Below are positions 1 to 64,000 of a stretch of DNA of 64,000 nt, one piece after another. This DNA is from Lachnospiraceae bacterium (GTDB lineage Bacteria > Bacillota > Clostridia > Lachnospirales > Lachnospiraceae), in NCBI GenBank assembly GCA_024403355.1, contig JAKSRW010000001.1:124001-188000 (forward strand), written 5' to 3'. The notes beneath the pieces are model-generated. The model saw nothing but the letters and a program-made list of their open reading frames with translations. It was not told the DNA's origin and ran no database searches. Positions within the stretch are counted from its first letter, which is position 1, and each line of letters begins with the position of its first letter. The position numbers and the translations under genes are program-made.

Positions 1-1
1 T

Positions 2-106
2 AGTGTGAAAATAAATTTTTCGCACGTAAATTTGTGCCTGCGTAATGTGAACGCAATGCATTTTCATGAAGGTTTGCGGTGCAGGCAGAAGGGTATGGTT
101 TTTAAA
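2..106 (+). promoter_or_regulatory. Structured leader of hisA (leader family B)
   Basis: A hairpin GTGTGAAAAT/ATTTTTCGCAC (about 4-25) is followed by TGCCTGC (34-40), which can pair with GCAGGCA (81-87) just before the ribosome-binding site. An inner CGCAA/TTTGCG pair is also possible. The 3' part is TTTGCG (73-78), 9 nt, GAAGGG (88-93), TAT, GGT (97-99), 7 nt, ATG. The same architecture recurs at 10.4, 27.7, 38.7 (minus), 50.8 and 62.2 kb. The upstream end may be cut by the window edge. Confidence 0.55.
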
Positions 107-826
107 ATGAGAATTTATCCTGCTATTGATATCAGAGGCGGAAAATGTGTCCGTCTTCGTCAGGGAATGTTTACCGATATGACTGTTTATAATGATGATC
201 CTGTTCAGGTTGCCTTAGGCTTTAAGGAGGCCGGTGCGCAGTATATCCATGTGGTGGATTTGGATGGTGCGCTTGCAGGTCACGGTGTTAATGCCGGAGT
301 TATTTCTGCAATCGCGAAGGAGACGGGACTTCCTGTTCAGACAGGCGGCGGCATCAGAACCATTGACAATATCCGTGAAAAGCTTGAGACAGGCGTGAGC
401 AGAGTTATTATCGGTACCAGAGCGGTTCGCGAGCCGGAATTTGTTAAGGAAGCAATCGAGGTATTCGGTGCTGAACACATTGTGGCGGGACTTGACGGCA
501 AGAACGGCCGTGCGGCTGTAGCAGGCTGGGAGACTGAAAGTGAGCTGGAGATTATCGATCTTGCTCTCAGACTTAAGGGCTACGGTCTTAAAACAGTCGT
601 ATATACAGATATTGCCCGTGACGGTATGCTTACAGGACCTAATTTTGAATATACAAAGAGACTTGTTGACGAGACAGGACTTGACATTATCGCTTCAGGC
701 GGTGTCGGCTCGGATGTTGATATCGATATGATTGCGGAGGCAGGCGTAGAGGGTGTTATTACCGGTAAGGCCATCTACGAGGGCAAAATCAATCTGCCTT
801 ATATTCTTTCAAAATACAGAGCCTGA
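107..826 (+). CDS. hisA: ProFAR isomerase HisA
   Basis: The 239-residue protein is the usual length for HisA, the (beta/alpha)8 isomerase that converts ProFAR to PRFAR in histidine biosynthesis. The opening MRIYPAIDIRGGKCVRL carries the catalytic Asp8, and the second catalytic Asp is about residue 130 (GLDGK). The phosphate-binding segments TGGGIR and ASGGVG are intact. The frame stays open upstream to base 5, but ATG 107 gives the canonical N-terminus. It also sits 7 nt after the GGT of the recurring GAAAGG-NNN-GGT module, so the in-frame ATG 12 nt earlier is probably leader. The HisI-fusion gene follows after 100 bp, consistent with a his operon that begins left of the window. Confidence 0.97.
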   Translation: MRIYPAIDIRGGKCVRLRQGMFTDMTVYNDDPVQVALGFKEAGAQYIHVVDLDGALAGHGVNAGVISAIAKETGLPVQTGGGIRTIDNIREKLETGVSRVIIGTRAVREPEFVKEAIEVFGAEHIVAGLDGKNGRAAVAGWETESELEIIDLALRLKGYGLKTVVYTDIARDGMLTGPNFEYTKRLVDETGLDIIASGGVGSDVDIDMIAEAGVEGVITGKAIYEGKINLPYILSKYRA

Positions 827-926
827 AAATCAGGACAGGCAGCGTTAAGCAGTAAAAATAGTATAAAGCTTAGCGGCTGACTGTTTCAAAGCAGAAGGAA
901 GAATAAAAAAGAAAGAGAATTTCATA

Positions 927-1964
927 ATGGATAATTTCAAGAAAATAATCACATATATAAACTGTGAAAGCGAAACCTCCGAGAGAGTTATTCGACAGGT
1001 TTTAAGCTACGAAAATTACGGTTCCGATGCACTCTTTATCTACAATCATACAGAGGTTGAGGAAGAAAGAGAAAAGGTTTGGGAGCTGGTAAAAGAGGTT
1101 GTCTGGCGTGTAGATATACCTGTTATGCTGGGCTGCAGGGTAAAAAGGCCTGAGGATATTGAAGGAGCCTTTGCTACAGGCGTTAAATATCTGGTGGTTC
1201 AGTATGATGATGTGAAGAATAATGACCTGATGAAGGCTGCGGCAGAACGCTTCGGACGTGACGCACTGGTGCTTGAGGCGGATGCTTCCATAGGTGATTT
1301 TACAGAATTTTTCAATGACGAGACAATCAAAAAGGCTGAGCATTTCGGAAGAATACTTCTTAAGCATGTGACAGTATCGAATAAACTGGCTGACTGTATA
1401 AAGGCAGCGTCCGTACCTGTAATTATCCGTGACAGCCTTATTCGAAACGATATAGAGACACTTATTTCCATTGACGGAGTTTTTGCTGTTGCCACAAACT
1501 TCTATGCTGAAAAATCGATGCCGACTGATAATTTTTATACGGACGGAGAGGGTATTCCGGCAGGACGCGATATTATGAAGGTTAAGCTGGCACTTAAATC
1601 TGCAGGCATAAATGTCGATGTATTTGAGAGTAAATTAACATTTGCGGATCTGGCAAAAAACAGTGACGGACTTGTTCCCTGCATTGTTCAGGATTACAAA
1701 AACAATGAAGTATTAATGCTTGCATATATGAACGAGGAGTCCTTTAATCTGACTGTGGAGACCGGTATCATGACTTATTTTTCAAGGTCCCGTCAGGAGC
1801 TTTGGAAGAAGGGGGCTACATCGGGACATTATCAGTATGTGAAGGAGCTCAGTGCCGATTGTGATAAGGATACACTTCTGGCAAAGGTTAATCAGATAGG
1901 AGCCGCCTGCCACACAGGCAGAAGGTCCTGCTTCTTCAATGAAATGCTTAAACATGAATATTAA
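927..1964 (+). CDS. hisI: Phosphoribosyl-AMP cyclohydrolase with degenerate HisF-like N-terminal domain
   Basis: Residues about 236-345 are a complete HisI domain (opening of the PR-AMP ring in histidine synthesis), with the zinc/active-site signature ADCDKDTLL and [11 protein letters not shown]. Residues 1-235 align by eye to a HisF-type TIM barrel: [19 protein letters not shown] resembles the HisF PVTVGGGI strand-loop. However, HisF Asp11 is replaced by Asn12, and the Gly-rich phosphate loops are lost (GCR and IRDS where HisF has GGG and SGG). The N-terminal domain is therefore unlikely to be an active cyclase and may be structural or regulatory. No HisE domain is attached, unlike many HisIE fusions. 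It is preceded by a weak AGAG site and probably cotranscribed with hisA. Confidence 0.9.
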
Positions 1965-2009
1965 TCTGTATTGGGATAAATAAATATTTCGGAAAGGTAT
2001 GGTGTACAT

Positions 2010-3833
2010 ATGATTAAAAGTATTGAATCAACAAAGGTTAAGCTTTTACCCAGTATTTTTACCGAGCGTGTTGAAGTGAACAGAAAGTATCTGCTCAGTC
2101 TTAACAGCACGGCTCTTTTACAGAACTTCTATCTTGAAGCGGGAATTATTCTTCCTGAGTGTCAGACTGTTTCAGACCCCTCACAGACATATCTTCACTG
2201 GGGCTGGGAATCGCCTACCTGTCAGCTCAGAGGACATTTCCTCGGACACTGGCTTTCAGCTGCTTCCGTGCTTATAGAAGAGGGCGATGAGGAGCTCAGA
2301 GGAAAGCTTAATCATATTATTGATGAGCTTGCGCGCTGTCAGGAGTTTAACGGCGGACAGTGGATCGGCTCAATTCCCCAGAAGTATTTTGATTTGCTTG
2401 AGACTGATAATTATATCTGGTCACCCCAGTATACAATGCAGAAGACTCTTATGGGACTTCTTCATGCATATATTTATGCAAAGAATGAAAAGGCGCTTAA
2501 GATTTTAAGCAATGTTTCAGACTGGTACATGGACTGGACTTCAAAGATGCTCCAGCGTTGTCCCATCGCTATTTATAAGGGCGAAGAGGGCGGTATGCTC
2601 GAGGTTTGGGCTACTCTTTATGAGATTACAAAGGATAATCGTTTTATGGTTCTGGCTGAAAGATACAGCCATTCCATCGTATTTGATAAGCTTCTTGAGG
2701 GTAAGGATGCACTTACTGATTTCCATGCAAATGCCACAATTCCCTGGGCTCAGGGCGCCGCTAAGATGTATGATATTACAGGTGATGAGAAGTGGCTCAA
2801 TATTGTAAAGAAGTTCTGGCGTTGCGCATGTGTTGAGCGTCAGTCATTCTGTACAGGAGGTCAGAATGCCGGAGAATTCTGGATTCCGCCTCACTCACTC
2901 GGCTCATATATGGGCGAGCGTAACCAGGAATTCTGTACAGTATACAATATGGTACGTCTGTCTGATTATCTTTGCAGATTTACCGGTGACAAGATTTACG
3001 CAGATTATATTGAGAAGAATCTTTATAACGGTTTCCTTGCACAGCAGAATAAGGTAACAGGTATGCCGACCTACTTCCTTCCCATGCGTGAGGGCAGCAG
3101 AAAGAAGTGGGGCACTCCCACACATGATTTCTGGTGCTGCCACGGAACCATGATTCAGTCTCAGACTCTTTACAAGACACTTTGCTATTATCTGGATGAT
3201 GCAGACAGAACACTTACCGTAAGCCAGTATATTCCTTCGGTTCTGGAATTTACCGCAAACGGAAAGCCTGCCAGATTCGAGCAGAATATCGATATGAAGT
3301 ATTATGATGCGGTTTCACTTTTTGATGAGTCTGCAACAAGCCAGAAGTCAAGATGGTTCCTCAGATTCAGAGCATCAATCGAGGGTCAGTACAAGATTCG
3401 TTTCAGACTTCCCAAGTGGGCAGGTGCCTGTCCTTTCATTTACATTAATAATGCTGAGGTCGAAACTACAATTCAGGATGGTTACATCATTGTAGACCGC
3501 AGCTGGAATGAAGGCGATGAGATTGGCATTTACTTCAGAACAGTTCCTTATCTTGAGTATATCGAGGATACTCCCGAGATGGCAGCGGTTATGGAAGGAC
3601 CTGTAGTTCTTGCGGGACTTATAGATACTGATTACGGCATTGAACTCAAGGGTAAGAAGGTTGTTGATACACTTCTTCCCTGCAGAGAGCATACATATAC
3701 AACTTATCCCTGGCAGCAGAGTACCTATCGTACACGCGGCCAGAAGAAGAACTTCACTTTTGTGCCTTTATACGAGGTTACAGATGAGCAGTATACTCTT
3801 TATTTCACAATTGATGAAGGAAATGATAAATAA
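2010..3833 (+). CDS. GH127-family glycosidase (beta-L-arabinofuranosidase-like, DUF1680)
   Basis: The 607-residue protein has the (alpha/alpha)6-barrel signature of GH127. The Zn/catalytic set known from HypBA1 (Glu-x-Cys and adjacent Cys-Cys) is visible as E307-x-C309 (NQEFC) and C376-C377 (FWCCHGT). GH127 enzymes remove beta-L-arabinofuranose from plant-derived oligosaccharides using a cysteine nucleophile. There is no signal peptide, so it should be cytoplasmic and act on imported sugars; no transporter or other glycoside genes flank it. The start has a GAAAGG-TAT-GGT site with 6 nt to ATG. A strong terminator follows. Exact substrate is uncertain, since related families (GH146 and others) share this fold. 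Confidence 0.87.
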   Translation: MIKSIESTKVKLLPSIFTERVEVNRKYLLSLNSTALLQNFYLEAGIILPECQTVSDPSQTYLHWGWESPTCQLRGHFLGHWLSAASVLIEEGDEELRGKLNHIIDELARCQEFNGGQWIGSIPQKYFDLLETDNYIWSPQYTMQKTLMGLLHAYIYAKNEKALKILSNVSDWYMDWTSKMLQRCPIAIYKGEEGGMLEVWATLYEITKDNRFMVLAERYSHSIVFDKLLEGKDALTDFHANATIPWAQGAAKMYDITGDEKWLNIVKKFWRCACVERQSFCTGGQNAGEFWIPPHSLGSYMGERNQEFCTVYNMVRLSDYLCRFTGDKIYADYIEKNLYNGFLAQQNKVTGMPTYFLPMREGSRKKWGTPTHDFWCCHGTMIQSQTLYKTLCYYLDDADRTLTVSQYIPSVLEFTANGKPARFEQNIDMKYYDAVSLFDESATSQKSRWFLRFRASIEGQYKIRFRLPKWAGACPFIYINNAEVETTIQDGYIIVDRSWNEGDEIGIYFRTVPYLEYIEDTPEMAAVMEGPVVLAGLIDTDYGIELKGKKVVDTLLPCREHTYTTYPWQQSTYRTRGQKKNFTFVPLYEVTDEQYTLYFTIDEGNDK

Positions 3834-3846
3834 CTGACTGGTTTTA

Positions 3847-3877
3847 AATCGGGCAGGAGAACCTGCCCGATTATTTT
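3847..3877 (+). terminator. Rho-independent terminator after GH127 gene
   Basis: An 11-bp GC-rich stem (AATCGGGCAGG/CCTGCCCGATT) with an AGAA loop is followed by ATTTT. It separates the glycosidase gene from the ABC transporter genes. Confidence 0.85.
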
Positions 3878-3973
3878 GCGCCGCGGGCTGATATAAGCTA
3901 TACCGACTGCGGCGAAATGTATTTAAATAGTATTGAAGAAAGGGTGTCATCCTTTTGATGACGGTGGAAATCG

Positions 3974-4687
3974 ATGGCTGATAAAAGCAGTTTTATCCAT
4001 TTTGAAAACGTGGGCAAGGTCTACGATATGGGTGAGGTGAAGATTAAAGCGCTGGAAAATGTTAATTTTTCGGTCGAAAAGGGAGAAATCTGTATTATAG
4101 TAGGACCTTCGGGTGCGGGAAAAACTACTCTGCTGAATATTCTGGGAGGTATGGATGTTCTGAGCGAGGGTAAGATTTTTCTTGAAAATAAGGAGGTTTC
4201 TTCGTATTCCAAGCGTGAGCTTACTTCCTACAGAAGATATGATGTGGGCTTTGTATTTCAGTTTTATAATCTTATTCAGAATCTTACAGCTGTGGAAAAT
4301 GTCGAGCTGGCGGCCCAAATCTGCAAGGAGCCGCTGGATGCAATGTCTGTTATAGAGCAGGTGGGACTTAAGGATAGGGCGAAGAACTTCCCTGCGCAGC
4401 TTTCGGGCGGTGAGCAGCAGCGTGTGGCTATTGCACGTGCCCTTGCGAAAAATCCCAAGCTTTTACTTTGCGATGAGCCGACCGGTGCTCTTGACTATGT
4501 GACAGGTAAACAAATCCTTAAGCTTTTACAGGATACGGCCAGAGAAAGAGGCGTGACAGTAATCATAATCACGCATAACAGCGCGCTGACAGCTATGGCT
4601 GACAGGGTTATTCGTGTTAAAAACGGTACCGTAGTAGAGGAAACGCTCAATGCAAATCCTGTTTCGGTAGAAGAGATTGAGTGGTAA
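3974..4687 (+). CDS. ABC transporter ATP-binding protein (MacB/LolD type)
   Basis: A 237-residue ATPase with Walker [11 protein letters not shown]-loop (VFQFYNL), signature LSGGEQQR, Walker [10 protein letters not shown] and the H-loop (IITHN). The length and the [13 protein letters not shown] signature match the MacB/LolD/FtsE subgroup, which powers mechanotransmission or efflux rather than classical import. The stop overlaps the upstream-open frame of the following permease, so the two are translationally coupled and form one transporter. The substrate cannot be read from the sequence. Confidence 0.95.
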
Positions 4688-4704
4688 GAGGAAGGATTTT
4701 AGAA

Positions 4705-7407
4705 ATGTTATTTGTCAGTACACTTCGCCAGATCAGAAAGACCTTTGGACGTTTTATTGCAATTTTTGCAATAATATGTCTGGGTGTCGGCTTCTTTGTG
4801 GGACTCAAGGTTACAAAGGATGCGATGGTCATAACGGGCGGACAATATCTTGATGAACTGAATATGTTCGATTTCAGGCTGGTAACTACCCTTGGACTGA
4901 CGGCAGAGGATGTAAGCGATATCGCCGCAATTCCCTGCGTCGGTGCTGCTGAGGGCAGCAACAGTGCTGATTTCCTTTTTATGGATGAGGGTGGTTCTGA
5001 GTCTGTTCTGCACGCTCACAGCTATCTTAATGCAATAAACAGTGCGGACCTTGTGGCAGGCAGACTGCCTGAGGCTGCGGATGAATGCGTTCTTGATTCC
5101 TTGAAATTTTCAAATGATATGATCGGAAATACTATTGTTCTTTCAAAGGATAACAGTCAGGAAACACTGGATACTTTTGCATTTGATGAATATAAGGTTG
5201 TGGGAACGGTGCATTCACCTGCCTACATTAACTTTGAGAGAGGCGGTTCAAGTCTTGGAGAGGGCAAGGTTCAGGGCTTTGCTTATCTGAGTAAGGAGGG
5301 CTTCTCGACAGACTATTATTCGGAAATATATCTCAGACTTAAGGAACGTTATGAGGTATATTCCGAGGATTACGATGATTACGCTTCGAAATGTGAGGAA
5401 GAAATCAGTAAAGTGCTTGAAAAATGTGCGGACAGACGCTACAAAGGTCTGAAGGATGATGTCCTTGAGGAGATTCATTCGGCAGAGAAGGAGCTTGCTG
5501 ACGGCCGCGCGGAATTTGATGAGCAGATAAAAGAAGCGGAGAAGGCGCTTTCTGAGGCAGAAACAGGGCTTGAGACCCTTGCGGCTCTTATGGGCAAGGA
5601 TTCTCCTATGTACATCGAAAAATACGCGGAGTATGAGACGGGAGTCGCTGAGCTGGATTCGAAAAAAGAGGAGTATGAGGCAAAGTTTGCGGATGCTCAG
5701 GCTGAGATTGACGATGCATATATAAAGCTTGATGAGGAGCTTAAAGAGCCGCAGTCCTTTACCCTCGGAAGAACAACCAATTTCGGCTATATGAGCCTGC
5801 AGAACGATACCGACATTGTGAGCGGTATTGCCAAGGTGTTCCCTTTGTTTTTCTTCCTTGTAGCAGCACTTGTATGTATAACCACCATGACCAGAATGGT
5901 GGCTGAGCAGCGAGTACAGAACGGTGTATTGAAGGCTTTAGGATATTCGAACGGCCAGATAATCGGTCAGTACCTTTTTTATTCGGGAACTGCTTCTATT
6001 CTTGGCTGTTTTGCCGGTATGATGTTAGGTTCAAAGCTGATGCCTATGGTGCTTTGGGAAATATATCATATTATGTACACAATTGACAGGCCCATTGTCT
6101 TTGTACTTGACTGGGGACTTTTTGCATTATGTGCGCTTGCATATCTTATCTGCGCCTTTGGTGCAACCTGGTTTGCCTGTGCGGGAGACCTTCGTGAGGC
6201 CTCAGCCCAGCTTATTCGTCCCAAGTCACCCGATGCGGGAAAGAGAATATTCCTTGAGCGTATAGGCTTTATATGGAACAGGATTAAGTTCCTTCATAAG
6301 GTATCAATCAGAAATATTCTTCGTTATAAAAAGAGAATGTTTATGATGATTATCGGCGTAGGCGGATGTACGGCACTGCTTGTGACGGGCTTCGGAATAC
6401 GTGATTCCATCCAGCCTATTGTAAGCTATCAGTTTGATGAAATACATGTTTATGACATGTCGGTTTCATTTATGAAGACTGTTTCTGAGGACGATATTAA
6501 GACGATAGAGGCAGAGTGTGCCGATGTTACCGGAGAAATAGTATATTGCCAGACTCAGAACATGAATCTGCTTACCAATGCTTCCTCGGATTCACTTTCA
6601 CTTATTATTGCCGATGATATTCCGAAGAGCTTTGTAAGGCTTGCAAACGGGGATGAGGAATATTCATGGCCCGGCAGGGATGAGGTTATCATCGATTACA
6701 GACTTGCTATGGCAAATGACTTGAAAATCGGCGATATGATTGAACTGGGCGATGATGAATACAATACGCTGAAGCTGAAGGTCAGTGGTATCTTTGATAA
6801 CTATTTATATGATTACGCATACATTTCAAGCGAGACCTATGAGGCCCAGCTCGGAAAGGCTGTTGAATATAATACCGCTTATGTAAACAGCGGCAAGGAT
6901 ACGGATGTTCATTACACCTCTGCAAAGTACCTTGACCTTGAAAATGTATCAAATGTCAGTGTTACAGGTGATATGCGTGACAGAGTGGGAAATATGCTTT
7001 CTTCACTTGATTATGTAGTGCTTATAGTGCTGGTGTGCGCAGGCGCGCTTGCATTTATCGTAATCTATAACCTGACCAATATAAGCATTAATGAGCGTAT
7101 CAGGGAGCTTGCCACCATCAAGGTATTAGGCTTCTACAGAAGAGAATCGGCGTCCTATGTGTTCAGGGAAAACATAGTTCTGACAATAATAAGTGCCTTA
7201 TTCGGACTTCCGCTCGGAATAGCCCTGCACAGGTATGTAATGGCACAGATTAAGATTAATTCGATGTATTTTGGACACAGAATACTGCCGATGACCTTTG
7301 TATGGTCATTTCTGGTAACAATTGCCTTTGCGATGATTGTTGATTTCTTTATGTTCTTTAAGCTTGATAAGGTAAATATGGCTGAATCGCTTAAGGCTGT
7401 CGATTAA
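4705..7407 (+). CDS. ABC transporter permease with two FtsX domains
   Basis: A 900-residue permease. One N-terminal membrane segment (about 12-35) is followed by an extracytoplasmic region with a charged coiled-coil stretch (about residues 225-345, rich in EKAL and EYEA). Then come three membrane helices of a first FtsX domain (about 375-490), a second single helix near 545, a second extracytoplasmic domain, and a C-terminal FtsX domain with three helices. The duplicated layout is typical of large MacB-like permeases of Firmicutes. ATG 4705 is chosen because AGAGGAAGG lies 9 nt upstream; GTG 4681 would overlap the ATPase gene. It works with the preceding ATPase. Confidence 0.93.
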   Translation: MLFVSTLRQIRKTFGRFIAIFAIICLGVGFFVGLKVTKDAMVITGGQYLDELNMFDFRLVTTLGLTAEDVSDIAAIPCVGAAEGSNSADFLFMDEGGSESVLHAHSYLNAINSADLVAGRLPEAADECVLDSLKFSNDMIGNTIVLSKDNSQETLDTFAFDEYKVVGTVHSPAYINFERGGSSLGEGKVQGFAYLSKEGFSTDYYSEIYLRLKERYEVYSEDYDDYASKCEEEISKVLEKCADRRYKGLKDDVLEEIHSAEKELADGRAEFDEQIKEAEKALSEAETGLETLAALMGKDSPMYIEKYAEYETGVAELDSKKEEYEAKFADAQAEIDDAYIKLDEELKEPQSFTLGRTTNFGYMSLQNDTDIVSGIAKVFPLFFFLVAALVCITTMTRMVAEQRVQNGVLKALGYSNGQIIGQYLFYSGTASILGCFAGMMLGSKLMPMVLWEIYHIMYTIDRPIVFVLDWGLFALCALAYLICAFGATWFACAGDLREASAQLIRPKSPDAGKRIFLERIGFIWNRIKFLHKVSIRNILRYKKRMFMMIIGVGGCTALLVTGFGIRDSIQPIVSYQFDEIHVYDMSVSFMKTVSEDDIKTIEAECADVTGEIVYCQTQNMNLLTNASSDSLSLIIADDIPKSFVRLANGDEEYSWPGRDEVIIDYRLAMANDLKIGDMIELGDDEYNTLKLKVSGIFDNYLYDYAYISSETYEAQLGKAVEYNTAYVNSGKDTDVHYTSAKYLDLENVSNVSVTGDMRDRVGNMLSSLDYVVLIVLVCAGALAFIVIYNLTNISINERIRELATIKVLGFYRRESASYVFRENIVLTIISALFGLPLGIALHRYVMAQIKINSMYFGHRILPMTFVWSFLVTIAFAMIVDFFMFFKLDKVNMAESLKAVD

Positions 7408-7437
7408 TTATAAAGGATTCGAAAAGAGGTAGCAGTG

Positions 7438-7830
7438 ATGAGAAAGAGAATTCTGAATTACCGTTATTATATGGAGGAGCTTCTGGAAAGGCTGGAGAAA
7501 AAGGGCGGCAGTGAGGCAGAGCTTAATAAGCTGAAGACAGAGCACCTTACCCAGCTTGCATTTTTTCAGCATGAAAGACTGATTCATCTGATAGTTACGG
7601 TTCTTTTTGCACTGATTGAATTTATCGCTCTCTATATGTTTTTGACACTGGGAACAATCGGAACACTGCTTTTGACAGCGGCAATTATGATACTCCTTAT
7701 TCCGTATATCAGGCATTATTATCTGCTGGAAAATGAAGTACAGAGAATGTACGTGCAGTATGACAGGCTGCAGAAGCTGATAGATGCTGCAGAAGGAAGA
7801 GAACTGAGCTCCTTCAGTATGGGGAAATAA
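7438..7830 (+). CDS. Small two-helix membrane protein, unknown function
   Basis: A 130-residue protein with an N-terminal charged helix (EELLERLEKKGG), two hydrophobic segments (about residues 47-68 and 72-92), and a C-terminal amphipathic helix. It lies 30 bp after the permease gene with an AAGAGGT site, so it is probably the last gene of the transporter operon and may be an accessory factor. The start may equally be GTG 7435. No family was recognised. Confidence 0.72.
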   Translation: MRKRILNYRYYMEELLERLEKKGGSEAELNKLKTEHLTQLAFFQHERLIHLIVTVLFALIEFIALYMFLTLGTIGTLLLTAAIMILLIPYIRHYYLLENEVQRMYVQYDRLQKLIDAAEGRELSSFSMGK

Positions 7831-7871
7831 CAGGTTGCCGGCAGAGCCGGTATAAAGTAAACAGATAAAAC

Positions 7872-7900
7872 AAAAGCAGGCCGTCAAAGCCTGCTTTTTT
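7872..7900 (+). terminator. Terminator between ABC operon and xpt
   Basis: AGCAGGC/GCCTGCT stem with a 7-nt loop followed by T6, and preceded by an A-run. It can therefore act for both the rightward operon and the leftward xpt gene that ends at 7922. Confidence 0.85.
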
Positions 7901-7921
7901 GATGTGATTAATACTTAAATA

Positions 7922-8506
7922 TCAGTTGTTTGCTCTGAAATTAATGGTCTTAGTAGTCCAGTCCATACCGTCAACTATTGCAAGTGATTCAAGCTGGATG
8001 CCCATCTGACGGATTTCCTCGCCGCCCTTCTGGAAGCCCTTTTCAATGGCGATACCGATACCCTCGAGACTGGCGCCGGAAGCCTTTACAAGCTCGATAA
8101 GACCCTTAAGTGCACAGCCGTTTGCAAGGAAATCATCAATAACCAGAATATGGTCATCGGGTGAAAGATACTTTTTTGAAACGATTACATCATATACTCT
8201 GTTATGAGTAAAGGACTGAATTTTAGTAGTGTATGATTCGCCGTCAAGGTTAATGCTCTGGCTTTTCTTTGCGAAAACTATCGGCACCTTGAAGTACTGG
8301 GCTGCGATAGAGGCTATGGCAATACCGGAGGCTTCGATGGTAAGAATTTTAGTGATTTTCTTATCGGCAAAACGCCTCTTGAATTCTTTACCCATTTCGT
8401 TAAGAAGCTCTATATCAATCTGGTGGTTGAGAAAGCTGTCAACCTTAAGTACATTGCCTTCCTTGACTGTTCCGTCTTTTAAGATTCTGTCTTCAAGCAT
8501 TTTCAT
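7922..8506 (-). CDS. xpt: Xanthine phosphoribosyltransferase
   Basis: A 194-residue type I phosphoribosyltransferase that converts xanthine and PRPP to XMP in purine salvage. The start [12 protein letters not shown] and the PRPP-binding segment [14 protein letters not shown] are typical of Xpt from Firmicutes. A GAAAGG site precedes ATG 8506. It is flanked by a bidirectional terminator and appears monocistronic. No purine-riboswitch core was found upstream, unlike the Bacillus xpt gene, and no xanthine permease gene is adjacent. Confidence 0.95.
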
Positions 8507-8612
8507 GATTTTTGCCTTTCACCCTTCCAGGGTTCTTTGAATTATGGTCAGCAGAAATGCTGTATATTTACTAAAAGGTATCACATATGGGGCCGCATTT
8601 CAAGTATTAATA

Positions 8613-8640
8613 TTGACATATTTTGCTAAATCATTAAAAT
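8613..8640 (+). promoter_or_regulatory. Putative promoter of the LRR protein gene
   Basis: TTGACA, 16-bp spacer, TAAAAT. The transcript would start just before the sequence TATAATAGAAAGATAAC, which recurs in leaders at 10.36 and 13.98 kb, leaving a leader of about 130 nt. Confidence 0.55.
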
Positions 8641-8776
8641 ATAACATATAATAGAAAGATAACACACAGCCTTTTATTACGCAAGGGAATAAGGGTCCGC
8701 AAAGTGTTTTGACGGATAAGGCTATTATCAACGGAAGGGAAGACCGGGCATTTAATGTGTATGGTCAGAATAATGT

Positions 8777-10351
8777 ATGGATAGTTTTTTGAGGAAAATA
8801 TCAAATTGCAGCTTTTTAATTGTAATGCTGCTTGTGACGTTTGTTTTGACGGCAGGGCTGACAGCTGCTTATGCTGCAAGCGGCGCCGGGGATACTGCTT
8901 TGGAGGAAACAAAAACCAATGAGCAGACGACTTCTGCACCGGTGCCCGAGGCTGTAAAAAAGGCAGACGGAAAGCTTGCCTGTGAGGGTGTCCTTTACAG
9001 AATTACAGTTAAAGCCACAGCGTCTGCGGCAGGTGAGGTTTCGGCGGCAGAATATGAGGGAAAGACCTTAAAGAGCCTTGTTATTCCGGAAAAGCTCAGC
9101 TATAAGGGCAAGGAATATAAGGTTACCGGGATTGATGATTATGCCTTTTACAACAGAAGTACTGTTGAGCTTATTTTACCGGCTTCAGTTAAAAGACTGG
9201 GAATCGGTGCCTTTGCCGGCTCTGACAAGCTGACTACGGTTAAATTCGCGGATAAAGGTGCAGAACTTACAATTGACGATTATGCCTTCTTTGAGTGCGA
9301 TTTGCTGGAAAACGTAAATTTTGCCGCAGATAACGGCATTGTAAAGATCGGGAAGGCTGCATTTGCGTATACACCGATAAAGTCCGCAGTGTTGGCTGAT
9401 GGCTGTAAAAGCATCGGTGAAATGGCCTTTTATAACTGTTCTAAGTTAAAAAAGGTCAGCATGGGTGCAAATATTAAAAAGCTCGGTACTGAAGCCTTTG
9501 CGGGCTGTTCATCAAAGCTGACATTAACCTTACGCGATAAGTTAAAGTATATAAGCTATTCTGACGGCTGCTTTTATGCAGATAACGGCAAAACGCTGAT
9601 AAACGGTGATTTTGCAAAGGGTACGGTTACAATTGCTTCGGGAATAAAGAAAATTCCAGCCTACTGTTTTGAGGGTAATAAGCTTATTACTAAAGTTGTA
9701 GTGCCGGAGGGAGTAAAGCTGATAGATGACTGTGCCTTTAAGGAGTGTACCGCTCTTAAGTCGGTGAAGCTTCCCGCATCAGTTAAAACTATCGGAAATT
9801 ATGCCTTCTATGGCTGCTCACATCTGACAGGAATTACAATTCCTGCGGGCGTGGAAACCATTATGGGTAATCCTTTTATGTATTGTCCGAGACTTGCAAC
9901 AATTAAAGTCAGCTCGGATAATAAGTGTTTTAAGGCAAAATCAAATATGCTTTTTGACTATGATATGGAAACACTCTGGTCTGCACCGGGAGTTAAGGAT
10001 TCGGTTAAGCTTCCTTCAACCACAAAATTTATGATGCCCTTTGCCTTCTGCGGTAACACGCTTATGAAGAAATTTACCTTCAACAAGGGCTTTGAAATGC
10101 CGGGGCTCGGGGCCTTCTATGATTGTAAGTCACTTGCCTATGTTTATATTCCGAACAGATCCATTGATTTCAGCATCGAGGCCTGGGTGGTAGATGAGGA
10201 TTCCTCTGAATTCTGCGGTATCTTCCATAATTGTGCAAAGGGACTTGAAATCAGTCTTCCCTACAGCGATAAGGCAGGCAGCGAATCATCTATTGAGCAT
10301 TTTATTATGCAGCATTGTGACAGCAGCGCAATTCTTACGCAGAGAGACTGA
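8777..10351 (+). CDS. Secreted BspA-like leucine-rich-repeat (LRR_5) protein
   Basis: A 524-residue protein. Residues 1-33 form a signal peptide (basic start, hydrophobic core, cleavage near AYAAS). The rest is a run of about 20-24-residue BspA/TpLRR-type repeats with cores such as IGNYAFYGCSHL, IDDCAFKECTAL and IGEMAFYNCSKL. Such proteins are exported and often bind surfaces or host and matrix proteins. No LPXTG, SLH or other anchor is visible, so it may be released or loosely held. The ribosome-binding site is weak. Function beyond the fold is unknown. Confidence 0.9.
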   Translation: MDSFLRKISNCSFLIVMLLVTFVLTAGLTAAYAASGAGDTALEETKTNEQTTSAPVPEAVKKADGKLACEGVLYRITVKATASAAGEVSAAEYEGKTLKSLVIPEKLSYKGKEYKVTGIDDYAFYNRSTVELILPASVKRLGIGAFAGSDKLTTVKFADKGAELTIDDYAFFECDLLENVNFAADNGIVKIGKAAFAYTPIKSAVLADGCKSIGEMAFYNCSKLKKVSMGANIKKLGTEAFAGCSSKLTLTLRDKLKYISYSDGCFYADNGKTLINGDFAKGTVTIASGIKKIPAYCFEGNKLITKVVVPEGVKLIDDCAFKECTALKSVKLPASVKTIGNYAFYGCSHLTGITIPAGVETIMGNPFMYCPRLATIKVSSDNKCFKAKSNMLFDYDMETLWSAPGVKDSVKLPSTTKFMMPFAFCGNTLMKKFTFNKGFEMPGLGAFYDCKSLAYVYIPNRSIDFSIEAWVVDEDSSEFCGIFHNCAKGLEISLPYSDKAGSESSIEHFIMQHCDSSAILTQRD

Positions 10352-10354
10352 TAA

Positions 10355-10506
10355 GTTATATAATAGAAAGATAGCAGCGTTTTTAATTGCGACATAGAAA
10401 TCGGTCACGAGTTTGGCAAAGAAGCGGTTACGAGTCTGTCCTTGCAATGATTCAGAAGAATCTGCTGATATTTGCGCTGCAGGCAGAAAGGGGCATGGTA
10501 ATTATT
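10355..10506 (+). promoter_or_regulatory. Composite structured leader of the OLD-family gene
   Basis: It begins with TATAATAGAAAGATA (shared with 8645 and, more loosely, 13975). It contains CGGTCACGAGTTTG (10402-10415), which is identical to a segment at 14098. It ends as leader family B: TTTGCG (10471-10476), 9 nt including GCAGGCA, GAAAGG (10486-10491), two extra G, CAT, GGT, 7 nt, ATG. CTGTCCTTGCA upstream can pair imperfectly with TGCAGGCAG, with a GATTC/GAATC hairpin inside. Confidence 0.5.
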
Positions 10507-12564
10507 ATGAAGATTGATTCCTTACAGATTAAGAATTTTAAAACAATTAAAGAGCTTAATATTGATTCAATTGACAGTGCTTTTATTATAGTCGGAAAAA
10601 ACAGCACCGGTAAGACAACAATTCTTCATGCGATATCTGCGGTGGCGGGGCAGTACACGGTTCGTGCCACGGATTTTAACGATCCTACGCAGAGAATAGA
10701 GATAGCGGTGAACCTTGAGCTTTCAAATGATGATATCATGCGTTTTCATTCAAAGGGTAAGGTTAGCAGACACAAGAATTTTGAAATCTGGTATAACGAG
10801 TTCTGCGACCTTCTTCCCACCTTTGTGCGTGGAGGTCTAAAGAATATTAACGGACAGCAGAATTCGGAAAATGACGGAGAAAATGCCAATGCCTCAATAA
10901 TCGAGTCGGATTATCTCAGCTATTACACAGAGGACAATAAGGATTACGGCGGAACACTTTCGTTCACCTATATCGTTGAAACCGACCTTTCGACACGTTA
11001 TTCGGATGAAACTCATGTACATAACGTTCATATTAAGGAGGCGCTTCCCCGCGTTCATTATATAGACATTAACCGAAATGTGCATGATATCCAGGAGGAT
11101 ATTTTCCTTGCACAGACCAAGGAAACCTTAAAGAGCATCAGGGAGAATAAGTGTATTCTGGATGAAGCCAGAATCTGCAATAACTGCTTCAAATGTATAG
11201 CTGATATTATTAAAAAATCACCTGAAGAGATGAGTGTCGGAGAGACAGCAAAGCTTCTGGAATATAAGCTTTTACAGCTCGATATGGACGACTTTGTGGC
11301 ACGTCTGAACAGCTACTATACGCGTAACAGCGGACGCAGGCAGGATATTGAATTTGTACTGAATTTAAACAGTAAGGATCTTTTCCATCTGGATACGGTG
11401 GTTGCCGAAAAGACTCATTACGGAGCCGATTCGGTGTATACGATGAGTGCGGGTTCAAAGAGCATCTATATTCTGTCACTGCTTGAGGCTTATGCTGATG
11501 AGAACAGTAATATTTCAAGTATTATTATGATTGAGGACCCTGAAATCTATCTTCACCCCCAGCTTCAGAAGGTGGCAAGTGAGATTCTTTACAGACTTTC
11601 ACGTAAAAATCAGGTGATTTTCTCTACTCACTCGCCAAATATGATTATAAACTTCAACTCGAAGCAGATAAATCAGGTGGTGCTTGATGAGGATTATCAT
11701 ACATCGATTTCGCCCAATAAGGATATAAACAAGATACTTGACGATCTGGGATATTCGGCGAGCGATATGATGAATGTAAATTTTGTATTTATCGTTGAAG
11801 GCAAGCAGGACAGTAACAGACTTCCTATGCTTTTGAAGAAGTATTATTCCGAGGTTTATAATGAAGACGGTACACTTCAGCGTATCTCGATTATTACCAC
11901 AAACAGCTGTACCAATATTAAAACCTATGCAAATCTGAAGTATATTAACCAGCTCTATCTGAAGGACCAGTTTTTGATGATACGTGATTCCGACGGCAAG
12001 CGTCCAGAAACACTGGTTAAGCAGCTTTGCTCATATTACAGTGACAGGGCACGTGAGGATGCGGGTAATCTGCCTCGTATTTCACCGAGAAATGTGCTTG
12101 TGCTGAAGTATTATTCCTTCGAAAACTATTTCCTGAATCCTGCTATTATGGCTAAAATAGGAGTGGTTAAGACAGAAGAGGAGTTTTACAATATTCTTCT
12201 TTCAAAGTTTAAGTCGTATCTTTACAAGCTTCCCTGTGCACGCAGAATGCGTGATATTACGGGCCTTCAGATAAAATCGAAGGAAGATTTAAAGCGGAAT
12301 ATGGAAACCTTCAAAATATATATGCGCGGTCATAATCTTTTCGATATTTTCTACGGAAGATATAAGGGAGAGGCTGAAAATGAGATTCTGATGCGTTATA
12401 TCGAGGAGGCTCCGAAATCTGAATTTGCTGATATTCTGAATGCGATTGATAATTTTATTTATTTCATCAACCGAAGAAAAGAGGATGAAAATTCGGAAAA
12501 GGATAATAAGGAATATCGCGGTAAGCATAAAAAGAAGAGTAAATATAACAGAAATATGCAGTAA
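10507..12564 (+). CDS. OLD-family ATPase/TOPRIM nuclease
   Basis: A 685-residue protein. The N-terminal ABC-type ATPase has Walker A GKNSTGKTT (30-38), a signature-like SAGSKS, Walker B IIMIEDPEIYLHP (E343/D344) and switch STHSP. This is followed by a TOPRIM domain with the conserved acidic IVEGKQD (E431) and RDSDG (D494, D496). This layout is that of OLD (overcoming lysogenisation defect) nucleases. No UvrD-like helicase (GajB type) neighbours it, so it fits stand-alone class 1 OLD. Such proteins are implicated in phage defence or DNA maintenance; the role here is inferred. The frame is open to 10387, but ATG 10507 matches the leader spacing and the start MKIDSLQIKNFKTI. The C-terminus is very basic. 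Confidence 0.88.
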   Translation: MKIDSLQIKNFKTIKELNIDSIDSAFIIVGKNSTGKTTILHAISAVAGQYTVRATDFNDPTQRIEIAVNLELSNDDIMRFHSKGKVSRHKNFEIWYNEFCDLLPTFVRGGLKNINGQQNSENDGENANASIIESDYLSYYTEDNKDYGGTLSFTYIVETDLSTRYSDETHVHNVHIKEALPRVHYIDINRNVHDIQEDIFLAQTKETLKSIRENKCILDEARICNNCFKCIADIIKKSPEEMSVGETAKLLEYKLLQLDMDDFVARLNSYYTRNSGRRQDIEFVLNLNSKDLFHLDTVVAEKTHYGADSVYTMSAGSKSIYILSLLEAYADENSNISSIIMIEDPEIYLHPQLQKVASEILYRLSRKNQVIFSTHSPNMIINFNSKQINQVVLDEDYHTSISPNKDINKILDDLGYSASDMMNVNFVFIVEGKQDSNRLPMLLKKYYSEVYNEDGTLQRISIITTNSCTNIKTYANLKYINQLYLKDQFLMIRDSDGKRPETLVKQLCSYYSDRAREDAGNLPRISPRNVLVLKYYSFENYFLNPAIMAKIGVVKTEEEFYNILLSKFKSYLYKLPCARRMRDITGLQIKSKEDLKRNMETFKIYMRGHNLFDIFYGRYKGEAENEILMRYIEEAPKSEFADILNAIDNFIYFINRRKEDENSEKDNKEYRGKHKKKSKYNRNMQ

Positions 12565-12568
12565 AAAA

Positions 12569-12602
12569 CAGGGCACCCGATTTTGGGTGCCCATTATTTT
12601 TT
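12569..12602 (+). terminator. Bidirectional terminator between OLD gene and CorC/HlyC gene
   Basis: GGGCACCC/GGGTGCCC stem with a 6-nt loop, preceded by A-rich sequence and followed by ATTATTTTTT. It serves two convergent genes. Confidence 0.88.
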
Positions 12603-12606
12603 ATAA

Positions 12607-13869
12607 TCAGAGTAATTTTTGAATCTTAACCTTCGTTACACGGTTTCTGCCGACTGCAAGAACGGTGTATTTTACATTTTCAGAAACAATGCTTTCCCCG
12701 GTAATAGGAAGGTGATTTAACAGCTTTATGACGTGACCTGCAATGGAGTCATAGTCATCCGAACTGAGTTCAAGTCCGCACACCTTGTTGATATCATCAA
12801 GAGGAGCAGTGCCTGCGGCTTCGAAATCGTTTTCTGAAAGCCTTTTTACACTGTCTACCTCATCTGTATCCGTTTCGTCACGGATTTCGCCGACGATTTC
12901 CTCTATCAGGTCCTCGACGGTAATGAGACCGGCTGTGGCACCGTACTCGTCGAGAACGATAACCATTGACTTATATTTGCTCTTTAATTCACTCATAAGC
13001 TCGGAGGTCTTCTTGAATTCAAAGGTGAAGTAGGGGTCACGCATATAATCGGCAATTACGAATTCTTTTGCGGGATTATATTTTGCAAGAAGGTCTTTTG
13101 CCCAGATTATACCTACGATATTATCCCTTGTTTCGTGATATACGGGCATTCTGGAGTACTGGTCACGTCTGAAGAATTCTATGAGCTCCTCATAGCTGAT
13201 ATCATCGGGGACACAGGTCATGTTGATGGCAGGGACCATTACATCCTTTGCAAGGGTGTCACCGAAATCCACTACATTGGTAATCATTTCCTGTTCATCG
13301 GATTCGATTACACCGTCTTCTGCACTGGCATCCACGATGGTTAACAGCTCATTTTCAGTCATCTGGGTATGGGCTTTTTCAGGGTCGATTCTAAGACACC
13401 ACATTACAAATGAGGCCAGCTTGCCCACAAGAAAGGTCACAGGTGTCATTAATATCATCAGAATATTAATGAGGGGCGCGTATGCAAAGGCAATTTTTTC
13501 TGCTTTTACGGTAGCCATTGTTTTGGGAGTTATTTCACCGAAAAGTAAAACAAAAAGCGTGAGCAGACCTGTTGCGATTCCGATATAGCTGTTACCGAAC
13601 AACGAAATGGTGAGTGTTGTGGTAAGTGATGAGGCAACGATGTTTACTATGTTATTGCCTATCAGAATTGTACTTAAAAATTTGGTCTGGTTATTAAGCA
13701 GCTTTTGCACCAGAATGGCACGTTTTATTCCTTCATCGGCCAGTGATTTGATACGAAGCTTGTTAATCGCCGTAAAGGCGGTTTCAGCAGAAGAAAAAAA
13801 GCCGGATAAGATTAATAAAACCAAAAGAACTATTATGCGCGTCGCGACGCCTGGTTCCAAGAAAATCAC
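12607..13869 (-). CDS. CNNM/CorC-HlyC family transporter
   Basis: A 420-residue protein with a DUF21/CNNM membrane domain (residues 1-190, with FSSAETAFTAINK and FGEITPKTMA), a CBS pair (about 205-330, including VLDEYGATAGLITVEDLIEEIVGEI), and a C-terminal CorC_HlyC domain. The family exports Mg2+ or other divalent ions, or regulates their transport; substrate is not decided by sequence. The GTG start has AAGGAG only 1 nt upstream, and TTG three codons later has better spacing, so the true start may be at 13860. Confidence 0.92.
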   Translation of the reverse strand: MIFLEPGVATRIIVLLVLLILSGFFSSAETAFTAINKLRIKSLADEGIKRAILVQKLLNNQTKFLSTILIGNNIVNIVASSLTTTLTISLFGNSYIGIATGLLTLFVLLFGEITPKTMATVKAEKIAFAYAPLINILMILMTPVTFLVGKLASFVMWCLRIDPEKAHTQMTENELLTIVDASAEDGVIESDEQEMITNVVDFGDTLAKDVMVPAINMTCVPDDISYEELIEFFRRDQYSRMPVYHETRDNIVGIIWAKDLLAKYNPAKEFVIADYMRDPYFTFEFKKTSELMSELKSKYKSMVIVLDEYGATAGLITVEDLIEEIVGEIRDETDTDEVDSVKRLSENDFEAAGTAPLDDINKVCGLELSSDDYDSIAGHVIKLLNHLPITGESIVSENVKYTVLAVGRNRVTKVKIQKLL

Positions 13870-13935
13870 ACTCCTTTTTAATGTCAGTTTTCTGTATGAT
13901 TATGTGATTATAATAAATTAGCAGGTTAAAGTCAA

Positions 13936-13964
13936 TTGATTTGTATTTTTTTGTATGTTATACT
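13936..13964 (+). promoter_or_regulatory. Putative promoter of the repeat-containing zinc-ribbon gene
   Basis: TTGATT, 17-bp spacer, TATACT. It places transcription start near 13971, directly before the four-hairpin leader. Confidence 0.6.
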
Positions 13965-13970
13965 GAAGTT

Positions 13971-14145
13971 ATATATAAAATAGAAAGATAACCCACTGCC
14001 TTTAGGCGGTGGGTGAAGCTTTCGCGAGGTGCGGGGTTCAAGCCCCGTACCTCGTAAGCTGCGGTAGCAGCGATTTTATAACGAGTGACAAGCGAAGCGG
14101 TCACGAGTTTGACTCATAATAATCCTAATGATAGGGGGAATTTAC
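13971..14145 (+). promoter_or_regulatory. Four-hairpin structured leader (leader family A)
   Basis: Four consecutive hairpins can be drawn: CCCACTGCC/GGCGGTGGG (13992-14013); CGAGGTGCGGGG/CCCCGTACCTCG with loop TTCAAG (about 14026-14056); GCTGC/GCAGC (about 14059-14072); and GTGAC/GTCAC enclosing GC-GAA-GC (about 14086-14105). The start (TAGAAAGATAACCC, GGCGGTGGGTGAAGC) is related to the leader of the minus-strand aminopeptidase near 38.72 kb. The segment CGGTCACGAGTTTG also occurs at 10402. Function is unknown; it could be a cis-regulatory RNA or a mobile-repeat remnant. Confidence 0.5.
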
Positions 14146-16587
14146 GTGAAAATATGCATAAAATGTAATAATCAGGTTGAGGATGAAGCTTTATTCTGCG
14201 ACTTGTGCGGTAATCGTTTCGAACCATTGGCAGCACCTGCAGAAGCAGTGACTGAACCAGTAGCTGCACCTGCAGAAGCAGTGGCTGAAGCTGCAGCAGA
14301 GGCGGCAGAGACTGTAGCCGAGCCTCAGACAGTTCCTGTTATTGAGGAACTGACGCCTGTTGCAGAGCAGCTTCCCGGGCAGATAGAAGCACCTGTAGCA
14401 GCTGTAGCGGAGGAAGTCATGATTCCTGCGACAGAGCCTGCAGCAGCCGAAAATCTACCTGCACGTGAATATCCTGCACAGCAGTATTACGACCCTAATC
14501 AGCAGGCACAGCAGTACTATGACCCTAATCAGCAGGCACAGCAGTATTACGATCCTAACCAGCAGGCGCAGCAGTATTACGACCCTAATCAGCAGGCACA
14601 GCAGTACTATGACCCTAATCAGCAGGCACAGCAGTATTACGATCCTAACCAGCAGGCGCAGCAGTACTATGACCCTAATCAGCAGGCGCAGCAGTACTAC
14701 GACCCTAATCAGCAGGCGCAGCAGTATTATGACCCTAATCAGCAGGCGCAGCAGTACTACGATCCGAATCAGCAGTTGCAGCCCGTTAAGAATAAGGGTG
14801 ATAAGAAGCCGTTCCCTGTTAAGTGGTTTATTATTGGCGGTGCAGGACTTGTTGTAGTTGCGGCAATAGTTATCTTCTGTATTCTTTTTATCGGCGGCGG
14901 GAAAAAGCCTCATGCGCTTTACATCAAGGACGGCGAGCTCCAATACAGCAACCTTAACCGGGAAACTCCTTTTGAGGTTACAAAGAGGCTTTCAAACTAC
15001 TATTCAAATAAGGACTTTGCCAATAGTACATACTCTTTAGCAAAATATATTCGTTTTACACCTGATAGCAAAGGCGTTTATTATATTGACAGTTCGGCTG
15101 ATTATTCGACAATACTGTATTATCGTGAGCTTAATAATGAAAGTTATGAACCCTTTAAGGTTGACAGCATAGATAGTTATGATTACGCATTAAGTGATGA
15201 CGGAAAAACAGTCACTTATATGAAGAACGGCGACCTCTATCAGAGAAAAGTTGGCGAGGATAGGGTAAAGATAGCTGCTAATGTCAGACGCTACAGGGTG
15301 ACTTCTGATGCTAAAAGCATTCTTTGGATTAATAATGATTATAAACTTACAATTAAACGCGGCGGAAGCGAGAATGAAAAACTTGATTCTGATGTAGACG
15401 ATATTAGCTATGTTAATGATGATTTATCTGTAATCTACTATAAAAAGAGCAGAATTCTTTACAGAAAAGCCGGAAGCAGCGAAAAGGAAAAGATTGCTTC
15501 AAATATTGGCAACATCTATAATATTTCCGAGAACTATGTCTACTATACAAAGTTAGTGGATTATAACACTGAAGTAAGCAGTTATATGGATCTTATAGAT
15601 GATGATATGGCTGACTATGATAAGAAATTCCGTGAGAATGAACCGGCATATCCTTACCGGGATGATCCGGACTACGAAAAAAACATGGATGCTTATAACC
15701 GTTATTGGGAAGAAGAGCGTGTTGTAGCTCAGCGTGGGTATATGCGTGATATTATCAGCAGCTACACTTACAGCCCTGCAGTGGATTTATATTATTATAA
15801 CGGTAAAGAATCTACTAAGATTTCGACAGATTTTCTGGATATACTGCAGCCTGTTTATGATGGTGACATGATGCTTATAACAGAACGTATCAGCACTGAG
15901 CGCATAAAATTGTCATCTATATTCGACAAATATTATAACGAGGCTGATAATAGGTTTGATCCAAACGAAGTAATCAATGAGCTTATAAAAAAATTCAACG
16001 ATAGCAGAAAGCCGGTTTACGTATCTGCTAATGAAAAGACGGTTATTGATTGCGGCGAGGAAGCCATAAATATTCGAATTTCTTCAGATGGGAAGAGCGT
16101 TTATTACGTGACCGATGTTGATTCGAAAAATATGGGTGTAATTAAAAAGGCTGATTTTTCAAAGGGTGTTGTTTCAAATGCCAGGGTAATCTGTGATGAC
16201 ATCAACAGTTCGATGGGATATTCATTTACAAATGAACTGGGACTTATTTACTTTACCGATGTAAATGATAGAAATGAGGGTACACTTTACCTGGATGAAA
16301 AGGAAATAGCGTCCGATGTTTATATTTATGAAACAATGGTTCAGAACGGATGCATCTATTTCAAGACAGACATCAGCTCAAATACAGGCTTCTTTTCACT
16401 GTCATGCTATGACGGAAAAGTAAATCCGATTGCAGATGATATTAAGGATTATTATGTTCTTGATGACGGTTCGGTTCTCTATCTTACAGATTACAGCAAC
16501 AAGAGCTACACAGGTGAGCTTTACAGATACGATGGCGGAAAGCCTGAAAAGATAGATACCGATGTAGTAGCTATCGTTCACAGATAA
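14146..16587 (+). CDS. Zinc-ribbon membrane protein with ten QQYYDPNQQA repeats
   Basis: An 813-residue protein. An N-terminal zinc ribbon (CIKC...CDLC, residues 3-22) is followed by an Ala/Glu/Pro-rich linker, ten tandem 10-residue repeats (about 112-211), a membrane helix (about 225-247), and a large extracytoplasmic domain of about 560 residues. That domain has repeated Tyr- and Asp-rich strands such as VYYIDSSADYS and VYYVTDVDSK, suggesting a beta-propeller-like fold. The topology puts the zinc ribbon and repeats in the cytoplasm. GTG 14146 is chosen because AGGGGGAA lies 5-12 nt upstream. Function is unknown; similar zinc-ribbon/propeller proteins are common in Lachnospiraceae. Confidence 0.85.
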   Translation: MKICIKCNNQVEDEALFCDLCGNRFEPLAAPAEAVTEPVAAPAEAVAEAAAEAAETVAEPQTVPVIEELTPVAEQLPGQIEAPVAAVAEEVMIPATEPAAAENLPAREYPAQQYYDPNQQAQQYYDPNQQAQQYYDPNQQAQQYYDPNQQAQQYYDPNQQAQQYYDPNQQAQQYYDPNQQAQQYYDPNQQAQQYYDPNQQAQQYYDPNQQLQPVKNKGDKKPFPVKWFIIGGAGLVVVAAIVIFCILFIGGGKKPHALYIKDGELQYSNLNRETPFEVTKRLSNYYSNKDFANSTYSLAKYIRFTPDSKGVYYIDSSADYSTILYYRELNNESYEPFKVDSIDSYDYALSDDGKTVTYMKNGDLYQRKVGEDRVKIAANVRRYRVTSDAKSILWINNDYKLTIKRGGSENEKLDSDVDDISYVNDDLSVIYYKKSRILYRKAGSSEKEKIASNIGNIYNISENYVYYTKLVDYNTEVSSYMDLIDDDMADYDKKFRENEPAYPYRDDPDYEKNMDAYNRYWEEERVVAQRGYMRDIISSYTYSPAVDLYYYNGKESTKISTDFLDILQPVYDGDMMLITERISTERIKLSSIFDKYYNEADNRFDPNEVINELIKKFNDSRKPVYVSANEKTVIDCGEEAINIRISSDGKSVYYVTDVDSKNMGVIKKADFSKGVVSNARVICDDINSSMGYSFTNELGLIYFTDVNDRNEGTLYLDEKEIASDVYIYETMVQNGCIYFKTDISSNTGFFSLSCYDGKVNPIADDIKDYYVLDDGSVLYLTDYSNKSYTGELYRYDGGKPEKIDTDVVAIVHR
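14479..14778 (+). repeat. Ten in-frame 30-bp tandem repeats
   Basis: Each unit encodes QQYYDPNQQA (last unit ends in L). Synonymous variants show a 90-bp higher-order period: units 1-3 carry the same codon pattern as units 4-6 (TATTAC-GACCCTAAT, TACTAT-GACCCTAAT, TATTAC-GATCCTAAC), indicating a recent block duplication. Confidence 0.97.
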
Positions 16588-16604
16588 AAGAAAATACGAT
16601 TAAT

Positions 16605-16642
16605 AACCCGGACATCCTTTGGCGGTGTCCGGGTTTTCTTTA
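16605..16642 (+). terminator. Terminator after the zinc-ribbon gene
   Basis: AACCCGGACA/TGTCCGGGTT 10-bp stem with an 11-nt loop, followed by TTCTTT. Confidence 0.85.
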
Positions 16643-16693
16643 ATCTAAATTCAATTTTTAGTTGCCGAAAGAGAAAAATAGGTGTATCATAGT

Positions 16694-16745
16694 ATTAGAG
16701 GTACTTTTTGCTCTTGAGAAATTCAGAGGGTAAAAGCCTACTAGA
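16694..16745 (+). promoter_or_regulatory. Hairpin at the 5' end of the mgtE leader
   Basis: An extended imperfect hairpin: TAG-AGG-CTTTT-CTCT on the 5' side pairs with AGAG-AAAAG-CCT-CTA on the 3' side, around a GAAATT-containing loop. It precedes the leader ORF. It does not match the M-box core, so a different type of control is possible. Confidence 0.4.
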
Positions 16746-16766
16746 GACATGAGAGGTGGTGGTTTT

Positions 16767-16907
16767 ATGTGTACAGATAATTCGGACAGTTGCAGACGTA
16801 ATGACGAGAAGAAACTGAACGATGCACCCCCACGAAGGTGCCGCATAAAACAACTGAATAAGGAGGATCACCTTTATGTCCGAAAAAGAGAAAGAGGCTA
16901 TGTATGA
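16767..16907 (+). CDS. Candidate mgtE leader peptide, 46 residues
   Basis: The ORF starts with ATG after a GAGAGGTGGTGG site and ends with TGA 32 nt inside mgtE, in another frame, so translation of the two is overlapping. The product is Cys-, Asp- and Arg-rich (MCTDNSDSCRR...), with a central NDAPPRRCRIKQL. That order of acidic, Pro-Pro and Arg-Arg-x-Arg-x-Lys residues resembles enterobacterial MgtL, a leader peptide that senses low Mg2+ and controls mgtA; homology is not claimed. A GCACC/GGTGC hairpin (about 16823-16842) lies inside it, just before the mgtE ribosome-binding site. An in-frame ATG at 16749 is an alternative start. Confidence 0.5.
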   Translation: MCTDNSDSCRRNDEKKLNDAPPRRCRIKQLNKEDHLYVRKRERGYV

Positions 16908-18399
16908 AAATACAGAGCCTGAGTTTGATGTATCAGACAAGGTTATGACAGACAATCAGGCTGCGGATGAAGCAGGTGTCTCAGAGGAAATCCGTGTTTT
17001 GGAGGAGAGTACCGCAGAAATTGAAGAGAAGACACAGCTTGCAGAGGAGGATGGGGAAAGCGATCAGGTAATTCAGATGCGTGAATACATCGGGAACAAG
17101 TCCTTCAAGGAGTTCCGTCTTTTAGCACCTGAAATGAATGAGGCCGATGTGGCTTCACTGCTTGAGGAGCTTCCGGAAAATGAAATTTTCCCGTTCTTCA
17201 GAGTGCTTCCGAAGCATATTGCCGCAGACGTGTTTGCATATCTGCCTATTGACCTGCAGCAGAGTATGATTGTGCGATTCACGGAAGGCGAGGCGGCGAA
17301 CATCATCGATAACATGTATGTGGATGATGCTGCGGACCTTTTCGATGAAATGCCGGCAAATGTAGTTACCAGACTGCTTGCGAAAACCAGTCCCGAGACC
17401 AGAAGAACCATTAACCAGCTTCTGCAGTATCCCGACAGCTCTGCGGGCAGCCTTATGACAACAGAGTATGAGGCTTTGAAGCTTCATTTAACCGTTGCTG
17501 AGGCTATTGAAAAAATCAGAACAGACGGTATCGATAAGGAGACTATCAATATCTGCTATGTATTAGACAGAGACAGAAAGCTTTTGGGTACAGTTACCCT
17601 GAGGCAGATTCTGTTGAGCAAGCCGGATGCCGAAATCGGAAGTATCATGACGGAGAATGTTATTTCCGTAACAACCCTTACCGACCAGGAGGATGTTGCG
17701 CGAGATTTCCAGAAGTACGACTTCTCGGCTATGCCGGTTACTGACAGTGAGGGAAGACTTGTCGGTATTATCACAGTCGATGATATCGTGGATATTCTCC
17801 AGGAAGAGGCCACAGAGGATATCGAGAAGATGGCCGCTATCAGTCCTTCGGATATGCCTTATGTTAAGACAGGCGTTTTTGAAACCTGGAAAAAACGTAT
17901 TCCCTGGCTGCTTCTTTTGATGATTTCAGCGACCTTTACCGGTATGATTATCAGCCATTTTGAGGAAGCACTGAGTACATATATTGTACTTACTTCCTTT
18001 ATTCCCATGCTGATGGATACGGGCGGAAATGCCGGAAGTCAGGCATCTGTTTCGATTATCCGTGCGCTTTCACTCGGAGAGCTCGAATTCGCAGACCTGC
18101 CCAAAACGGTGTGGAAGGAAGCCAGAGTATCGTTATTAATCGGTGCTACACTGGCCGTAACAAATTTTGTTAAGCTTCTTCTGGTGGACCGGGTAGATGT
18201 AGCTGTTGCGGCGGTAGTATGTTTAACGCTTGTGGTAACTGTATTTGTTGCAAAGCTTGTGGGCTGTTCATTACCTATGATTGCCAAGAAAATCGGTTTT
18301 GACCCTGCGGTAATGGCGAGTCCGTTTATCACTACAATTGTTGATGCACTTTCACTGCTTATCTATTTTTCATTTGCACAGATGTTTCTCGGCATTTGA
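16876..18399 (+). CDS. mgtE: Magnesium transporter MgtE
   Basis: A 507-residue Mg2+ channel/transporter. It has an N-terminal acidic extension (1-65), an MgtE N domain (about 70-195, LLEELPENEIFPFF), and paired CBS domains (about 200-320) ending in VDDIVDILQEEATEDIEKMA. The five-helix membrane pore (about 345-507) carries the family motif DTGGNAGSQAS. In known MgtE, Mg2+ binding to the CBS and N domains closes the pore. AAGGAGG lies 9 nt before ATG. It is preceded by a structured leader and an overlapping leader ORF, which suggests translational or Mg2+-dependent control. Confidence 0.96.
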   Translation: MSEKEKEAMYENTEPEFDVSDKVMTDNQAADEAGVSEEIRVLEESTAEIEEKTQLAEEDGESDQVIQMREYIGNKSFKEFRLLAPEMNEADVASLLEELPENEIFPFFRVLPKHIAADVFAYLPIDLQQSMIVRFTEGEAANIIDNMYVDDAADLFDEMPANVVTRLLAKTSPETRRTINQLLQYPDSSAGSLMTTEYEALKLHLTVAEAIEKIRTDGIDKETINICYVLDRDRKLLGTVTLRQILLSKPDAEIGSIMTENVISVTTLTDQEDVARDFQKYDFSAMPVTDSEGRLVGIITVDDIVDILQEEATEDIEKMAAISPSDMPYVKTGVFETWKKRIPWLLLLMISATFTGMIISHFEEALSTYIVLTSFIPMLMDTGGNAGSQASVSIIRALSLGELEFADLPKTVWKEARVSLLIGATLAVTNFVKLLLVDRVDVAVAAVVCLTLVVTVFVAKLVGCSLPMIAKKIGFDPAVMASPFITTIVDALSLLIYFSFAQMFLGI

Positions 18400-18440
18400 T
18401 GGGCAGTTTATAAACTTAAGTAATTTTGAAAGGTGAATAT

Positions 18441-20243
18441 ATGAAAACATTAATGGAAATGCTGAACGGCTGTTTTGCGGCAGCCTTTGAAAAGGCGGGC
18501 TATGACGCCAAGTACGGTAAGTGCAATGTATCGAACCGTCCCGACCTTTGCGAATTTCAGTGTAATGGTGCAATGGCCAGTGCAAAGGCTTATAAGAAGC
18601 CTCCGATTGCTATTGCGAATGAAGTTGTTGCCGCCCTTGAGAATGACGGAACCTTCGATAAGGTAGAGGCTGTAATGCCCGGCTTTATCAATATTACACT
18701 CAGTAACAAAATGCTTGATAAATATCTTTTAGAGATGAATACAGCAGACAATCTCGGCTATGAGCCGAAGAATGCAGGCAAGACACTTATTGTGGACTAC
18801 GGCGGAGCAAATGTTGCAAAGCCCCTCCATGTAGGTCATCTTCGTCCCGCTATTATCGGTGAGAGCGTAAAGAGAATGCTTGCCTTTGACGGCTACAAGG
18901 CTATCGGTGACGTACATCTCGGTGACTGGGGACTTCCCATGGGTCTAATTATTACCGAATGCAGCAAGAGATATCCCGACCTTGTTTACTTTGATGAGAA
19001 TTACGAGGGTGAATATCCTTCGGAAGCACCCTTTGCAATCAGTGACCTTGAGGAAATCTATCCTTATGCATGTGCTTATTCAAAAGAGCATCCCGAATAT
19101 AAGGAGGAGGCTCGTATTGCCACAGCTCAGCTTCAGGCAGGCCGCCGCGGTTACCGTGCTCTTTGGAAGCATATTTTAAATGTATCAAAGGCAGACCTTA
19201 AGAAGAATTATGATAATCTGAATGTTCATTTCGAGCTTTGGAACGGTGAGAGTGATGTTGATTCGCTTATCGCGCCCATGGTAGAGAAGATGAAGGCAGA
19301 CGGTGTAGCAAAGCTCAGTGAGGGCGCTGTAGTTGTTGATGTTAAGGAGGAGACCGACAATAAGGAAATGCCTCCCTGCATCCTTGTTAAGTCAGACGGT
19401 GCCGCAATTTATGCGTCTACCGACCTTGCAACTCTCGTTGAACGTGAGCAGGACTATAAGCCTGATTTTATCGTATATGTCGTAGATAAGCGTCAGAGCC
19501 TTCATTTCGAGCAGGTATTCCGTACCGCACGTAAGGCAGGAATCATCCGTCCCGAAACACGTCTCCACCATATCGGAAACGGTACAATGAACGGTCCTGA
19601 CGGAACACCCTTCAAGACCCGTGACGGTGGTGTAATGAGACTTGAATATCTCATCCGTGATATCGCCGCAAAGGTTTCGGAGAAGATGGCTGACCGTGAG
19701 CTTTCCGCTGAGGAACGCGAGAATATCTCTAAAATTGTCGGACTGGCAGCCCTTAAGTACGGTGATTTATCAAATGCCGCAACCAAGGACTATATCTTCG
19801 ATGTAGATAAATTCACAGCCTTTGAGGGAAATACAGGACCTTACATCCTTTATACAATGGTTCGTATCAAGTCAATCCTTGATAAGTATGCTTCAGTAAG
19901 CGGTTCAACCATCGCGGATATCAGGGCAGCAGCCGAAAAGGCGGATTTTGCGGCAGATTACAGCAGTGCGGATGCGGTTGATTCAGAGAAGAAGCTTAAG
20001 CTTGCCATCGCGGCCTTTGCTGATAATATTTCAAATGCGGCCGATGAGCTTGCACCTCACAAGATATGTTCATATATCTTTGATCTCAGCAACCTCTTTA
20101 ACAGCTTTTATCATGAGAACAAGATTATTGCTGAAGAGGACAAGGCAAAGCAGAAGCATTGGATTTCATTAATATGTCTTACGCTTAAGTGTCTTGAGAC
20201 ATGTACCGATATGCTTGCAATAAGTGCACCTGAGCGAATGTAA
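18441..20243 (+). CDS. argS: Arginyl-tRNA synthetase
   Basis: A 600-residue class I aminoacyl-tRNA synthetase with the HIGH motif as HVGH (130-133) in NVAKPLHVGHLRPAIIGE, a GTMNGPDGTPFKTRDGGVM segment, and the C-terminal anticodon-binding domain (NTGPYILYTMVR onward). It charges tRNA-Arg. ATG 18441 is chosen over the upstream in-frame TTG because GAAAGGTG lies 6 nt upstream. A canonical KMSK is not obvious, as in many ArgRS. The AAA-type ATPase gene starts 27 bp downstream. No T-box leader was seen. Confidence 0.97.
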   Translation: MKTLMEMLNGCFAAAFEKAGYDAKYGKCNVSNRPDLCEFQCNGAMASAKAYKKPPIAIANEVVAALENDGTFDKVEAVMPGFINITLSNKMLDKYLLEMNTADNLGYEPKNAGKTLIVDYGGANVAKPLHVGHLRPAIIGESVKRMLAFDGYKAIGDVHLGDWGLPMGLIITECSKRYPDLVYFDENYEGEYPSEAPFAISDLEEIYPYACAYSKEHPEYKEEARIATAQLQAGRRGYRALWKHILNVSKADLKKNYDNLNVHFELWNGESDVDSLIAPMVEKMKADGVAKLSEGAVVVDVKEETDNKEMPPCILVKSDGAAIYASTDLATLVEREQDYKPDFIVYVVDKRQSLHFEQVFRTARKAGIIRPETRLHHIGNGTMNGPDGTPFKTRDGGVMRLEYLIRDIAAKVSEKMADRELSAEERENISKIVGLAALKYGDLSNAATKDYIFDVDKFTAFEGNTGPYILYTMVRIKSILDKYASVSGSTIADIRAAAEKADFAADYSSADAVDSEKKLKLAIAAFADNISNAADELAPHKICSYIFDLSNLFNSFYHENKIIAEEDKAKQKHWISLICLTLKCLETCTDMLAISAPERM

Positions 20244-20270
20244 TTGCTTGAAAGGCGGAACAAACAATAT

Positions 20271-21572
20271 ATGTTTATTGGGCGTAAAGATGAAAAAAAG
20301 CAGCTCGAGAATGCATTCGGGGGAGAACATAATAATCTTTTAGTGCTTTACGGAAGAGAAGGAATAGGTAAAACCAGCTTTTTATTTAACTTCTGTGAGG
20401 ACAAGCGTTATTTTTACTATAATGCGATTGAGATTACCCCGGCAATGCAGGAAAAACGCTTTGCCAAGATTGAAAAGGAAATCAGCGAATATGCTGTTTC
20501 GGGCAAGGTTGTTCTTATAATCGATGAATTCAGGTACTTTTCCGATGAAATGCTGAATGAGAAGATTATCGGACTGCTGGATAACGAAAATCTTAAAATC
20601 ATGATCATACTGGTTTCATCCTCAGTTAACTGGGTTGAAAACAGTATGGTTAATGAAGCGCGCTCAATAGCCAGAAGACTTACGGGAATTATGAAGCTGA
20701 AGGACTTATCCTTCAGGGAGGCGGTTGAATGGTATCCCAAGATTTCGGTCGAGGACTGTGTCCTTATGCGTTCCGTAATGGGCGGTATTCCCAAATACCT
20801 TAGGCTTTGGGCGGATAACAGGCGTACTCGTGAGAATATCATTTCACTTCTTCTTACCAAGGGTTCGGTGCTTGAGAATGAGGCGGAGTTCTTTTTAAAG
20901 CTTGAGCTTCGTGAACTGGCGGCTTATAATGCGATTCTGATCGCACTTGCCGGTGGAAAATACAAGCTGAATGATATTTATGCCGAAACAGGCTTTTCAA
21001 GAGCCAAAATCAGTGTTTACCTGAAGAATCTTATCGAAATGGACATTGTAGAGAAGGTTAATATGGCATATGTCCGCCATTACGATAAGACTCAGAAGGG
21101 ACTTTACCGTATTCGTGATTCCTTTATCAGATTTTATTATGCTTATGTCTACCCGAACCGTGATTTGATTGAACAGGGACGCGGCAGACAGGTTTATGAT
21201 GAAAAAATACTTCCGGATATGCCCAGATTTGTAAGGGAGAGCTTTGCAGAGGTTGCAAAGGAATTCCTGATGATATTATCAAGAAGGGGCAGCCTGAAGG
21301 CCGGATATAATGATTTTCGTACCTGGATAGGTAAAACGGGAACGATAGATATAGTGGCAAATGACGGTGAGGGCAGTACTCTTGCCGCAGTATGCTTCTA
21401 TGAGGAGCGACAGGCTGATGCAGAGGAAATAGCAGCGGTAAAAGAGATGCTTTCATCTGCAGGACTTCGCTGTAAAGAAATATTTATATTTGCCAGAGCG
21501 GGATTTACGGATAGGGCAAGAGCTATGGCGCAAAGTGAGGAAATAATGACGGTGGCAATGTCGGATTTATAG
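20271..21572 (+). CDS. Archaeal-type AAA ATPase with DUF234-like C-terminal domain
   Basis: A 433-residue protein with Walker A GREGIGKTS (about 28-36), Walker B VVLIIDEFRYF, and a winged-helix-like segment (FSRAKISVYLKNLIEMDIVEK is the recognition part). The C-terminal region resembles DUF234, a PD-(D/E)xK nuclease-like fold (TGTIDIVA, then AAVCFYEE). The usual catalytic Lys of an ExK motif is not evident, so nuclease activity is doubtful. Such ATPases are widespread in archaea and in gut Clostridia; function is unknown. It sits directly downstream of argS with a GAAAGGCGG site 12 nt from ATG. Confidence 0.8.
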   Translation: MFIGRKDEKKQLENAFGGEHNNLLVLYGREGIGKTSFLFNFCEDKRYFYYNAIEITPAMQEKRFAKIEKEISEYAVSGKVVLIIDEFRYFSDEMLNEKIIGLLDNENLKIMIILVSSSVNWVENSMVNEARSIARRLTGIMKLKDLSFREAVEWYPKISVEDCVLMRSVMGGIPKYLRLWADNRRTRENIISLLLTKGSVLENEAEFFLKLELRELAAYNAILIALAGGKYKLNDIYAETGFSRAKISVYLKNLIEMDIVEKVNMAYVRHYDKTQKGLYRIRDSFIRFYYAYVYPNRDLIEQGRGRQVYDEKILPDMPRFVRESFAEVAKEFLMILSRRGSLKAGYNDFRTWIGKTGTIDIVANDGEGSTLAAVCFYEERQADAEEIAAVKEMLSSAGLRCKEIFIFARAGFTDRARAMAQSEEIMTVAMSDL

Positions 21573-21618
21573 ACATTCTACTGTTTTAGAAAAATTTGAT
21601 TTAGATATTACATTTATA

Positions 21619-21647
21619 TTGACTAATGGTTTTTGGACGAGTATAAT
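21619..21647 (+). promoter_or_regulatory. Putative promoter of the SH3b protein gene
   Basis: TTGACT, 17-bp spacer, consensus TATAAT, about 80 nt upstream of the coding start. The intergenic region is otherwise AT-rich with no other feature seen. Confidence 0.7.
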
Positions 21648-21727
21648 AATTAGTGTATGTGTAATTCTATGCATATTTATCAGAAATAATCAATTTTTAG
21701 TTTTTTCACTGAGGATTGGAGAAAAAA

Positions 21728-22813
21728 ATGTCAGAGAGAATTAAAGCTTTTTTTAAGTTTACTATATTTATTTTTGCAGCAGCAGTAATTGTTTCGGTTT
21801 GCGGTCTTAAGATGGTTTCGGCCGAAGGCGAAGAACCTGAGAACTGGGTTCATTATCATGGTACAGTAACCAATAACGGCGTAAATGTCCGTACAGGTGC
21901 CGGTACTAATTTCGATAAGCTTCAGGATAAGGACGGTAATAATGTTCAGCTTTCATCACAGACAGCGCTCATCATTCTTGAGGACTGCGTAGCGGATGAC
22001 GGTAAGGTTTGGTACAAGGCCAGCTTTGAAAAGAGCGGAAGCAGCTATGAAGGCTTCATCTTCGGTGAGTTTGTAAGCAAGCAGACAGATGACCCCATCA
22101 CACCTACACCTATTCCCGCAACACCTACTCCCGTGCCTGAGGTTACAGATGATAAGTCTGCTTCAGATACTGAAAAGCCTATTGTTACACAGGCTCCAAA
22201 GCCTACCATTAACGGTGACACAGATAAGGATTCATCTGAAGAAGAGGGCGGAAATTCAAAGTCAACAATCCTGTTTGTAATCTTTGCTATTATCGCAATT
22301 TTTGCGGCAGTATTCATCTTCATCATTGTTAACAGCATTCTTAAACAGAACAAGAAAAAGAAGAAGTCACATACCTCAAGAAAGGTTGACAGATTAAGAC
22401 GTGAGCAGGAGGACGGCGGAAACGGTGCTCCTTCAGGTAAGAGAAGACCCGAAATCAAGCGTGCAGCTAATGAGGGTGCTTCGGTTCGCGAGATTCGCCA
22501 GGATGTTTACTACACCAACACTGAATCAGATGATGATCTTTTAGGTCTCATCAACCAGGAAAACGATGATAAGAAGTCACTCCGTGCAGCGGTTGACAGA
22601 CTTCAGGAGCATGATATTATCATCCATAAGGTATATGGTGAGGGTGAGGTTTACGATAACTCAGATGTTAAGCTTATGGAGGTTCGTTTCGGAAATGATG
22701 TACGTTTCCTGAACAAGGACTCAATCGTTTCTAAGAAGCTCGTAGAGGTTTTCGATGATGAGGACCAGGCACTTGCGAGAAGAAGAAACAAGAGAAAAAC
22801 TAATAAGAGATAA
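21728..22813 (+). CDS. Membrane protein with extracellular SH3b domain
   Basis: A 361-residue protein. It has a signal peptide or N-terminal helix (about 8-30, ending MVSAEGEE), a bacterial SH3 domain (about 38-120; NNGVNVRTGAGTNFDKL is diagnostic), and a Pro/Thr-rich linker (TPTPIPATPTPVPE). A membrane helix follows (about 180-203), then a Lys/Arg-rich cytoplasmic tail with a possible CarD/Tudor-like segment (VYGEGEVYDN...MEVRFGNDVRFLNKDSI). SH3b domains bind cell-wall peptides, so it may link wall sensing to the cytoplasm; that is inference. ATG 21728 has GGAG 7 nt upstream. Confidence 0.85.
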   Translation: MSERIKAFFKFTIFIFAAAVIVSVCGLKMVSAEGEEPENWVHYHGTVTNNGVNVRTGAGTNFDKLQDKDGNNVQLSSQTALIILEDCVADDGKVWYKASFEKSGSSYEGFIFGEFVSKQTDDPITPTPIPATPTPVPEVTDDKSASDTEKPIVTQAPKPTINGDTDKDSSEEEGGNSKSTILFVIFAIIAIFAAVFIFIIVNSILKQNKKKKKSHTSRKVDRLRREQEDGGNGAPSGKRRPEIKRAANEGASVREIRQDVYYTNTESDDDLLGLINQENDDKKSLRAAVDRLQEHDIIIHKVYGEGEVYDNSDVKLMEVRFGNDVRFLNKDSIVSKKLVEVFDDEDQALARRRNKRKTNKR

Positions 22814-22824
22814 TTGAAAATACT

Positions 22825-22858
22825 AAAGGCCACGCAGATGCGTGGCCTTAAATCTTTT
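22825..22858 (+). terminator. Terminator between SH3b gene and argH
   Basis: GGCCACGC/GCGTGGCC stem with an AGAT loop and TTAAATCTTTT downstream. It lies between convergent genes and can serve both strands. Confidence 0.85.
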
Positions 22859-22871
22859 ACAAACCCAAATC

Positions 22872-24275
22872 TTATAACCATTCCTCATCATTATGAATGA
22901 TTTCATCCGAAAGATAATCATTGCACTTCTGAATCATTCGCTCGATTGCAAGCTTACCGGGGGCACCGATGGTGTTACGCTTTTCTACGCAGGTCTGAAG
23001 TGAAATTGCTTCGTATACATCCTCGTTGAAGGCAGGAGAGAACTGTCTGAACTCATCGATTGTAAGGTCATCAAGAGCACATTTCTTATCAATGCAGTAG
23101 AGCACGAGACGGCCGATGATGCCATGAGCATCACGGAAGGGAATTCCGTTATTAACGAGGTAGTCGGCTGCGTCCGTAGCATTTGTGAATCCGTTTCTTG
23201 CACTGGCAGCCATTACATCCTTATTGAAGGTGAGGGTTGCAAGCATACCGTTGAAAAGTACGATTGAATCAGATACGGTATCAAGTGCGTCAAAGAAGGC
23301 TTCCTTGTCTTCCTGCATATCCTTATTATACGCAAGGGGGAGCCCCTTGAGGGAAGTAAGAAGAGTCATCAGTGAGCCGTATACACGACCGGTCTTGCCT
23401 CTTACAAGCTCTGCTATATCGGGATTCTTCTTCTGTGGCATGATACTGCTTCCTGTTGAGTAAGCATCGCTGATTTCGATGAAACGGTATTCGTTTGAAT
23501 TCCAGATGATGATTTCCTCACTGAAACGTGAAAGATGCTGCATGATAAGGCTGAAATCTGCCAGAAGCTCGATTACATAGTCTCTGTCTGCTACACCGTC
23601 AATAGAATTCTCGGTAGGTCCGTAGAAGCCGAGCTCGTCAGCAGTCATCTCTCTGTCAAGAGGATAGGTGGTTCCCGCAAGTGCGCCTGAACCGAGAGGA
23701 GAATAGTTCATTCTCTCGATACAGTCCTCAATTCTTGAACGGTCACGCTTGAAGAACTCGAAGTATGCGCCAAGGTGATGGGCAAGTGTGATGGGCTGAG
23801 CCTTCTGAAGGTGAGTAAAGCCGGGCATATAAGTATCTGTATTTTCCTCCATAATGTGGAAGATAGTATAGAGCAGATCCTTAAGCTTATCTGAAATATC
23901 ATGAGCCACATCGCGGCAGTAGAGACGCATGTCAAGCGCTACCTGGTCATTTCTGCTGCGGCCTGTATGAAGCTTCTTTCCTGCATTTCCGATACGTTCG
24001 GTAAGGGTTGCTTCAACGAAGCTGTGGATGTCCTCGGCAGTCATATCGATCTGAAGAGTGCCTGCTTCGATTTCATCATATATTTTCTTGAGCTCTGAAA
24101 GTATCTGTTCAGATTCTTCCTTTGAGATGATCCCCTGTCTGCCAAGCATTCTGGCATGTGCAATGCTTCCTGTAATATCCTGACGCCAGAAGCGGGAATC
24201 GAAGGTGATCGATGAATTATATTTATCAACAAGTTCGTTTTCTTTTCCTGTGAAACGTCCGCCCCACAATTTCAT
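22872..24275 (-). CDS. argH: Argininosuccinate lyase
   Basis: A 467-residue member of the fumarase/aspartase superfamily that splits argininosuccinate to arginine and fumarate. The catalytic-loop signature GSSIMPQKKNPD is intact, and THLQKAQPITLAHH carries the conserved catalytic residues. ATG 24275 gives the canonical MKLWGGRF start; the frame is open 144 nt further upstream but without a family-like sequence. The start is preceded by GAAAGG-CAC-GGT and 7 nt, the same module as nine other genes. argG is not adjacent. ArgR is encoded at 57.5 kb, but I could not identify an ARG box with confidence. Confidence 0.97.
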   Translation of the reverse strand: MKLWGGRFTGKENELVDKYNSSITFDSRFWRQDITGSIAHARMLGRQGIISKEESEQILSELKKIYDEIEAGTLQIDMTAEDIHSFVEATLTERIGNAGKKLHTGRSRNDQVALDMRLYCRDVAHDISDKLKDLLYTIFHIMEENTDTYMPGFTHLQKAQPITLAHHLGAYFEFFKRDRSRIEDCIERMNYSPLGSGALAGTTYPLDREMTADELGFYGPTENSIDGVADRDYVIELLADFSLIMQHLSRFSEEIIIWNSNEYRFIEISDAYSTGSSIMPQKKNPDIAELVRGKTGRVYGSLMTLLTSLKGLPLAYNKDMQEDKEAFFDALDTVSDSIVLFNGMLATLTFNKDVMAASARNGFTNATDAADYLVNNGIPFRDAHGIIGRLVLYCIDKKCALDDLTIDEFRQFSPAFNEDVYEAISLQTCVEKRNTIGAPGKLAIERMIQKCNDYLSDEIIHNDEEWL

Positions 24276-24439
24276 ATTTATTACCGTGCCTTTCCATGTG
24301 AATGAGCTGTCATCCACACTTTCGTTATTTTCAAAAATTTCCTTGTAAATGGTATCATTTTGTGCCGGTATAGTCAAGAGGTTTAGGCTTATCCGCATCG
24401 GAAAATCAGATAAAATCAAGTTATTTGCCCTCTAAATAG

Positions 24440-24468
24440 TTGACTTTTACAAGTAAAATAATTAAAAT
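24440..24468 (+). promoter_or_regulatory. Putative promoter of zapA
   Basis: TTGACT, 17-bp spacer, TAAAAT, in the AT-rich region between divergent argH and zapA. Confidence 0.5.
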
Positions 24469-24576
24469 GTTAATTAAAAGTGTTCTATACTGTTATAAGT
24501 GATAATATTGACGTAAGCTCCGTGGAAAGGCAGGGTTATTACTGTGCAGTTAAATTTAGCGTATTGGGAGAAAAAC

Positions 24577-25020
24577 ATGGGTAGAAGAAACGATACGGAA
24601 GTTATTATTAATAATAAGCGCTACAGATTGTCAGGCTTTGAAAATGAGGAATATCTGCAGAGAATTGCAGGCTTTCTGAACAATAAGATTTCAGAAATGA
24701 AGCAGCAGGAGCTCTTCAAGAGTCTGGACAGCGATATGAAGAATATTTTCCTTGAGATTAATCTTGCGGATGAGTATTTCAAGATTAAAAACAAGTACGA
24801 GGAATCAGAGGCTGACAGTGAGTCAAAGAGTAATGAAATTTACTCGCTTAAGCACGAGATTATGAGTCTTCAGTCTAAGCTTGAGATTGCGGAGAAGGAA
24901 ATCGAAAGACAGAAGCAGCTGAATGTTGAAGAACAGAAGAAGAACGTAAAGCTTGAGACTGAGCTTTCAGCGGAGAAGAAGAACAGAAGAATCAGAGTTG
25001 TAGCTGATGATAATGAATAA
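24577..25020 (+). CDS. zapA: Cell division protein ZapA
   Basis: A 147-residue protein. The N-terminal ZapA domain (TEVIINNKRYRLSGFENEEYL, AGFLNNKI) is followed by a long coiled coil (about 70-140). ZapA bundles FtsZ filaments at the division site. The start is uncertain. ATG 24577 gives the family-like N-terminus and has GGGAG 6 nt upstream. GTG 24544, in frame 33 nt earlier, stands exactly 7 nt after the GAAAGG-CAG-GGT module. The extra residues from GTG would be MQLNLAYWEKN. Confidence 0.88.
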   Translation: MGRRNDTEVIINNKRYRLSGFENEEYLQRIAGFLNNKISEMKQQELFKSLDSDMKNIFLEINLADEYFKIKNKYEESEADSESKSNEIYSLKHEIMSLQSKLEIAEKEIERQKQLNVEEQKKNVKLETELSAEKKNRRIRVVADDNE

Positions 25021-25030
25021 CTGATGAATC

Positions 25031-25090
25031 CGGCCATTGAATGAGGGAGCCCTGATGTGGCATTACCCGGCTTCGGTGGCCGTTTTATTT
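25031..25090 (+). terminator. Putative branched terminator after zapA
   Basis: An outer CGGCCA/TGGCCG stem encloses an AGCC/GGCT stem and is followed by TTTTATTTT. The loop is long, so termination is less certain than for simple hairpins. Confidence 0.5.
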
Positions 25091-25134
25091 TGGCTTGCGG
25101 CTTTTGGAGCTGCTGAAGAGAGGATTTTACAATA

Positions 25135-27657
25135 ATGAAGAAGGTTGAACTACTTGCACCGGCAGGCTCCTTTGATGCGCTTCGTGCCGCAATAAATGCC
25201 GGAGCGGATGCGGTATATATGGGCGGGCTGAAATTCGGTGCCAGAGCCTATGCGGATAATCCCGATGAGGATGGCATGATAAAAGCCATTGAATTCTGTC
25301 ATTTGCGCGGTAAAAAGCTCTATATGACAGTTAATACTCTTTTTAAGGAAGAAGAGCTTTTTGAAGGTCTTTATGCATTTTTAAAGCCATACTATGAGGC
25401 CGGACTTGATGCTGTTATAGTGCAGGATATGGGTGCGGTAAAGTATATTTCCGATAATTTTCCGGGACTTGATATTCACCTCAGTACCCAGTGCACTATT
25501 ACCATGGCTGAGGGTGCGGAGCAGATAGTTAAGGAAACAGGGGCGCAGGAAGCAATTACAAGGCTTGTTCCGGCCAGGGAGCTTTCTTTGGATGAATTAA
25601 AGCAGATGCGTGAAAACACAGGTCTTGAAATAGAGGTGTTTATTCATGGGGCTCTTTGCTACTGTTATTCTGGACAGTGTCTGCTCAGCAGTATGGCGGG
25701 CGGCAGAAGCGGTAACCGCGGGCGCTGTGCCCAGCCCTGCAGAAGGCTTTATTCCACGGAATCCGGTGCGGGGTATTATCTTTCACCAAAGGATATGTGC
25801 ACGCTTACAGCTGTTCATGAGCTGCTTGAGGCGGGCGTTGATTCACTTAAGATAGAAGGAAGAATGAAAAGCCCGGAATATGTGGCAGGTGTCGTTTCTA
25901 TTTATCGTGAATATATTGATAAATACTATGAGCTTGGGGCAAAGGCTTACAGGGGCTGGCTTGAGAATAAAGAAAAAGTCGAAGCGAGTCTTGACAGACT
26001 CAGGGAGCTTTACAACAGAGGCGGTTTTAACAGCGGCTATCTTAAAGAGCATAACGGCCGTGAGATGATGACTCTTACAAGACCCAACCACTCAGGTGTA
26101 AAGGTAGGAACAGTGGTTAAATGCGAGGGCAGAAAGGCCGTTATCAGGCTGGAGGAGCCTGTAGGGAAGGGTGACGTTCTGGAAATCAGAAGCTCAGCTC
26201 TTAATGCGAACGGAAGCTTTAAGGGCGAAAAGGCTTTGTATGAATTCACTCTTGGCGAGAATTATTCCTCGGGAGTAATGTTTGGTGTATTGACCATGAA
26301 GGAAAGAACCGCCGTTCCGGGACTTGAGGTATTTCGTACCAAAAATGATGCATTGCTTCGCGAGCTTCGTGAAAAATATCTTGAAAAGGATTCAAAATGT
26401 CCCGTAAAGATCAGTTTTACGGCGGCAGTCGGAAAAGAATCCGAACTGACATTTTCATGTGCAGCGGATAAGGGCGGCCTGGCAGGTGGGGCTGAGTATA
26501 TAAGTGTCAGTGTAAAGGGAAATATCGTCGATGCGGCTAAAAACGCCCCCACGACTTCAAATGATGTGAAAAAACAGCTGGAAAAGCTGGGAGATACAGA
26601 ATTTGTTTCGGCAGGAACAGAGATTACGCTCGAGGGCAATTTATTCCTTCCTGTAGGCGAATTAAACAGATTAAGACGTGAGGCGGCAGCACTGATCAGA
26701 GAAGAAATTCTTAAAAATACTGCCGAACCCCATTTATGCGAAAAAATTTTTTCAGAGAAAAATTGCCCGAAAACGGCCGTAAACAGGCAGACGGATGAGA
26801 ATTCGCAAAATAAAAAAACAGATAATAATCCCGAAATAAACGTCCTTGTCTCAGACCTTGTTCAGCTTAAAAAGCTGCTGAACTACGAATTTATTAATGA
26901 TATTTACTTTGATATTTCAGCCTATGATTACATAAAGGAAGATGCGGTATTTGATGAGGTAATCAGGTTATGCGGGGAAGCAGGCAGAAGACTTTTATTT
27001 GCCCTTCCGTACATTATCAGAAGCAAAAATGCCGGGGCAGTCAGAAATTTTGCAAAAAAATATCATAAAAACGCAGGTTTTCTGATAAGAAACCATGAGG
27101 CTGCGGCGCTGCTTGAGGGCTATGATTGTGAGATTAGAAGTGATTATCAGCTGTACGCAATGAACAGCTCGGCCGCTGAACTGTCGGGAAGGGCTTATAC
27201 CGTTTCGCCTGAGCTGAATTCACAGGAAATCAGGTCTGTTGCGGGTGAAAATTCAGAGCTTATCATTTACGGATTAATGCCTGTAATCTATTCTGCTCAG
27301 TGTGTTTATAAAAATATTTACTGCAAATGCAGTCCCACGGGCCGCTGTGAGAGTGTTCACGGGCTTATCGGGCTGACGGATGAAAAGGGCTTTAGATTCC
27401 CTACAACAAGGCTATGTAATGACTGCTGCAATATTATCTATAACAGCTCAGTACTTAACCTGCTTCACCGCTACGAGGACCTTTTAAGAACAGGCTGTGG
27501 AAGATTCAGACTTAATTTCACCTATGAGAAGGCTTCGGAAACCGGACTGATACTTGACTGTCTTGAAAGGGTTATGGCGAAAGAAGGATATTTGCTGCCC
27601 GATGAGATAATGGGTATGAAATTTACAAACGGTCATTTCTGCCGCGGGGTGGAATAA
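25135..27657 (+). CDS. Peptidase U32 family protein, probable RNA hydroxylation enzyme
   Basis: An 840-residue long-form U32 protein. The N-terminal U32 core (LLAPAGSFDALRAAINAGADAVYMGG) contains the family Cys cluster in HGALCYCYSGQCLLSS and GRCAQPCRRLYS. It is followed by DUF3656-like beta-rich regions and a second TIM-like half with more cysteines near the C-terminus (CVYKNIYCKCSPTGRC, CNDCC). U32 relatives (TrhP, RlhA) are now linked to tRNA or 23S rRNA hydroxylation rather than proteolysis; which one applies here cannot be decided. ATG 25135 follows an AGAGAGGA site. Confidence 0.9.
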   Translation: MKKVELLAPAGSFDALRAAINAGADAVYMGGLKFGARAYADNPDEDGMIKAIEFCHLRGKKLYMTVNTLFKEEELFEGLYAFLKPYYEAGLDAVIVQDMGAVKYISDNFPGLDIHLSTQCTITMAEGAEQIVKETGAQEAITRLVPARELSLDELKQMRENTGLEIEVFIHGALCYCYSGQCLLSSMAGGRSGNRGRCAQPCRRLYSTESGAGYYLSPKDMCTLTAVHELLEAGVDSLKIEGRMKSPEYVAGVVSIYREYIDKYYELGAKAYRGWLENKEKVEASLDRLRELYNRGGFNSGYLKEHNGREMMTLTRPNHSGVKVGTVVKCEGRKAVIRLEEPVGKGDVLEIRSSALNANGSFKGEKALYEFTLGENYSSGVMFGVLTMKERTAVPGLEVFRTKNDALLRELREKYLEKDSKCPVKISFTAAVGKESELTFSCAADKGGLAGGAEYISVSVKGNIVDAAKNAPTTSNDVKKQLEKLGDTEFVSAGTEITLEGNLFLPVGELNRLRREAAALIREEILKNTAEPHLCEKIFSEKNCPKTAVNRQTDENSQNKKTDNNPEINVLVSDLVQLKKLLNYEFINDIYFDISAYDYIKEDAVFDEVIRLCGEAGRRLLFALPYIIRSKNAGAVRNFAKKYHKNAGFLIRNHEAAALLEGYDCEIRSDYQLYAMNSSAAELSGRAYTVSPELNSQEIRSVAGENSELIIYGLMPVIYSAQCVYKNIYCKCSPTGRCESVHGLIGLTDEKGFRFPTTRLCNDCCNIIYNSSVLNLLHRYEDLLRTGCGRFRLNFTYEKASETGLILDCLERVMAKEGYLLPDEIMGMKFTNGHFCRGVE

Positions 27658-27671
27658 AATGAAAGAGGATT

Positions 27672-27753
27672 AGTGTGAAGATATTTTCACTCGCAAATTT
27701 CTGCCTAAGGGCTAAAGGTTTGCAATATCCCTGGAAAGGCATGGTAATTTTAT
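27672..27753 (+). promoter_or_regulatory. Structured leader of the 27.75-kb gene (leader family B)
   Basis: GTGAA/TTCAC hairpin (about 27675-27691), then GCAAATTTCTGCCT, an AGGG/CCCT pair, TTTGCA (27719-27724), 9 nt, GAAAGG (27734-27739), CAT, GGT, 8 nt, ATG. TGCCT (27702-27706) can also pair with AGGCA at 27737-27741, which would mask the ribosome-binding site. Confidence 0.5.
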
Positions 27754-28110
27754 ATGCAGATTTTCGATTATTTAGCCGGGAAAACAGCCGGCATTAATAT
27801 AGTGTCTGTTTTGGCTGAAGGGGCATCAGACGTTACAAATAGCGTAAATGAGTCTGCAGCCGCAGTGACATCTGCTGCGGTAAATGAGCAGGGTTCTGTA
27901 TGGTCATCGGTTTTGGTACTGGCGGGCTGTATACTTGTAATCGTTCTTCTGGTGGTTATGTGGTCGCAGTATATGAAGGCGCAGAAGCGCCCGGGCGGAC
28001 GCGTGCAAAAAAAGGATGAAAAAGCCTTTGACAGCAACGGAATAGTAGATAAATCTGCTCAAAAGAAGAATATCAGCGGCTTTGCAAACATTGCAAAAAA
28101 GGAAAAATAA
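27754..28110 (+). CDS. Small single-pass membrane protein, unknown function
   Basis: A 118-residue protein with an Ala/Val/Ser-rich N-terminal part that is probably extracytoplasmic (about 1-48). One membrane helix (about 49-69, VLVLAGCILVIVLLVVMW) is followed by a basic cytoplasmic tail rich in Lys. The size and layout recall FliO-like proteins, but no motif supports that. It follows the U32 gene with its own structured leader. Confidence 0.65.
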   Translation: MQIFDYLAGKTAGINIVSVLAEGASDVTNSVNESAAAVTSAAVNEQGSVWSSVLVLAGCILVIVLLVVMWSQYMKAQKRPGGRVQKKDEKAFDSNGIVDKSAQKKNISGFANIAKKEK

Positions 28111-28111
28111 C

Positions 28112-28140
28112 TTGCTTTTATTGTAAAATTATATTATAAT
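28112..28140 (+). promoter_or_regulatory. Putative promoter of the Nudix gene
   Basis: TTGCTT, 17-bp spacer, consensus TATAAT, about 43 nt before the coding start. Confidence 0.65.
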
Positions 28141-28182
28141 ATTACCAACTATTGATAACACACCTGGAACAGGAGGCTGGCT

Positions 28183-28638
28183 ATGGTCGAGGCTACGAGC
28201 TGTGGCGGTGTTGTTATTTTCAGAGGCAAGATATTGTTGCTTTATAAGAACTACAAGAACAAGTACGAGGGCTGGGTGCTTCCCAAAGGAACGGTCGAAG
28301 AAGGGGAAGAGCATAACGAAACCGCCCTGCGCGAGGTGAAGGAGGAGTCCGGCGCTACGAACCCGCAGATTATCAAATATGTGGGAAAGAGTCAGTATAC
28401 CTTTAACACACCGCAGAATACAGTACTGAAGGATGTTCACTGGTTTCTTATGATGTCTGACAGCTATTACAGCAAGCCACAGAGAGAAGAGTATTTTTGT
28501 GATTCCGGTTACTACAAGTACCATGAGGCTTATCATTTGCTTAAGTTTGCGAATGAGAAGCAGATTCTTGAGCAGGCCTATAATGAGTATATGGAGCTCA
28601 AGAAAAGCAACCTTTGGGGAAACAAGAAGTACTACTAA
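28183..28638 (+). CDS. Nudix hydrolase
   Basis: A 151-residue Nudix protein with a complete Nudix box (residues about 38-60: G, then E after EEG, REVKEESGA). The early segment CGGVVIFRGKILLLYKNYKNKYEGWVLPKG, split here by family convention into strand and box, is of the diadenosine-polyphosphate/NTP pyrophosphatase type. Substrate cannot be decided. ACAGGAGG lies 8 nt before ATG. Own promoter and terminator indicate a single-gene unit. Confidence 0.9.
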   Translation: MVEATSCGGVVIFRGKILLLYKNYKNKYEGWVLPKGTVEEGEEHNETALREVKEESGATNPQIIKYVGKSQYTFNTPQNTVLKDVHWFLMMSDSYYSKPQREEYFCDSGYYKYHEAYHLLKFANEKQILEQAYNEYMELKKSNLWGNKKYY

Positions 28639-28647
28639 AAATGAACA

Positions 28648-28683
28648 GGGCTGTTGCACAAATGTGTGACAGCCCCATTTTTT
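28648..28683 (+). terminator. Terminator after Nudix gene
   Basis: GGGCTGT-GCACA/TGTGT-ACAGCCC stem with a 2-nt apical loop (opening to 4 in practice) followed by CATTTTTT. Confidence 0.85.
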
Positions 28684-28728
28684 CCGAAAATGGATTGATA
28701 TTTTCTTTGGAAAGGTCCGGTCACCATA

Positions 28729-29232
28729 ATGAATTTTATAGATAAGATTTTGAATGCAATGATCAACTGGTTTTTGCATTTGTTTAAAAATGAAAATACA
28801 AGAAATAAGCTCGCAAAGATTGTAAATCTTGAAATAATCACATACCTTATTGCGGGCGTGCTTACCACAATTGTTAACTGGATCGTATCATATATCATGA
28901 ATGATATTATCCATATGCAGTCGGCTACTGTAATCAGTATTATTTCCTGGGTGGTTTCGGTTGCGTTTGCTTACTGGATAAACAGTTCCTGGGTATTTAA
29001 GAGTAAATATGCAGGCATGAAAAAGGAAATGGAGAAAATCTGGAAGTTTGTTTCTTCGAGACTGATTACAGGCGTGCTTGAGGTCGGCGGAATGTGGCTG
29101 TTCTGCGATGTCCTTTTATGGGCATTCTGGCCTGTAAAGATTGTAATTTCAGTAGTGGTAGTTATTCTTAACTATGTTTTCAGTAAGCTTTTTGTATTCT
29201 TAAAAAAGAACACGGATGAAGGGAATAAGTGA
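28729..29232 (+). CDS. GtrA-family membrane protein
   Basis: A 167-residue protein with four membrane helices (about 37-55, 65-85, 103-125, 133-155) and the GtrA-like segment ITYLIAGVLTTIVNW and FAYWINSSWVFKS. GtrA proteins are thought to flip lipid-linked sugars for cell-surface glycosylation. No glycosyltransferase partner lies nearby. The start follows GAAAGG-TCC-GGT and 7 nt. The stop overlaps the next start as TGATG, so it is coupled to the rRNA methyltransferase gene. Confidence 0.9.
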   Translation: MNFIDKILNAMINWFLHLFKNENTRNKLAKIVNLEIITYLIAGVLTTIVNWIVSYIMNDIIHMQSATVISIISWVVSVAFAYWINSSWVFKSKYAGMKKEMEKIWKFVSSRLITGVLEVGGMWLFCDVLLWAFWPVKIVISVVVVILNYVFSKLFVFLKKNTDEGNK

Positions 29233-30476
29233 TGGCAGGATATATCAAATTAAAGAAAAATGAAGGACGTGCCCTGAAAAGAGGCGGCCTTTGGATATAT
29301 GACAATGAAATTGCCGAGGAGGTAATTGAGGGTGAAAACGGGGATATCGTGGATGTCCTTGATTTTGACGGATTTTTTCTCGGTAACGGTTTTATAAATA
29401 CAAATTCGAAAATCCGTGTGAGAATGCTTACAAGACGCAGTAAGATTTCCGAAAATGAGCGCGAAATTGTGGGAGGCAGAAGCTTTCCCGGAATTTCTCT
29501 TTCGGCACTTATTGAAAAGCGTGTAAGAGATGCCTGGGACTACCGAAAAACTACAGTTGATACAGGAAGCTGCCGAGTGATATTCGGTGAGGCTGATTTT
29601 CTTCCGGGAATCGTAATAGATAAGTTTTCTGATGTGCTTGTGGTTGAGTCGCTTGCACTTGGAATAGAGAAGCTTAAATTAAGGATTATCGATGCACTGA
29701 AGAAGGTTCTTTCGGCGGACGGAATAAGCATTCGCGGCGTATATGAGCGCAGTGATGCAAAGGTGCGCGAGGAGGAAGGTCTCCAGCGTTACAAGGGCTT
29801 TATAGGGCCTGAATTTGATACTAAAATTCTGATTGATGAAAATGGTGTAAAGTATTATGTTGACATTCTGGACGGACAGAAGACAGGCTTCTTCCTGGAC
29901 CAGAAGTATAACAGACTTGCGGTTTCAAAAATCTGTAAGGGGAAGAAGGTTCTGGACTGCTTCACTCATACCGGTTCCTTTGCACTTAATGCGGCGGCAG
30001 GCGGTGCGGCAGAGGTTACCGGCGTGGATATTTCCGAGCTTGGCTGTGAGCAGGCGCGTGAAAATGCTTCTCTTAACGAATTTGGAAGCAGGGTGAGCTT
30101 TGTATGCAAGGATGTGTTTGAATACCTTCCCGAGCTTGTGGAAAAGGGAGAAAAATACGATGTTGTAATTCTTGACCCTCCCGCATTTACAAAGTCCAGA
30201 AGCTCTGTAAAGAATGCGCAGAAGGGCTATAAGGAAATCAACCTTCGTGCCATGAAGCTGGTTAAAAACGGAGGATATCTCTGCACCTGTTCATGTTCGC
30301 ATTTTATGACACCTGAGCTATTTACGGAAGCGATAGCAGCGGCGGCAAAGGATGCGCATAAGCGTGTAAAGCAGATAGAGTACCGCACTCAGGCGGCGGA
30401 CCACCCCATATTGTGGGCAGCGGACAATTCCCTCTATCTCAAGTTCTATATTCTGCAAATCTGCGATGAGGTCTGA
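29232..30476 (+). CDS. rlmI: Class I 23S rRNA methyltransferase, RlmI-like
   Basis: A 414-residue protein with an N-terminal PUA-like domain (about 1-75; LKKNEGRALKRGGLWIYDNE), a middle domain, and a SAM-binding Rossmann fold (VLDCFTHTGSFALNAA, about 237-252). The catalytic-loop motif is DPPAFTKSR, with a conserved CSCSHFM segment near the end. RlmI methylates a 23S rRNA cytosine (m5C1962 in E. coli). Coupling with gtrA is by TGATG overlap. A hairpin overlaps its stop codon. Confidence 0.92.
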   Translation: MAGYIKLKKNEGRALKRGGLWIYDNEIAEEVIEGENGDIVDVLDFDGFFLGNGFINTNSKIRVRMLTRRSKISENEREIVGGRSFPGISLSALIEKRVRDAWDYRKTTVDTGSCRVIFGEADFLPGIVIDKFSDVLVVESLALGIEKLKLRIIDALKKVLSADGISIRGVYERSDAKVREEEGLQRYKGFIGPEFDTKILIDENGVKYYVDILDGQKTGFFLDQKYNRLAVSKICKGKKVLDCFTHTGSFALNAAAGGAAEVTGVDISELGCEQARENASLNEFGSRVSFVCKDVFEYLPELVEKGEKYDVVILDPPAFTKSRSSVKNAQKGYKEINLRAMKLVKNGGYLCTCSCSHFMTPELFTEAIAAAAKDAHKRVKQIEYRTQAADHPILWAADNSLYLKFYILQICDEV

Positions 30477-30520
30477 CCCTGCGATGGTCTCTTGGGGACG
30501 GGGTCGTTGGCTCATTTTTT
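30475..30520 (+). terminator. Putative terminator overlapping the rlmI stop codon
   Basis: GACCCTG/CGGGGTC 7-bp stem, then GTTGGCTCATTTTTT. The T-tract begins 9 nt after the stem, so efficiency is uncertain. It contains GGGGACGG, also seen at 55546 and 62093. Confidence 0.45.
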
Positions 30521-30715
30521 GCCGGGCTTTTGCCGACAAAGCGATTCGCTAATGGAATTTTTGAAAATAATATTTATATTATATTGCTCTTTTGCTGTTA
30601 ATTTATTTGATGCTTTTGCCGATATAATTATTAGTTAAAGGTCGGTTGTTTACGATAACGGGGTATCGTATATTATTGATGAAATGCCGGCCGCTGATGA
30701 ACGGAGGAGAAGGTA

Positions 30716-30916
30716 TTGAGTGACAGAAGCTATTCACCGGTGCTGCCTTTTGACGGCACACAAAATGACAGTTTTCTGATTTACGACAATGAGAGATATG
30801 TGTGTCATGTCGACCACTACAAGTCTGAATCTCAGGTCCGTCTTCATCATAATACCATGGTGAAGTATTACTCCTGCAAGGTGAGCGAAGAGCCTGTATT
30901 GCTGGGCGGAGACTGA
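30716..30916 (+). CDS. Small hypothetical protein, 66 residues, TTG start
   Basis: The ORF begins with TTG 7 nt after a strong GGAGGAGAAGG site, with no better start. The product has a Tyr/His-rich middle (IYDNERYVCHVDHYKSES) and no signal peptide or membrane helix. It is preceded by a TACGATA/TATCGTA hairpin (30651-30670) in the 239-bp gap after rlmI. The family was not recognised. The ribosome-binding site and the isolated position support it being real. Confidence 0.5.
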   Translation: MSDRSYSPVLPFDGTQNDSFLIYDNERYVCHVDHYKSESQVRLHHNTMVKYYSCKVSEEPVLLGGD

Positions 30917-30959
30917 TGGGGCAGACGAATCCGGCAGAGGGCTTTTGGAACGGCCACCC

Positions 30960-30988
30960 TTGAAAAAACAGCAAAAATATGATATAAT
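30960..30988 (+). promoter_or_regulatory. Promoter of the 31.16-kb operon
   Basis: TTGAAA, 17-bp spacer, consensus TATAAT. It leaves a leader of about 160 nt that contains two hairpins. Confidence 0.75.
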
Positions 30989-31074
30989 CAGTTTATGAAC
31001 GCGAAAGTGTTTGAGTATTTCAGTTTTAAAAACAGGATATTCAGACTTTTTTTGCTATTATAAATTATTGTTTG

Positions 31075-31140
31075 CGACAGATGAACAATTATATGTAAAG
31101 TCTGTCGATTTGCTGCGAAAAAGTATTATGCGAATAATAC
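31075..31140 (+). promoter_or_regulatory. Two hairpins in the leader of the 31.16-kb gene
   Basis: CGACAG/CTGTCG (31075-31107) is followed by GTATTAT/ATAATAC (31123-31140) capped by the stable tetraloop GCGA. The second hairpin ends directly before the GGAAGGGAGGG ribosome-binding site. Confidence 0.5.
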
Positions 31141-31156
31141 GGAAGGGAGGGCCTGA

Positions 31157-31870
31157 ATGACTATCTATGTTTCGGATCTTGGCATCAGTTCAAGTAATCC
31201 GTACAGCTCGTCAAATACCAAGGTTAGTTATGTATCGATGAACGAACGCTTAAATCAGGCGCCCGTTGACCGTGTAAAGGGTGTAGGTTCAGCTACGGAT
31301 GCACCTTCCAGACGCGGTGTTGCAGAAAAAGCCAGACAGGATTACGTGGCAGAGAATAATCCGGCATATACCATTGATTTTTCATCTGCAGGTAAGGCAC
31401 TGGTTAAAAATATGAAGCTGATGAAGAGTAACGCAGAGGCTCTTTCGGCGAAGAATGATACATTAACCGCTAACAACAGATATTCACTTTCAGCAAATAA
31501 TAAAGACAATAGTTCAAGGAAGAACGATACAGATACAAAGGATGTATACAGCTTTAATGCAGTGGATGCTGCAGCTCCCAATATGTCGGTAAGAGAAACC
31601 GAAGAGGAGGACAGGGTCGGTATTGCAGAGGATACGGAGCAGGTAACTGAGGCTTCCGCCTCAAGCTCTAAGGCGGTACTTTCACAGTACAGTGAATTCC
31701 AGCTCAGCAGTATGGTCAGCGAAGGAACAATCACTCAGGCTGAAATGAACAGAGAGCTTGCTTCACGTGCGGATGCGGATGATGCGGCAGAGCAGACACA
31801 GTCTCAGATTATGAGACAGGCAGTGAATGCTTACAGCTATCAGATGAATTTTGCAAGTACGATGTTTTAA
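31157..31870 (+). CDS. Hypothetical protein upstream of FliD-like gene
   Basis: A 237-residue, Ser/Asn/Ala-rich, mainly disordered protein without a signal peptide. Low-complexity middle (about 95-160) is followed by a helical C-terminal part (SQYSEFQLSSMVSEGTIT, then QAEMNREL and YSYQMNFASTMF). The Ser/Asn-rich start and helical C-terminus recall proteins of the flagellar axial or export family, and the next gene is FliD-like; this is inference only. It has a strong GGGAGGG site 8 nt before ATG. No family was recognised. Confidence 0.7.
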   Translation: MTIYVSDLGISSSNPYSSSNTKVSYVSMNERLNQAPVDRVKGVGSATDAPSRRGVAEKARQDYVAENNPAYTIDFSSAGKALVKNMKLMKSNAEALSAKNDTLTANNRYSLSANNKDNSSRKNDTDTKDVYSFNAVDAAAPNMSVRETEEEDRVGIAEDTEQVTEASASSSKAVLSQYSEFQLSSMVSEGTITQAEMNRELASRADADDAAEQTQSQIMRQAVNAYSYQMNFASTMF

Positions 31871-31957
31871 GAGCAGATTTAACAGTATTGTTTAGTAATC
31901 TGTAATTTATATAGTTTTACGTCTCAGCGCACAGGGAAGTGCGGGATAGGAGAGATT

Positions 31958-32653
31958 ATGGGTTCAATTTTCGGAATTAACGGAAACAGTTCAAATCAGA
32001 ATAATTATAATCTGACCGCTTCTATGTTTCAGTCAGGTTCGGGTAACGCACTTGGTGATATGGCCCTTATAAGGTCAGGTGCTTATAAGAAGCTTCTTTC
32101 GGCATATTATAAGAATGACAGCAGCTCAAATCCCAAGGATATGGTTACCGATGGTAAGGAAAAGAACAACCTTGTGATAGCAAAGGACAGTGCCGCAGAG
32201 CTTAAAAAGTCAGCTAACAGCCTGATGAATGCCGATATTAGCGAGGAAGGACGTTCAGACCTGAAGGAGAAGCTTAAAAGCTTTGTGAAGGACTATAATG
32301 CGATGCTTGATGCAGGCAGTGATGTTGATACACAGGCAGTGCTTCGCAGTACTCTTTGGATGACACAGTCTACATCAAAGAACTCGGGACTGCTGAATGA
32401 TCTGGGTATTTCGGTCGGTACAGACAATAAGCTTACGCTTGATGAGGAAAAGTTTGATAAGGCTCAGCTCTCAACCATGAAGACACTTTTCAAGGGAACA
32501 GATTCATTTGTGGGAAGAGCAGGCTCAAGAGCTGATTCGATTGCAAAGATTGCGGTAAAGACCGCTACACAGGGCACAAGCGCCGCACTTTATAATAAGA
32601 CAGGAAATTATGATAGTATTTCAGTTGCCGGTCTTTTCAATAAAACAAAATAA
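31958..32653 (+). CDS. FliD (flagellar cap) C-terminal-like protein
   Basis: A 231-residue protein without signal peptide. Its second half carries the FliD_C-type pattern: a helix with FVKDYNAML, then LLNDLGISVGTDNKLTLDEEKFDKA and MKTLF, as in hook-associated protein 2 where 'GI..dG.L.lDe.kf..al' precedes the chain end. At about half the length of true FliD, with no D2/D3 domain, it may be a minimal cap, an export chaperone target, or a derived secreted protein. It probably forms an operon with the preceding gene. Confidence 0.65.
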   Translation: MGSIFGINGNSSNQNNYNLTASMFQSGSGNALGDMALIRSGAYKKLLSAYYKNDSSSNPKDMVTDGKEKNNLVIAKDSAAELKKSANSLMNADISEEGRSDLKEKLKSFVKDYNAMLDAGSDVDTQAVLRSTLWMTQSTSKNSGLLNDLGISVGTDNKLTLDEEKFDKAQLSTMKTLFKGTDSFVGRAGSRADSIAKIAVKTATQGTSAALYNKTGNYDSISVAGLFNKTK

Positions 32654-32686
32654 CGGTTGATAAACGCTTTGAACATAATCATAAAA

Positions 32687-32727
32687 ATAAGAGTCAAAAT
32701 CTGAAAAACAGGTCTTGACTCTTTTCT
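32687..32727 (+). terminator. Bidirectional terminator after FliD-like gene
   Basis: AAGAGTCAA/TTGACTCTT stem with a 17-nt loop and TTCTTTT on the right. It also ends the leftward gene whose stop is at 32729. Confidence 0.8.
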
Positions 32728-32728
32728 T

Positions 32729-33844
32729 TTATCTGTTTGGCTGATAAATCTCTATCAGCATAATGTCCTTGCGCATAAGCTTTAGCGTCAGATGGGCATC
32801 ATCAGCATTTTTTGCTGAAAAATACGAAATATAGTTACCGTTATTGTTGTTGAAACGGTCATAAGCATTGATGTTGAAGCCGGCTTCCTTGCAGCTTTCG
32901 ATATACTCAATAAACTTCTGCTCAGTAATATCATTTACATAATAATCGAAGGATGAGCTGGAAATTGACTGTACGCTGCCTTTGCTTGAGTCCGGAGCAG
33001 GTATAAGCTTCGCCAGCCCTACGTTGGGCCAGGTAAATTCGCTAAAATCTATCGGGGCTTCAACTGTTACCGATACTGAGTCGTTGTATTCCCAAATCGA
33101 AAGCTTGTTGTCGTTTTCATCATAGGCAATAAAGTTGCTGTCCTGAACATAAACATCAATGTTAAAGCCTTTTTCCTTACAAAGAGCTATGTAGCTCTCG
33201 GCATAGCCTGATTTATAATCTGAGAAATGAAAGCTTGCATTTTTGTTTGATGTTGTAAAAAATGTAAGCTTGGCTTCAGGCTCGGGTACCTTTTCCGCCA
33301 TTCCTATAGACATCCAGGTATATTGGTATGAGCTTGAGCTGGAGGAGTCGGCGTTCATTCCGCAAACTACCGCCACCGGCATCAGAAATACACAGGACAC
33401 TATAAGCAGAATAATGGTTAGTTTGATTTTACGGGTCATGGCGTTTCGCTTGGCCAGGAGCATTACAAAAGCGGTAACGGCCAATGCAAACTGCAGCATG
33501 CTGAAAAAACCGAACAGCTTGTATTCTGTGGAAAATCCGAAGAGCATCATTATAAGGAAAAAGCCGGCCATGACGAGGAGCAGAATTGCCAGAAGAATGT
33601 CCTTGAAGGATGACTTTGTGGTTTCTGTCTCAGCCATGGTCTTCTTAACTATTTTTGTTACGTCTTTTTCAAAATCTTTTTTTGCTTTTTTGCCGGATTT
33701 TTTGACCTCTTCGGAAACAATGTCCTTTATTTCATCGGGGGTGAGGTCATCCGGAATTATTTCTGTGGAATTACAGTAAGGGCAGAAATAGAAGCCTTTT
33801 TCTTTGTTCAGCTCCATTATGCCGTTACAGGATTTACAATTCAT
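32729..33844 (-). CDS. Zinc-ribbon membrane protein with two DUF6591-like repeats
   Basis: A 371-residue protein. An N-terminal zinc ribbon (CKSC...CPYC, residues 3-24) is followed by a charged linker, three hydrophobic segments (about 84-105, 110-130, 140-163), and two similar extracytoplasmic modules of about 90 residues. Each module starts with a hydrophobic-Pro-x-Pro motif (EKVPEPEAKLTFF, KLIPAPDSSKGSV) and contains a Cys-Lys-Glu-x-Gly-Phe-Asn-Ile segment (CKEKGFNIDVY, CKEAGFNINAY). This duplication suggests DUF6591 repeats. Function is unknown. AGGAG precedes ATG by 5 nt; it lies 15 bp downstream of the cyclophilin gene in the same operon. Confidence 0.82.
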   Translation of the reverse strand: MNCKSCNGIMELNKEKGFYFCPYCNSTEIIPDDLTPDEIKDIVSEEVKKSGKKAKKDFEKDVTKIVKKTMAETETTKSSFKDILLAILLLVMAGFFLIMMLFGFSTEYKLFGFFSMLQFALAVTAFVMLLAKRNAMTRKIKLTIILLIVSCVFLMPVAVVCGMNADSSSSSSYQYTWMSIGMAEKVPEPEAKLTFFTTSNKNASFHFSDYKSGYAESYIALCKEKGFNIDVYVQDSNFIAYDENDNKLSIWEYNDSVSVTVEAPIDFSEFTWPNVGLAKLIPAPDSSKGSVQSISSSSFDYYVNDITEQKFIEYIESCKEAGFNINAYDRFNNNNGNYISYFSAKNADDAHLTLKLMRKDIMLIEIYQPNR

Positions 33845-33859
33845 ACGGTCTCCTAATTA

Positions 33860-34381
33860 TCATGACTTCTCAGGCTCTGGATAGTCAACGCCAAAGGTAT
33901 CTACGCTAACCTTGCTCATTACCTGAGGAGTTGTGGGGCAGTCATTGAAGAATGAAACGGGGGTTTCTGCGATTCTGTCAACGGCCTCCATACCCTCTGT
34001 TACCTTACCGAAGGCTGCGTATGCGCCGTCAAGATGAGGGGCATCTGCATGCATGATGAAGAACTGTGAGCCTGCTGAATCGGGATGCTGGGCACGTGCC
34101 ATGGAGAGAACGCCGCGGCTGTGCTTTAAATCATTCTTGAAGCCGTTCTGTGCAAACTCGCCGGGAATATGATAGCCGGGTCCGCCTGTACCCTTGCCCT
34201 CGGGGCAGCCGCCCTGGATCATGAAGCCTGCGATTACGCGGTGGAAGATAAGGCCGTTATAGAAGCCTTTGTTAATAAGTGAAATAAAGTTATTTACTGA
34301 GTTGGGGGCAACCTCGGGATAAAGCTCTGCTTTAATGATGTCACCGTTTTCCATTTCGATGGTTACGATAGGATTCTGCAT
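33860..34381 (-). CDS. Cyclophilin-type peptidyl-prolyl isomerase
   Basis: A 173-residue cytoplasmic cyclophilin that isomerises Xaa-Pro bonds in protein folding. The family sequence FHRVIAGFMIQGGCPEGKGTG carries the catalytic Arg, and SAGSQFFIMHADAPHLDG is diagnostic. ATG 34381 (MQNPIVTIEM) has AGAGG 10 nt upstream; the frame is open to 34453 without a site. It heads a two-gene operon with the zinc-ribbon membrane protein. Confidence 0.95.
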   Translation of the reverse strand: MQNPIVTIEMENGDIIKAELYPEVAPNSVNNFISLINKGFYNGLIFHRVIAGFMIQGGCPEGKGTGGPGYHIPGEFAQNGFKNDLKHSRGVLSMARAQHPDSAGSQFFIMHADAPHLDGAYAAFGKVTEGMEAVDRIAETPVSFFNDCPTTPQVMSKVSVDTFGVDYPEPEKS

Positions 34382-34492
34382 TGTATTATAACCTCTGCTT
34401 TCTTGAATAAATTTGGACTGCCATTTAAGCAACCATATAGGGTTATGATACATTTTTTAATAGACTGATGTCAAGTAATAAAAATCTTGCTA

Positions 34493-34520
34493 TTGACAAT
34501 AAAATATATTAGAATATTAT
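34493..34520 (+). promoter_or_regulatory. Putative promoter of the charged-repeat gene
   Basis: TTGACA, 16-bp spacer, TATTAT, about 64 nt before the coding start. Confidence 0.65.
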
Positions 34521-34583
34521 TTGTTATGGTCTGCGCTCTTATAATTGTGCAGATAGTGTTGTAAATATAAGGAGTAAATTCCT

Positions 34584-36218
34584 ATGGGATTTAGTTTTTG
34601 GGATCAGAAGAAGGAACAGGAAGCCAAGGAAATTCAGAGCTTTTTTGCTCCTGAACAGGCAGATAAAGATATCGCGCAGGAAGAAACCGTGCAGGAGGCG
34701 ACCGTTGAGGAGTCGAATCCCGTGGCAGATATGTTTGCTAAGGCGATTGCGGACTTAAATGAAGGCTTGAATGATACGCGCAGAATTTCTGACGATGAGG
34801 CCGAAAAGCGTGAAGCGAAGCGTAAGGAAGGGGAAAGAATAGAAGCCGAAAAGCGTGAAGCAAAGCGTAAGGAAGAGGAAAGAATAGAGGCCGAAAAGCG
34901 CGAAGCAAAGCGTAAGGAAGAGGAAAGAATAGAAGCCGAAAAGCGTGAAGCGAAGCGTAAGGAAGAGGAAAGAATAGAGGCCGAGAAGCGTAAGGAAGAG
35001 GAAAGAATAGAGGCCGAAAAGCGCGAGGCGAAGCGTAAGGAAGAGGAAAGAATAGAGGCCGAGAAGCGTGAAGCGAAGCGTAAGGAAGAGGAAAGAATAG
35101 AGGCCGAAAAGCGTGAAGCGAAGCGTAAGGAAGAGGAAAGAATAGAGGCCGAGAAGCGTGAAGCAAAGCGTAAGGAAGAGGAAAGAATAGAGGCTGAAAA
35201 GCGTGAAGCGAAGCGTAAGGAAGAGGAAAGAATAGAGGCCGAGAAGCGTGAAGCAAAGCGTAAGGAAGAGGAAAGAATAGAGGCCAAAAAGCGCGAAGCA
35301 GAGCAAAAGGAAGAAAAGAAAGAGAATACGGATGCGGCACCTGCTGCAGTTCTTAATCAGAATTCTGCCGGCGGAAATAAAAAGAATAAGAAAAATAAGA
35401 AGAATAAAAACAAGAATACATATTCGGAATCAAAAGCTGACGAATCAAAAACGATCGGAATAAGTGCGGCAGAAACAGCGGCAGCTGATAATAATGCTGC
35501 AGAGACCGGGACAGTCAACAGCGCAGACACAGCCGGCAGAACAGACAAGTCAGACAATAAGCCGGAAAATCAGACTGAAAACAAGTCAGATAATCAGAAC
35601 GAAAATAAGTCAGATAATCAGTCTGATAAGAAAGCAAGCGATAATTCTGCAGCAGAAAATGCCGCAAAGAGTATCGGGGATAACAAAAACAGCGCTAAAA
35701 AATCTAAAAAAGATAAGAAGAATAAAAATGCTTCAGAAGCAGAGGCAGAAGAAAGCAAATCTACAGAAACAAATATTTCTGAAAAGAGTGCTTCCAAAGC
35801 AGATGCTTCGGATTCGAAGAATGCTGATGATAAGCTTCTTAAGACCGAGGAACGGACAGGTACCGTTAAAAAGCTCGCTCCTGTATTGAAGGGTCTTGTT
35901 ATTATCGGGGCGGGAATTGCCATGCTGGCTGCTGCAGTTATTGCATTGCTGGCTGTATTCGCGGCATTTATGATGATTATGGCAGGTGCAGGTTCTGTCA
36001 GCAGTGCATTTAGCACATTCGGAAGCTCGGCTCTTGCAGGGCTCAGTGTACTTGGCTATGCGTTTATTATGTTTGCCATTGCAGTGCTGCTCGTGCTTGC
36101 GGCTTTTGCTGTTGCAAAGTTCTTCATACCCTTTATTGTGAAGCTGGTAAAAAGGGGTTTTTATAAAATCAGATACAAGGAATATTATCTTCCTAAGTCA
36201 GAAAGTAGCGAAGCATAG
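34584..36218 (+). CDS. Charged-repeat (single-alpha-helix-like) protein with C-terminal membrane helices
   Basis: A 544-residue protein. The N-terminal soluble part (MGFSFWDQKKEQEAKEI) is followed by twelve tandem units of EAEKREAKRKEEERI (about residues 72-247) with the alternating E/K/R pattern of a stable single alpha helix. A Lys/Asn/Ser-rich disordered region (about 250-425) and two long hydrophobic helices (about 433-465 and 480-512) with a basic tail complete it. It could act as a rigid spacer between a cytoplasmic module and the membrane; that is inference. AAGGAG lies 9 nt before ATG. No family was recognised. Confidence 0.8.
   Translation: MGFSFWDQKKEQEAKEIQSFFAPEQADKDIAQEETVQEATVEESNPVADMFAKAIADLNEGLNDTRRISDDEAEKREAKRKEGERIEAEKREAKRKEEERIEAEKREAKRKEEERIEAEKREAKRKEEERIEAEKRKEEERIEAEKREAKRKEEERIEAEKREAKRKEEERIEAEKREAKRKEEERIEAEKREAKRKEEERIEAEKREAKRKEEERIEAEKREAKRKEEERIEAKKREAEQKEEKKENTDAAPAAVLNQNSAGGNKKNKKNKKNKNKNTYSESKADESKTIGISAAETAAADNNAAETGTVNSADTAGRTDKSDNKPENQTENKSDNQNENKSDNQSDKKASDNSAAENAAKSIGDNKNSAKKSKKDKKNKNASEAEAEESKSTETNISEKSASKADASDSKNADDKLLKTEERTGTVKKLAPVLKGLVIIGAGIAMLAAAVIALLAVFAAFMMIMAGAGSVSSAFSTFGSSALAGLSVLGYAFIMFAIAVLLVLAAFAVAKFFIPFIVKLVKRGFYKIRYKEYYLPKSESSEA
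34797..35324 (+). repeat. Twelve 45-bp tandem repeats encoding a charged helix
   Basis: Consensus unit encodes EAEKREAKRKEEERI. Unit 1 has G for E at position 12. Unit 5 (34977-35009) is 33 bp, lacking four codons (REAK). Unit 12 is degenerate. Near-identity of neighbouring units indicates recent expansion. All antisense frames stay open across it only because of the codon pattern. Confidence 0.97.
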
Positions 36219-36261
36219 TAGCGGTACGGCCGAAAAGGCTCAATTTTACGGTACTGCTATT
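36217..36261 (+). other. Intergenic hairpin between charged-repeat gene and DUF4097-like gene
   Basis: 11-bp stem AGTAGCGGTAC/GTACTGCTATT (two G-U pairs) beginning in the stop codon, without a T-tract. It is followed closely by the GGAGG site of the next gene. It could be an mRNA-processing or stability element. Confidence 0.4.
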
Positions 36262-36280
36262 AAGGTATGGAGGTTAGTAT

Positions 36281-36853
36281 ATGAAATTAGTAAAAAAACT
36301 GTTTTTGGCAGCAGTTATATTATTTGCGCTCGGAGAAATCCTGATTGCCGTCTCGATGTTTACCCAGTCGGATGAAAGAGACAGGCTAAATGCAAACTAT
36401 ACTTCTACAATGGTTAATGTAGATGAGAAGATAACAAATTTGATAATTGAAGCTACAGGTGCCGACGTTGATATTGATTACGGCGACAGTCTGATGGTTT
36501 CATTAAATGATGTGTACAGGGACGGCTTAGAATGTACCATAGAAAACGGTAGTCTGAAGATCGTTCAGAAGGATCCTGCGGTAATCAACCTTTTAGGCTG
36601 GGAAATCCCCGGCAGTGTAGTCGGCGTCAGCTCGGAGCACAGCAGCCGTATCACAGTAATCCTTCCGCCTGACCTTGTACTCGACAATACAACGGTAAAT
36701 GTCGGCAGCGGCGATGTAACAATCGATAATCTTAACAGCCGCCGCGTTGTTACCCAGGTTGGTATGGGTAATCTTACGGTACAGAATGTGAAGTCACTTG
36801 AAAAATACGCATATCAGGTGGCAGTTGGTGTAAAGGACGTAAGATGGGAATAA
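36281..36853 (+). CDS. DUF4097-like beta-repeat protein with N-terminal membrane anchor
   Basis: A 190-residue protein. It has one N-terminal hydrophobic helix (about 7-27), then beta-rich repeats of the DUF4097 type (ILPPDLVLDNTTVNVGSGDVTIDN, with alternating hydrophobic and N-V-x-S-G-D-V patterns). It is shorter than most DUF4097 proteins. It is likely anchored with the repeats outside. Its stop codon abuts, with no gap, the stop codon of the convergent aminopeptidase gene. Function is unknown. Confidence 0.78.
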   Translation: MKLVKKLFLAAVILFALGEILIAVSMFTQSDERDRLNANYTSTMVNVDEKITNLIIEATGADVDIDYGDSLMVSLNDVYRDGLECTIENGSLKIVQKDPAVINLLGWEIPGSVVGVSSEHSSRITVILPPDLVLDNTTVNVGSGDVTIDNLNSRRVVTQVGMGNLTVQNVKSLEKYAYQVAVGVKDVRWE

Positions 36854-38647
36854 TCAGACCGCTTCACAGGCTTTTTTGAGCCAGTCAAGGGTCTCTCCCT
36901 CAAAATAAGGTGAAAGCAAATCATAAACACGCTGGTGGTAAGCATTCAGCGTGTTTTTTTCGTCCTGGTTAAGCATATCAATAATAATTCCGGCCTTATC
37001 GATAGGACAGAGTGTAAGAACCTCAAAGCGATAAAATTTACCGTATTCGGTGCATTTATCATCGACTACCAGCAGGTCATTTTCCGTGCGGATACCATGG
37101 CTGCCGGTAATGTAGAGACCGGGTTCATCGGTAATGAGCATACCGGGTTCGAAGGGAATTGTATTGCTTTTACGGATACCGATACGCCAGTGCATATTGT
37201 GAGGACCCTCATGCACGTTGAGGAAGCATCCGAGACCATGGCCTGTTCCGTGGTTAAAGTCAAGCCCCATTTCCCAAAGAGCACGGCGGGCAAGCACATC
37301 AAGGTTTGCACCGGAAATTCCTGCGGGAAAATGTACGGCGGATAAGGCGAGATTGCCCTTAAGGACCGCTGTGTAATGAAGCTTCATTTCTTCTGTAAGA
37401 GGACCCATGGCAATGGTTCTGGTAATATCTGTGGTTCCGCCCGGATACTGTGCACCTGAATCTATTAAAAGGAAGCCCTTGCTTTCAACCGCTATGTCGG
37501 ACTCTTTGGTGGGCTCGTAGTGAACTATGGCTCCGTGAGCGGCATAGCCTGAAATAGTATCGAAGCTTATATCTACAAAATCGGGGCTTTCCTTTCTGAA
37601 TTCAAGAAGCTTATCGGAAATACTAAGCTCGGTCATGGGAATTTTGCCGTTATTTTTATCAAGCCATGCAAGAAATTTAACCATGGCTACGCCGTCGGTA
37701 ATATTTACCTTACGGATATTTTCGATTTCAATCAGGTTTTTGACAGCCTTCATGGCAGTTGTGGGATTTGGCTTATTGACAACCTGTGCCATGGTGGTAA
37801 TGGTCTTGTAGAGGGAGTAATTAACGGTTCCCTCATTCAGCAGTACATATCCGTGGAAGCAGTAGCTATAGATATCATTATAAGGCATAACTGAAATATT
37901 CAGGGAGTCAAGGTAAGTCCTGACCTCGGCATTTACGGCACTTTCATTTACAAAAAGAGTGCAGCTTCCTTCTTCGACTATCAGATAAGAAAGAAATACA
38001 GGGTTGCAGGCCACATCGCTTCCGCGAAGATTTAACAGCCAGGCAATATCATCAAGTGAGCTGAGTACATGGCTGCTGCAGTTATTTTCCTTCATAATGC
38101 TGCGAACCGAAGTCAGCTTGTCGGCAGCGCTTCTTCCTGCATATTTTTCATCAAGTATATAGATGGGGTTAGCGGAGAGTGCGGGACGGTCTGACCAGAT
38201 TCGGTCAACCAGGTCCTGCTTATACTTTATCGAGAAGGGATTGGGAGTTTCGGTAAGCTCTCTTTCAAGCCTGCGTCCCCAGGCAATATCAATAACGCGG
38301 CCGTCAAAGCCAATATTCATTCTGCTGCGTGACAAAAGAAGCATTTCCTTAAGGTATTCCTCTATAGTGGGTACACCCTCGTTTCCGGAGCGCCAGAGCT
38401 CGATTCTGCTGCCCTCGAGCTGGCTTGCGGCCTGCAGAAAATATCTGCCGTCTGTCCAGAGGCCGGCTTCTGTTTGTGAAATAACAAGGCTGCCGTTAGA
38501 ACCTGTAAAACCGCTGATAAATTCGCGGCACTTGAAGTAGTCGCCCACATATTCGGACTGATGAAAGTCTGAGGTGGGAATTATATAATAATCTATATTT
38601 TCCTTAAGCATTTCCTGACGCAATGCCTTTATTCTTTCTGAAATCAT
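36854..38647 (-). CDS. Xaa-Pro aminopeptidase (M24B, three-domain)
   Basis: A 597-residue cytoplasmic aminopeptidase P-type enzyme with two N-terminal creatinase-like domains and a C-terminal pita-bread M24 domain. The two-metal ligands are visible as D in LIDSGAQY, D in GTTDITRT, H in HGTGHGLG, E in ITDEPGLY and E in GIRTENDLLV. It removes N-terminal residues before proline. ATG 38647 follows the GAAAGG-TAT-GGT module at 7 nt; the frame is open upstream to 38695. It has its own structured leader and promoter. Confidence 0.95.
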   Translation of the reverse strand: MISERIKALRQEMLKENIDYYIIPTSDFHQSEYVGDYFKCREFISGFTGSNGSLVISQTEAGLWTDGRYFLQAASQLEGSRIELWRSGNEGVPTIEEYLKEMLLLSRSRMNIGFDGRVIDIAWGRRLERELTETPNPFSIKYKQDLVDRIWSDRPALSANPIYILDEKYAGRSAADKLTSVRSIMKENNCSSHVLSSLDDIAWLLNLRGSDVACNPVFLSYLIVEEGSCTLFVNESAVNAEVRTYLDSLNISVMPYNDIYSYCFHGYVLLNEGTVNYSLYKTITTMAQVVNKPNPTTAMKAVKNLIEIENIRKVNITDGVAMVKFLAWLDKNNGKIPMTELSISDKLLEFRKESPDFVDISFDTISGYAAHGAIVHYEPTKESDIAVESKGFLLIDSGAQYPGGTTDITRTIAMGPLTEEMKLHYTAVLKGNLALSAVHFPAGISGANLDVLARRALWEMGLDFNHGTGHGLGCFLNVHEGPHNMHWRIGIRKSNTIPFEPGMLITDEPGLYITGSHGIRTENDLLVVDDKCTEYGKFYRFEVLTLCPIDKAGIIIDMLNQDEKNTLNAYHQRVYDLLSPYFEGETLDWLKKACEAV

Positions 38648-38749
38648 CTTAATAACCATACCTTTCCATATCTGCCGCAAATTTGAAGTCTGCACCCCAC
38701 AAATGCTTCACCTACCGCCTGAAGACAGTAAGGGTTCTTTTATTATATA
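38648..38749 (-). promoter_or_regulatory. Composite leader of the aminopeptidase gene (families A and B)
   Basis: On the minus strand it starts TATAATAAAAGAACCC, then CTGTCTTCAGGCGGTAGGTGAAGC, closely related to the 14-kb leader (CTGCCTTTAGGCGGTGGGTGAAGC). It ends as family B: TTTGCG (38681-38676), 9 nt, GAAAGG (38666-38661), TAT, GGT, 7 nt, ATG. It therefore links the two leader families. The rest of this 322-bp gap holds promoters for both strands. Confidence 0.55.
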
Positions 38750-38777
38750 AGTATATATGATTTAATATTTTTTTCAA
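38750..38777 (-). promoter_or_regulatory. Putative promoter of the aminopeptidase gene
   Basis: Minus-strand TTGAAA, 16-bp spacer, TATACT, placing transcription start at the 5' end of the composite leader. Confidence 0.6.
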
Positions 38778-38878
38778 TAGCGACATATGTAGCCGGATTT
38801 ATGCCCTTTAAATAATTCGTGAAAAGGATTTTTGTGCAAATTTACTGATTTTCGAAAAATTTTTTTACATTTTTATAC

Positions 38879-38905
38879 TTGCTTAAAATCTGACAGAAGT
38901 ATAAT
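38879..38905 (+). promoter_or_regulatory. Possible promoter of the HD-GYP/antiporter operon
   Basis: A consensus -10 TATAAT (38900-38905) with TTGCTT 15 bp upstream (short spacing). It lies 65 nt before the HD-GYP start. Confidence 0.45.
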
Positions 38906-38969
38906 ATGTTATGAGGGGTAAAAGTGAAGATGTATTGTATGTGTTTTATTAATGGGAAGGCTTGGTTAT

Positions 38970-40073
38970 ATGGCAGAAGCAAAACTTGTACCACTTAGAA
39001 AAATTAAAATCGGCTCCAGAGTTGACTGTGATATTTTCGCGCAAAACGGAACGCTGGTTTTTAAAAAGAATAATATACTTACGGAGCCTATTGTTAACCG
39101 ACTGGAACAGATGGGGGTTGTTCTTGTCATGGTTGAACTTGGAGCCGTAGAGCTCGAAGGCGAAATCGAAAATAAGAATGTAGATAATATTTCGGATTAT
39201 AAAGAGGATTTCTCACTTAAGGCGGATTTTGAACAGGGTAGGGAAGCGATTCTTTCAAAGGATATCGATGCCGTGCATGAGGTTGCAACCTCGATGACCA
39301 ATACCCTTGTCGATTCGGCCAATATTAAGAAGGAAATCGATGCGCTTAAGTTCGGAACAGAGGGTGTTGTCACACATACTCTGAATGTTGCCGTGCTTGC
39401 GGGTGCGATAGGTATTGAGAACGGTTTCCCTAAAAAGGATATTGAACTTCTTGTTGTCGGCGGAATGCTTCATGATATGGGTAAGCTTTATATTGCCCCT
39501 GAGATTCTTAACAAGCAGGGAAGGCTGACAGATGAGGAATTTGCGATAATGAAGAGCCACACAACCGAGGGCTATCATCGTCTGCTCGAAAATAAAGGAC
39601 TTGATCCGAAAATTCCCGAGATTGCTTATCAGCATCACGAGAATAATGACGGCACGGGTTATCCCAGAGGTCTCAGCGGCGACAAGATTTTATTTGAATC
39701 GAGAATAATCCATGTGGTGGATGTTTACGAGGCTATGACAGCAAGACGCTGCTATAAGGATCCCATGCTTCCGGGTGATGTTATGGAGTTCGTTATGGGA
39801 CGCTATGCCACCATGTTTGACCCGGGTGCAATGGATTTATTCCTTAAAACCATTCCGGCCTATAAGCGCGGAGATTTAGTAAAGCTTTCTGACGGAAGCA
39901 GATGCAGGGTGCTTGAGAGCAACAAGCTTAACAGCCTGCGGCCTATTGTTATTAACCTTGATACAGGCAAAATATATGATCTGTACAGGGAAAAAGAATA
40001 TTTTTCGCTGACCATTACAGAAATGCTTTTTGACGGAAAAGAGCAGATAAAGCATGACGCAGGTCAGTTCTGA
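38970..40073 (+). CDS. HD-GYP domain protein (c-di-GMP phosphodiesterase type)
   Basis: A 367-residue protein. The N-terminal region (about 1-100) has the short beta-rich HD-GYP-associated domain (LRKIKIGSRVDCDIF, KKNNILTEPIV). The HD-GYP domain follows with HD at 168-169 (MLHDMGKLYI) and HHENNDGTGYP ending in GYP at 230-232. Both metal and GYP motifs are intact, so c-di-GMP hydrolysis is likely. There is no receiver or membrane domain. ATG 38970 has GGGAAGG 9 nt upstream. Only 15 bp separate it from the antiporter cluster, so it probably leads that operon. Confidence 0.9.
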   Translation: MAEAKLVPLRKIKIGSRVDCDIFAQNGTLVFKKNNILTEPIVNRLEQMGVVLVMVELGAVELEGEIENKNVDNISDYKEDFSLKADFEQGREAILSKDIDAVHEVATSMTNTLVDSANIKKEIDALKFGTEGVVTHTLNVAVLAGAIGIENGFPKKDIELLVVGGMLHDMGKLYIAPEILNKQGRLTDEEFAIMKSHTTEGYHRLLENKGLDPKIPEIAYQHHENNDGTGYPRGLSGDKILFESRIIHVVDVYEAMTARRCYKDPMLPGDVMEFVMGRYATMFDPGAMDLFLKTIPAYKRGDLVKLSDGSRCRVLESNKLNSLRPIVINLDTGKIYDLYREKEYFSLTITEMLFDGKEQIKHDAGQF

Positions 40074-40088
40074 GAAAGGCGTGTAACT

Positions 40089-40355
40089 ATGGATATCATT
40101 GAAATGATACTGTTTTTGCTGCTTATCGTTTGTGCGATAACGGCAAGCTTGACGAAAAGCACACTTTCCGCAATTGTTATTTTTGGCGCATACAGCCTGA
40201 TAATGAGTATCATCTGGGTACTTATGGAATCCCCGGACCTTGCCATTACCGAGGCGGCGGTAGGCGCCGGCGTTACATCGATTCTGTTCTATGCTACATT
40301 AAAGAAGCTGGACCAGATAGATATGTCCGGAGAAACCGGAAACGGTAAGGCATAA
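40089..40355 (+). CDS. MbhD/DUF4040-like antiporter subunit
   Basis: An 88-residue protein with three hydrophobic segments and the conserved ESPDLAITEAAVGAGVTSILF, typical of MbhD and of the C-terminal part of MrpA. It is a small subunit of Mrp/Mbh-type cation-proton antiporters, embedded in the membrane. It is the first antiporter gene of the cluster, where MnhE/F/G (MbhA/B/C) would normally come first. It is spaced 15 bp from the HD-GYP gene and 26 bp from the next. Confidence 0.85.
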   Translation: MDIIEMILFLLLIVCAITASLTKSTLSAIVIFGAYSLIMSIIWVLMESPDLAITEAAVGAGVTSILFYATLKKLDQIDMSGETGNGKA

Positions 40356-40381
40356 AATCAGACAATTGTCAGGTGAGTGAA

Positions 40382-41362
40382 ATGAAGAAAACAAACGGAA
40401 AAAAGCTTAATAAGCGAAATGTAAAAGAAAATATCAGTTCGAAAAACGGTCTTTCGAAAAGATTTGAAAGTACCTACAGAGTGCTTTCTGCAATAATGAT
40501 AGTTCTGCTTTTGGGAATGCTGGTTGTAATGATTCTGGGAATGCCTCCTATAGGATATGCGCAGAATCCGGACAATAACGAAGTCGCAGCCAGATACATT
40601 GAGAGCGGATTAAAGGAAACGGGCGCGGTCAATATAGTATCAGGAATGATTCTGGATTACCGTGCTTTTGATACGTTTGGCGAGTCCTGCGTTCTTTTTG
40701 TAGCGACTATCTGCGTTACTATCATGCTTCGTATGGATGGCGGTGCGAATTCATCGAAGGCCGGGGAGGATGAAAATCCCGAGGCAGTCACCGCATTGAA
40801 AAAGAAAGAAGACGAAGACACGGACTATGAGGATGGTATAACAGCCATCAAAACACGTACCGGCCGAGGTGTTTCAAGAAGCAGAAGAGTAGAGCATTTA
40901 AAGAGTCATACATTTGAGAATGTCGACAGCAGCTTCTTTGAGCCTGAGCATGATACAATTCTTCAGAAATGTGCGAAGTTTATTATACCGATTATTCTTG
41001 TGTTCGGTGTTTATATCGTATTGAACGGACATCTTTCGCCCGGCGGCGGTTTTTCGGGCGGTGCGGTAATCGGTGCCGGCTTCATACTTTATCTGTCAGC
41101 CTTTGGCTTTGAGGATACCGAGCGTTTCATGAATGCAAAGGTAATTAAGTGGGTTACCTTTGGTGCGCTGCTTGTATACTGTCTGGCAAAGAGCTATTCA
41201 TTCTTCACCGGTGCAAATCACCTTGAGTCGGGTATTCCGCTCGGAACACCCGGAGCGATTCTCAGCTCGGGACTTATTTTAATACTTAATATCTGCGTTG
41301 GAATGGTTGTTGCATGTACAATGTACAGCTTCTATGCGCTTGTAAGAAGAGGAAGAATATAA
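40382..41362 (+). CDS. MnhB/MbhE-MbhF fusion-type antiporter subunit
   Basis: A 326-residue protein. The N-terminal part is MbhE-like (one membrane helix, then TGAVNIVSGMILDYRAFDTFGE and a second helix). An extended charged cytoplasmic insert (about 120-195, KKKEDEDTDYEDG) follows, then the MnhB domain with NGHLSPGGGFSGGAVIGAG and four membrane helices. MnhB lines the ion path in Mrp complexes. The long charged insert is unusual. ATG 40382 is chosen with AGGTGA upstream. The stop overlaps the next ATG (TAATG). Confidence 0.88.
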   Translation: MKKTNGKKLNKRNVKENISSKNGLSKRFESTYRVLSAIMIVLLLGMLVVMILGMPPIGYAQNPDNNEVAARYIESGLKETGAVNIVSGMILDYRAFDTFGESCVLFVATICVTIMLRMDGGANSSKAGEDENPEAVTALKKKEDEDTDYEDGITAIKTRTGRGVSRSRRVEHLKSHTFENVDSSFFEPEHDTILQKCAKFIIPIILVFGVYIVLNGHLSPGGGFSGGAVIGAGFILYLSAFGFEDTERFMNAKVIKWVTFGALLVYCLAKSYSFFTGANHLESGIPLGTPGAILSSGLILILNICVGMVVACTMYSFYALVRRGRI

Positions 41363-41730
41363 TGCTTGAATTAATACATGACAACATAAATGACCTTGTA
41401 TCGGTTCTTTTGTTCGTTATCGGCTTTGCGGATCTTCTGTTTCAAAAGAACATGATTAAGAAAATAATCGGTCTGAATATTATGGATACGGCTGTTTATC
41501 TGCTGCTGGCTTCTCAGGGCTATATTGCGGGAAGGACCGCGCCTATTGTTGTGGACGGAATTACTTCCACGGAGGCTTATATCAACCCCATTCCCAGTGG
41601 TCTGGTTCTTACCGGAATCGTTGTTTCTGTCAGCGTAACGGCACTTATGCTTTCCATGACAATCAGAATGTACAAAAAATATCATTCACTTGACTTAGAC
41701 TATTGTCTGCTCAAGAGCAGGGAGGAATAA
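41362..41730 (+). CDS. NuoK/MnhC-like antiporter subunit
   Basis: A 122-residue protein with three membrane helices and the NuoK/MnhC pattern (NMIKKIIGLNIMDTAVYLLLA; PIPSGLVLTGIVVSVSVTALMLSM, split across helices 2 and 3). It belongs to the proton-transfer chain of Mrp and complex I. It starts by TAATG overlap with the MnhB gene. Confidence 0.9.
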   Translation: MLELIHDNINDLVSVLLFVIGFADLLFQKNMIKKIIGLNIMDTAVYLLLASQGYIAGRTAPIVVDGITSTEAYINPIPSGLVLTGIVVSVSVTALMLSMTIRMYKKYHSLDLDYCLLKSREE

Positions 41731-41733
41731 GCA

Positions 41734-43263
41734 ATGGAATTTATTAAGAATTTCCCGTTTTTTTCAATAATGCTGGGAATGTTCAGTGCCATCGTTTCCT
41801 CCGTGCTGGGTGCAAAGGCAGCGAAATATGTGGCCAGAACGGCACTGTTTATCATTATGGTGCTTTCGGGAGTACTTCTCTGGTATACCTATGCACAGGG
41901 CGGCGGAAGCTATGTATTTATTATGGGTCATTTCCCCGCACCATGGGGTAATGAAATCAGGGGCGGAAGCCTTGAAGCATTATTTGCGGTATTTGTAAGC
42001 TTTATTGCATTTTTCTGTGTAATCGGCGGTTCAAAGGCTGTCGAGAGTGATATCGAAGAGAAAAAACAGTCGCTTTTCTACATTCTCGTAATGCTGATGA
42101 CGAGTTCGCTGATTGCAATGTGTTATACAAACGACCTCTTTACAGGCTACGTTTTCATTGAGATTAATACCATTGCCGGCTGCGGACTTATTATGATTCG
42201 TCAGACAGGAAAGTCGATAGTTACGGCAGTTCGATATATGGTTATAAGCCTTATGGGCTCGGGACTTTTCCTGATTGGTGTTACAATGCTTTACACCATT
42301 ACGGGACATCTGCTTATGTCACCCATTCAGGAAACGGTCAGAGAGCTGGCTGCGACAGGAGATTACTCTACTCAGCTGACAATTATTATCGGACTTATGA
42401 CTGTAGGCTTGGCTATTAAATCGGGACTTTTCCCTTTCCATATGTGGATTCCCGATGCATACGGCCAGTCAAATGTGGTTTCAAGCTGTCTGCTTTCAAG
42501 TGTTGTTTCGAAGGGATATATCTTCCTTCTTATCAAGATTTACTTCAGAACACTCGGCTTTGACATTGTTAAGGACAGCGGTGTGCTTGAGGTAGTGTTC
42601 ATCTTCGGTATAGCAGGTATCATCATCGGTTCGCTTATGGCGCTGAGAGAGAAGAGTCTGCGCCGTATGATTGCGTATTCTTCAATTGCCCAGATTGGTT
42701 ATGTATATATGGGTATCGGTCTCGGCAGTCTGGCAGGTGTGGCGGCAGCAATATTCCATATACTTGCCCACGGTGTTACAAAGTCGCTTCTTTTCCTCAG
42801 CTCGGCTGAGTTTACGGACGGCTCACATGCCAGAAGAATTGAAAGCCTTAAGGGTGAGGCTTCCCAGCATAAGGCTTCTGCATTAAGCTATGCGATCGGT
42901 GCTTTTTCGATTACCGGTTTTCCTCTTTTAGCGGGCTTTGTTTCAAAGCTTCTGCTTGGCGGTGCGGCAATCGGTCTCAGAACCAGACAGTGGTTCGCAC
43001 TTATTGCGCTTGCAATCAGTACCATTCTGAATGCTTTTTATTTCCTGAGAACAGTGGTATTTATGTTCATCGCACCCAGTGAAGAGCATGATGCCGAAAT
43101 TGATATAGAGAAGGGTCCCGAGAAGTTTGTTTCCATCATCAATGTAAGAAATCCGCTTTATGACCTTGCACTGCTTGCACTTATTGCGGTTAACTTCATT
43201 CTCGGTCTTTTCTCAGGTCCCATTATTGATGTAATCAATGAGGGACTCGGACTGTTTTCATAA
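41734..43263 (+). CDS. Proton-conducting antiporter subunit, NuoM/MnhD type (1 of 4)
   Basis: A 509-residue protein with about 14 membrane helices. The functional pair known from complex I and Mrp is retained: Glu143 (VFIEINTIAG) on helix 5 and Lys229 (AIKSGLFPFHMWIPDAY) on helix 7. IAYSSIAQIGYVYMGI and HGVTKSLLFL are family-typical. It begins 4 bp after mnhC. It is probably the closest of the four to MnhD/NuoN. Confidence 0.92.
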   Translation: MEFIKNFPFFSIMLGMFSAIVSSVLGAKAAKYVARTALFIIMVLSGVLLWYTYAQGGGSYVFIMGHFPAPWGNEIRGGSLEALFAVFVSFIAFFCVIGGSKAVESDIEEKKQSLFYILVMLMTSSLIAMCYTNDLFTGYVFIEINTIAGCGLIMIRQTGKSIVTAVRYMVISLMGSGLFLIGVTMLYTITGHLLMSPIQETVRELAATGDYSTQLTIIIGLMTVGLAIKSGLFPFHMWIPDAYGQSNVVSSCLLSSVVSKGYIFLLIKIYFRTLGFDIVKDSGVLEVVFIFGIAGIIIGSLMALREKSLRRMIAYSSIAQIGYVYMGIGLGSLAGVAAAIFHILAHGVTKSLLFLSSAEFTDGSHARRIESLKGEASQHKASALSYAIGAFSITGFPLLAGFVSKLLLGGAAIGLRTRQWFALIALAISTILNAFYFLRTVVFMFIAPSEEHDAEIDIEKGPEKFVSIINVRNPLYDLALLALIAVNFILGLFSGPIIDVINEGLGLFS

Positions 43264-43272
43264 ATTTATCAT

Positions 43273-43304
43273 AGGAGGATACCGGTTAACGGTATGGAAT
43301 TATC
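43273..43304 (+). promoter_or_regulatory. Ribosome-binding site separated from the start by a hairpin
   Basis: AGGAGG (43273-43278) is followed by a perfect ATACCG/CGGTAT hairpin (43279-43295, loop GTTAA), then 9 nt to ATG 43305. Folding would bring the site to a normal distance. A five-codon ORF (ATG 43294, stop TAG 43309) overlaps the true start in another frame. Confidence 0.5.
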
Positions 43305-44768
43305 ATGTTAGCGCTTTTGCTGCCAATACTTGTCCCTTTTGTGGGAGGTTGTCTGCTCTGGCTTTTTAAGGGCTTTGACAACAGAAAAACAAGAAATATT
43401 TATGTTGGTACCGTATTGATTATTTCCGCGGCGGTAACACTTACGGTGGTATATACCTGTGAGGGTACCTTGACTCTCTGGTCGATTGCAGAAGGTGTAA
43501 AGCTCACATTAAGAATTGACGGAATTACAAAGTTCTTCGCCAGTCTGATGTGTCTGGTATTTACTACCGTTGGCTTTTATGCTTTCGATTACATGCATCA
43601 TGAGGAAAATGAAAAACGTTTCTTTGCGTTTTATCTGATGGTAATGGGCGTTCTGTCAGGAATCTATCTGTCGGCGAACCTCGTTACAATGTACCTTTTC
43701 TACGAGCTTATGACCCTTACATCACTGCCTTTGGTGCTTCATTCACTTACAAAAGAAGCAATAGCGGCAGGTAAGAAGTACCTCTTTTACTCGGTAGGCG
43801 GTGCATTCCTTTCACTGGTTGCAATCTTTTATATATACAGTGTGTGCGGTGCTTCGGATTTCGTGGCGGGCGGCTATCTCGGCGCGTCGGGTGCGGACAA
43901 AAATATGATGCTCATTTTCGTATTTATGGCCATCATCGGCTTTGGCTGTAAGGCAGGCCTTTTCCCTCTTCAGGACTGGCTTCCCACAGCACATCCGGTA
44001 GCTCCTTCACCCGCATCTGCCGTTCTTTCCGGTATTATTACAAAATCAGGTGTAATCGTTCTTGTCAGACTGATTTTCTACAGTGTGGGAGCGGATTATA
44101 TCAGAGATACATGGGTTCAGTACGCCTGGATGACGCTGGCACTTATTACGGTATTCCTCGGCTCCATGAGAGCCTACCATGAGAAGATTCTTAAGAAGAG
44201 ACTGGCTTATTCATCTGTCAGCCAGGTTTCTTATGTGCTTTTCGGATTGTCACTTCTTAATGCAACAGGCTTTATGGGAGCCCTGCTTCATGTGGCCTTC
44301 CATTCAATTATTAAGGACGGCCTCTTCCTTATCGCAGGTGCAATCATTATCCATACAGGCTCAAAGAATGTTGATGAGCTTCGCGGAATCGGCAAGAAGA
44401 TGCCCGTTACAATCTGGTGCTTTACACTGCTTTCGCTGGCACTTATCGGTATCCCTCCGGCGAGCGGTTTCGTAAGCAAATGGTTCCTCTGCCTTGGTGC
44501 ACTTGAATCAGCGGGCGGCGCATTCAGATATGTCGGTCCTGCGGTACTTCTGATAAGCGCGCTTCTTACTGCAGGCTACCTTTTACCGATTACAATTAAG
44601 GGATTTTTCCCCGGAAATGACTTTGATTACAAGGGCTGTGTAAAATGTGAGCCCGGTCTTAAAATGACAGTACCTATCGTAATTTTTACAGCTGCGGCCA
44701 TCGGCTTTGGTCTTGCACCCGGCTTTATTGAGAATGCGATTGAAATAATCAGCGGAGGTCTGTTCTAA
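43305..44768 (+). CDS. Proton-conducting antiporter subunit (2 of 4)
   Basis: A 487-residue protein with about 14 membrane helices, retaining Glu134 (FYELMTLTSLPL) and Lys216 (GCKAGLFPLQDWLPTAHPVAPSP). The motif LPTAHPVAPSPASAVLSG is that of NuoL/NuoM/HyfB subunits. Its stop codon is directly followed by the ATG of the next gene. Together with the neighbours it forms a multi-antiporter membrane arm. Confidence 0.92.
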   Translation: MLALLLPILVPFVGGCLLWLFKGFDNRKTRNIYVGTVLIISAAVTLTVVYTCEGTLTLWSIAEGVKLTLRIDGITKFFASLMCLVFTTVGFYAFDYMHHEENEKRFFAFYLMVMGVLSGIYLSANLVTMYLFYELMTLTSLPLVLHSLTKEAIAAGKKYLFYSVGGAFLSLVAIFYIYSVCGASDFVAGGYLGASGADKNMMLIFVFMAIIGFGCKAGLFPLQDWLPTAHPVAPSPASAVLSGIITKSGVIVLVRLIFYSVGADYIRDTWVQYAWMTLALITVFLGSMRAYHEKILKKRLAYSSVSQVSYVLFGLSLLNATGFMGALLHVAFHSIIKDGLFLIAGAIIIHTGSKNVDELRGIGKKMPVTIWCFTLLSLALIGIPPASGFVSKWFLCLGALESAGGAFRYVGPAVLLISALLTAGYLLPITIKGFFPGNDFDYKGCVKCEPGLKMTVPIVIFTAAAIGFGLAPGFIENAIEIISGGLF

Positions 44769-46241
44769 ATGGGCATTATGATTCTGTTACCTGTAATTCT
44801 GCCGATAATAGCAGGATTGGTCATGTTAATTCTGCCGATTCGAAATGATAGGCTCAGACATATTGTGAACCTTATTTTCGTACTTATGAACTCGGCAATT
44901 GCTTTTTATGCAATACTTGAACATTCGGGCGAAAGCTTTAAATTTGCAACGATGTACATGAACTTCGGTCTTACAATGCACATCGACGATGCGGGAAAGA
45001 TTTTCGGACTTCTGGTTGCTTCACTCTGGCCGTTTGCAACAATTTATTCCTACGGCTATATGGAGGATGAGGAGAGAAAGGAGACCTTTACGGCCTTCTT
45101 CACCATGTGCTTCGGCGTCGTACTCGGAATTGCCTTTGCTTCGGATCTGCTTACAATGTTTGTATTCTATGAGATGCTTACACTTGTAACATTCCCCCTT
45201 GTTATGCATCCCATGACAAAGGGCGCCATCAAGGCAGCACGTTTTTATCTGATTTATTCGCTCGGCGGTGCATCCTTCGGTCTCATCGGACTTATTTTCC
45301 TGATGAGCGGTACAAGCGTGGATTTCGTAATGGGCGGTACTGTTAAGGGTACCGAGCTTGCTTCGTCAGTATTTCTTTTACCTGCTTTTGTAATGGCCTT
45401 CTGCGGCTTCAGTGTTAAGGCGGCCATGCAGCCTTTTTCAAAATGGCTTACGATGGCAGCGGTAGCACCCACACCCGTTACAGCGCTTCTTCATGCCGTA
45501 GCGGTAGTAAATGCGGGTTCATTTGCATGTATCAGACTGATTTACTATGTATTCGGTACAGAGGTTCTTTACGGAACCTGGGCCCAGTATACGGTAATGA
45601 TACTTACAATAGTTACAATTATCTTCGGATCAAGCTTTGCGGTTAAGGAGCAGCATCTGAAGAGAAGACTTGCTTATTCAACAATAAGTAACCTTTCATA
45701 TATCCTTTTTGCGGCATGTATTATGACGGAGGCCGGTCTTTACGCAGCCTTTGCCCATATGATTATGCATTCGGTTTCAAAGATTGATGCCTTCTTCTGC
45801 AACGGTATCATTATGAAAAAGGCAAAGAAGATTTATGTAAATGAAATGGTCGGACTCGGAAGAAAGATGAAGATAACCTTCACCTGCTTCTTTATAGCAG
45901 CCCTTTCACTCATTGGTATTCCGATGTTCTGCGGCTTCAGAAGTAAATGGATGATCGGTACGGCAGCGGTATCCGACGGAAGTCCTCTGACAATTGTGGG
46001 ACTTATTGCGGTACTTATCTCAGCGCTTCTTACGGCAATCTATATGATGGGACTCATGATAAGGGCCTTCTTCCCGGAGGCGACAGCTCATGTATTCAAA
46101 ACCCGTGAGGGTAAGCCCATTAAAGAGCTTGCAGAAGCAAAAGCACTTGAGGAGAGTGCAAGCCTTGAAAAAGGTGCGGGATTTATGCTTGTACCCGTAA
46201 TTCTGCTTTCGGCTGCGGTTATTGTTCTGGCAGCAATTTAA
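44769..46241 (+). CDS. Divergent proton-conducting antiporter subunit (3 of 4)
   Basis: A 490-residue protein with about 14 membrane helices, keeping Glu135 (FVFYEMLTLVTFPL) and Lys217 (FSVKAAMQPFSKWL). The usual LP-x-AH-P-x-AP segment is replaced by LTMAAVAPTPVTALLHAVAVV, so this copy is the most divergent of the four at the helix 7-8 channel. The C-terminus adds a Glu-rich loop (AKALEESASLEKGAG) before the last helix. ATG directly abuts the preceding stop. Confidence 0.9.
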   Translation: MGIMILLPVILPIIAGLVMLILPIRNDRLRHIVNLIFVLMNSAIAFYAILEHSGESFKFATMYMNFGLTMHIDDAGKIFGLLVASLWPFATIYSYGYMEDEERKETFTAFFTMCFGVVLGIAFASDLLTMFVFYEMLTLVTFPLVMHPMTKGAIKAARFYLIYSLGGASFGLIGLIFLMSGTSVDFVMGGTVKGTELASSVFLLPAFVMAFCGFSVKAAMQPFSKWLTMAAVAPTPVTALLHAVAVVNAGSFACIRLIYYVFGTEVLYGTWAQYTVMILTIVTIIFGSSFAVKEQHLKRRLAYSTISNLSYILFAACIMTEAGLYAAFAHMIMHSVSKIDAFFCNGIIMKKAKKIYVNEMVGLGRKMKITFTCFFIAALSLIGIPMFCGFRSKWMIGTAAVSDGSPLTIVGLIAVLISALLTAIYMMGLMIRAFFPEATAHVFKTREGKPIKELAEAKALEESASLEKGAGFMLVPVILLSAAVIVLAAI

Positions 46242-46280
46242 CTGACTGTTAAAATAAACTAATGAAAAGAGTGTATTAAA

Positions 46281-48254
46281 ATGACCGGTAATACTTTATT
46301 GCTCAGTTTAATATTATGGCCCTTCCTGGCAGCCTTTATCTGTTATATCACTGGCTGGAAGACTAAAAACGTAAAGCTTCGCGACGGAATGGTAATCGTT
46401 TCAATATTCATTGAAATAGCATTTTACGCAGTAGCTGTGCTTACAATGGACAGCGCGGGCAGTTCACTTATAATACCCGATGTCTGTGGTCTTGGTATCA
46501 GCTTCAGGTTTGGCGGCTTCAGAATGATTTATGTGGCCGTTGCACTTGTAATGTGGTCCATGACAGCGCTTTTCTCAAAGGAGTACTTTGCGCACTACCG
46601 CAACCGCAACAGATATTATTTCTTCTATCTGCTGACACTCGGTGCGACAATCGGCGTATTTATTTCAAGAGACCTTTATACTGCGTTCATTTTCTTTGAG
46701 ATAATGTCACTTACCTCATATACATGGGTTGCACACGATGAGAAGCCTGCGGCAATGAGAGCGGCAGGTACCTATCTTACAGTGGCTGTCATCGGCGGTC
46801 TTGTAATGCTGATGGGTGTTATTATGTGCTATTACCTGCTGGGTACGCTTGAAATCGACAGTCTTCATGCTGCGGCAGAGGCTGTATTTAACGGTGGTTC
46901 GGCATCGGATAAGGCGGCTGTATATGTGGCGGGAGCACTCATTCTCTTCGGATACGGTGCAAAGGCCGGCATGTTCCCCCTTCATATCTGGCTTCCGAAG
47001 GCTCACCCCGTTGCTCCTGCACCCGCATCGGCATTACTTTCGGGTATCCTTACAAAGTCAGGTATTTACGGCGTTCTGATTCTCTGCTTTGAGGTATTCA
47101 GAGGAGATAAGAACTGGGGTACGGTTATTCTTGTTCTCGGCTGTATTACAATGTTTCTCGGCGCAGTGCTTGCGGTATTCTCAATTGACCTTAAGAGAAC
47201 ACTTGCCTGCTCATCAATGTCACAGATCGGCTTTATCCTTGTGGGCTGCGCATTTTCAGTGCTGCTCAATGAAGAAAACAGCCTTGCTGCGGCAGGAACA
47301 GTCCTTTACATGGTAAACCATTCAATGTTCAAGCTTGTTCTCTTCATGTGCGCAGGTGCTGTTTATATGAAGCTCCACAGACTTGACCTTAACGATATAC
47401 GCGGCTTCGGTAAAAATAAGCCCCTGCTTAAGATTGCATTCGCAATCGGAGCACTCGGAATTATGGGTATTCCTTTCTTCTCGGGCTACATCAGCAAAAC
47501 ACTTATTCATGAGGGCATAGTAGAGTATTATGAGGAGTGCGGCGCAGCCGTTATTAAGGCTATTGAGTATCTCTTCCTTTTAAGCGGCGGTATGACCATC
47601 GGTTATATGACAAAGCTTTTTGTGGCTGTATTTGTTGAGAAGCCTTCAAAGTATGTTCAGCAGAAGGAAGCGGAGGAGAAGGCAGTATTTTCGCCTCTTA
47701 CCTATGCGGCTTTATTTATCCCCTGTATTTTTATTGTGGTATGCGGTGTCATTCCTTCGATTTTCATCGATAAGCTGGCTGTAGTGATGAGTGATTTCAC
47801 CCATGCCGAGCCTATAGAGCACATTGCGGTTTTCTCACTTGAGAATCTTAAGGGCTTTGTTATTTCACTGGTAATCGGTATCCTGGTATTCCTCTTCAGC
47901 AGAAAATGTCTGATGACGGGCAGGAAGGATGAGAGAGTATATGCCGACAGATGGCCCGCAAAGCTGGACCTTGAAAATATGCTTTACAGACCTCTGCTTT
48001 TGGTAATTCTTCCTACGGTATTCTCGGCAATCGTAATCAGCTCATTATTTGAGTGGATTCTTTATGCAATCAGGAGAATGTTCTTTAAGGAGCTTATCGA
48101 GAATAAGCCTACACCCGTAAAGGACAGAATTATGGCCAATATAGCGCAGGCTGACGATAATCTGCGTGTTGTTTCGGGCAGTCTTTCTTATGGCATGGTC
48201 TGCATTATGCTCGGACTCATTGTGACTATTTTCTACCTTCTTTCGGTTGGCTGA
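46281..48254 (+). CDS. Proton-conducting antiporter subunit, long NuoL/MbhH-like (4 of 4)
   Basis: A 657-residue protein with Glu140 (FIFFEIMSLTSYTW) and Lys228 (GAKAGMFPLHIWLPKAHPVAPAP) retained. It is longer than the other three, with extra C-terminal helices after about residue 500 (FVISLVIGILVFLFS, LLVILPTVFSAIVIS, MVCIMLGLIVTIFYLLSVG). This recalls the C-terminal extension of NuoL and the long MbhH-type subunits. It is the last gene of the cluster; no hydrogenase or quinone module follows. Confidence 0.92.
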   Translation: MTGNTLLLSLILWPFLAAFICYITGWKTKNVKLRDGMVIVSIFIEIAFYAVAVLTMDSAGSSLIIPDVCGLGISFRFGGFRMIYVAVALVMWSMTALFSKEYFAHYRNRNRYYFFYLLTLGATIGVFISRDLYTAFIFFEIMSLTSYTWVAHDEKPAAMRAAGTYLTVAVIGGLVMLMGVIMCYYLLGTLEIDSLHAAAEAVFNGGSASDKAAVYVAGALILFGYGAKAGMFPLHIWLPKAHPVAPAPASALLSGILTKSGIYGVLILCFEVFRGDKNWGTVILVLGCITMFLGAVLAVFSIDLKRTLACSSMSQIGFILVGCAFSVLLNEENSLAAAGTVLYMVNHSMFKLVLFMCAGAVYMKLHRLDLNDIRGFGKNKPLLKIAFAIGALGIMGIPFFSGYISKTLIHEGIVEYYEECGAAVIKAIEYLFLLSGGMTIGYMTKLFVAVFVEKPSKYVQQKEAEEKAVFSPLTYAALFIPCIFIVVCGVIPSIFIDKLAVVMSDFTHAEPIEHIAVFSLENLKGFVISLVIGILVFLFSRKCLMTGRKDERVYADRWPAKLDLENMLYRPLLLVILPTVFSAIVISSLFEWILYAIRRMFFKELIENKPTPVKDRIMANIAQADDNLRVVSGSLSYGMVCIMLGLIVTIFYLLSVG

Positions 48255-48287
48255 AAAAGTTTGATTCAAAGGTTTTTTTACTTGCCA

Positions 48288-48315
48288 TTGACAGGGATTT
48301 GTGATAATCTATTAT
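48288..48315 (+). promoter_or_regulatory. Putative promoter of cheX
   Basis: TTGACA, 16-bp spacer, TATTAT, about 83 nt upstream of the start. Confidence 0.65.
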
Positions 48316-48397
48316 TAGTGATGTATGATATGATTTGTGTGAACATTATACATATTATGCAATACTAAGTTAAGTAGAAATTATGACGAGGTGAACA

Positions 48398-48874
48398 ATG
48401 GCCGCTTTAGATATCAAATACTTAAATCCATTCGTAAAGGCAACAATCACAATTCTTGAAATGCTTGGACTTAATGGGGGTGCGGTAGGCAAGCCTTCGC
48501 TTTCGGATCTTAGCTTTCCCGAGTCTACTTTCATTATTCAGGTAGGTGTTACCGGCGGTATGAGAGGACAGGTTCTCATCGGTATGACTGACCAGCGTGC
48601 GAAGGAAATTGCCAGCGTTATGATGATGGGTATGCCTGTAGAGTCACTTGATGATATGGCATGTTCGGCACTCGGAGAGCTCGGTAATATGATTCTCGGA
48701 AATACATCGACCATTTTTTCTACAATGAACATTATTTTCGATATCACACCTCCTATGTCAATGCATGGACGTGCGCTTAAGCTTCAGTCGGATATTCCCG
48801 CAATTGCCATTCCTATCAACATTAACGGTAATAATTACATTACACTTTATATTTGTGTTGAGGAAGTAAAATAA
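48398..48874 (+). CDS. cheX: Chemotaxis phosphatase CheX-like protein
   Basis: A 158-residue CheC/CheX/FliY-family protein that dephosphorylates CheY-P. The catalytic helix motif E-x2-N is visible in ALGELGNMILGN (about 91-102). The beta-sheet core has GGMRGQVLIGM. It is a single-gene unit with its own promoter and terminator, away from other chemotaxis genes. A GAGGTG site precedes ATG. Confidence 0.88.
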   Translation: MAALDIKYLNPFVKATITILEMLGLNGGAVGKPSLSDLSFPESTFIIQVGVTGGMRGQVLIGMTDQRAKEIASVMMMGMPVESLDDMACSALGELGNMILGNTSTIFSTMNIIFDITPPMSMHGRALKLQSDIPAIAIPININGNNYITLYICVEEVK

Positions 48875-48880
48875 ATTTTT

Positions 48881-48909
48881 AACAGTCTCTGCAAGGGGGC
48901 TGTTTTTTT
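48881..48909 (+). terminator. Terminator after cheX
   Basis: AACAGTCTC/GGGGGCTGTT stem with a short loop and a run of seven T. Confidence 0.8.
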
Positions 48910-48931
48910 ACGCTTTTTTTGCTTTTTTATC

Positions 48932-48960
48932 TTGCCAACTATTGCATAAAGTTGTAATAT
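48932..48960 (+). promoter_or_regulatory. Possible promoter of the phosphoglucomutase gene
   Basis: TTGCCA, 17-bp spacer, TAATAT, about 45 nt before the start. Confidence 0.4.
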
Positions 48961-49005
48961 TAATGATATATGTGAAACTATGTTTATTTCAAGGGGGTAC
49001 TTTAT

Positions 49006-50730
49006 ATGGGTTATGTAAGTGAGTATATGAAATGGCTTGCATCAGATGCATTTGATGCTGACACAAAGGCAGAGCTTGTCGAGATTTCAGAGAATGATGA
49101 GGAAATCAAGGACAGATTCTACAAGGATCTCGAATTCGGTACAGGCGGTCTGCGTGGTGTAATCGGTGCAGGTACAAACCGTATGAATATATATACTGTC
49201 AGAAGAGCCAGCCAGGGTCTTGCAAACTTCATCATCAGGGAAGGCAAGCAGGATAAGGGTGTAGCTATTGCATACGATTCAAGACATATGTCAATCGAAT
49301 TCAGTGAGGAAGCAGCACTCTGTCTTAACGCAAACGGTATTAAGACCTACAGATTTGAGTCTCTTCGCCCCACACCCGAGCTTTCATTTGCTCTTCGTGA
49401 GTTAGGCTGTACAGCAGGTATCGTAGTTACCGCAAGCCACAATCCGCCCGAGTATAACGGCTATAAGGTATACTGGGAGGACGGCGCACAGGTAACCGCA
49501 CCCAAGGACGTACAGATTATTGAAGAGGTTAATTCACTCCATGACTTCGCCGCACTCAGGACCATGTCAAGAGCGGACGCCGAAGCAGCCGGACTTTATC
49601 ATACAATCGGCAAGGATATCGATGACAGATACAATGAGGAGCTTATGAAGCTTGTTCTCAGACCTGATGTTATCAAGAAGGCTGCCGAGGATATCACAAT
49701 TGTTTACACACCCTTACACGGTACAGGAAACCTTCCCGTAAGACGTGTACTTGAGTCTTTGGGCTTCAAGAAGGTATACGTAGTTCCCGAGCAGGAATTA
49801 CCGGACGGAGATTTCCCTACCGTAGGCTATCCCAATCCCGAAGATCCCAAGGTATTCAAGCTTGCGCTTGAGCTTGCCCAGAAGGTCAATGCGGACCTCG
49901 TTCTCGCAACAGATCCCGATGCGGACAGACTTGGCGTTTATGCAAAGGATTCAAAGACAGGAGAGTATAAGGCCTTTACAGGAAATATGAGCGGTACACT
50001 TCTTTGTGAGTATCAGCTTGCAACACGTAAGGAGCTTGGCTGCCTTCCCGACAACGGTGCCGTTGTTAAGACAATCGTTACATCAAATATGTGTGATGTT
50101 GTAGCAAAGAAATTCAACTGTGAGCTTATTGAATGTCTCACAGGCTTTAAGTATATCGGTGAGCAGATTAAGCTCTTCGAGACAGGCGTTAAGGATAAGC
50201 AGTACATGTTCGGCTATGAGGAGTCATACGGCTGCCTTATCGGAACACATGCCCGTGATAAGGATGCCTGTGCGGCTGTTATGGGTCTTTGCGAGGCTGC
50301 GGCTTACAATAAGCTTCAGGGCAAGAGCCTTTGGGACAGAATGATGGAGATGTACGAGGAGTACGGATATTTCCGTGAGGGTGCAGTATCAATCACCATG
50401 AAGGGTGCTGACGGTGCACAGAAGATTGCCGGCATTCTTGATAACCTTCGTAAGAATCCCATCAGCGAAATCGGCGGATTTAAGGTAATCGAGGCTCGTG
50501 ATTACAAGCTTCATACAGTTAAGAATTATGTTACGGGAGAGAGCTCAGAGACAGATCTTCCCGAGTCAAACGTATTATACTACTGCCTCGAGAATGACCA
50601 GTGGTGCTGCGTAAGACCTTCGGGAACAGAGCCTAAGATTAAGTTCTACTACGGAATCAAGGGCGCTTCAATGGAGGATGCCGACGCTCTCTATGAGAAG
50701 GTTGGCGCTGCCATCAAGGCACTTGCATAA
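49006..50730 (+). CDS. Alpha-phosphoglucomutase/phosphomannomutase
   Basis: A 574-residue enzyme of the alpha-D-phosphohexomutase superfamily, the length of PgcA-type enzymes. The four active-site elements are intact: phosphoserine S144 (TASHNPPEYNGYK), the Mg2+ loop DPDADR (303-308), the sugar loop GYEESYGC, and the phosphate loop RPSGTEPKIK. It interconverts glucose-1-P and glucose-6-P, feeding the glycogen synthase encoded at 60.6 kb and wall precursors. An AAGGGGG site lies upstream. Confidence 0.95.
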   Translation: MGYVSEYMKWLASDAFDADTKAELVEISENDEEIKDRFYKDLEFGTGGLRGVIGAGTNRMNIYTVRRASQGLANFIIREGKQDKGVAIAYDSRHMSIEFSEEAALCLNANGIKTYRFESLRPTPELSFALRELGCTAGIVVTASHNPPEYNGYKVYWEDGAQVTAPKDVQIIEEVNSLHDFAALRTMSRADAEAAGLYHTIGKDIDDRYNEELMKLVLRPDVIKKAAEDITIVYTPLHGTGNLPVRRVLESLGFKKVYVVPEQELPDGDFPTVGYPNPEDPKVFKLALELAQKVNADLVLATDPDADRLGVYAKDSKTGEYKAFTGNMSGTLLCEYQLATRKELGCLPDNGAVVKTIVTSNMCDVVAKKFNCELIECLTGFKYIGEQIKLFETGVKDKQYMFGYEESYGCLIGTHARDKDACAAVMGLCEAAAYNKLQGKSLWDRMMEMYEEYGYFREGAVSITMKGADGAQKIAGILDNLRKNPISEIGGFKVIEARDYKLHTVKNYVTGESSETDLPESNVLYYCLENDQWCCVRPSGTEPKIKFYYGIKGASMEDADALYEKVGAAIKALA

Positions 50731-50829
50731 ATTTGCGTTTGGAATAAAAGAGATTTATATATGCCTGCATAATATGCTTGATGCATAAATTATGGGTTGA
50801 AATGCGGGCAGAAAGGTAAGGATATATTT
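50726..50829 (+). promoter_or_regulatory. Structured leader of the beta-helix protein gene (family B)
   Basis: TGCCTGCAT (50762-50770) pairs with ATGCGGGCA (50802-50810), enclosing a TATGC/GCATA hairpin. Then GAAAGG (50811-50816), TAA, GGA, 7 nt, ATG. GTTGAA (50796-50801) stands 9 nt before GAAAGG, the position of TTTGCG in the other copies. Confidence 0.5.
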
Positions 50830-51513
50830 ATGAGCGATTATAACGAGATGAAAATCAGTGAGATGTATGACCTTTCACAGACAATTGCCGCTGAGCTTTT
50901 TGAAGGAAAGACATATCCCTGGGAGGTGCTTCCCGAAATCGGTGACTTTATCATGAAGCTCGGTGAGACACTTGACCCTGAGGAGTACAATAAAATCGGT
51001 GATAATATCTGGATCGCAAAGTCAGCTACGGTTGCTCCCACAGCAAGCATCACCGGTCCCTGTATCATCGGCAAGAACACTGAGGTTCGTCAGTGCGCCT
51101 TTATCAGAGGCAAGGCTATCGTAGGCGAGGGCTGTGTAGTCGGAAACTCATGTGAGCTTAAGAATGTAGTTCTTTTTAATAAGGTTCAGACACCTCACTT
51201 CAACTATGTCGGTGATTCCGTATTCGGCTTTAAGTCACATACAGGTGCCGGTGCCATTACATCAAACGTTAAGCAGGACAAGACACTTGTTACCATCAAC
51301 TATTACGGAACAAAGGTTGAGACAGGCCTTAAGAAGTTCGGTGCAATGCTTGGCGATAATGTTGAGATTGGCTGCAACAGCGTAATGAATCCCGGTACTG
51401 TAGTAGGAAAGAAGAGCAATGTTTACCCTCTTTCAATGGTAAGAGGCTTCGTTCCTTCAAATTCTATTTTCAAGACCGGCGGAGTGGTTGTAAGCAAATC
51501 CGAAGAGGTTTAA
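50830..51513 (+). CDS. Left-handed beta-helix nucleotidyl/acyltransferase-like protein
   Basis: A 227-residue protein. A short N-terminal helical part (about 1-55) is followed by hexapeptide repeats of the left-handed beta-helix (TVAPTASITGPCIIGKNTEV, CAFIRGKAIVGEGCVVGNS). It is similar to the C-terminal domain of GlmU or to sugar-nucleotide acyltransferases. No nucleotidyltransferase domain is present, so it is not a full GlmU. Substrate is unknown. Frame is open to 50797, but ATG 50830 fits the leader spacing. Confidence 0.85.
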   Translation: MSDYNEMKISEMYDLSQTIAAELFEGKTYPWEVLPEIGDFIMKLGETLDPEEYNKIGDNIWIAKSATVAPTASITGPCIIGKNTEVRQCAFIRGKAIVGEGCVVGNSCELKNVVLFNKVQTPHFNYVGDSVFGFKSHTGAGAITSNVKQDKTLVTINYYGTKVETGLKKFGAMLGDNVEIGCNSVMNPGTVVGKKSNVYPLSMVRGFVPSNSIFKTGGVVVSKSEEV

Positions 51514-51528
51514 ATTTTGAAATATATT

Positions 51529-51550
51529 CGGCGCTCAGTGCGCCGATTTT
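51529..51550 (+). terminator. Terminator-like hairpin between beta-helix gene and aspartate aminotransferase
   Basis: CGGCGC/GCGCCG stem with a TCAGT loop followed by ATTTT. It ends 3 bp before the GAAAGG site of the next gene, so it may also affect that site. Confidence 0.6.
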
Positions 51551-51571
51551 AAGAAAGGCATGGTTATAAAT

Positions 51572-52768
51572 ATGACAGGATTATCTAACAGAGCAAAAGA
51601 TGTTAAACCTTCATCAACCCTTGCAATTTCGGACAAGGCAAAACAGATGAAGGCAGCAGGAATTGATGTAGTAAGCTTCGGTGCCGGCGAGCCCGACTTC
51701 CCTACACCCGCCAATGTTTGCGAGGCAGCAAAGAAGGCTATTGATGACGGCTTCACAAAGTATACCGCCGCATCAGGTATCGTTGAACTTAAGAAGGCAG
51801 TTGCCGACAAGTTCGAGCGTTTTAACAAGCTTCACTATGAGCCTAATCAGATCGTTATCAGCAATGGCGGTAAGCATTCACTTACAAACATTTTTGAGGC
51901 TCTTGTAAATCCCGGAGAGGAAGTTATCATCCCCGCACCCTACTGGCTCAGCTACCCTGAGATGGTTAAGCTTGTAGGCGGTGTTCCCGTATTTGTTAAG
52001 TGTGATGAGAAGAACGGCTATAAGATTACAGCTGAGGAGCTTGCTGCGGCATGTACAGACAAGACAAAGGCATTCGTTCTTAATTCCCCCAACAACCCTA
52101 CAGGTATGATTTATACAAAGTCAGAGCTTGAGGCTCTTGCAAAGGTTATCGTTGAGAAGGATATCTACTGTATCTCAGATGAAATGTACGAGAACCTTGT
52201 ATATACAGATGAAGAGGTTGTAAGTATCGCAAGCTTAGGTGAGAAAATTTATAAGAGAACCATCACCTGCAGCGGTATGGCAAAGGCATATGCCATGACA
52301 GGATGGAGAATCGGTTATACAGGTTCAACAGCTGAGATTGCAAAGGCAATGGGCAGCATTCAGTCACACCAGACCTCAAACCCCAACTCAATCGCTCAGA
52401 AGGCTGCACTTGAGGCGCTTAACGGTCCCCAGGATACAGTTGCCGCAATGGTAGAGCAGTTCGCAAAGAGAAGTCAGTATACATACGAGCGTTGCGCCGC
52501 AATGCCTCATGTATCACTTATCAAGCCCAGCGGTGCATTCTATGCATTCGTAGATGTAAGCAGGACCTTCGAGCTTTCTTACAAGGGTAAGAAGGTTGGC
52601 GATGTATTCGGTCTCGCAGACATTCTTCTTAATGATTTCAATGTAGCTGTAATTCCCTGCAAGGACTTCGGTTTTGAGACACATATCCGTCTCAGCTATG
52701 CTACAAGCCTTGAGAATATTACAAAGGGTCTTGACAGAATCGAGGCATTCCTTAAGACTCTTGAATAA
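51572..52768 (+). CDS. aspC: Aspartate aminotransferase, class I
   Basis: A 398-residue PLP enzyme of fold type I, subgroup I-beta, which exchanges amino groups between aspartate or related amino acids and 2-oxoglutarate. The PLP lysine is K238 in SGMAKAYAMTGWRIGY. NSPNNPTG (PLP binding) and the C-terminal RLSYA Arg (substrate carboxylate) are conserved. ATG 51572 follows GAAAGG-CAT-GGT and 7 nt; the upstream in-frame ATG 51560 lies too close to the site. Precise substrate among I-beta enzymes is not decided. Confidence 0.93.
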   Translation: MTGLSNRAKDVKPSSTLAISDKAKQMKAAGIDVVSFGAGEPDFPTPANVCEAAKKAIDDGFTKYTAASGIVELKKAVADKFERFNKLHYEPNQIVISNGGKHSLTNIFEALVNPGEEVIIPAPYWLSYPEMVKLVGGVPVFVKCDEKNGYKITAEELAAACTDKTKAFVLNSPNNPTGMIYTKSELEALAKVIVEKDIYCISDEMYENLVYTDEEVVSIASLGEKIYKRTITCSGMAKAYAMTGWRIGYTGSTAEIAKAMGSIQSHQTSNPNSIAQKAALEALNGPQDTVAAMVEQFAKRSQYTYERCAAMPHVSLIKPSGAFYAFVDVSRTFELSYKGKKVGDVFGLADILLNDFNVAVIPCKDFGFETHIRLSYATSLENITKGLDRIEAFLKTLE

Positions 52769-52794
52769 TTAAAACATAATATTAAAATCTTTTG

Positions 52795-52827
52795 ATGCGG
52801 ATTCGGGGATTATCCCTGAATCTGCAT
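52795..52827 (+). promoter_or_regulatory. Long hairpin directly upstream of alaS
   Basis: 15-bp stem (from ATGCGGATTC on the 5' side to GAATCTGCAT on the 3' side, two G-U pairs) with a TTA loop. It has no T-tract and ends 5 nt before the alaS GAAAGG site. It could be the aspC terminator or an alaS control element. Confidence 0.55.
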
Positions 52828-52854
52828 TGTAATGAAAGGAATTGGTAGTTTTTT

Positions 52855-55503
52855 ATGAAAAAATTTACATCCAATGAGCTTCGTAAGGCTTGGATAAATT
52901 TCTATAAGGAGCGCGGTCATGTTGACTGTGGTGCGGTTTCACTCGTATCAGACGGTTCAACAGGCGTTCTCTTTAATGTAGCCGGCATGCAGCCACTTAT
53001 GCCTTATCTTTTAGGTAAGAAGCATCCTATGGGCACAAGACTCTGCAATGTGCAGGGCTGTGTACGTACAAATGATATTGAGTCTGTAGGTGATGCAAGC
53101 CATGGAACCTTCTTCGAGATGATGGGAAGCTGGTCACTCGGTGATTATTTCAAGGAGGACCGCTGTAAGTGGTCATTCGAGCTTCTGACACAGGTATTCG
53201 GTTTTGATGCAGACCATCTTGCCGCAACTGTTTTTGCGGGCGATGAGAATGCTCCCCGTGATGAGGAAGGCGCAAAGTACAGAATGCAGTCAGGCTTCAA
53301 GAAGGAGAATATTTTCTACCTTCCCGCTGAGGATAACTGGTGGGGTCTTGAGTTCGGTCCCTGCGGTCCCGACAGTGAGATGTTCTATGTAAAGGATGTT
53401 CCCGACTGTGGTCCTAACTGCGGTCCCGGATGCCACTGCGGAAAGTATACCGAAATCGGTAATGACGTATTCATGCAGTATGAGAAGCATCAGGACGGAA
53501 CACTTACTCCTCTTGCAAAGAAGAATGTAGATACAGGCTGGGGTCTTGAGCGTAACCTTGCATTCCTTAACGGCTTTAGTGATGTATATAAGACAGACAT
53601 TCATGCACCCGTAATCGCATATATTGAGCAGGTAAGCGGTCAGAAGTATGAGGCTGATGAGAAGCTTACACGTTCTATGAGAATTGTTGCCGACCATATG
53701 CGTACAAGCTTAATGCTTATCGGTGATGAGGCAAAGCTTACACCCTCAAATGCAGGTGCAGGCTATGTTCTCAGACGTCTTATCAGACGTGCCGTAAGAC
53801 ATGGACGTACACTTGGTCTTAAGAAGGAAAATCTTATCAAGTGCGCAGCAATTTACATGGATGAGGTTTACAATGAGAGCTTCCCTAACCTCGTTAAGAA
53901 CAGAGACTTCGTAGTAAATGAGCTTGATAAGGAAATTGTTCGTTTCGAAAGCACTCTTGAGAACGGCATGAAGGAATTTAAGAAGATTCTTGATGCAAAG
54001 AAGGAAGAGAATGCAAAGACAATCGACGGAAAGTCAGCATTCTATCTTTATGATACATTCGGATTCCCGCTTGAGCTTACAGTTGAAATGGCTCAGGAAG
54101 AGGGCCTTACAGTAGACGAGGAAGGCTTTGCAGCTTCTATGGAGGAGCAGAAGCAGCTCGCCCGTGCAGGTAAGAGCTTTGCACAGAAGAATACAGCTTC
54201 TGTATTTGATGCACTTGACGAGAATCTGGTAAGCAGCTTTGTCGGCTATGATACACTTACAGCCGATTCAAAGATTATCGCAGCTTCAGATGATAATGCT
54301 CTCGTTGACACACTCTCTGAGGGTGCAAAGGGAACCATTATTACAGAAATTACGCCTTTCTATGCTACCATGGGTGGTCAGAAGGGTGATGCGGGTATCA
54401 TCAGCACCGCAGACGGAAGCTTTAAGGTTGAGGAAACAGTGAAGGTTCCCGGCGGCCGTATCGGTCATGTAGGAACTGTTGTTTCAGGTACAATCAAGGT
54501 AGGAGAGACAGCATCCCTTAAGGTTGATGCGGTACTCAGAAGCAGCACCTGCAAGAACCATTCAGCAACACATCTTCTTCAGGCAGCCCTTCAGAAGGTA
54601 CTTGGTTCGGATGTTCATCAGCAGGGTTCATATCAGGATACAGAGCGTACACGTTTCGACTTTTCTTACGGTAAGGCTATGACAGCCGAGGAGATTGCAA
54701 AGGTTGAAAGCATTGTAAATGAATATATCGCTATGGCAGAGGATGTCGTTACAAATGTAATGACAATCGATGAGGCAAAGAGCACAGGTGCTATGGCACT
54801 TTTCGGTGAGAAGTACGGTGATACCGTTCGTGTTGTATCAATGGGTGACTTCTCAAAGGAATTATGCGGCGGTACTCATGTTAAGAATACAGGAGACATT
54901 GCCAACTTCAAGATTCTTTCAGAATCAGGCGTAGCAGCAGGTGTTCGCCGTATTGAGGCTATCACAGGTGCAAATGTTATTGCATACTACAAAAAGCTTG
55001 AGGAAATGCTCAATGAGGCAGCAGCTGCGGCAAAGGTTCAGCCTTCGGGTCTTGCGGAAAAGATTGCACATCTTCAGGCAGACAATAAGGCACTTGCTTC
55101 TGAAATCGAGTCACTTAAGTCAAAGGCAGCAAAGGATGCTCTCGGCGATGTAATGAGCAGTGTAACCGAAATCAAGGGCGTTAAGCTCCTTGCATCAAAG
55201 GTTCCCGGCGTAGATATGAACGGTCTGCGTGACCTTGCGGATTCACTTTGCGAGAAGATGGGCGGCGGTGTAGCAGTACTTGCTTCAGATACAGACGGCA
55301 AGGTAAATCTCGTGGCAAAGGCTACAGATGATGCTATTGCAAAGGGCGCACATGCAGGCAATCTTATCAAGGCCATTGCAGGTCTTGTAGGAGGTGGCGG
55401 CGGCGGACGTCCCAATATGGCTCAGGCAGGCGGCAAGAACCCTGCAGGTATTGATGAGTGCGTGGCAGCTGTTGCAGGCGTACTTGAGGGTCAGATTAAA
55501 TAA
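52855..55503 (+). CDS. alaS: Alanyl-tRNA synthetase
   Basis: An 882-residue class II synthetase with a catalytic domain (1-about 440), an editing domain (HSATHLL about 568, CGGTH about 671 as Zn ligands), and a C-terminal oligomerisation/C-Ala region ending in a Gly-rich GGGGGRPNMAQAGGK. The catalytic core is atypical: motif 2 region reads TNDIESVGDASHGTFFEMMG instead of the common AGGKHNDLENVG-type sequence. After GPCGPDSEMFY there is a Cys cluster C185-x3-C189-x3-C193-x-C195, likely a Zn knuckle. The protein looks complete and functional. No T-box leader was found. Confidence 0.95.
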   Translation: MKKFTSNELRKAWINFYKERGHVDCGAVSLVSDGSTGVLFNVAGMQPLMPYLLGKKHPMGTRLCNVQGCVRTNDIESVGDASHGTFFEMMGSWSLGDYFKEDRCKWSFELLTQVFGFDADHLAATVFAGDENAPRDEEGAKYRMQSGFKKENIFYLPAEDNWWGLEFGPCGPDSEMFYVKDVPDCGPNCGPGCHCGKYTEIGNDVFMQYEKHQDGTLTPLAKKNVDTGWGLERNLAFLNGFSDVYKTDIHAPVIAYIEQVSGQKYEADEKLTRSMRIVADHMRTSLMLIGDEAKLTPSNAGAGYVLRRLIRRAVRHGRTLGLKKENLIKCAAIYMDEVYNESFPNLVKNRDFVVNELDKEIVRFESTLENGMKEFKKILDAKKEENAKTIDGKSAFYLYDTFGFPLELTVEMAQEEGLTVDEEGFAASMEEQKQLARAGKSFAQKNTASVFDALDENLVSSFVGYDTLTADSKIIAASDDNALVDTLSEGAKGTIITEITPFYATMGGQKGDAGIISTADGSFKVEETVKVPGGRIGHVGTVVSGTIKVGETASLKVDAVLRSSTCKNHSATHLLQAALQKVLGSDVHQQGSYQDTERTRFDFSYGKAMTAEEIAKVESIVNEYIAMAEDVVTNVMTIDEAKSTGAMALFGEKYGDTVRVVSMGDFSKELCGGTHVKNTGDIANFKILSESGVAAGVRRIEAITGANVIAYYKKLEEMLNEAAAAAKVQPSGLAEKIAHLQADNKALASEIESLKSKAAKDALGDVMSSVTEIKGVKLLASKVPGVDMNGLRDLADSLCEKMGGGVAVLASDTDGKVNLVAKATDDAIAKGAHAGNLIKAIAGLVGGGGGGRPNMAQAGGKNPAGIDECVAAVAGVLEGQIK

Positions 55504-55545
55504 TTTGCCGGCATTTTTATAATTAATAATTTTAAACTTACAATA

Positions 55546-55584
55546 GGGGACGGAGGTTAGGACATTATAGTGTCTTTAATCCCC
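55546..55584 (+). other. Intergenic palindrome with GGGGACGG
   Basis: GGGGA/TCCCC outer stem and AGGACA/TGTCTT inner stem, without a T-tract, between alaS and tlyA. GGGGACGG recurs at 30494 and 62093. Confidence 0.4.
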
Positions 55585-55619
55585 GTCTCTTAAAGCATAT
55601 AGATATAAGAGGTGCAGAA

Positions 55620-56435
55620 TTGGGTAAAGAACGCTTGGATGTAATGCTTGTAAACAGGGGAATGGTGGAGTCACGCGAGAAGGCCAAGGCTATAATAATG
55701 GCCGGTGAGGTATTTGTTGACGGTCAGCGTGAGGATAAGGCAGGCTCCATGTTCAAGGAAGAATGTCACATTGAAATAAGAGGCGAGAAGATGCGTTATG
55801 TCAGCCGTGCAGGCTATAAGCTTGAAAAGGCTGTTAATGTGTTTGAGGTTAAGCTTGATGGCCTTACCTGTATGGATGTCGGTGCGTCTACCGGTGGCTT
55901 TACCGACTGTATGCTTCAAAAAGGTGCGGTAAAGATTTTTGCGGTCGATGTAGGCACCAATCAGCTTGACTGGAAGCTTCGCAGCGATGAGCGTGTCATT
56001 TCGATGGAAAAAACCAACATGCGTTATGTTACACCGGAGACAATAGGTGAGCAGGTGGATTTTGTTTCCATTGATGTATCCTTTATTTCGGTTACAAAGC
56101 TTTTGCCCGCAATTAAGCCTATTATGAAGAACGGGGCACATATTGTATGTCTTATCAAGCCTCAGTTTGAAGCGGGCAGGGAGCAGGTCGGAAAGGGCGG
56201 CATCGTAAGGGATGCAAAGGTCCATAAGCAGGTTATCGGTATGATAGGCAGCTTCTTTGCGGCAGCAGGCTTTAATCTGCTGGGACTGGATTACTCACCG
56301 ATTAAGGGTACCGAAGGAAATATCGAATACCTTCTTTATGCGGAGAATATGGGTAATGTAGGTGCCGATGAATGTGCGCCCTATGATGAGCAGCAGATAG
56401 ATTCAGTGGTAAAGGCTGCGCATGAGGGACTGTAA
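55620..56435 (+). CDS. tlyA: TlyA-family rRNA 2'-O-methyltransferase
   Basis: A 271-residue protein. An N-terminal S4 RNA-binding domain (about 3-62, ERLDVMLVNRGMVESREKAK) is followed by an FtsJ-like SAM methyltransferase with motif CMDVGASTGGFTDC and the K-D-K-E-type residues. TlyA enzymes methylate ribose of 16S/23S rRNA cytidines. The start is TTG with GAGGTG 5 nt upstream. It is followed by nadK and argR, the conserved order in Firmicutes. Confidence 0.95.
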   Translation: MGKERLDVMLVNRGMVESREKAKAIIMAGEVFVDGQREDKAGSMFKEECHIEIRGEKMRYVSRAGYKLEKAVNVFEVKLDGLTCMDVGASTGGFTDCMLQKGAVKIFAVDVGTNQLDWKLRSDERVISMEKTNMRYVTPETIGEQVDFVSIDVSFISVTKLLPAIKPIMKNGAHIVCLIKPQFEAGREQVGKGGIVRDAKVHKQVIGMIGSFFAAAGFNLLGLDYSPIKGTEGNIEYLLYAENMGNVGADECAPYDEQQIDSVVKAAHEGL

Positions 56436-56465
56436 TTTTATATAGTATCTAAGATATTATATCTG

Positions 56466-56494
56466 TTGCATAAGGATAAATCTTGCGATATAAT
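56466..56494 (+). promoter_or_regulatory. Putative promoter of nadK
   Basis: TTGCAT, 17-bp spacer, consensus TATAAT, in the 159-bp gap between tlyA and nadK. Confidence 0.65.
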
Positions 56495-56594
56495 AAAATA
56501 ACTATCGTATGTGCAAATAAGGGCGGATGTGAGCCGGACTTTTTGCAGATATATTGGTTAACGGATTTAATTAAGGTCAGGGCTGATTGTTGAT

Positions 56595-57470
56595 ATGAAG
56601 AAATTCTGTATACTGACAAACAAATCGAAGGATCCCGATTTCATAGTGACGAAGAGGATAGAGCAGCTTATAGTTGAAGAGGGTGCTGAGTGCAGGCTGC
56701 TTGGTGACCCGCTCGCAGAGAAGGCTTACGTAATTGATGAGCTGACAGGAAGGGCGCATTTTTCAACTGAGGCAGTTCCGGATGATACAGAGTGTATTAT
56801 TATCCTCGGAGGAGACGGTACGATCATAGAGACGGCACGCGCTGTCGGCTGCAGGGAAATCCCCATGGTCGGCATTAACCTCGGAACACTCGGATTTCTT
56901 TCTGTTGTGGAGAAAACAGGCATCGAGCAGGCGATAAGGGCACTGATTGCGGGTGAATATATTGTCGAGGACAGAATGCTGCTTGACGTGACTGTTAATC
57001 ACGGGGCAAATGTCAGCAAAAGCATGGCATTAAACGATGTTACGGTTACCAGAAGCGGTCTTTCGAGAATTATCAGGACTGATTTATATATTAATGATGA
57101 ATTTGTGGGTTCGTATTCGGGCGACGGTATACTTGTTGCAACCCCGACAGGCTCTACAGGCTATAATCTGTCGGCTGGCGGTCCGATTGTTACCCCTGAG
57201 GCGGAGCTTATGTGCATTACGCCCATATGTCCGCATACCCTGCAGCATCGCAGTATTGTGGTGTCCGCAAAGGAAAAAATCAAAATCGTTGTAGGAGAAA
57301 AGAAAAAGTCACAGGAGGTTGAAAGCTACGCCACAATTGACGGTCAGATGGCTATCGGTCTTGAAACAGGTGACAGTATTCTTATAGAAAAGGCTTCAGC
57401 GGTCACAAAGCTTATAAGATTCCCGGAGCAGAGCTATTTTAACGTTCTGCATTCCAAGCTTAACTCATAA
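56595..57470 (+). CDS. nadK: NAD kinase
   Basis: A 291-residue NAD kinase that makes NADP. The catalytic GGDGT is at residues 72-76, and SYSGDGILVATPTGSTGYNLSAGGP is the conserved core loop. It lies 55 bp upstream of argR. The ribosome-binding site is weak (AAGG about 20 nt upstream). Confidence 0.96.
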   Translation: MKKFCILTNKSKDPDFIVTKRIEQLIVEEGAECRLLGDPLAEKAYVIDELTGRAHFSTEAVPDDTECIIILGGDGTIIETARAVGCREIPMVGINLGTLGFLSVVEKTGIEQAIRALIAGEYIVEDRMLLDVTVNHGANVSKSMALNDVTVTRSGLSRIIRTDLYINDEFVGSYSGDGILVATPTGSTGYNLSAGGPIVTPEAELMCITPICPHTLQHRSIVVSAKEKIKIVVGEKKKSQEVESYATIDGQMAIGLETGDSILIEKASAVTKLIRFPEQSYFNVLHSKLNS

Positions 57471-57525
57471 ATACCCGGTTAATTTATCAAACTTATCCGG
57501 ACGATTACAGCAAAGGAGGTTTGCC

Positions 57526-57984
57526 ATGAAATCAGAAAGACAGAATGCGATTCTTGACATCATTACGAAAAATGATATCGAAACACAGGAGGAGCTTCTT
57601 GCAATTCTTAAGGATTTTGGATTTAATGTAACACAGGCTACTGTTTCCAGAGATATCAGAGAGCTGAAGCTTACCAAGATAGCTACCGAGAACGGAACAC
57701 AGAAGTATATATCCATGAGAGGCAGTGATGCGGGTAATTCCGACAAGTATCTGCGTGTTCTTCATGACGGCCTTATTTCGCTTGAAACCGCACAGAATAT
57801 ACTTGTTCTTAAAACGGTATCAGGTATGGCCATGGCGGTTGCGGCAGCGCTTGATTCACTTCATCTCGAGGGTGTGGTCGGCTGTATCGCAGGTGATGAT
57901 ACCATTTTCTGTGCCGTAAGAACCATTGAAGGAACCTATCAGGTTGCGGAAAAATTAAGAAGGTTGACAGTAATAAAAAAATAG
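57526..57984 (+). CDS. argR: Arginine repressor ArgR
   Basis: A 152-residue regulator with an N-terminal winged helix (ATVSRDIRELKL recognition helix, about 39-50) and a C-terminal arginine-binding/oligomerisation domain with GDDTIFCA. It controls arginine biosynthesis and catabolism by binding ARG boxes; argH at 22.9 kb is a likely target. AAAGGAGGT precedes ATG. The yebC promoter overlaps its 3' end. Confidence 0.96.
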   Translation: MKSERQNAILDIITKNDIETQEELLAILKDFGFNVTQATVSRDIRELKLTKIATENGTQKYISMRGSDAGNSDKYLRVLHDGLISLETAQNILVLKTVSGMAMAVAAALDSLHLEGVVGCIAGDDTIFCAVRTIEGTYQVAEKLRRLTVIKK

Positions 57985-57993
57985 TGCTATAAT
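57964..57993 (+). promoter_or_regulatory. Promoter of yebC
   Basis: Consensus TTGACA and TATAAT with an 18-bp spacer; the -35 lies within the end of argR. Confidence 0.75.
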
Positions 57994-58024
57994 ACCGTGA
58001 AGGTTTTAAAAAAGGAGATTATAT

Positions 58025-58753
58025 ATGTCAGGTCATTCTAAATTTGCTAATATTAAGCACAAAAAAGAAAAGAACGATTCAGCAAAGGGAAAGATTTTTA
58101 CAAGAATCGGTCGTGAAATTGCAGTAGCGGTAAAGGAAGGCGGTCCCGATATCAATAACAACTTCAAGCTCAAGATTGTGGTTGCTAAGGCAAAGGCAAA
58201 CAACATGCCCAATGATACAATCGACCGTAGTATTAAGAAGGCTGCCGGAGATCTTAACGCAGTTAATTTCGAGACAGTAACCTATGAAGGATACGGCCCC
58301 AACGGTGTTGCAATTATCGTTGAAGCATTAACAGACAACAAGAACAGAACAGCAGCTAACGTAAGAAACGCATTTACAAAGGGCTACGGCAACGTAGGTA
58401 CACCCGGCTGTGCATCAATTCTTTTCGACAGAAAGGGACAGATTATCATTGACAAGGAAGAGTGCGAAATGGACGCAGATGACCTTATGATGATCGCTCT
58501 TGATGCAGGTGCGGAGGACTTCAGCGAGGAAGAGGACAGTTACGAGATTATTACAGCTCCCGATGATTTCTCAAAGGTTCTTGATGCACTTACAGAGGCT
58601 AAGCTTCCCATGGTTTCAGCTGATGTTACAATGATTCCCCAGCTTTGGAAGGAGCTTACAGACGAGACAGATATCAAGAATATCAACAAGACTCTCGACC
58701 TTCTTGATGAGGATGATGATGTTCAGAATGTATACCATAACTGGGATGAATAA
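58025..58753 (+). CDS. yebC: YebC/PmpR family protein
   Basis: A 242-residue member of the TACO1/YebC family. The start SGHSKFANIKHKKEKNDSAKGK and the GYGPNGVAIIVE and GNVGTPGCASILF segments are diagnostic. Members are annotated as transcription regulators; recent work links the family to relief of ribosome stalling. It has its own promoter and terminator, and stands between argR and recN, which are usually adjacent. Confidence 0.96.
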   Translation: MSGHSKFANIKHKKEKNDSAKGKIFTRIGREIAVAVKEGGPDINNNFKLKIVVAKAKANNMPNDTIDRSIKKAAGDLNAVNFETVTYEGYGPNGVAIIVEALTDNKNRTAANVRNAFTKGYGNVGTPGCASILFDRKGQIIIDKEECEMDADDLMMIALDAGAEDFSEEEDSYEIITAPDDFSKVLDALTEAKLPMVSADVTMIPQLWKELTDETDIKNINKTLDLLDEDDDVQNVYHNWDE

Positions 58754-58774
58754 TATAATACTTTAGCAGATTAA

Positions 58775-58814
58775 AGCCTGTTAGTCAGCAGATGTTGATT
58801 AACAGGCTTTTTTT
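58775..58814 (+). terminator. Terminator after yebC
   Basis: AGCCTGTTA/TAACAGGCT 9-bp stem followed by T6. The 3' arm plus T-run is repeated 14 bp downstream (AACAGGCTTTT), a small duplication. Confidence 0.9.
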
Positions 58815-58846
58815 GTATTTAACAGGCTTTTGTATCGGGTTTTTCC

Positions 58847-58875
58847 TTGAATTAGTTTATCCGGTGTGGTAAACT
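58847..58875 (+). promoter_or_regulatory. Putative promoter of recN
   Basis: TTGAAT, 17-bp spacer, TAAACT. It places transcription start about 30 nt upstream of the coding start. Confidence 0.55.
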
Positions 58876-58913
58876 ATATGCTTGAGAGAGTTTATACAGG
58901 AGAAAGGTATCAG

Positions 58914-60602
58914 ATGTTAGTAAACGTTCATGTTAAAAATTTCGCTATCATTGATGAAGCGGATATTGATCTGTCAGATAATCTGAATATTTTTACCGGC
59001 GAGACAGGTGCCGGCAAGTCTCTTCTTTTGGGCGCTCTCAATATGGCACTTGGCGGAAGAACACCCAAGGACATCGTCAGCGAGGCCGCGGATTTTGCCT
59101 TGAGTGAATTAACCTTTGTAAACGTATCCGGACAAGTGTCTGAAAAGCTTGCCGAGCAGGGTATTGATGCTTCGGATGAGCTGGTTATTTCCAAAAAGCT
59201 GATGAATAACGGCAGAAGCGTGGTAAGGGTAAACGGTGAAACCGTAACGGCGGCTTTTGTAAAGGAGCTTGCTTCATCACTTATTGATATTTACGGTCAG
59301 AATGAGAATCAGCTGCTTTACAGTACCAAGCGTCAGCTTTCGATTATCGATGAATATGCGGGCAGTGACGCTGATTTGCTTAAGGCTGATATTAAGCGTG
59401 CTTATTCGGAATATAAGGCTTTGAAGCAGGAAGCGGACAGCTGTATCGATGACGAGAAAACCAGAGCACGGCGTCTGGAGCTGTTAAAATACGAGATTGA
59501 TGAAATTGAGGCGGCGGCACTTAAGGACGGCGAGGAAGAGGATTTAAAGGAACGTCACAAGCTGCTTGCGAATGTTCAGCTGATTGAGGAAGGCTTAGAC
59601 TGTGCCTATGACTGCATTAACGGTGAAGGGCGTATAAGCGACAGTCTTTCACAGGCAGTAAAGGCTTTATCGAGAGTTGCGGAGTTCGATGAGAAGCTTG
59701 CTTCGATAGTCGAGATTTTGTCTGATGCGGATAATTGCATCAGCGATGCAATGCGTGAAATAAGCGGTTACAGCGATTCACTTCCCGATGACCGCGGAGA
59801 AATCCGTGAAATTGAGGAAAGACTTGATCTTCTGTCGGGACTTAAGGCAAAGTACGGTAACAGCATAGAAGAAATTAACAGATATTATGATGAGGCATGT
59901 CTTGAGCTTCAGAAGCTTGAGGACTTCGAAGGCTACAGGGCCGGGCTTCAAAAAAAGCTTGAGGATGCTGTGGAGCTTCTGACAAAGAAGTCAGCGAAGC
60001 TTACGGTATTAAGAAAGAAGAGCGCGGAGCAGCTTGAAAAGAAAATCTCAGAGGCGCTGCTTGAACTTAACTTTAATCAGGTTGTGTTCAAAATCGAAAT
60101 GACTGTAAAGGATGGCTGTCATTCGGACGGGGCGGATGAATGCAGCTTTATGATTTCACTGAATCCGGGTGAAAAGGTTAAGCCCTTAAGTGAGATTGCA
60201 TCGGGCGGTGAGCTTTCGAGAATTATGCTCGGTATTAAATCGGTCATGGCAGGACGTGACGCTATCGGAACGCTGATATTTGATGAGATTGATGCGGGTA
60301 TTAGCGGAAGAACGGCACAGAAGGTATCCGAAAAGCTCTGCAAGATAGCCAATGACCATCAGGTGGTATGTATTACGCATCTTCCCCAGATTGCGGCAAT
60401 GGCGGACAGCCATTACGAAATCAGGAAGGATGTGGAGAACGGAAGAACGATTACAGCTATAAGTCGTCTTTCGGAAGATAATATTAAATATGAGCTTGCA
60501 CGACTTACGGGCGGTGCAGAGATTACGGAAACGGTTCTTACGGGCGCAATGGAAATGAAGCAGCTCGCAGACCGCAGAAAGCAGGAAATACGAGGTAAAT
60601 AG
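58914..60602 (+). CDS. recN: DNA repair protein RecN
   Basis: A 562-residue SMC-like ATPase that acts early in double-strand-break repair. It has Walker A GETGAGKS (29-36), long coiled coils on either side of the middle, signature ASGGELSRIM (about 429-438), and Walker B LIFDEIDAGISG (D457/E458). ATG 58914 is preceded by GGAGAAAGG at a good distance; earlier in-frame starts at 58866 and 58878 have none. Confidence 0.95.
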   Translation: MLVNVHVKNFAIIDEADIDLSDNLNIFTGETGAGKSLLLGALNMALGGRTPKDIVSEAADFALSELTFVNVSGQVSEKLAEQGIDASDELVISKKLMNNGRSVVRVNGETVTAAFVKELASSLIDIYGQNENQLLYSTKRQLSIIDEYAGSDADLLKADIKRAYSEYKALKQEADSCIDDEKTRARRLELLKYEIDEIEAAALKDGEEEDLKERHKLLANVQLIEEGLDCAYDCINGEGRISDSLSQAVKALSRVAEFDEKLASIVEILSDADNCISDAMREISGYSDSLPDDRGEIREIEERLDLLSGLKAKYGNSIEEINRYYDEACLELQKLEDFEGYRAGLQKKLEDAVELLTKKSAKLTVLRKKSAEQLEKKISEALLELNFNQVVFKIEMTVKDGCHSDGADECSFMISLNPGEKVKPLSEIASGGELSRIMLGIKSVMAGRDAIGTLIFDEIDAGISGRTAQKVSEKLCKIANDHQVVCITHLPQIAAMADSHYEIRKDVENGRTITAISRLSEDNIKYELARLTGGAEITETVLTGAMEMKQLADRRKQEIRGK

Positions 60603-60638
60603 CCTCATAAAAATACAGAGAAAGGTAAGGTTATCAGG

Positions 60639-62075
60639 ATGAAGAATATATGTTTTATTGCTTCAGAAGGCGTTCCTTTTATTAAGACAGGTGGTTTGGC
60701 AGATGTTATCGGTTCATTACCGAAATATCTGAACAAGGATGAGTTTGACGTCAGAGTAATTCTTCCCAAGTATGCATGCATTAAGGAAGAATTCAAGAGC
60801 CGTATGAAATATCTTACACATTTTTATATGGATCTTGCATGGCGCAGACAGTATGTAGGTGTTCTTGAGGCCGAATATGACGGCATCAAGTTTTACTTTA
60901 TTGACAATGAGTATTATTTCGCAGGCTTTGCGCCTTACGGAAATATTTACGAGGACATTGAGAAGTTCGCATTCTTCTGCCGTGCAGCACTTTCTGCACT
61001 GCCTGCAATAGGCTTCCGTCCCGATATCATTCATTGTCATGACTGGCAGACAGGTCTTATTCCGGTATTCCTTCATGATAACTTCCAGAATAATCAGTTC
61101 TTCCACGGAATCAAGAGTATTATGACAATTCATAACCTTAAATTCCAGGGTGTCTGGGATAAGAAGGTTATTAAGGATATTACAGGTCTTTCTGACTATT
61201 ACTTTACCTCGGATAAGCTCGAGTATAAGGGCGATGCGAACTATTTGAAGGCAGGTATTGTATACGCAGATTATGTTACAACGGTAAGTAATACATACGC
61301 ACAGGAAATTAAGATGCCTTTCTACGGTGAGGGTCTTGACGGACTGATGAATGCGCGTTCAAACAGCCTCTGCGGTATTGTAAACGGTCTTGATTATACC
61401 GATTACGACCCTGAACATGATCCCTATATTTTTAAGAATTTCACACCCATGAATTTCCGTAAGGAAAAGGTTAAGAATAAGCTTGCGCTTCAGGAGGAGC
61501 TTGGTCTTGCAAAGGACGAGAAGAAGTTCATGATCGGTATCTGTTCAAGACTTACAGACCAGAAGGGACTTGACCTTGTGGATTGTGTTATCGAGGAAAT
61601 CTGTGCAGAGGATACACAGCTTGTTGTACTTGGTACGGGCGATCCCAAGTATGAGAATCTTTTCCGTCATTTCGCATGGAAGTATCCGGACAGAGTTTCG
61701 GCCAATATTTTCTATTCAAATGAGCGTTCTCATAAGCTTTATGCTTCTTGTGATGCATTCCTTATGCCTTCACTTTTTGAGCCCTGCGGTCTCAGCCAGC
61801 TTATGAGCTTACGTTACGGTACAGTTCCTATTGTACGTGAAACAGGCGGTCTTAAGGATACTGTAGAGCCCTACAATGAGTATGAGAATTCAGGTACAGG
61901 CTTCAGCTTCTGCAATTACAATGCTCATGAGATGCTTGCGACAATCCGCTACGCAAAGGATGTATACTATAACAGAAAGCGCGAGTGGAACAAGATTATA
62001 GACAGAGGTATGGCGGCTGATTTCTCATGGAAGAATTCGGCAAAGCAGTACGAGGATCTATATAACAGATTATAA
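60639..62075 (+). CDS. glgA: Glycogen synthase
   Basis: A 478-residue GT5 glycosyltransferase that extends alpha-1,4-glucan from ADP-glucose. The N-terminal KTGGLADV (16-23) binds the donor. SLFEPCGLSQL and the two-Rossmann layout are typical. The start follows GAAAGG-TAA-GGT and 7 nt. No glgC/D lies next to it. With the phosphoglucomutase at 49 kb it suggests glycogen storage. Confidence 0.96.
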   Translation: MKNICFIASEGVPFIKTGGLADVIGSLPKYLNKDEFDVRVILPKYACIKEEFKSRMKYLTHFYMDLAWRRQYVGVLEAEYDGIKFYFIDNEYYFAGFAPYGNIYEDIEKFAFFCRAALSALPAIGFRPDIIHCHDWQTGLIPVFLHDNFQNNQFFHGIKSIMTIHNLKFQGVWDKKVIKDITGLSDYYFTSDKLEYKGDANYLKAGIVYADYVTTVSNTYAQEIKMPFYGEGLDGLMNARSNSLCGIVNGLDYTDYDPEHDPYIFKNFTPMNFRKEKVKNKLALQEELGLAKDEKKFMIGICSRLTDQKGLDLVDCVIEEICAEDTQLVVLGTGDPKYENLFRHFAWKYPDRVSANIFYSNERSHKLYASCDAFLMPSLFEPCGLSQLMSLRYGTVPIVRETGGLKDTVEPYNEYENSGTGFSFCNYNAHEMLATIRYAKDVYYNRKREWNKIIDRGMAADFSWKNSAKQYEDLYNRL

Positions 62076-62091
62076 GATTAAAACTGAATTC

Positions 62092-62143
62092 AGGGGACGG
62101 GTGTTTTGCTCTTGTGTTTCCGGAGCTGGTCCGTCCCCTTATT
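62092..62143 (+). terminator. Terminator-like hairpin after glgA
   Basis: AGGGGACGG/CCGTCCCCT outer stem with an inner GCTC/GGAGC stem and TTATT downstream. Confidence 0.65.
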
Positions 62144-62150
62144 ATGATAA

Positions 62151-62228
62151 TAGCGTGATAATTTAATTTACACGCAGATTTATGCCTGTAAAAGTTTGAA
62201 CTACAGCAGGAAAGGCATGGTTATTAGT
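62151..62228 (+). promoter_or_regulatory. Structured leader of murE (family B)
   Basis: GCGTG/CACGC hairpin (62153-62175), GCAGATTTATGCCTG, TTTGAA (62195-62200), 9 nt, GAAAGG (62210-62215), CAT, GGT, 7 nt, ATG. ATGCCT (62182-62187) is fully complementary to AGGCAT (62213-62218), which would bury the ribosome-binding site; CTGTA/TACAG is a competing pair. Confidence 0.55.
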
Positions 62229-63749
62229 ATGAAAAAACTGAGCGAATTGATAAAAGCGGTGGAGCAGCTGATTGACGGCGGAATCGCAAAATATGAAAAT
62301 ATCGGTGATACCGAGGTCAGCTCTATTATTTATGATACAAGAAGCGAAATAGCGGAGGGCGCGGCTTTTGTAGCCATGGCAGGAGCGACCTTTGACGGTC
62401 ATTCCTTTGCCGCAGAGGCGGAAAAGAAGGGCGCTTCGGTTATTTTTGCAGAGCATGAGGTGGAGCTTGAAGGAAGTGCAAAGCTTGTAGTGGTATCCGA
62501 TACCAGAAAGGCGCTTTCACTGCTTTCACAGGCCTGGTTTGATTATCCCGCAGCTAAGCTTGTTACAATAGGACTTACCGGTACAAAGGGTAAATCAACC
62601 ACCTGCTACATGATTCATAACATTCTCGAGAAGGCTGGAAGACGCTGCGGAATTATCGGTACTATCGGTATTCTGATTAACGGTACAAGCTATCCCACAC
62701 ACAATACCACACCTGAATCATATCTGGTACAGCAGTATCTGCGCCAAATGGTGGACGAGGGCTGTGATACACTGCTTATGGAGGTTTCTTCACAGGGACT
62801 CAAGCAGCACAGAGTATTCGGAATGACCTTTGATTACGGTGTATTTACTAACCTTGGCAAGGACCATATCGGCGGTGCTGAGCATGCGGATTTCGAGGAG
62901 TATCTTGACTGCAAGGCCATTCTCTTCGGACAGTCCAGGACTGCGATTGTTAATGCAAATGACAGTCATGTTGCAGAGGTGCTTAAATACTGCAAAACTG
63001 CCGTGGAAGGCTTTGGACTTGCACAAAACACCAATATCCTTGAAAACAGCGGCATTAAGCCCTCGGGCATGCTGATGGGTGATGAAATAAGGCTTTTTGT
63101 GGAAAACGGTACAATGGGTATTTCCTTTGACTATTCGGGCAGTCTGACAGGTACGGCCAGATTATCCATTCCCGGAAAGTTTAACGTTATGAATGCACTT
63201 TGCGCTACGGCCGTGGCAGCTCATTTTACAGATGACGTGTCAAAGATTGCCGATGCTTTATTTAATACTCATGTAAGAGGCCGTCTGGAGCCTGTAAAGA
63301 TTTCTGATAAATATACGCTTCTCATTGACTATGCACACAATGCGGTTGCGTTAGAGAGCGTACTTGAAACATTAAGAGCCTATGAGCCCAAGCGTCTGGT
63401 TAATCTTTTCGGATGCGGAGGAAACCGCTCTAAGGACAGACGTTTTGAGATGGGTGAGGTTTCGTCGAGAATGGCGGACCTTACGGTTGTTACATCGGAT
63501 AATCCCCGTTTTGAAAAGCCTGAGGATATCATTGCGGATATTCTGGTAGGTGTATCAAAAGCGGACGGCAAGTATATAACCATTCCTGACAGACGTGAGG
63601 CGATTAAATACTGCATAGAAAATGCTCAGCCGGGTGACTGTATTCTTCTGGCAGGAAAGGGTAATGAGGATTACCAGGAAATAGAAGGGGTAAGATATCC
63701 CATGGATGAGAGGGATATCATCAGCGACATAATTGCAGAATTGAGGTAA
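62229..63749 (+). CDS. murE: UDP-MurNAc-tripeptide synthetase MurE
   Basis: A 506-residue Mur ligase that adds the third residue of the peptidoglycan stem. The ATP loop is GTKGKST (118-124). The specificity motif DNPR (424-427) indicates meso-diaminopimelate rather than lysine. Central HNTTPES and SSQGLKQHR segments are conserved. ATG 62229 fits the leader spacing and gives MKKLSELIK. priA follows after 1 bp. Confidence 0.95.
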   Translation: MKKLSELIKAVEQLIDGGIAKYENIGDTEVSSIIYDTRSEIAEGAAFVAMAGATFDGHSFAAEAEKKGASVIFAEHEVELEGSAKLVVVSDTRKALSLLSQAWFDYPAAKLVTIGLTGTKGKSTTCYMIHNILEKAGRRCGIIGTIGILINGTSYPTHNTTPESYLVQQYLRQMVDEGCDTLLMEVSSQGLKQHRVFGMTFDYGVFTNLGKDHIGGAEHADFEEYLDCKAILFGQSRTAIVNANDSHVAEVLKYCKTAVEGFGLAQNTNILENSGIKPSGMLMGDEIRLFVENGTMGISFDYSGSLTGTARLSIPGKFNVMNALCATAVAAHFTDDVSKIADALFNTHVRGRLEPVKISDKYTLLIDYAHNAVALESVLETLRAYEPKRLVNLFGCGGNRSKDRRFEMGEVSSRMADLTVVTSDNPRFEKPEDIIADILVGVSKADGKYITIPDRREAIKYCIENAQPGDCILLAGKGNEDYQEIEGVRYPMDERDIISDIIAELR

Positions 63750-63750
63750 G

Positions 63751-64000
63751 ATGTACGCAGATATAATAGTTGACATTTCGGTGGAAAGTCTGGACCGAAG
63801 CTTTCAGTACAGGATTCCTGAGGAGCTTGAGGCAAAGGCTGAAATAGGCGAACGCGTGTGGATATCCTTTGGCAACAGAAAAAGCTATATAAAGGGATAT
63901 ATTGTCGGAATATCGGACAGGGCTAAAATAGATCCTTCAAAAATCAAGCCCATACGCGGGATTGTCGAGGGTGAAGTAAGCGTAGACGACAGAATGATTA
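63751..64000 (+). CDS. priA: Primosomal protein N' (PriA), 5' part, cut by window end
   Basis: The first 83 residues (MYADIIVDISVESLDRSFQYRIPEELEA, then ERVWISFGNRKSYIKGYIVG, here quoted in parts) match the N-terminal 3'-DNA-binding domain of PriA, the helicase that restarts stalled replication forks. No stop occurs before the window ends. GAGGT lies just upstream within the murE end. Confidence 0.9.
   Translation, partial: MYADIIVDISVESLDRSFQYRIPEELEAKAEIGERVWISFGNRKSYIKGYIVGISDRAKIDPSKIKPIRGIVEGEVSVDDRMI

Follow-up and report, generated by a model that had tools for sequence, protein, structure and literature searches.

The gene mgtE, coding for a Mg2+ transporter, is preceded and partly overlapped by a short open reading frame in the DNA studied here, a stretch of 64,000 nucleotides from a Lachnospiraceae bacterium (the window). 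The question raised by this locus is whether the leader ORF (uORF) controls mgtE and, if so, which signal it reads. The initial annotation had described an ORF of 46 codons with a ribosome-binding site, ending inside mgtE, and had proposed it as a peptide-based Mg2+ sensor.

The mgtE Locus

The features from the terminator to mgtE lie on the + strand. The gene mgtE was located at positions 16876–18399, and its product shows MgtE_N, two CBS and MgtE domains in Pfam. An intrinsic terminator of the upstream gene, with a 12-bp stem followed by a T-rich tail (16605–16635), separates mgtE from that gene. The upstream gene itself (14128–16587) codes for a product of 819 aa that contains QQYYDPNQQA repeats in tandem and, at its N-terminus, a zinc-ribbon-like match under the cut-off. 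A probable sigma-70 type promoter of the mgtE leader, TTGCCG-17-TATCAT, was detected by consensus scan at 16662–16690; one match was obtained against 1.3 expected, weak by itself, and the assignment is supported by a TTG...-TATAAT-like sequence at the corresponding place in congeners.

The uORF extends from ATG 16767, a start common to relatives, to the end of its stop codon at 16907, and codes for the peptide MCTDNSDSCRRNDEKKLNDAPPRRCRIKQLNKEDHLYVRKRERGYV. It overlaps the start of mgtE by 32 nt in a different reading frame. The in-frame ATG at 16749 was rejected as start, being absent in relatives. The Shine-Dalgarno sequence (SD) of the uORF, AGGTGG (16754–16759), is kept in relatives, and that of mgtE, AAGGAGGA (16860–16867), is conserved.

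Conservation of the Peptide

A DNA search with the leader gave a match before mgtE in nine congeners, spanning only 16749–16895. Over ten leaders the pN/pS ratio of the uORF frame was 0.37, decreasing to 0.25 in the core/closer set and to 0.21 without the variable linker, versus 1.55 and 1.40 when the other two frames are read. From this substitution pattern we infer that the uORF is translated, and on the same sequence evidence it is a coding sequence selected for its peptide. The ORF of the initial annotation is thus present, conserved in relatives upstream of mgtE and coding in its substitutions well beyond chance.

Two segments of the peptide stand out by their substitution pattern. The first, TDxSDSCRR (16773–16799), is conserved in the genus. 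The second is the acidic-proline motif D-A-P-P-R at codons 19–23 (16821–16835), which is DVPPR in congeners and D-x-P-x-P in the wider leader family; D19, P21 and P22 are invariant, with synonymous variation only, and the motif is proposed as candidate ribosome drop-off site. The resemblance of the surrounding NDAPPRRCRIK to the enterobacterial peptide MgtL, pointed out previously, becomes greater in relatives (DNPLPRSRRIKI, DIPLPRRS). Over the DSCRR codons (approximately 16785–16799) the nucleotides GACAGTTGCAGACG are invariant in the window and congeners, with no synonymous change, and GACAGTTGCAG from this region is seen again in a second mgtE leader type described below; an additional constraint at the nucleotide level is possible for these codons.

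The initial annotation had also placed a hairpin on either side of the uORF. Both exist as base-pairing possibilities and neither is conserved, so that their importance was overrated: the 5' hairpin lies outside the conserved stretch 16749–16895, and the GCACC/GGTGC hairpin (16824–16841) loses its register in congeners. Both were rejected as functional parts. Two other features, a stem at the start codon and the conserved out-of-frame overlap, had been missed.

Distribution of the Leader

Many leaders were found upstream of mgtE in genomes of the family, with the layout AAAGGTGGTGGTTTT(T)ATG, peptide core, IKIT and mgtE SD, and with cores such as DNPLPGRS, DVPLPGRS, DIPPHERS, DVPGPDP and DSAPGRS. 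A covariance model (R1) was built from 28 leaders and searched over 397 Lachnospiraceae genomes. The best 30 matches with loci, with E values up to 1.2e-4, all stand directly before mgtE (30/30), including three from genomes outside model training (L133, L145 and L156). Outside the Lachnospiraceae R1 gave weak matches (E >= 0.001), none of them beside mgtE, and the covariance search over 398 genomes of the phylum gave no further convincing match. An independent scan of genome contigs used only the 5' arm of the start-codon stem, as a pattern of 19 bases; among the 80 matches listed, 69 have mgtE next, three more carry the leader at contig or locus ends and eight are unrelated.

Among the hosts are Butyrivibrio hungatei, Parablautia and Kineothrix alysoides, together with many MAGs from rumen and gut. 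Several congeners (L010–L016) have an mgtE without leader; in L010–L012 and L014–L016 MgtE is shorter and a near-invariant promoter-like block, CCTTTATTTAATTTTA-GTTGAA, is located upstream. In the literature covered, with subscription papers and preprints outside the scope, no leader peptides before mgtE in Firmicutes are reported.

The Acidic-Proline Motif

The pattern [DE].?P.?P is present in 38 of 52 dereplicated leader peptides, compared with a mean of 2.3 and a maximum of 7 after shuffling of residues. Among control N-termini from the leader loci it was found in 5/200 genes and in 0/28 other small ORFs. The strict motif is missing in 14 of the 52 peptides; an acidic residue lies at most three positions from a proline in 47 of them. 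The acidic residue of the motif is at codons 2–20, mainly 9–13. The end of the motif is mostly 8–12 nt before the 3' arm of the start-codon stem, so a ribosome placed at the motif would just touch this arm.

The prolines are conserved as much as the acidic residue, with IPPH or VPPR in many leaders, and EF-P and proline affect MgtL and MgtP (PMC6460261). Such data would also be expected if the uORF were a peptide-based attenuator of another signal, either prolyl-tRNA, the EF-P/ABC-F capacity (stalling at PP or D-P) or translation health, with mgtE controlled indirectly. This explanation is unlikely, since many leaders lack Pro-Pro (DNPLPGRS, DSAPGRS), an acidic residue with a spaced proline is shared by them, and the gene downstream codes in every case for a Mg2+ transporter.

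Out-of-Frame Overlap with mgtE

The uORF is open past the mgtE start in 48 of 51 dereplicated leaders, versus 1/50 for the third reading frame. The frames +1 and +2 relative to mgtE are used equally (25:25), and the overlap is 16–50 nt in nearly all leaders; the exceptions without overlap are L027, L046 and L047. Because either frame is used and the overlap varies within this range, what is kept appears to be the crossing of the mgtE start by translation, and not one peptide end. Since its C-terminus is read in either frame and is not conserved, the uORF product probably has no function as a protein. Rather than Rho-dependent termination, the overlap suggests an output at the level of translation. 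One leader, L050 (identical to L158), is in frame with mgtE (MKQTIVQSGSDIPLPRRS...), so that its motif would extend the transporter at the N-terminus.

An overlap by itself is expected to reduce downstream initiation, and its frequency would agree with a constitutive brake, in which the uORF just sets a low level of mgtE and senses nothing. A brake needs neither a conserved acidic-proline motif nor a covarying start-codon stem, and mgtE is usually regulated by Mg2+, as an M-box is located here in other Lachnospiraceae; it is therefore considered improbable.

The Start-Codon Stem

The uORF SD and start codon form a covarying stem of 10–12 bp (P1) with a segment inside the uORF. In the window, the 5' arm (16759–16769) takes in the ATG together with the last part of the uORF SD, the 3' arm (16844–16854) is part of the uORF and immediately precedes the mgtE SD, and the core pairs GTTTTATG (16762–16769) with CATAAAAC (16844–16851). 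Pairing was found in 93.6% of cells in 88 aligned leaders, with two-sided changes at 6/11 pairs, in an alignment that was fitted to the P1 structure and is biased toward it. These values were reached by 0/500 shuffles, and pairing drops to 41–73% when the partner is shifted. Where the start codon is GTG or TTG, or the U-run is altered, the 3' arm is changed to match.

A helix of at least 10 bp is present at the start in 44/52 leaders versus 4/185 ordinary gene starts. Partition functions gave P1 a median pairing probability of 0.98 and the uORF start region an unpaired probability of 0.08; that of the mgtE SD was approximately 0.5 in free RNA. RNAalifold returned no consensus pair for the gappy 88-row alignment, and P1 consequently rests on targeted pair counts with controls and on single-sequence folds. 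The energy of P1 was better than that of shuffles (p<=0.05) in just 7/42 single leaders.

Being the best conserved RNA feature of the leader, P1 might respond to Mg2+ directly, in the manner of a riboswitch, with the ORF incidental. This is very improbable in view of the coding substitution pattern of the uORF, of a loop whose length and sequence are free to vary outside the coding constraint, and of P1 being a simple helix; moreover, a stem stabilised by Mg2+ would shut the uORF and increase mgtE when Mg2+ is high, opposite to what an importer requires. The least credible explanation is a real small protein gene or a translational coupling in which uORF translation promotes mgtE initiation: termination shortly after a downstream start is able to couple genes, but in almost every leader the stop comes 16–50 nt after the mgtE start, and in none does it fall within the coupling range of 1–4 nt, the mgtE SD is not covered by P1, and the C-terminus is not conserved, with both frames equally used.

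Proposed Regulation of mgtE

The leader is proposed to be a cis-acting peptide-based Mg2+ sensor controlling mgtE at translation, a reading to which a probability of about two in three is assigned. The sequence data support the selection on the peptide, the motif, the overlap, the stem and the fixed link to mgtE, and with them the sensor suggested in the initial annotation; we infer the translation, the drop-off, the Mg2+ dependence and the direction of the response. The uORF would be translated from its own ribosome-binding site (RBS), its SD and start codon being able to pair, as indicated by covariation, with the segment located approximately 50–80 nt downstream, beside the mgtE SD. A ribosome that completes the uORF must pass over the 3' arm of P1 and then over both the SD and the start of mgtE, given that 48 of 51 uORFs end beyond this start. 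At adequate Mg2+ this crossing would keep P1 open, so that the next ribosome loads on the uORF and mgtE initiation is blocked. At low Mg2+, ribosomes with a short nascent chain would fall off at the acidic-proline motif and so not reach the 3' arm; P1 would then re-form, uORF initiation would be shut and the free mgtE RBS would allow the transporter to be made.

The drop-off step is modelled on MgtL, in which ribosome drop-off at EPDP at low Mg2+ increases mgtA expression (PMC11282234), and on intrinsic ribosome destabilization. Ribosomes of B. subtilis are stalled by Asp-Pro stretches (PMC11381351).

As a tentative extension, the uORF start codon, held shut by part of the uORF coding sequence, could form a self-locking bistable switch, in which each finishing ribosome would license the next, and each drop-off at low Mg2+ would lock the uORF and hand the mRNA to mgtE; the design of an acidic uORF with a start-codon stem before mgtE may recur in other families of the order.

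Other mgtE Leaders

Additional leader types were observed before mgtE. The second type (L087, L090, L097, L099, L103, L106 and L107) begins with MDA/TD(S)C... followed by VPI or VPL, as in the Lachnospiraceae peptide MDADSCSG..VPI, and is located approximately 170–270 nt upstream of mgtE, followed by strong hairpins; in two genomes with this type (G202 and G285) an M-box is also present, further upstream. The third type (L110, L112, L114, L117, L122, L124, L125 and L030) has the arrangement GTGAACACATA-ATG-GAAGGTCGAAGTCG (MEGRSRKMEADAHPEPEA...), with a start region that is the complement of CCATTATGTGT, located further along the ORF; CTCCAT, ahead of mgtE, is a possible anti-SD.

Outside the Lachnospiraceae but within the order, uORFs with an acidic start (MDASPLPEEP, MDSSPAPSF and MDNGESYAAEPVPL) precede mgtE in L027, L322, L324, L326, L329 and L331, with a long helix at the start codon; MDLDEVP is a further peptide from these families, and most of the uORFs have a start-codon helix. 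Uncultured Bacilli (L197, L213, L230, L232 and L246) carry a conserved hydrophobic ORF of 25 residues (MTKREISQFIIILLLFLVVIILLLK), with the same RBS sequence, GAAAGGTGGTGGTTTT.

Comparison with Known Systems

In other Lachnospiraceae, the position of the leader ahead of mgtE is taken by the M-box (RF00380). No M-box above the gathering score was found in the window or in this genome, and the window gave no Rfam match at the gathering threshold and chance matches alone at a relaxed threshold; the absence of an M-box noted in the initial annotation was thereby confirmed, and no known Mg2+ riboswitch speaks against the peptide. An M-box was detected in 31/299 Lachnospiraceae genomes, in 17 of these 31 within approximately 1 kb before an mgtE, and on comparison by hand the present leader occurs at none of those 17 loci. 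The M-box and the leader look like alternative solutions, a pattern that clade structure could also give.

The mgtE motif, a riboswitch candidate (SRC-65-1, PMC11109978), is likewise a candidate regulator before mgtE. It differs in being restricted to Thioalkalivibrio and in consisting of a multi-stem RNA in which the SD and start of mgtE are contained, and it is not described as an ORF.

In the literature found, Mg2+ sensing by nascent-peptide ribosome destabilization is limited to a few enterobacterial leaders. CorL, the leader ORF of corA in E. coli and Salmonella (PMC11552253), shares with the regulation proposed for the present leader a uORF translation inverse to transporter expression and a response to intracellular Mg2+, but it acts by Rho-dependent termination, has fewer acidic and proline residues and belongs to Enterobacteria. 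MgtQ is an 8-codon ORF before mgtB in Salmonella, whose acidic codons lower its own translation and raise that of mgtB (PMC8092293). It resembles the mechanism proposed for the leader in this effect, exerted through alternative RNA stems, and in its control at the level of translation; it differs in releasing a sequestered mgtB RBS, in lying between two genes, in needing no proline motif and in not overlapping the target start codon.

MgtL, the leader peptide of mgtA in E. coli K-12 (NC_000913.3, 4467431–4467484) and Salmonella, is also encoded by a short ORF before a Mg2+ importer gene, with acidic residues and alternating prolines, and a string like PLPR-x-RR-[IL]-K-[IL] is common to it and to some of the leaders studied here, too short for a claim of homology or common descent. 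In E. coli, the mgtL SD base-pairs with the last part of the mgtL ORF (ACCGGA/TCCGGT), in the same topology as P1; in the present leaders, unlike MgtL, the start codon itself is within the stem. MgtL has 17 codons, does not overlap mgtA, acts by Rho-dependent termination and controls a P-type ATPase in Enterobacteria, whereas the present leaders have approximately 30–50 codons, overlap mgtE out of frame and are found in Lachnospiraceae.

If the proposed regulation is correct, this form of sensing would be widespread, in the place that M-boxes hold in other Lachnospiraceae; its origin or spread would probably have been separate from that of the PhoP-controlled genes of enterobacteria, and it could act by out-of-frame overlap instead of Rho. 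The dozens of natural leader variants could be used to establish which residues and which spacings cause ribosome drop-off when Mg2+ is low. By analogy, the design would work like those of the enterobacterial MgtL and MgtQ, in a new gene, a new clade and a new layout.
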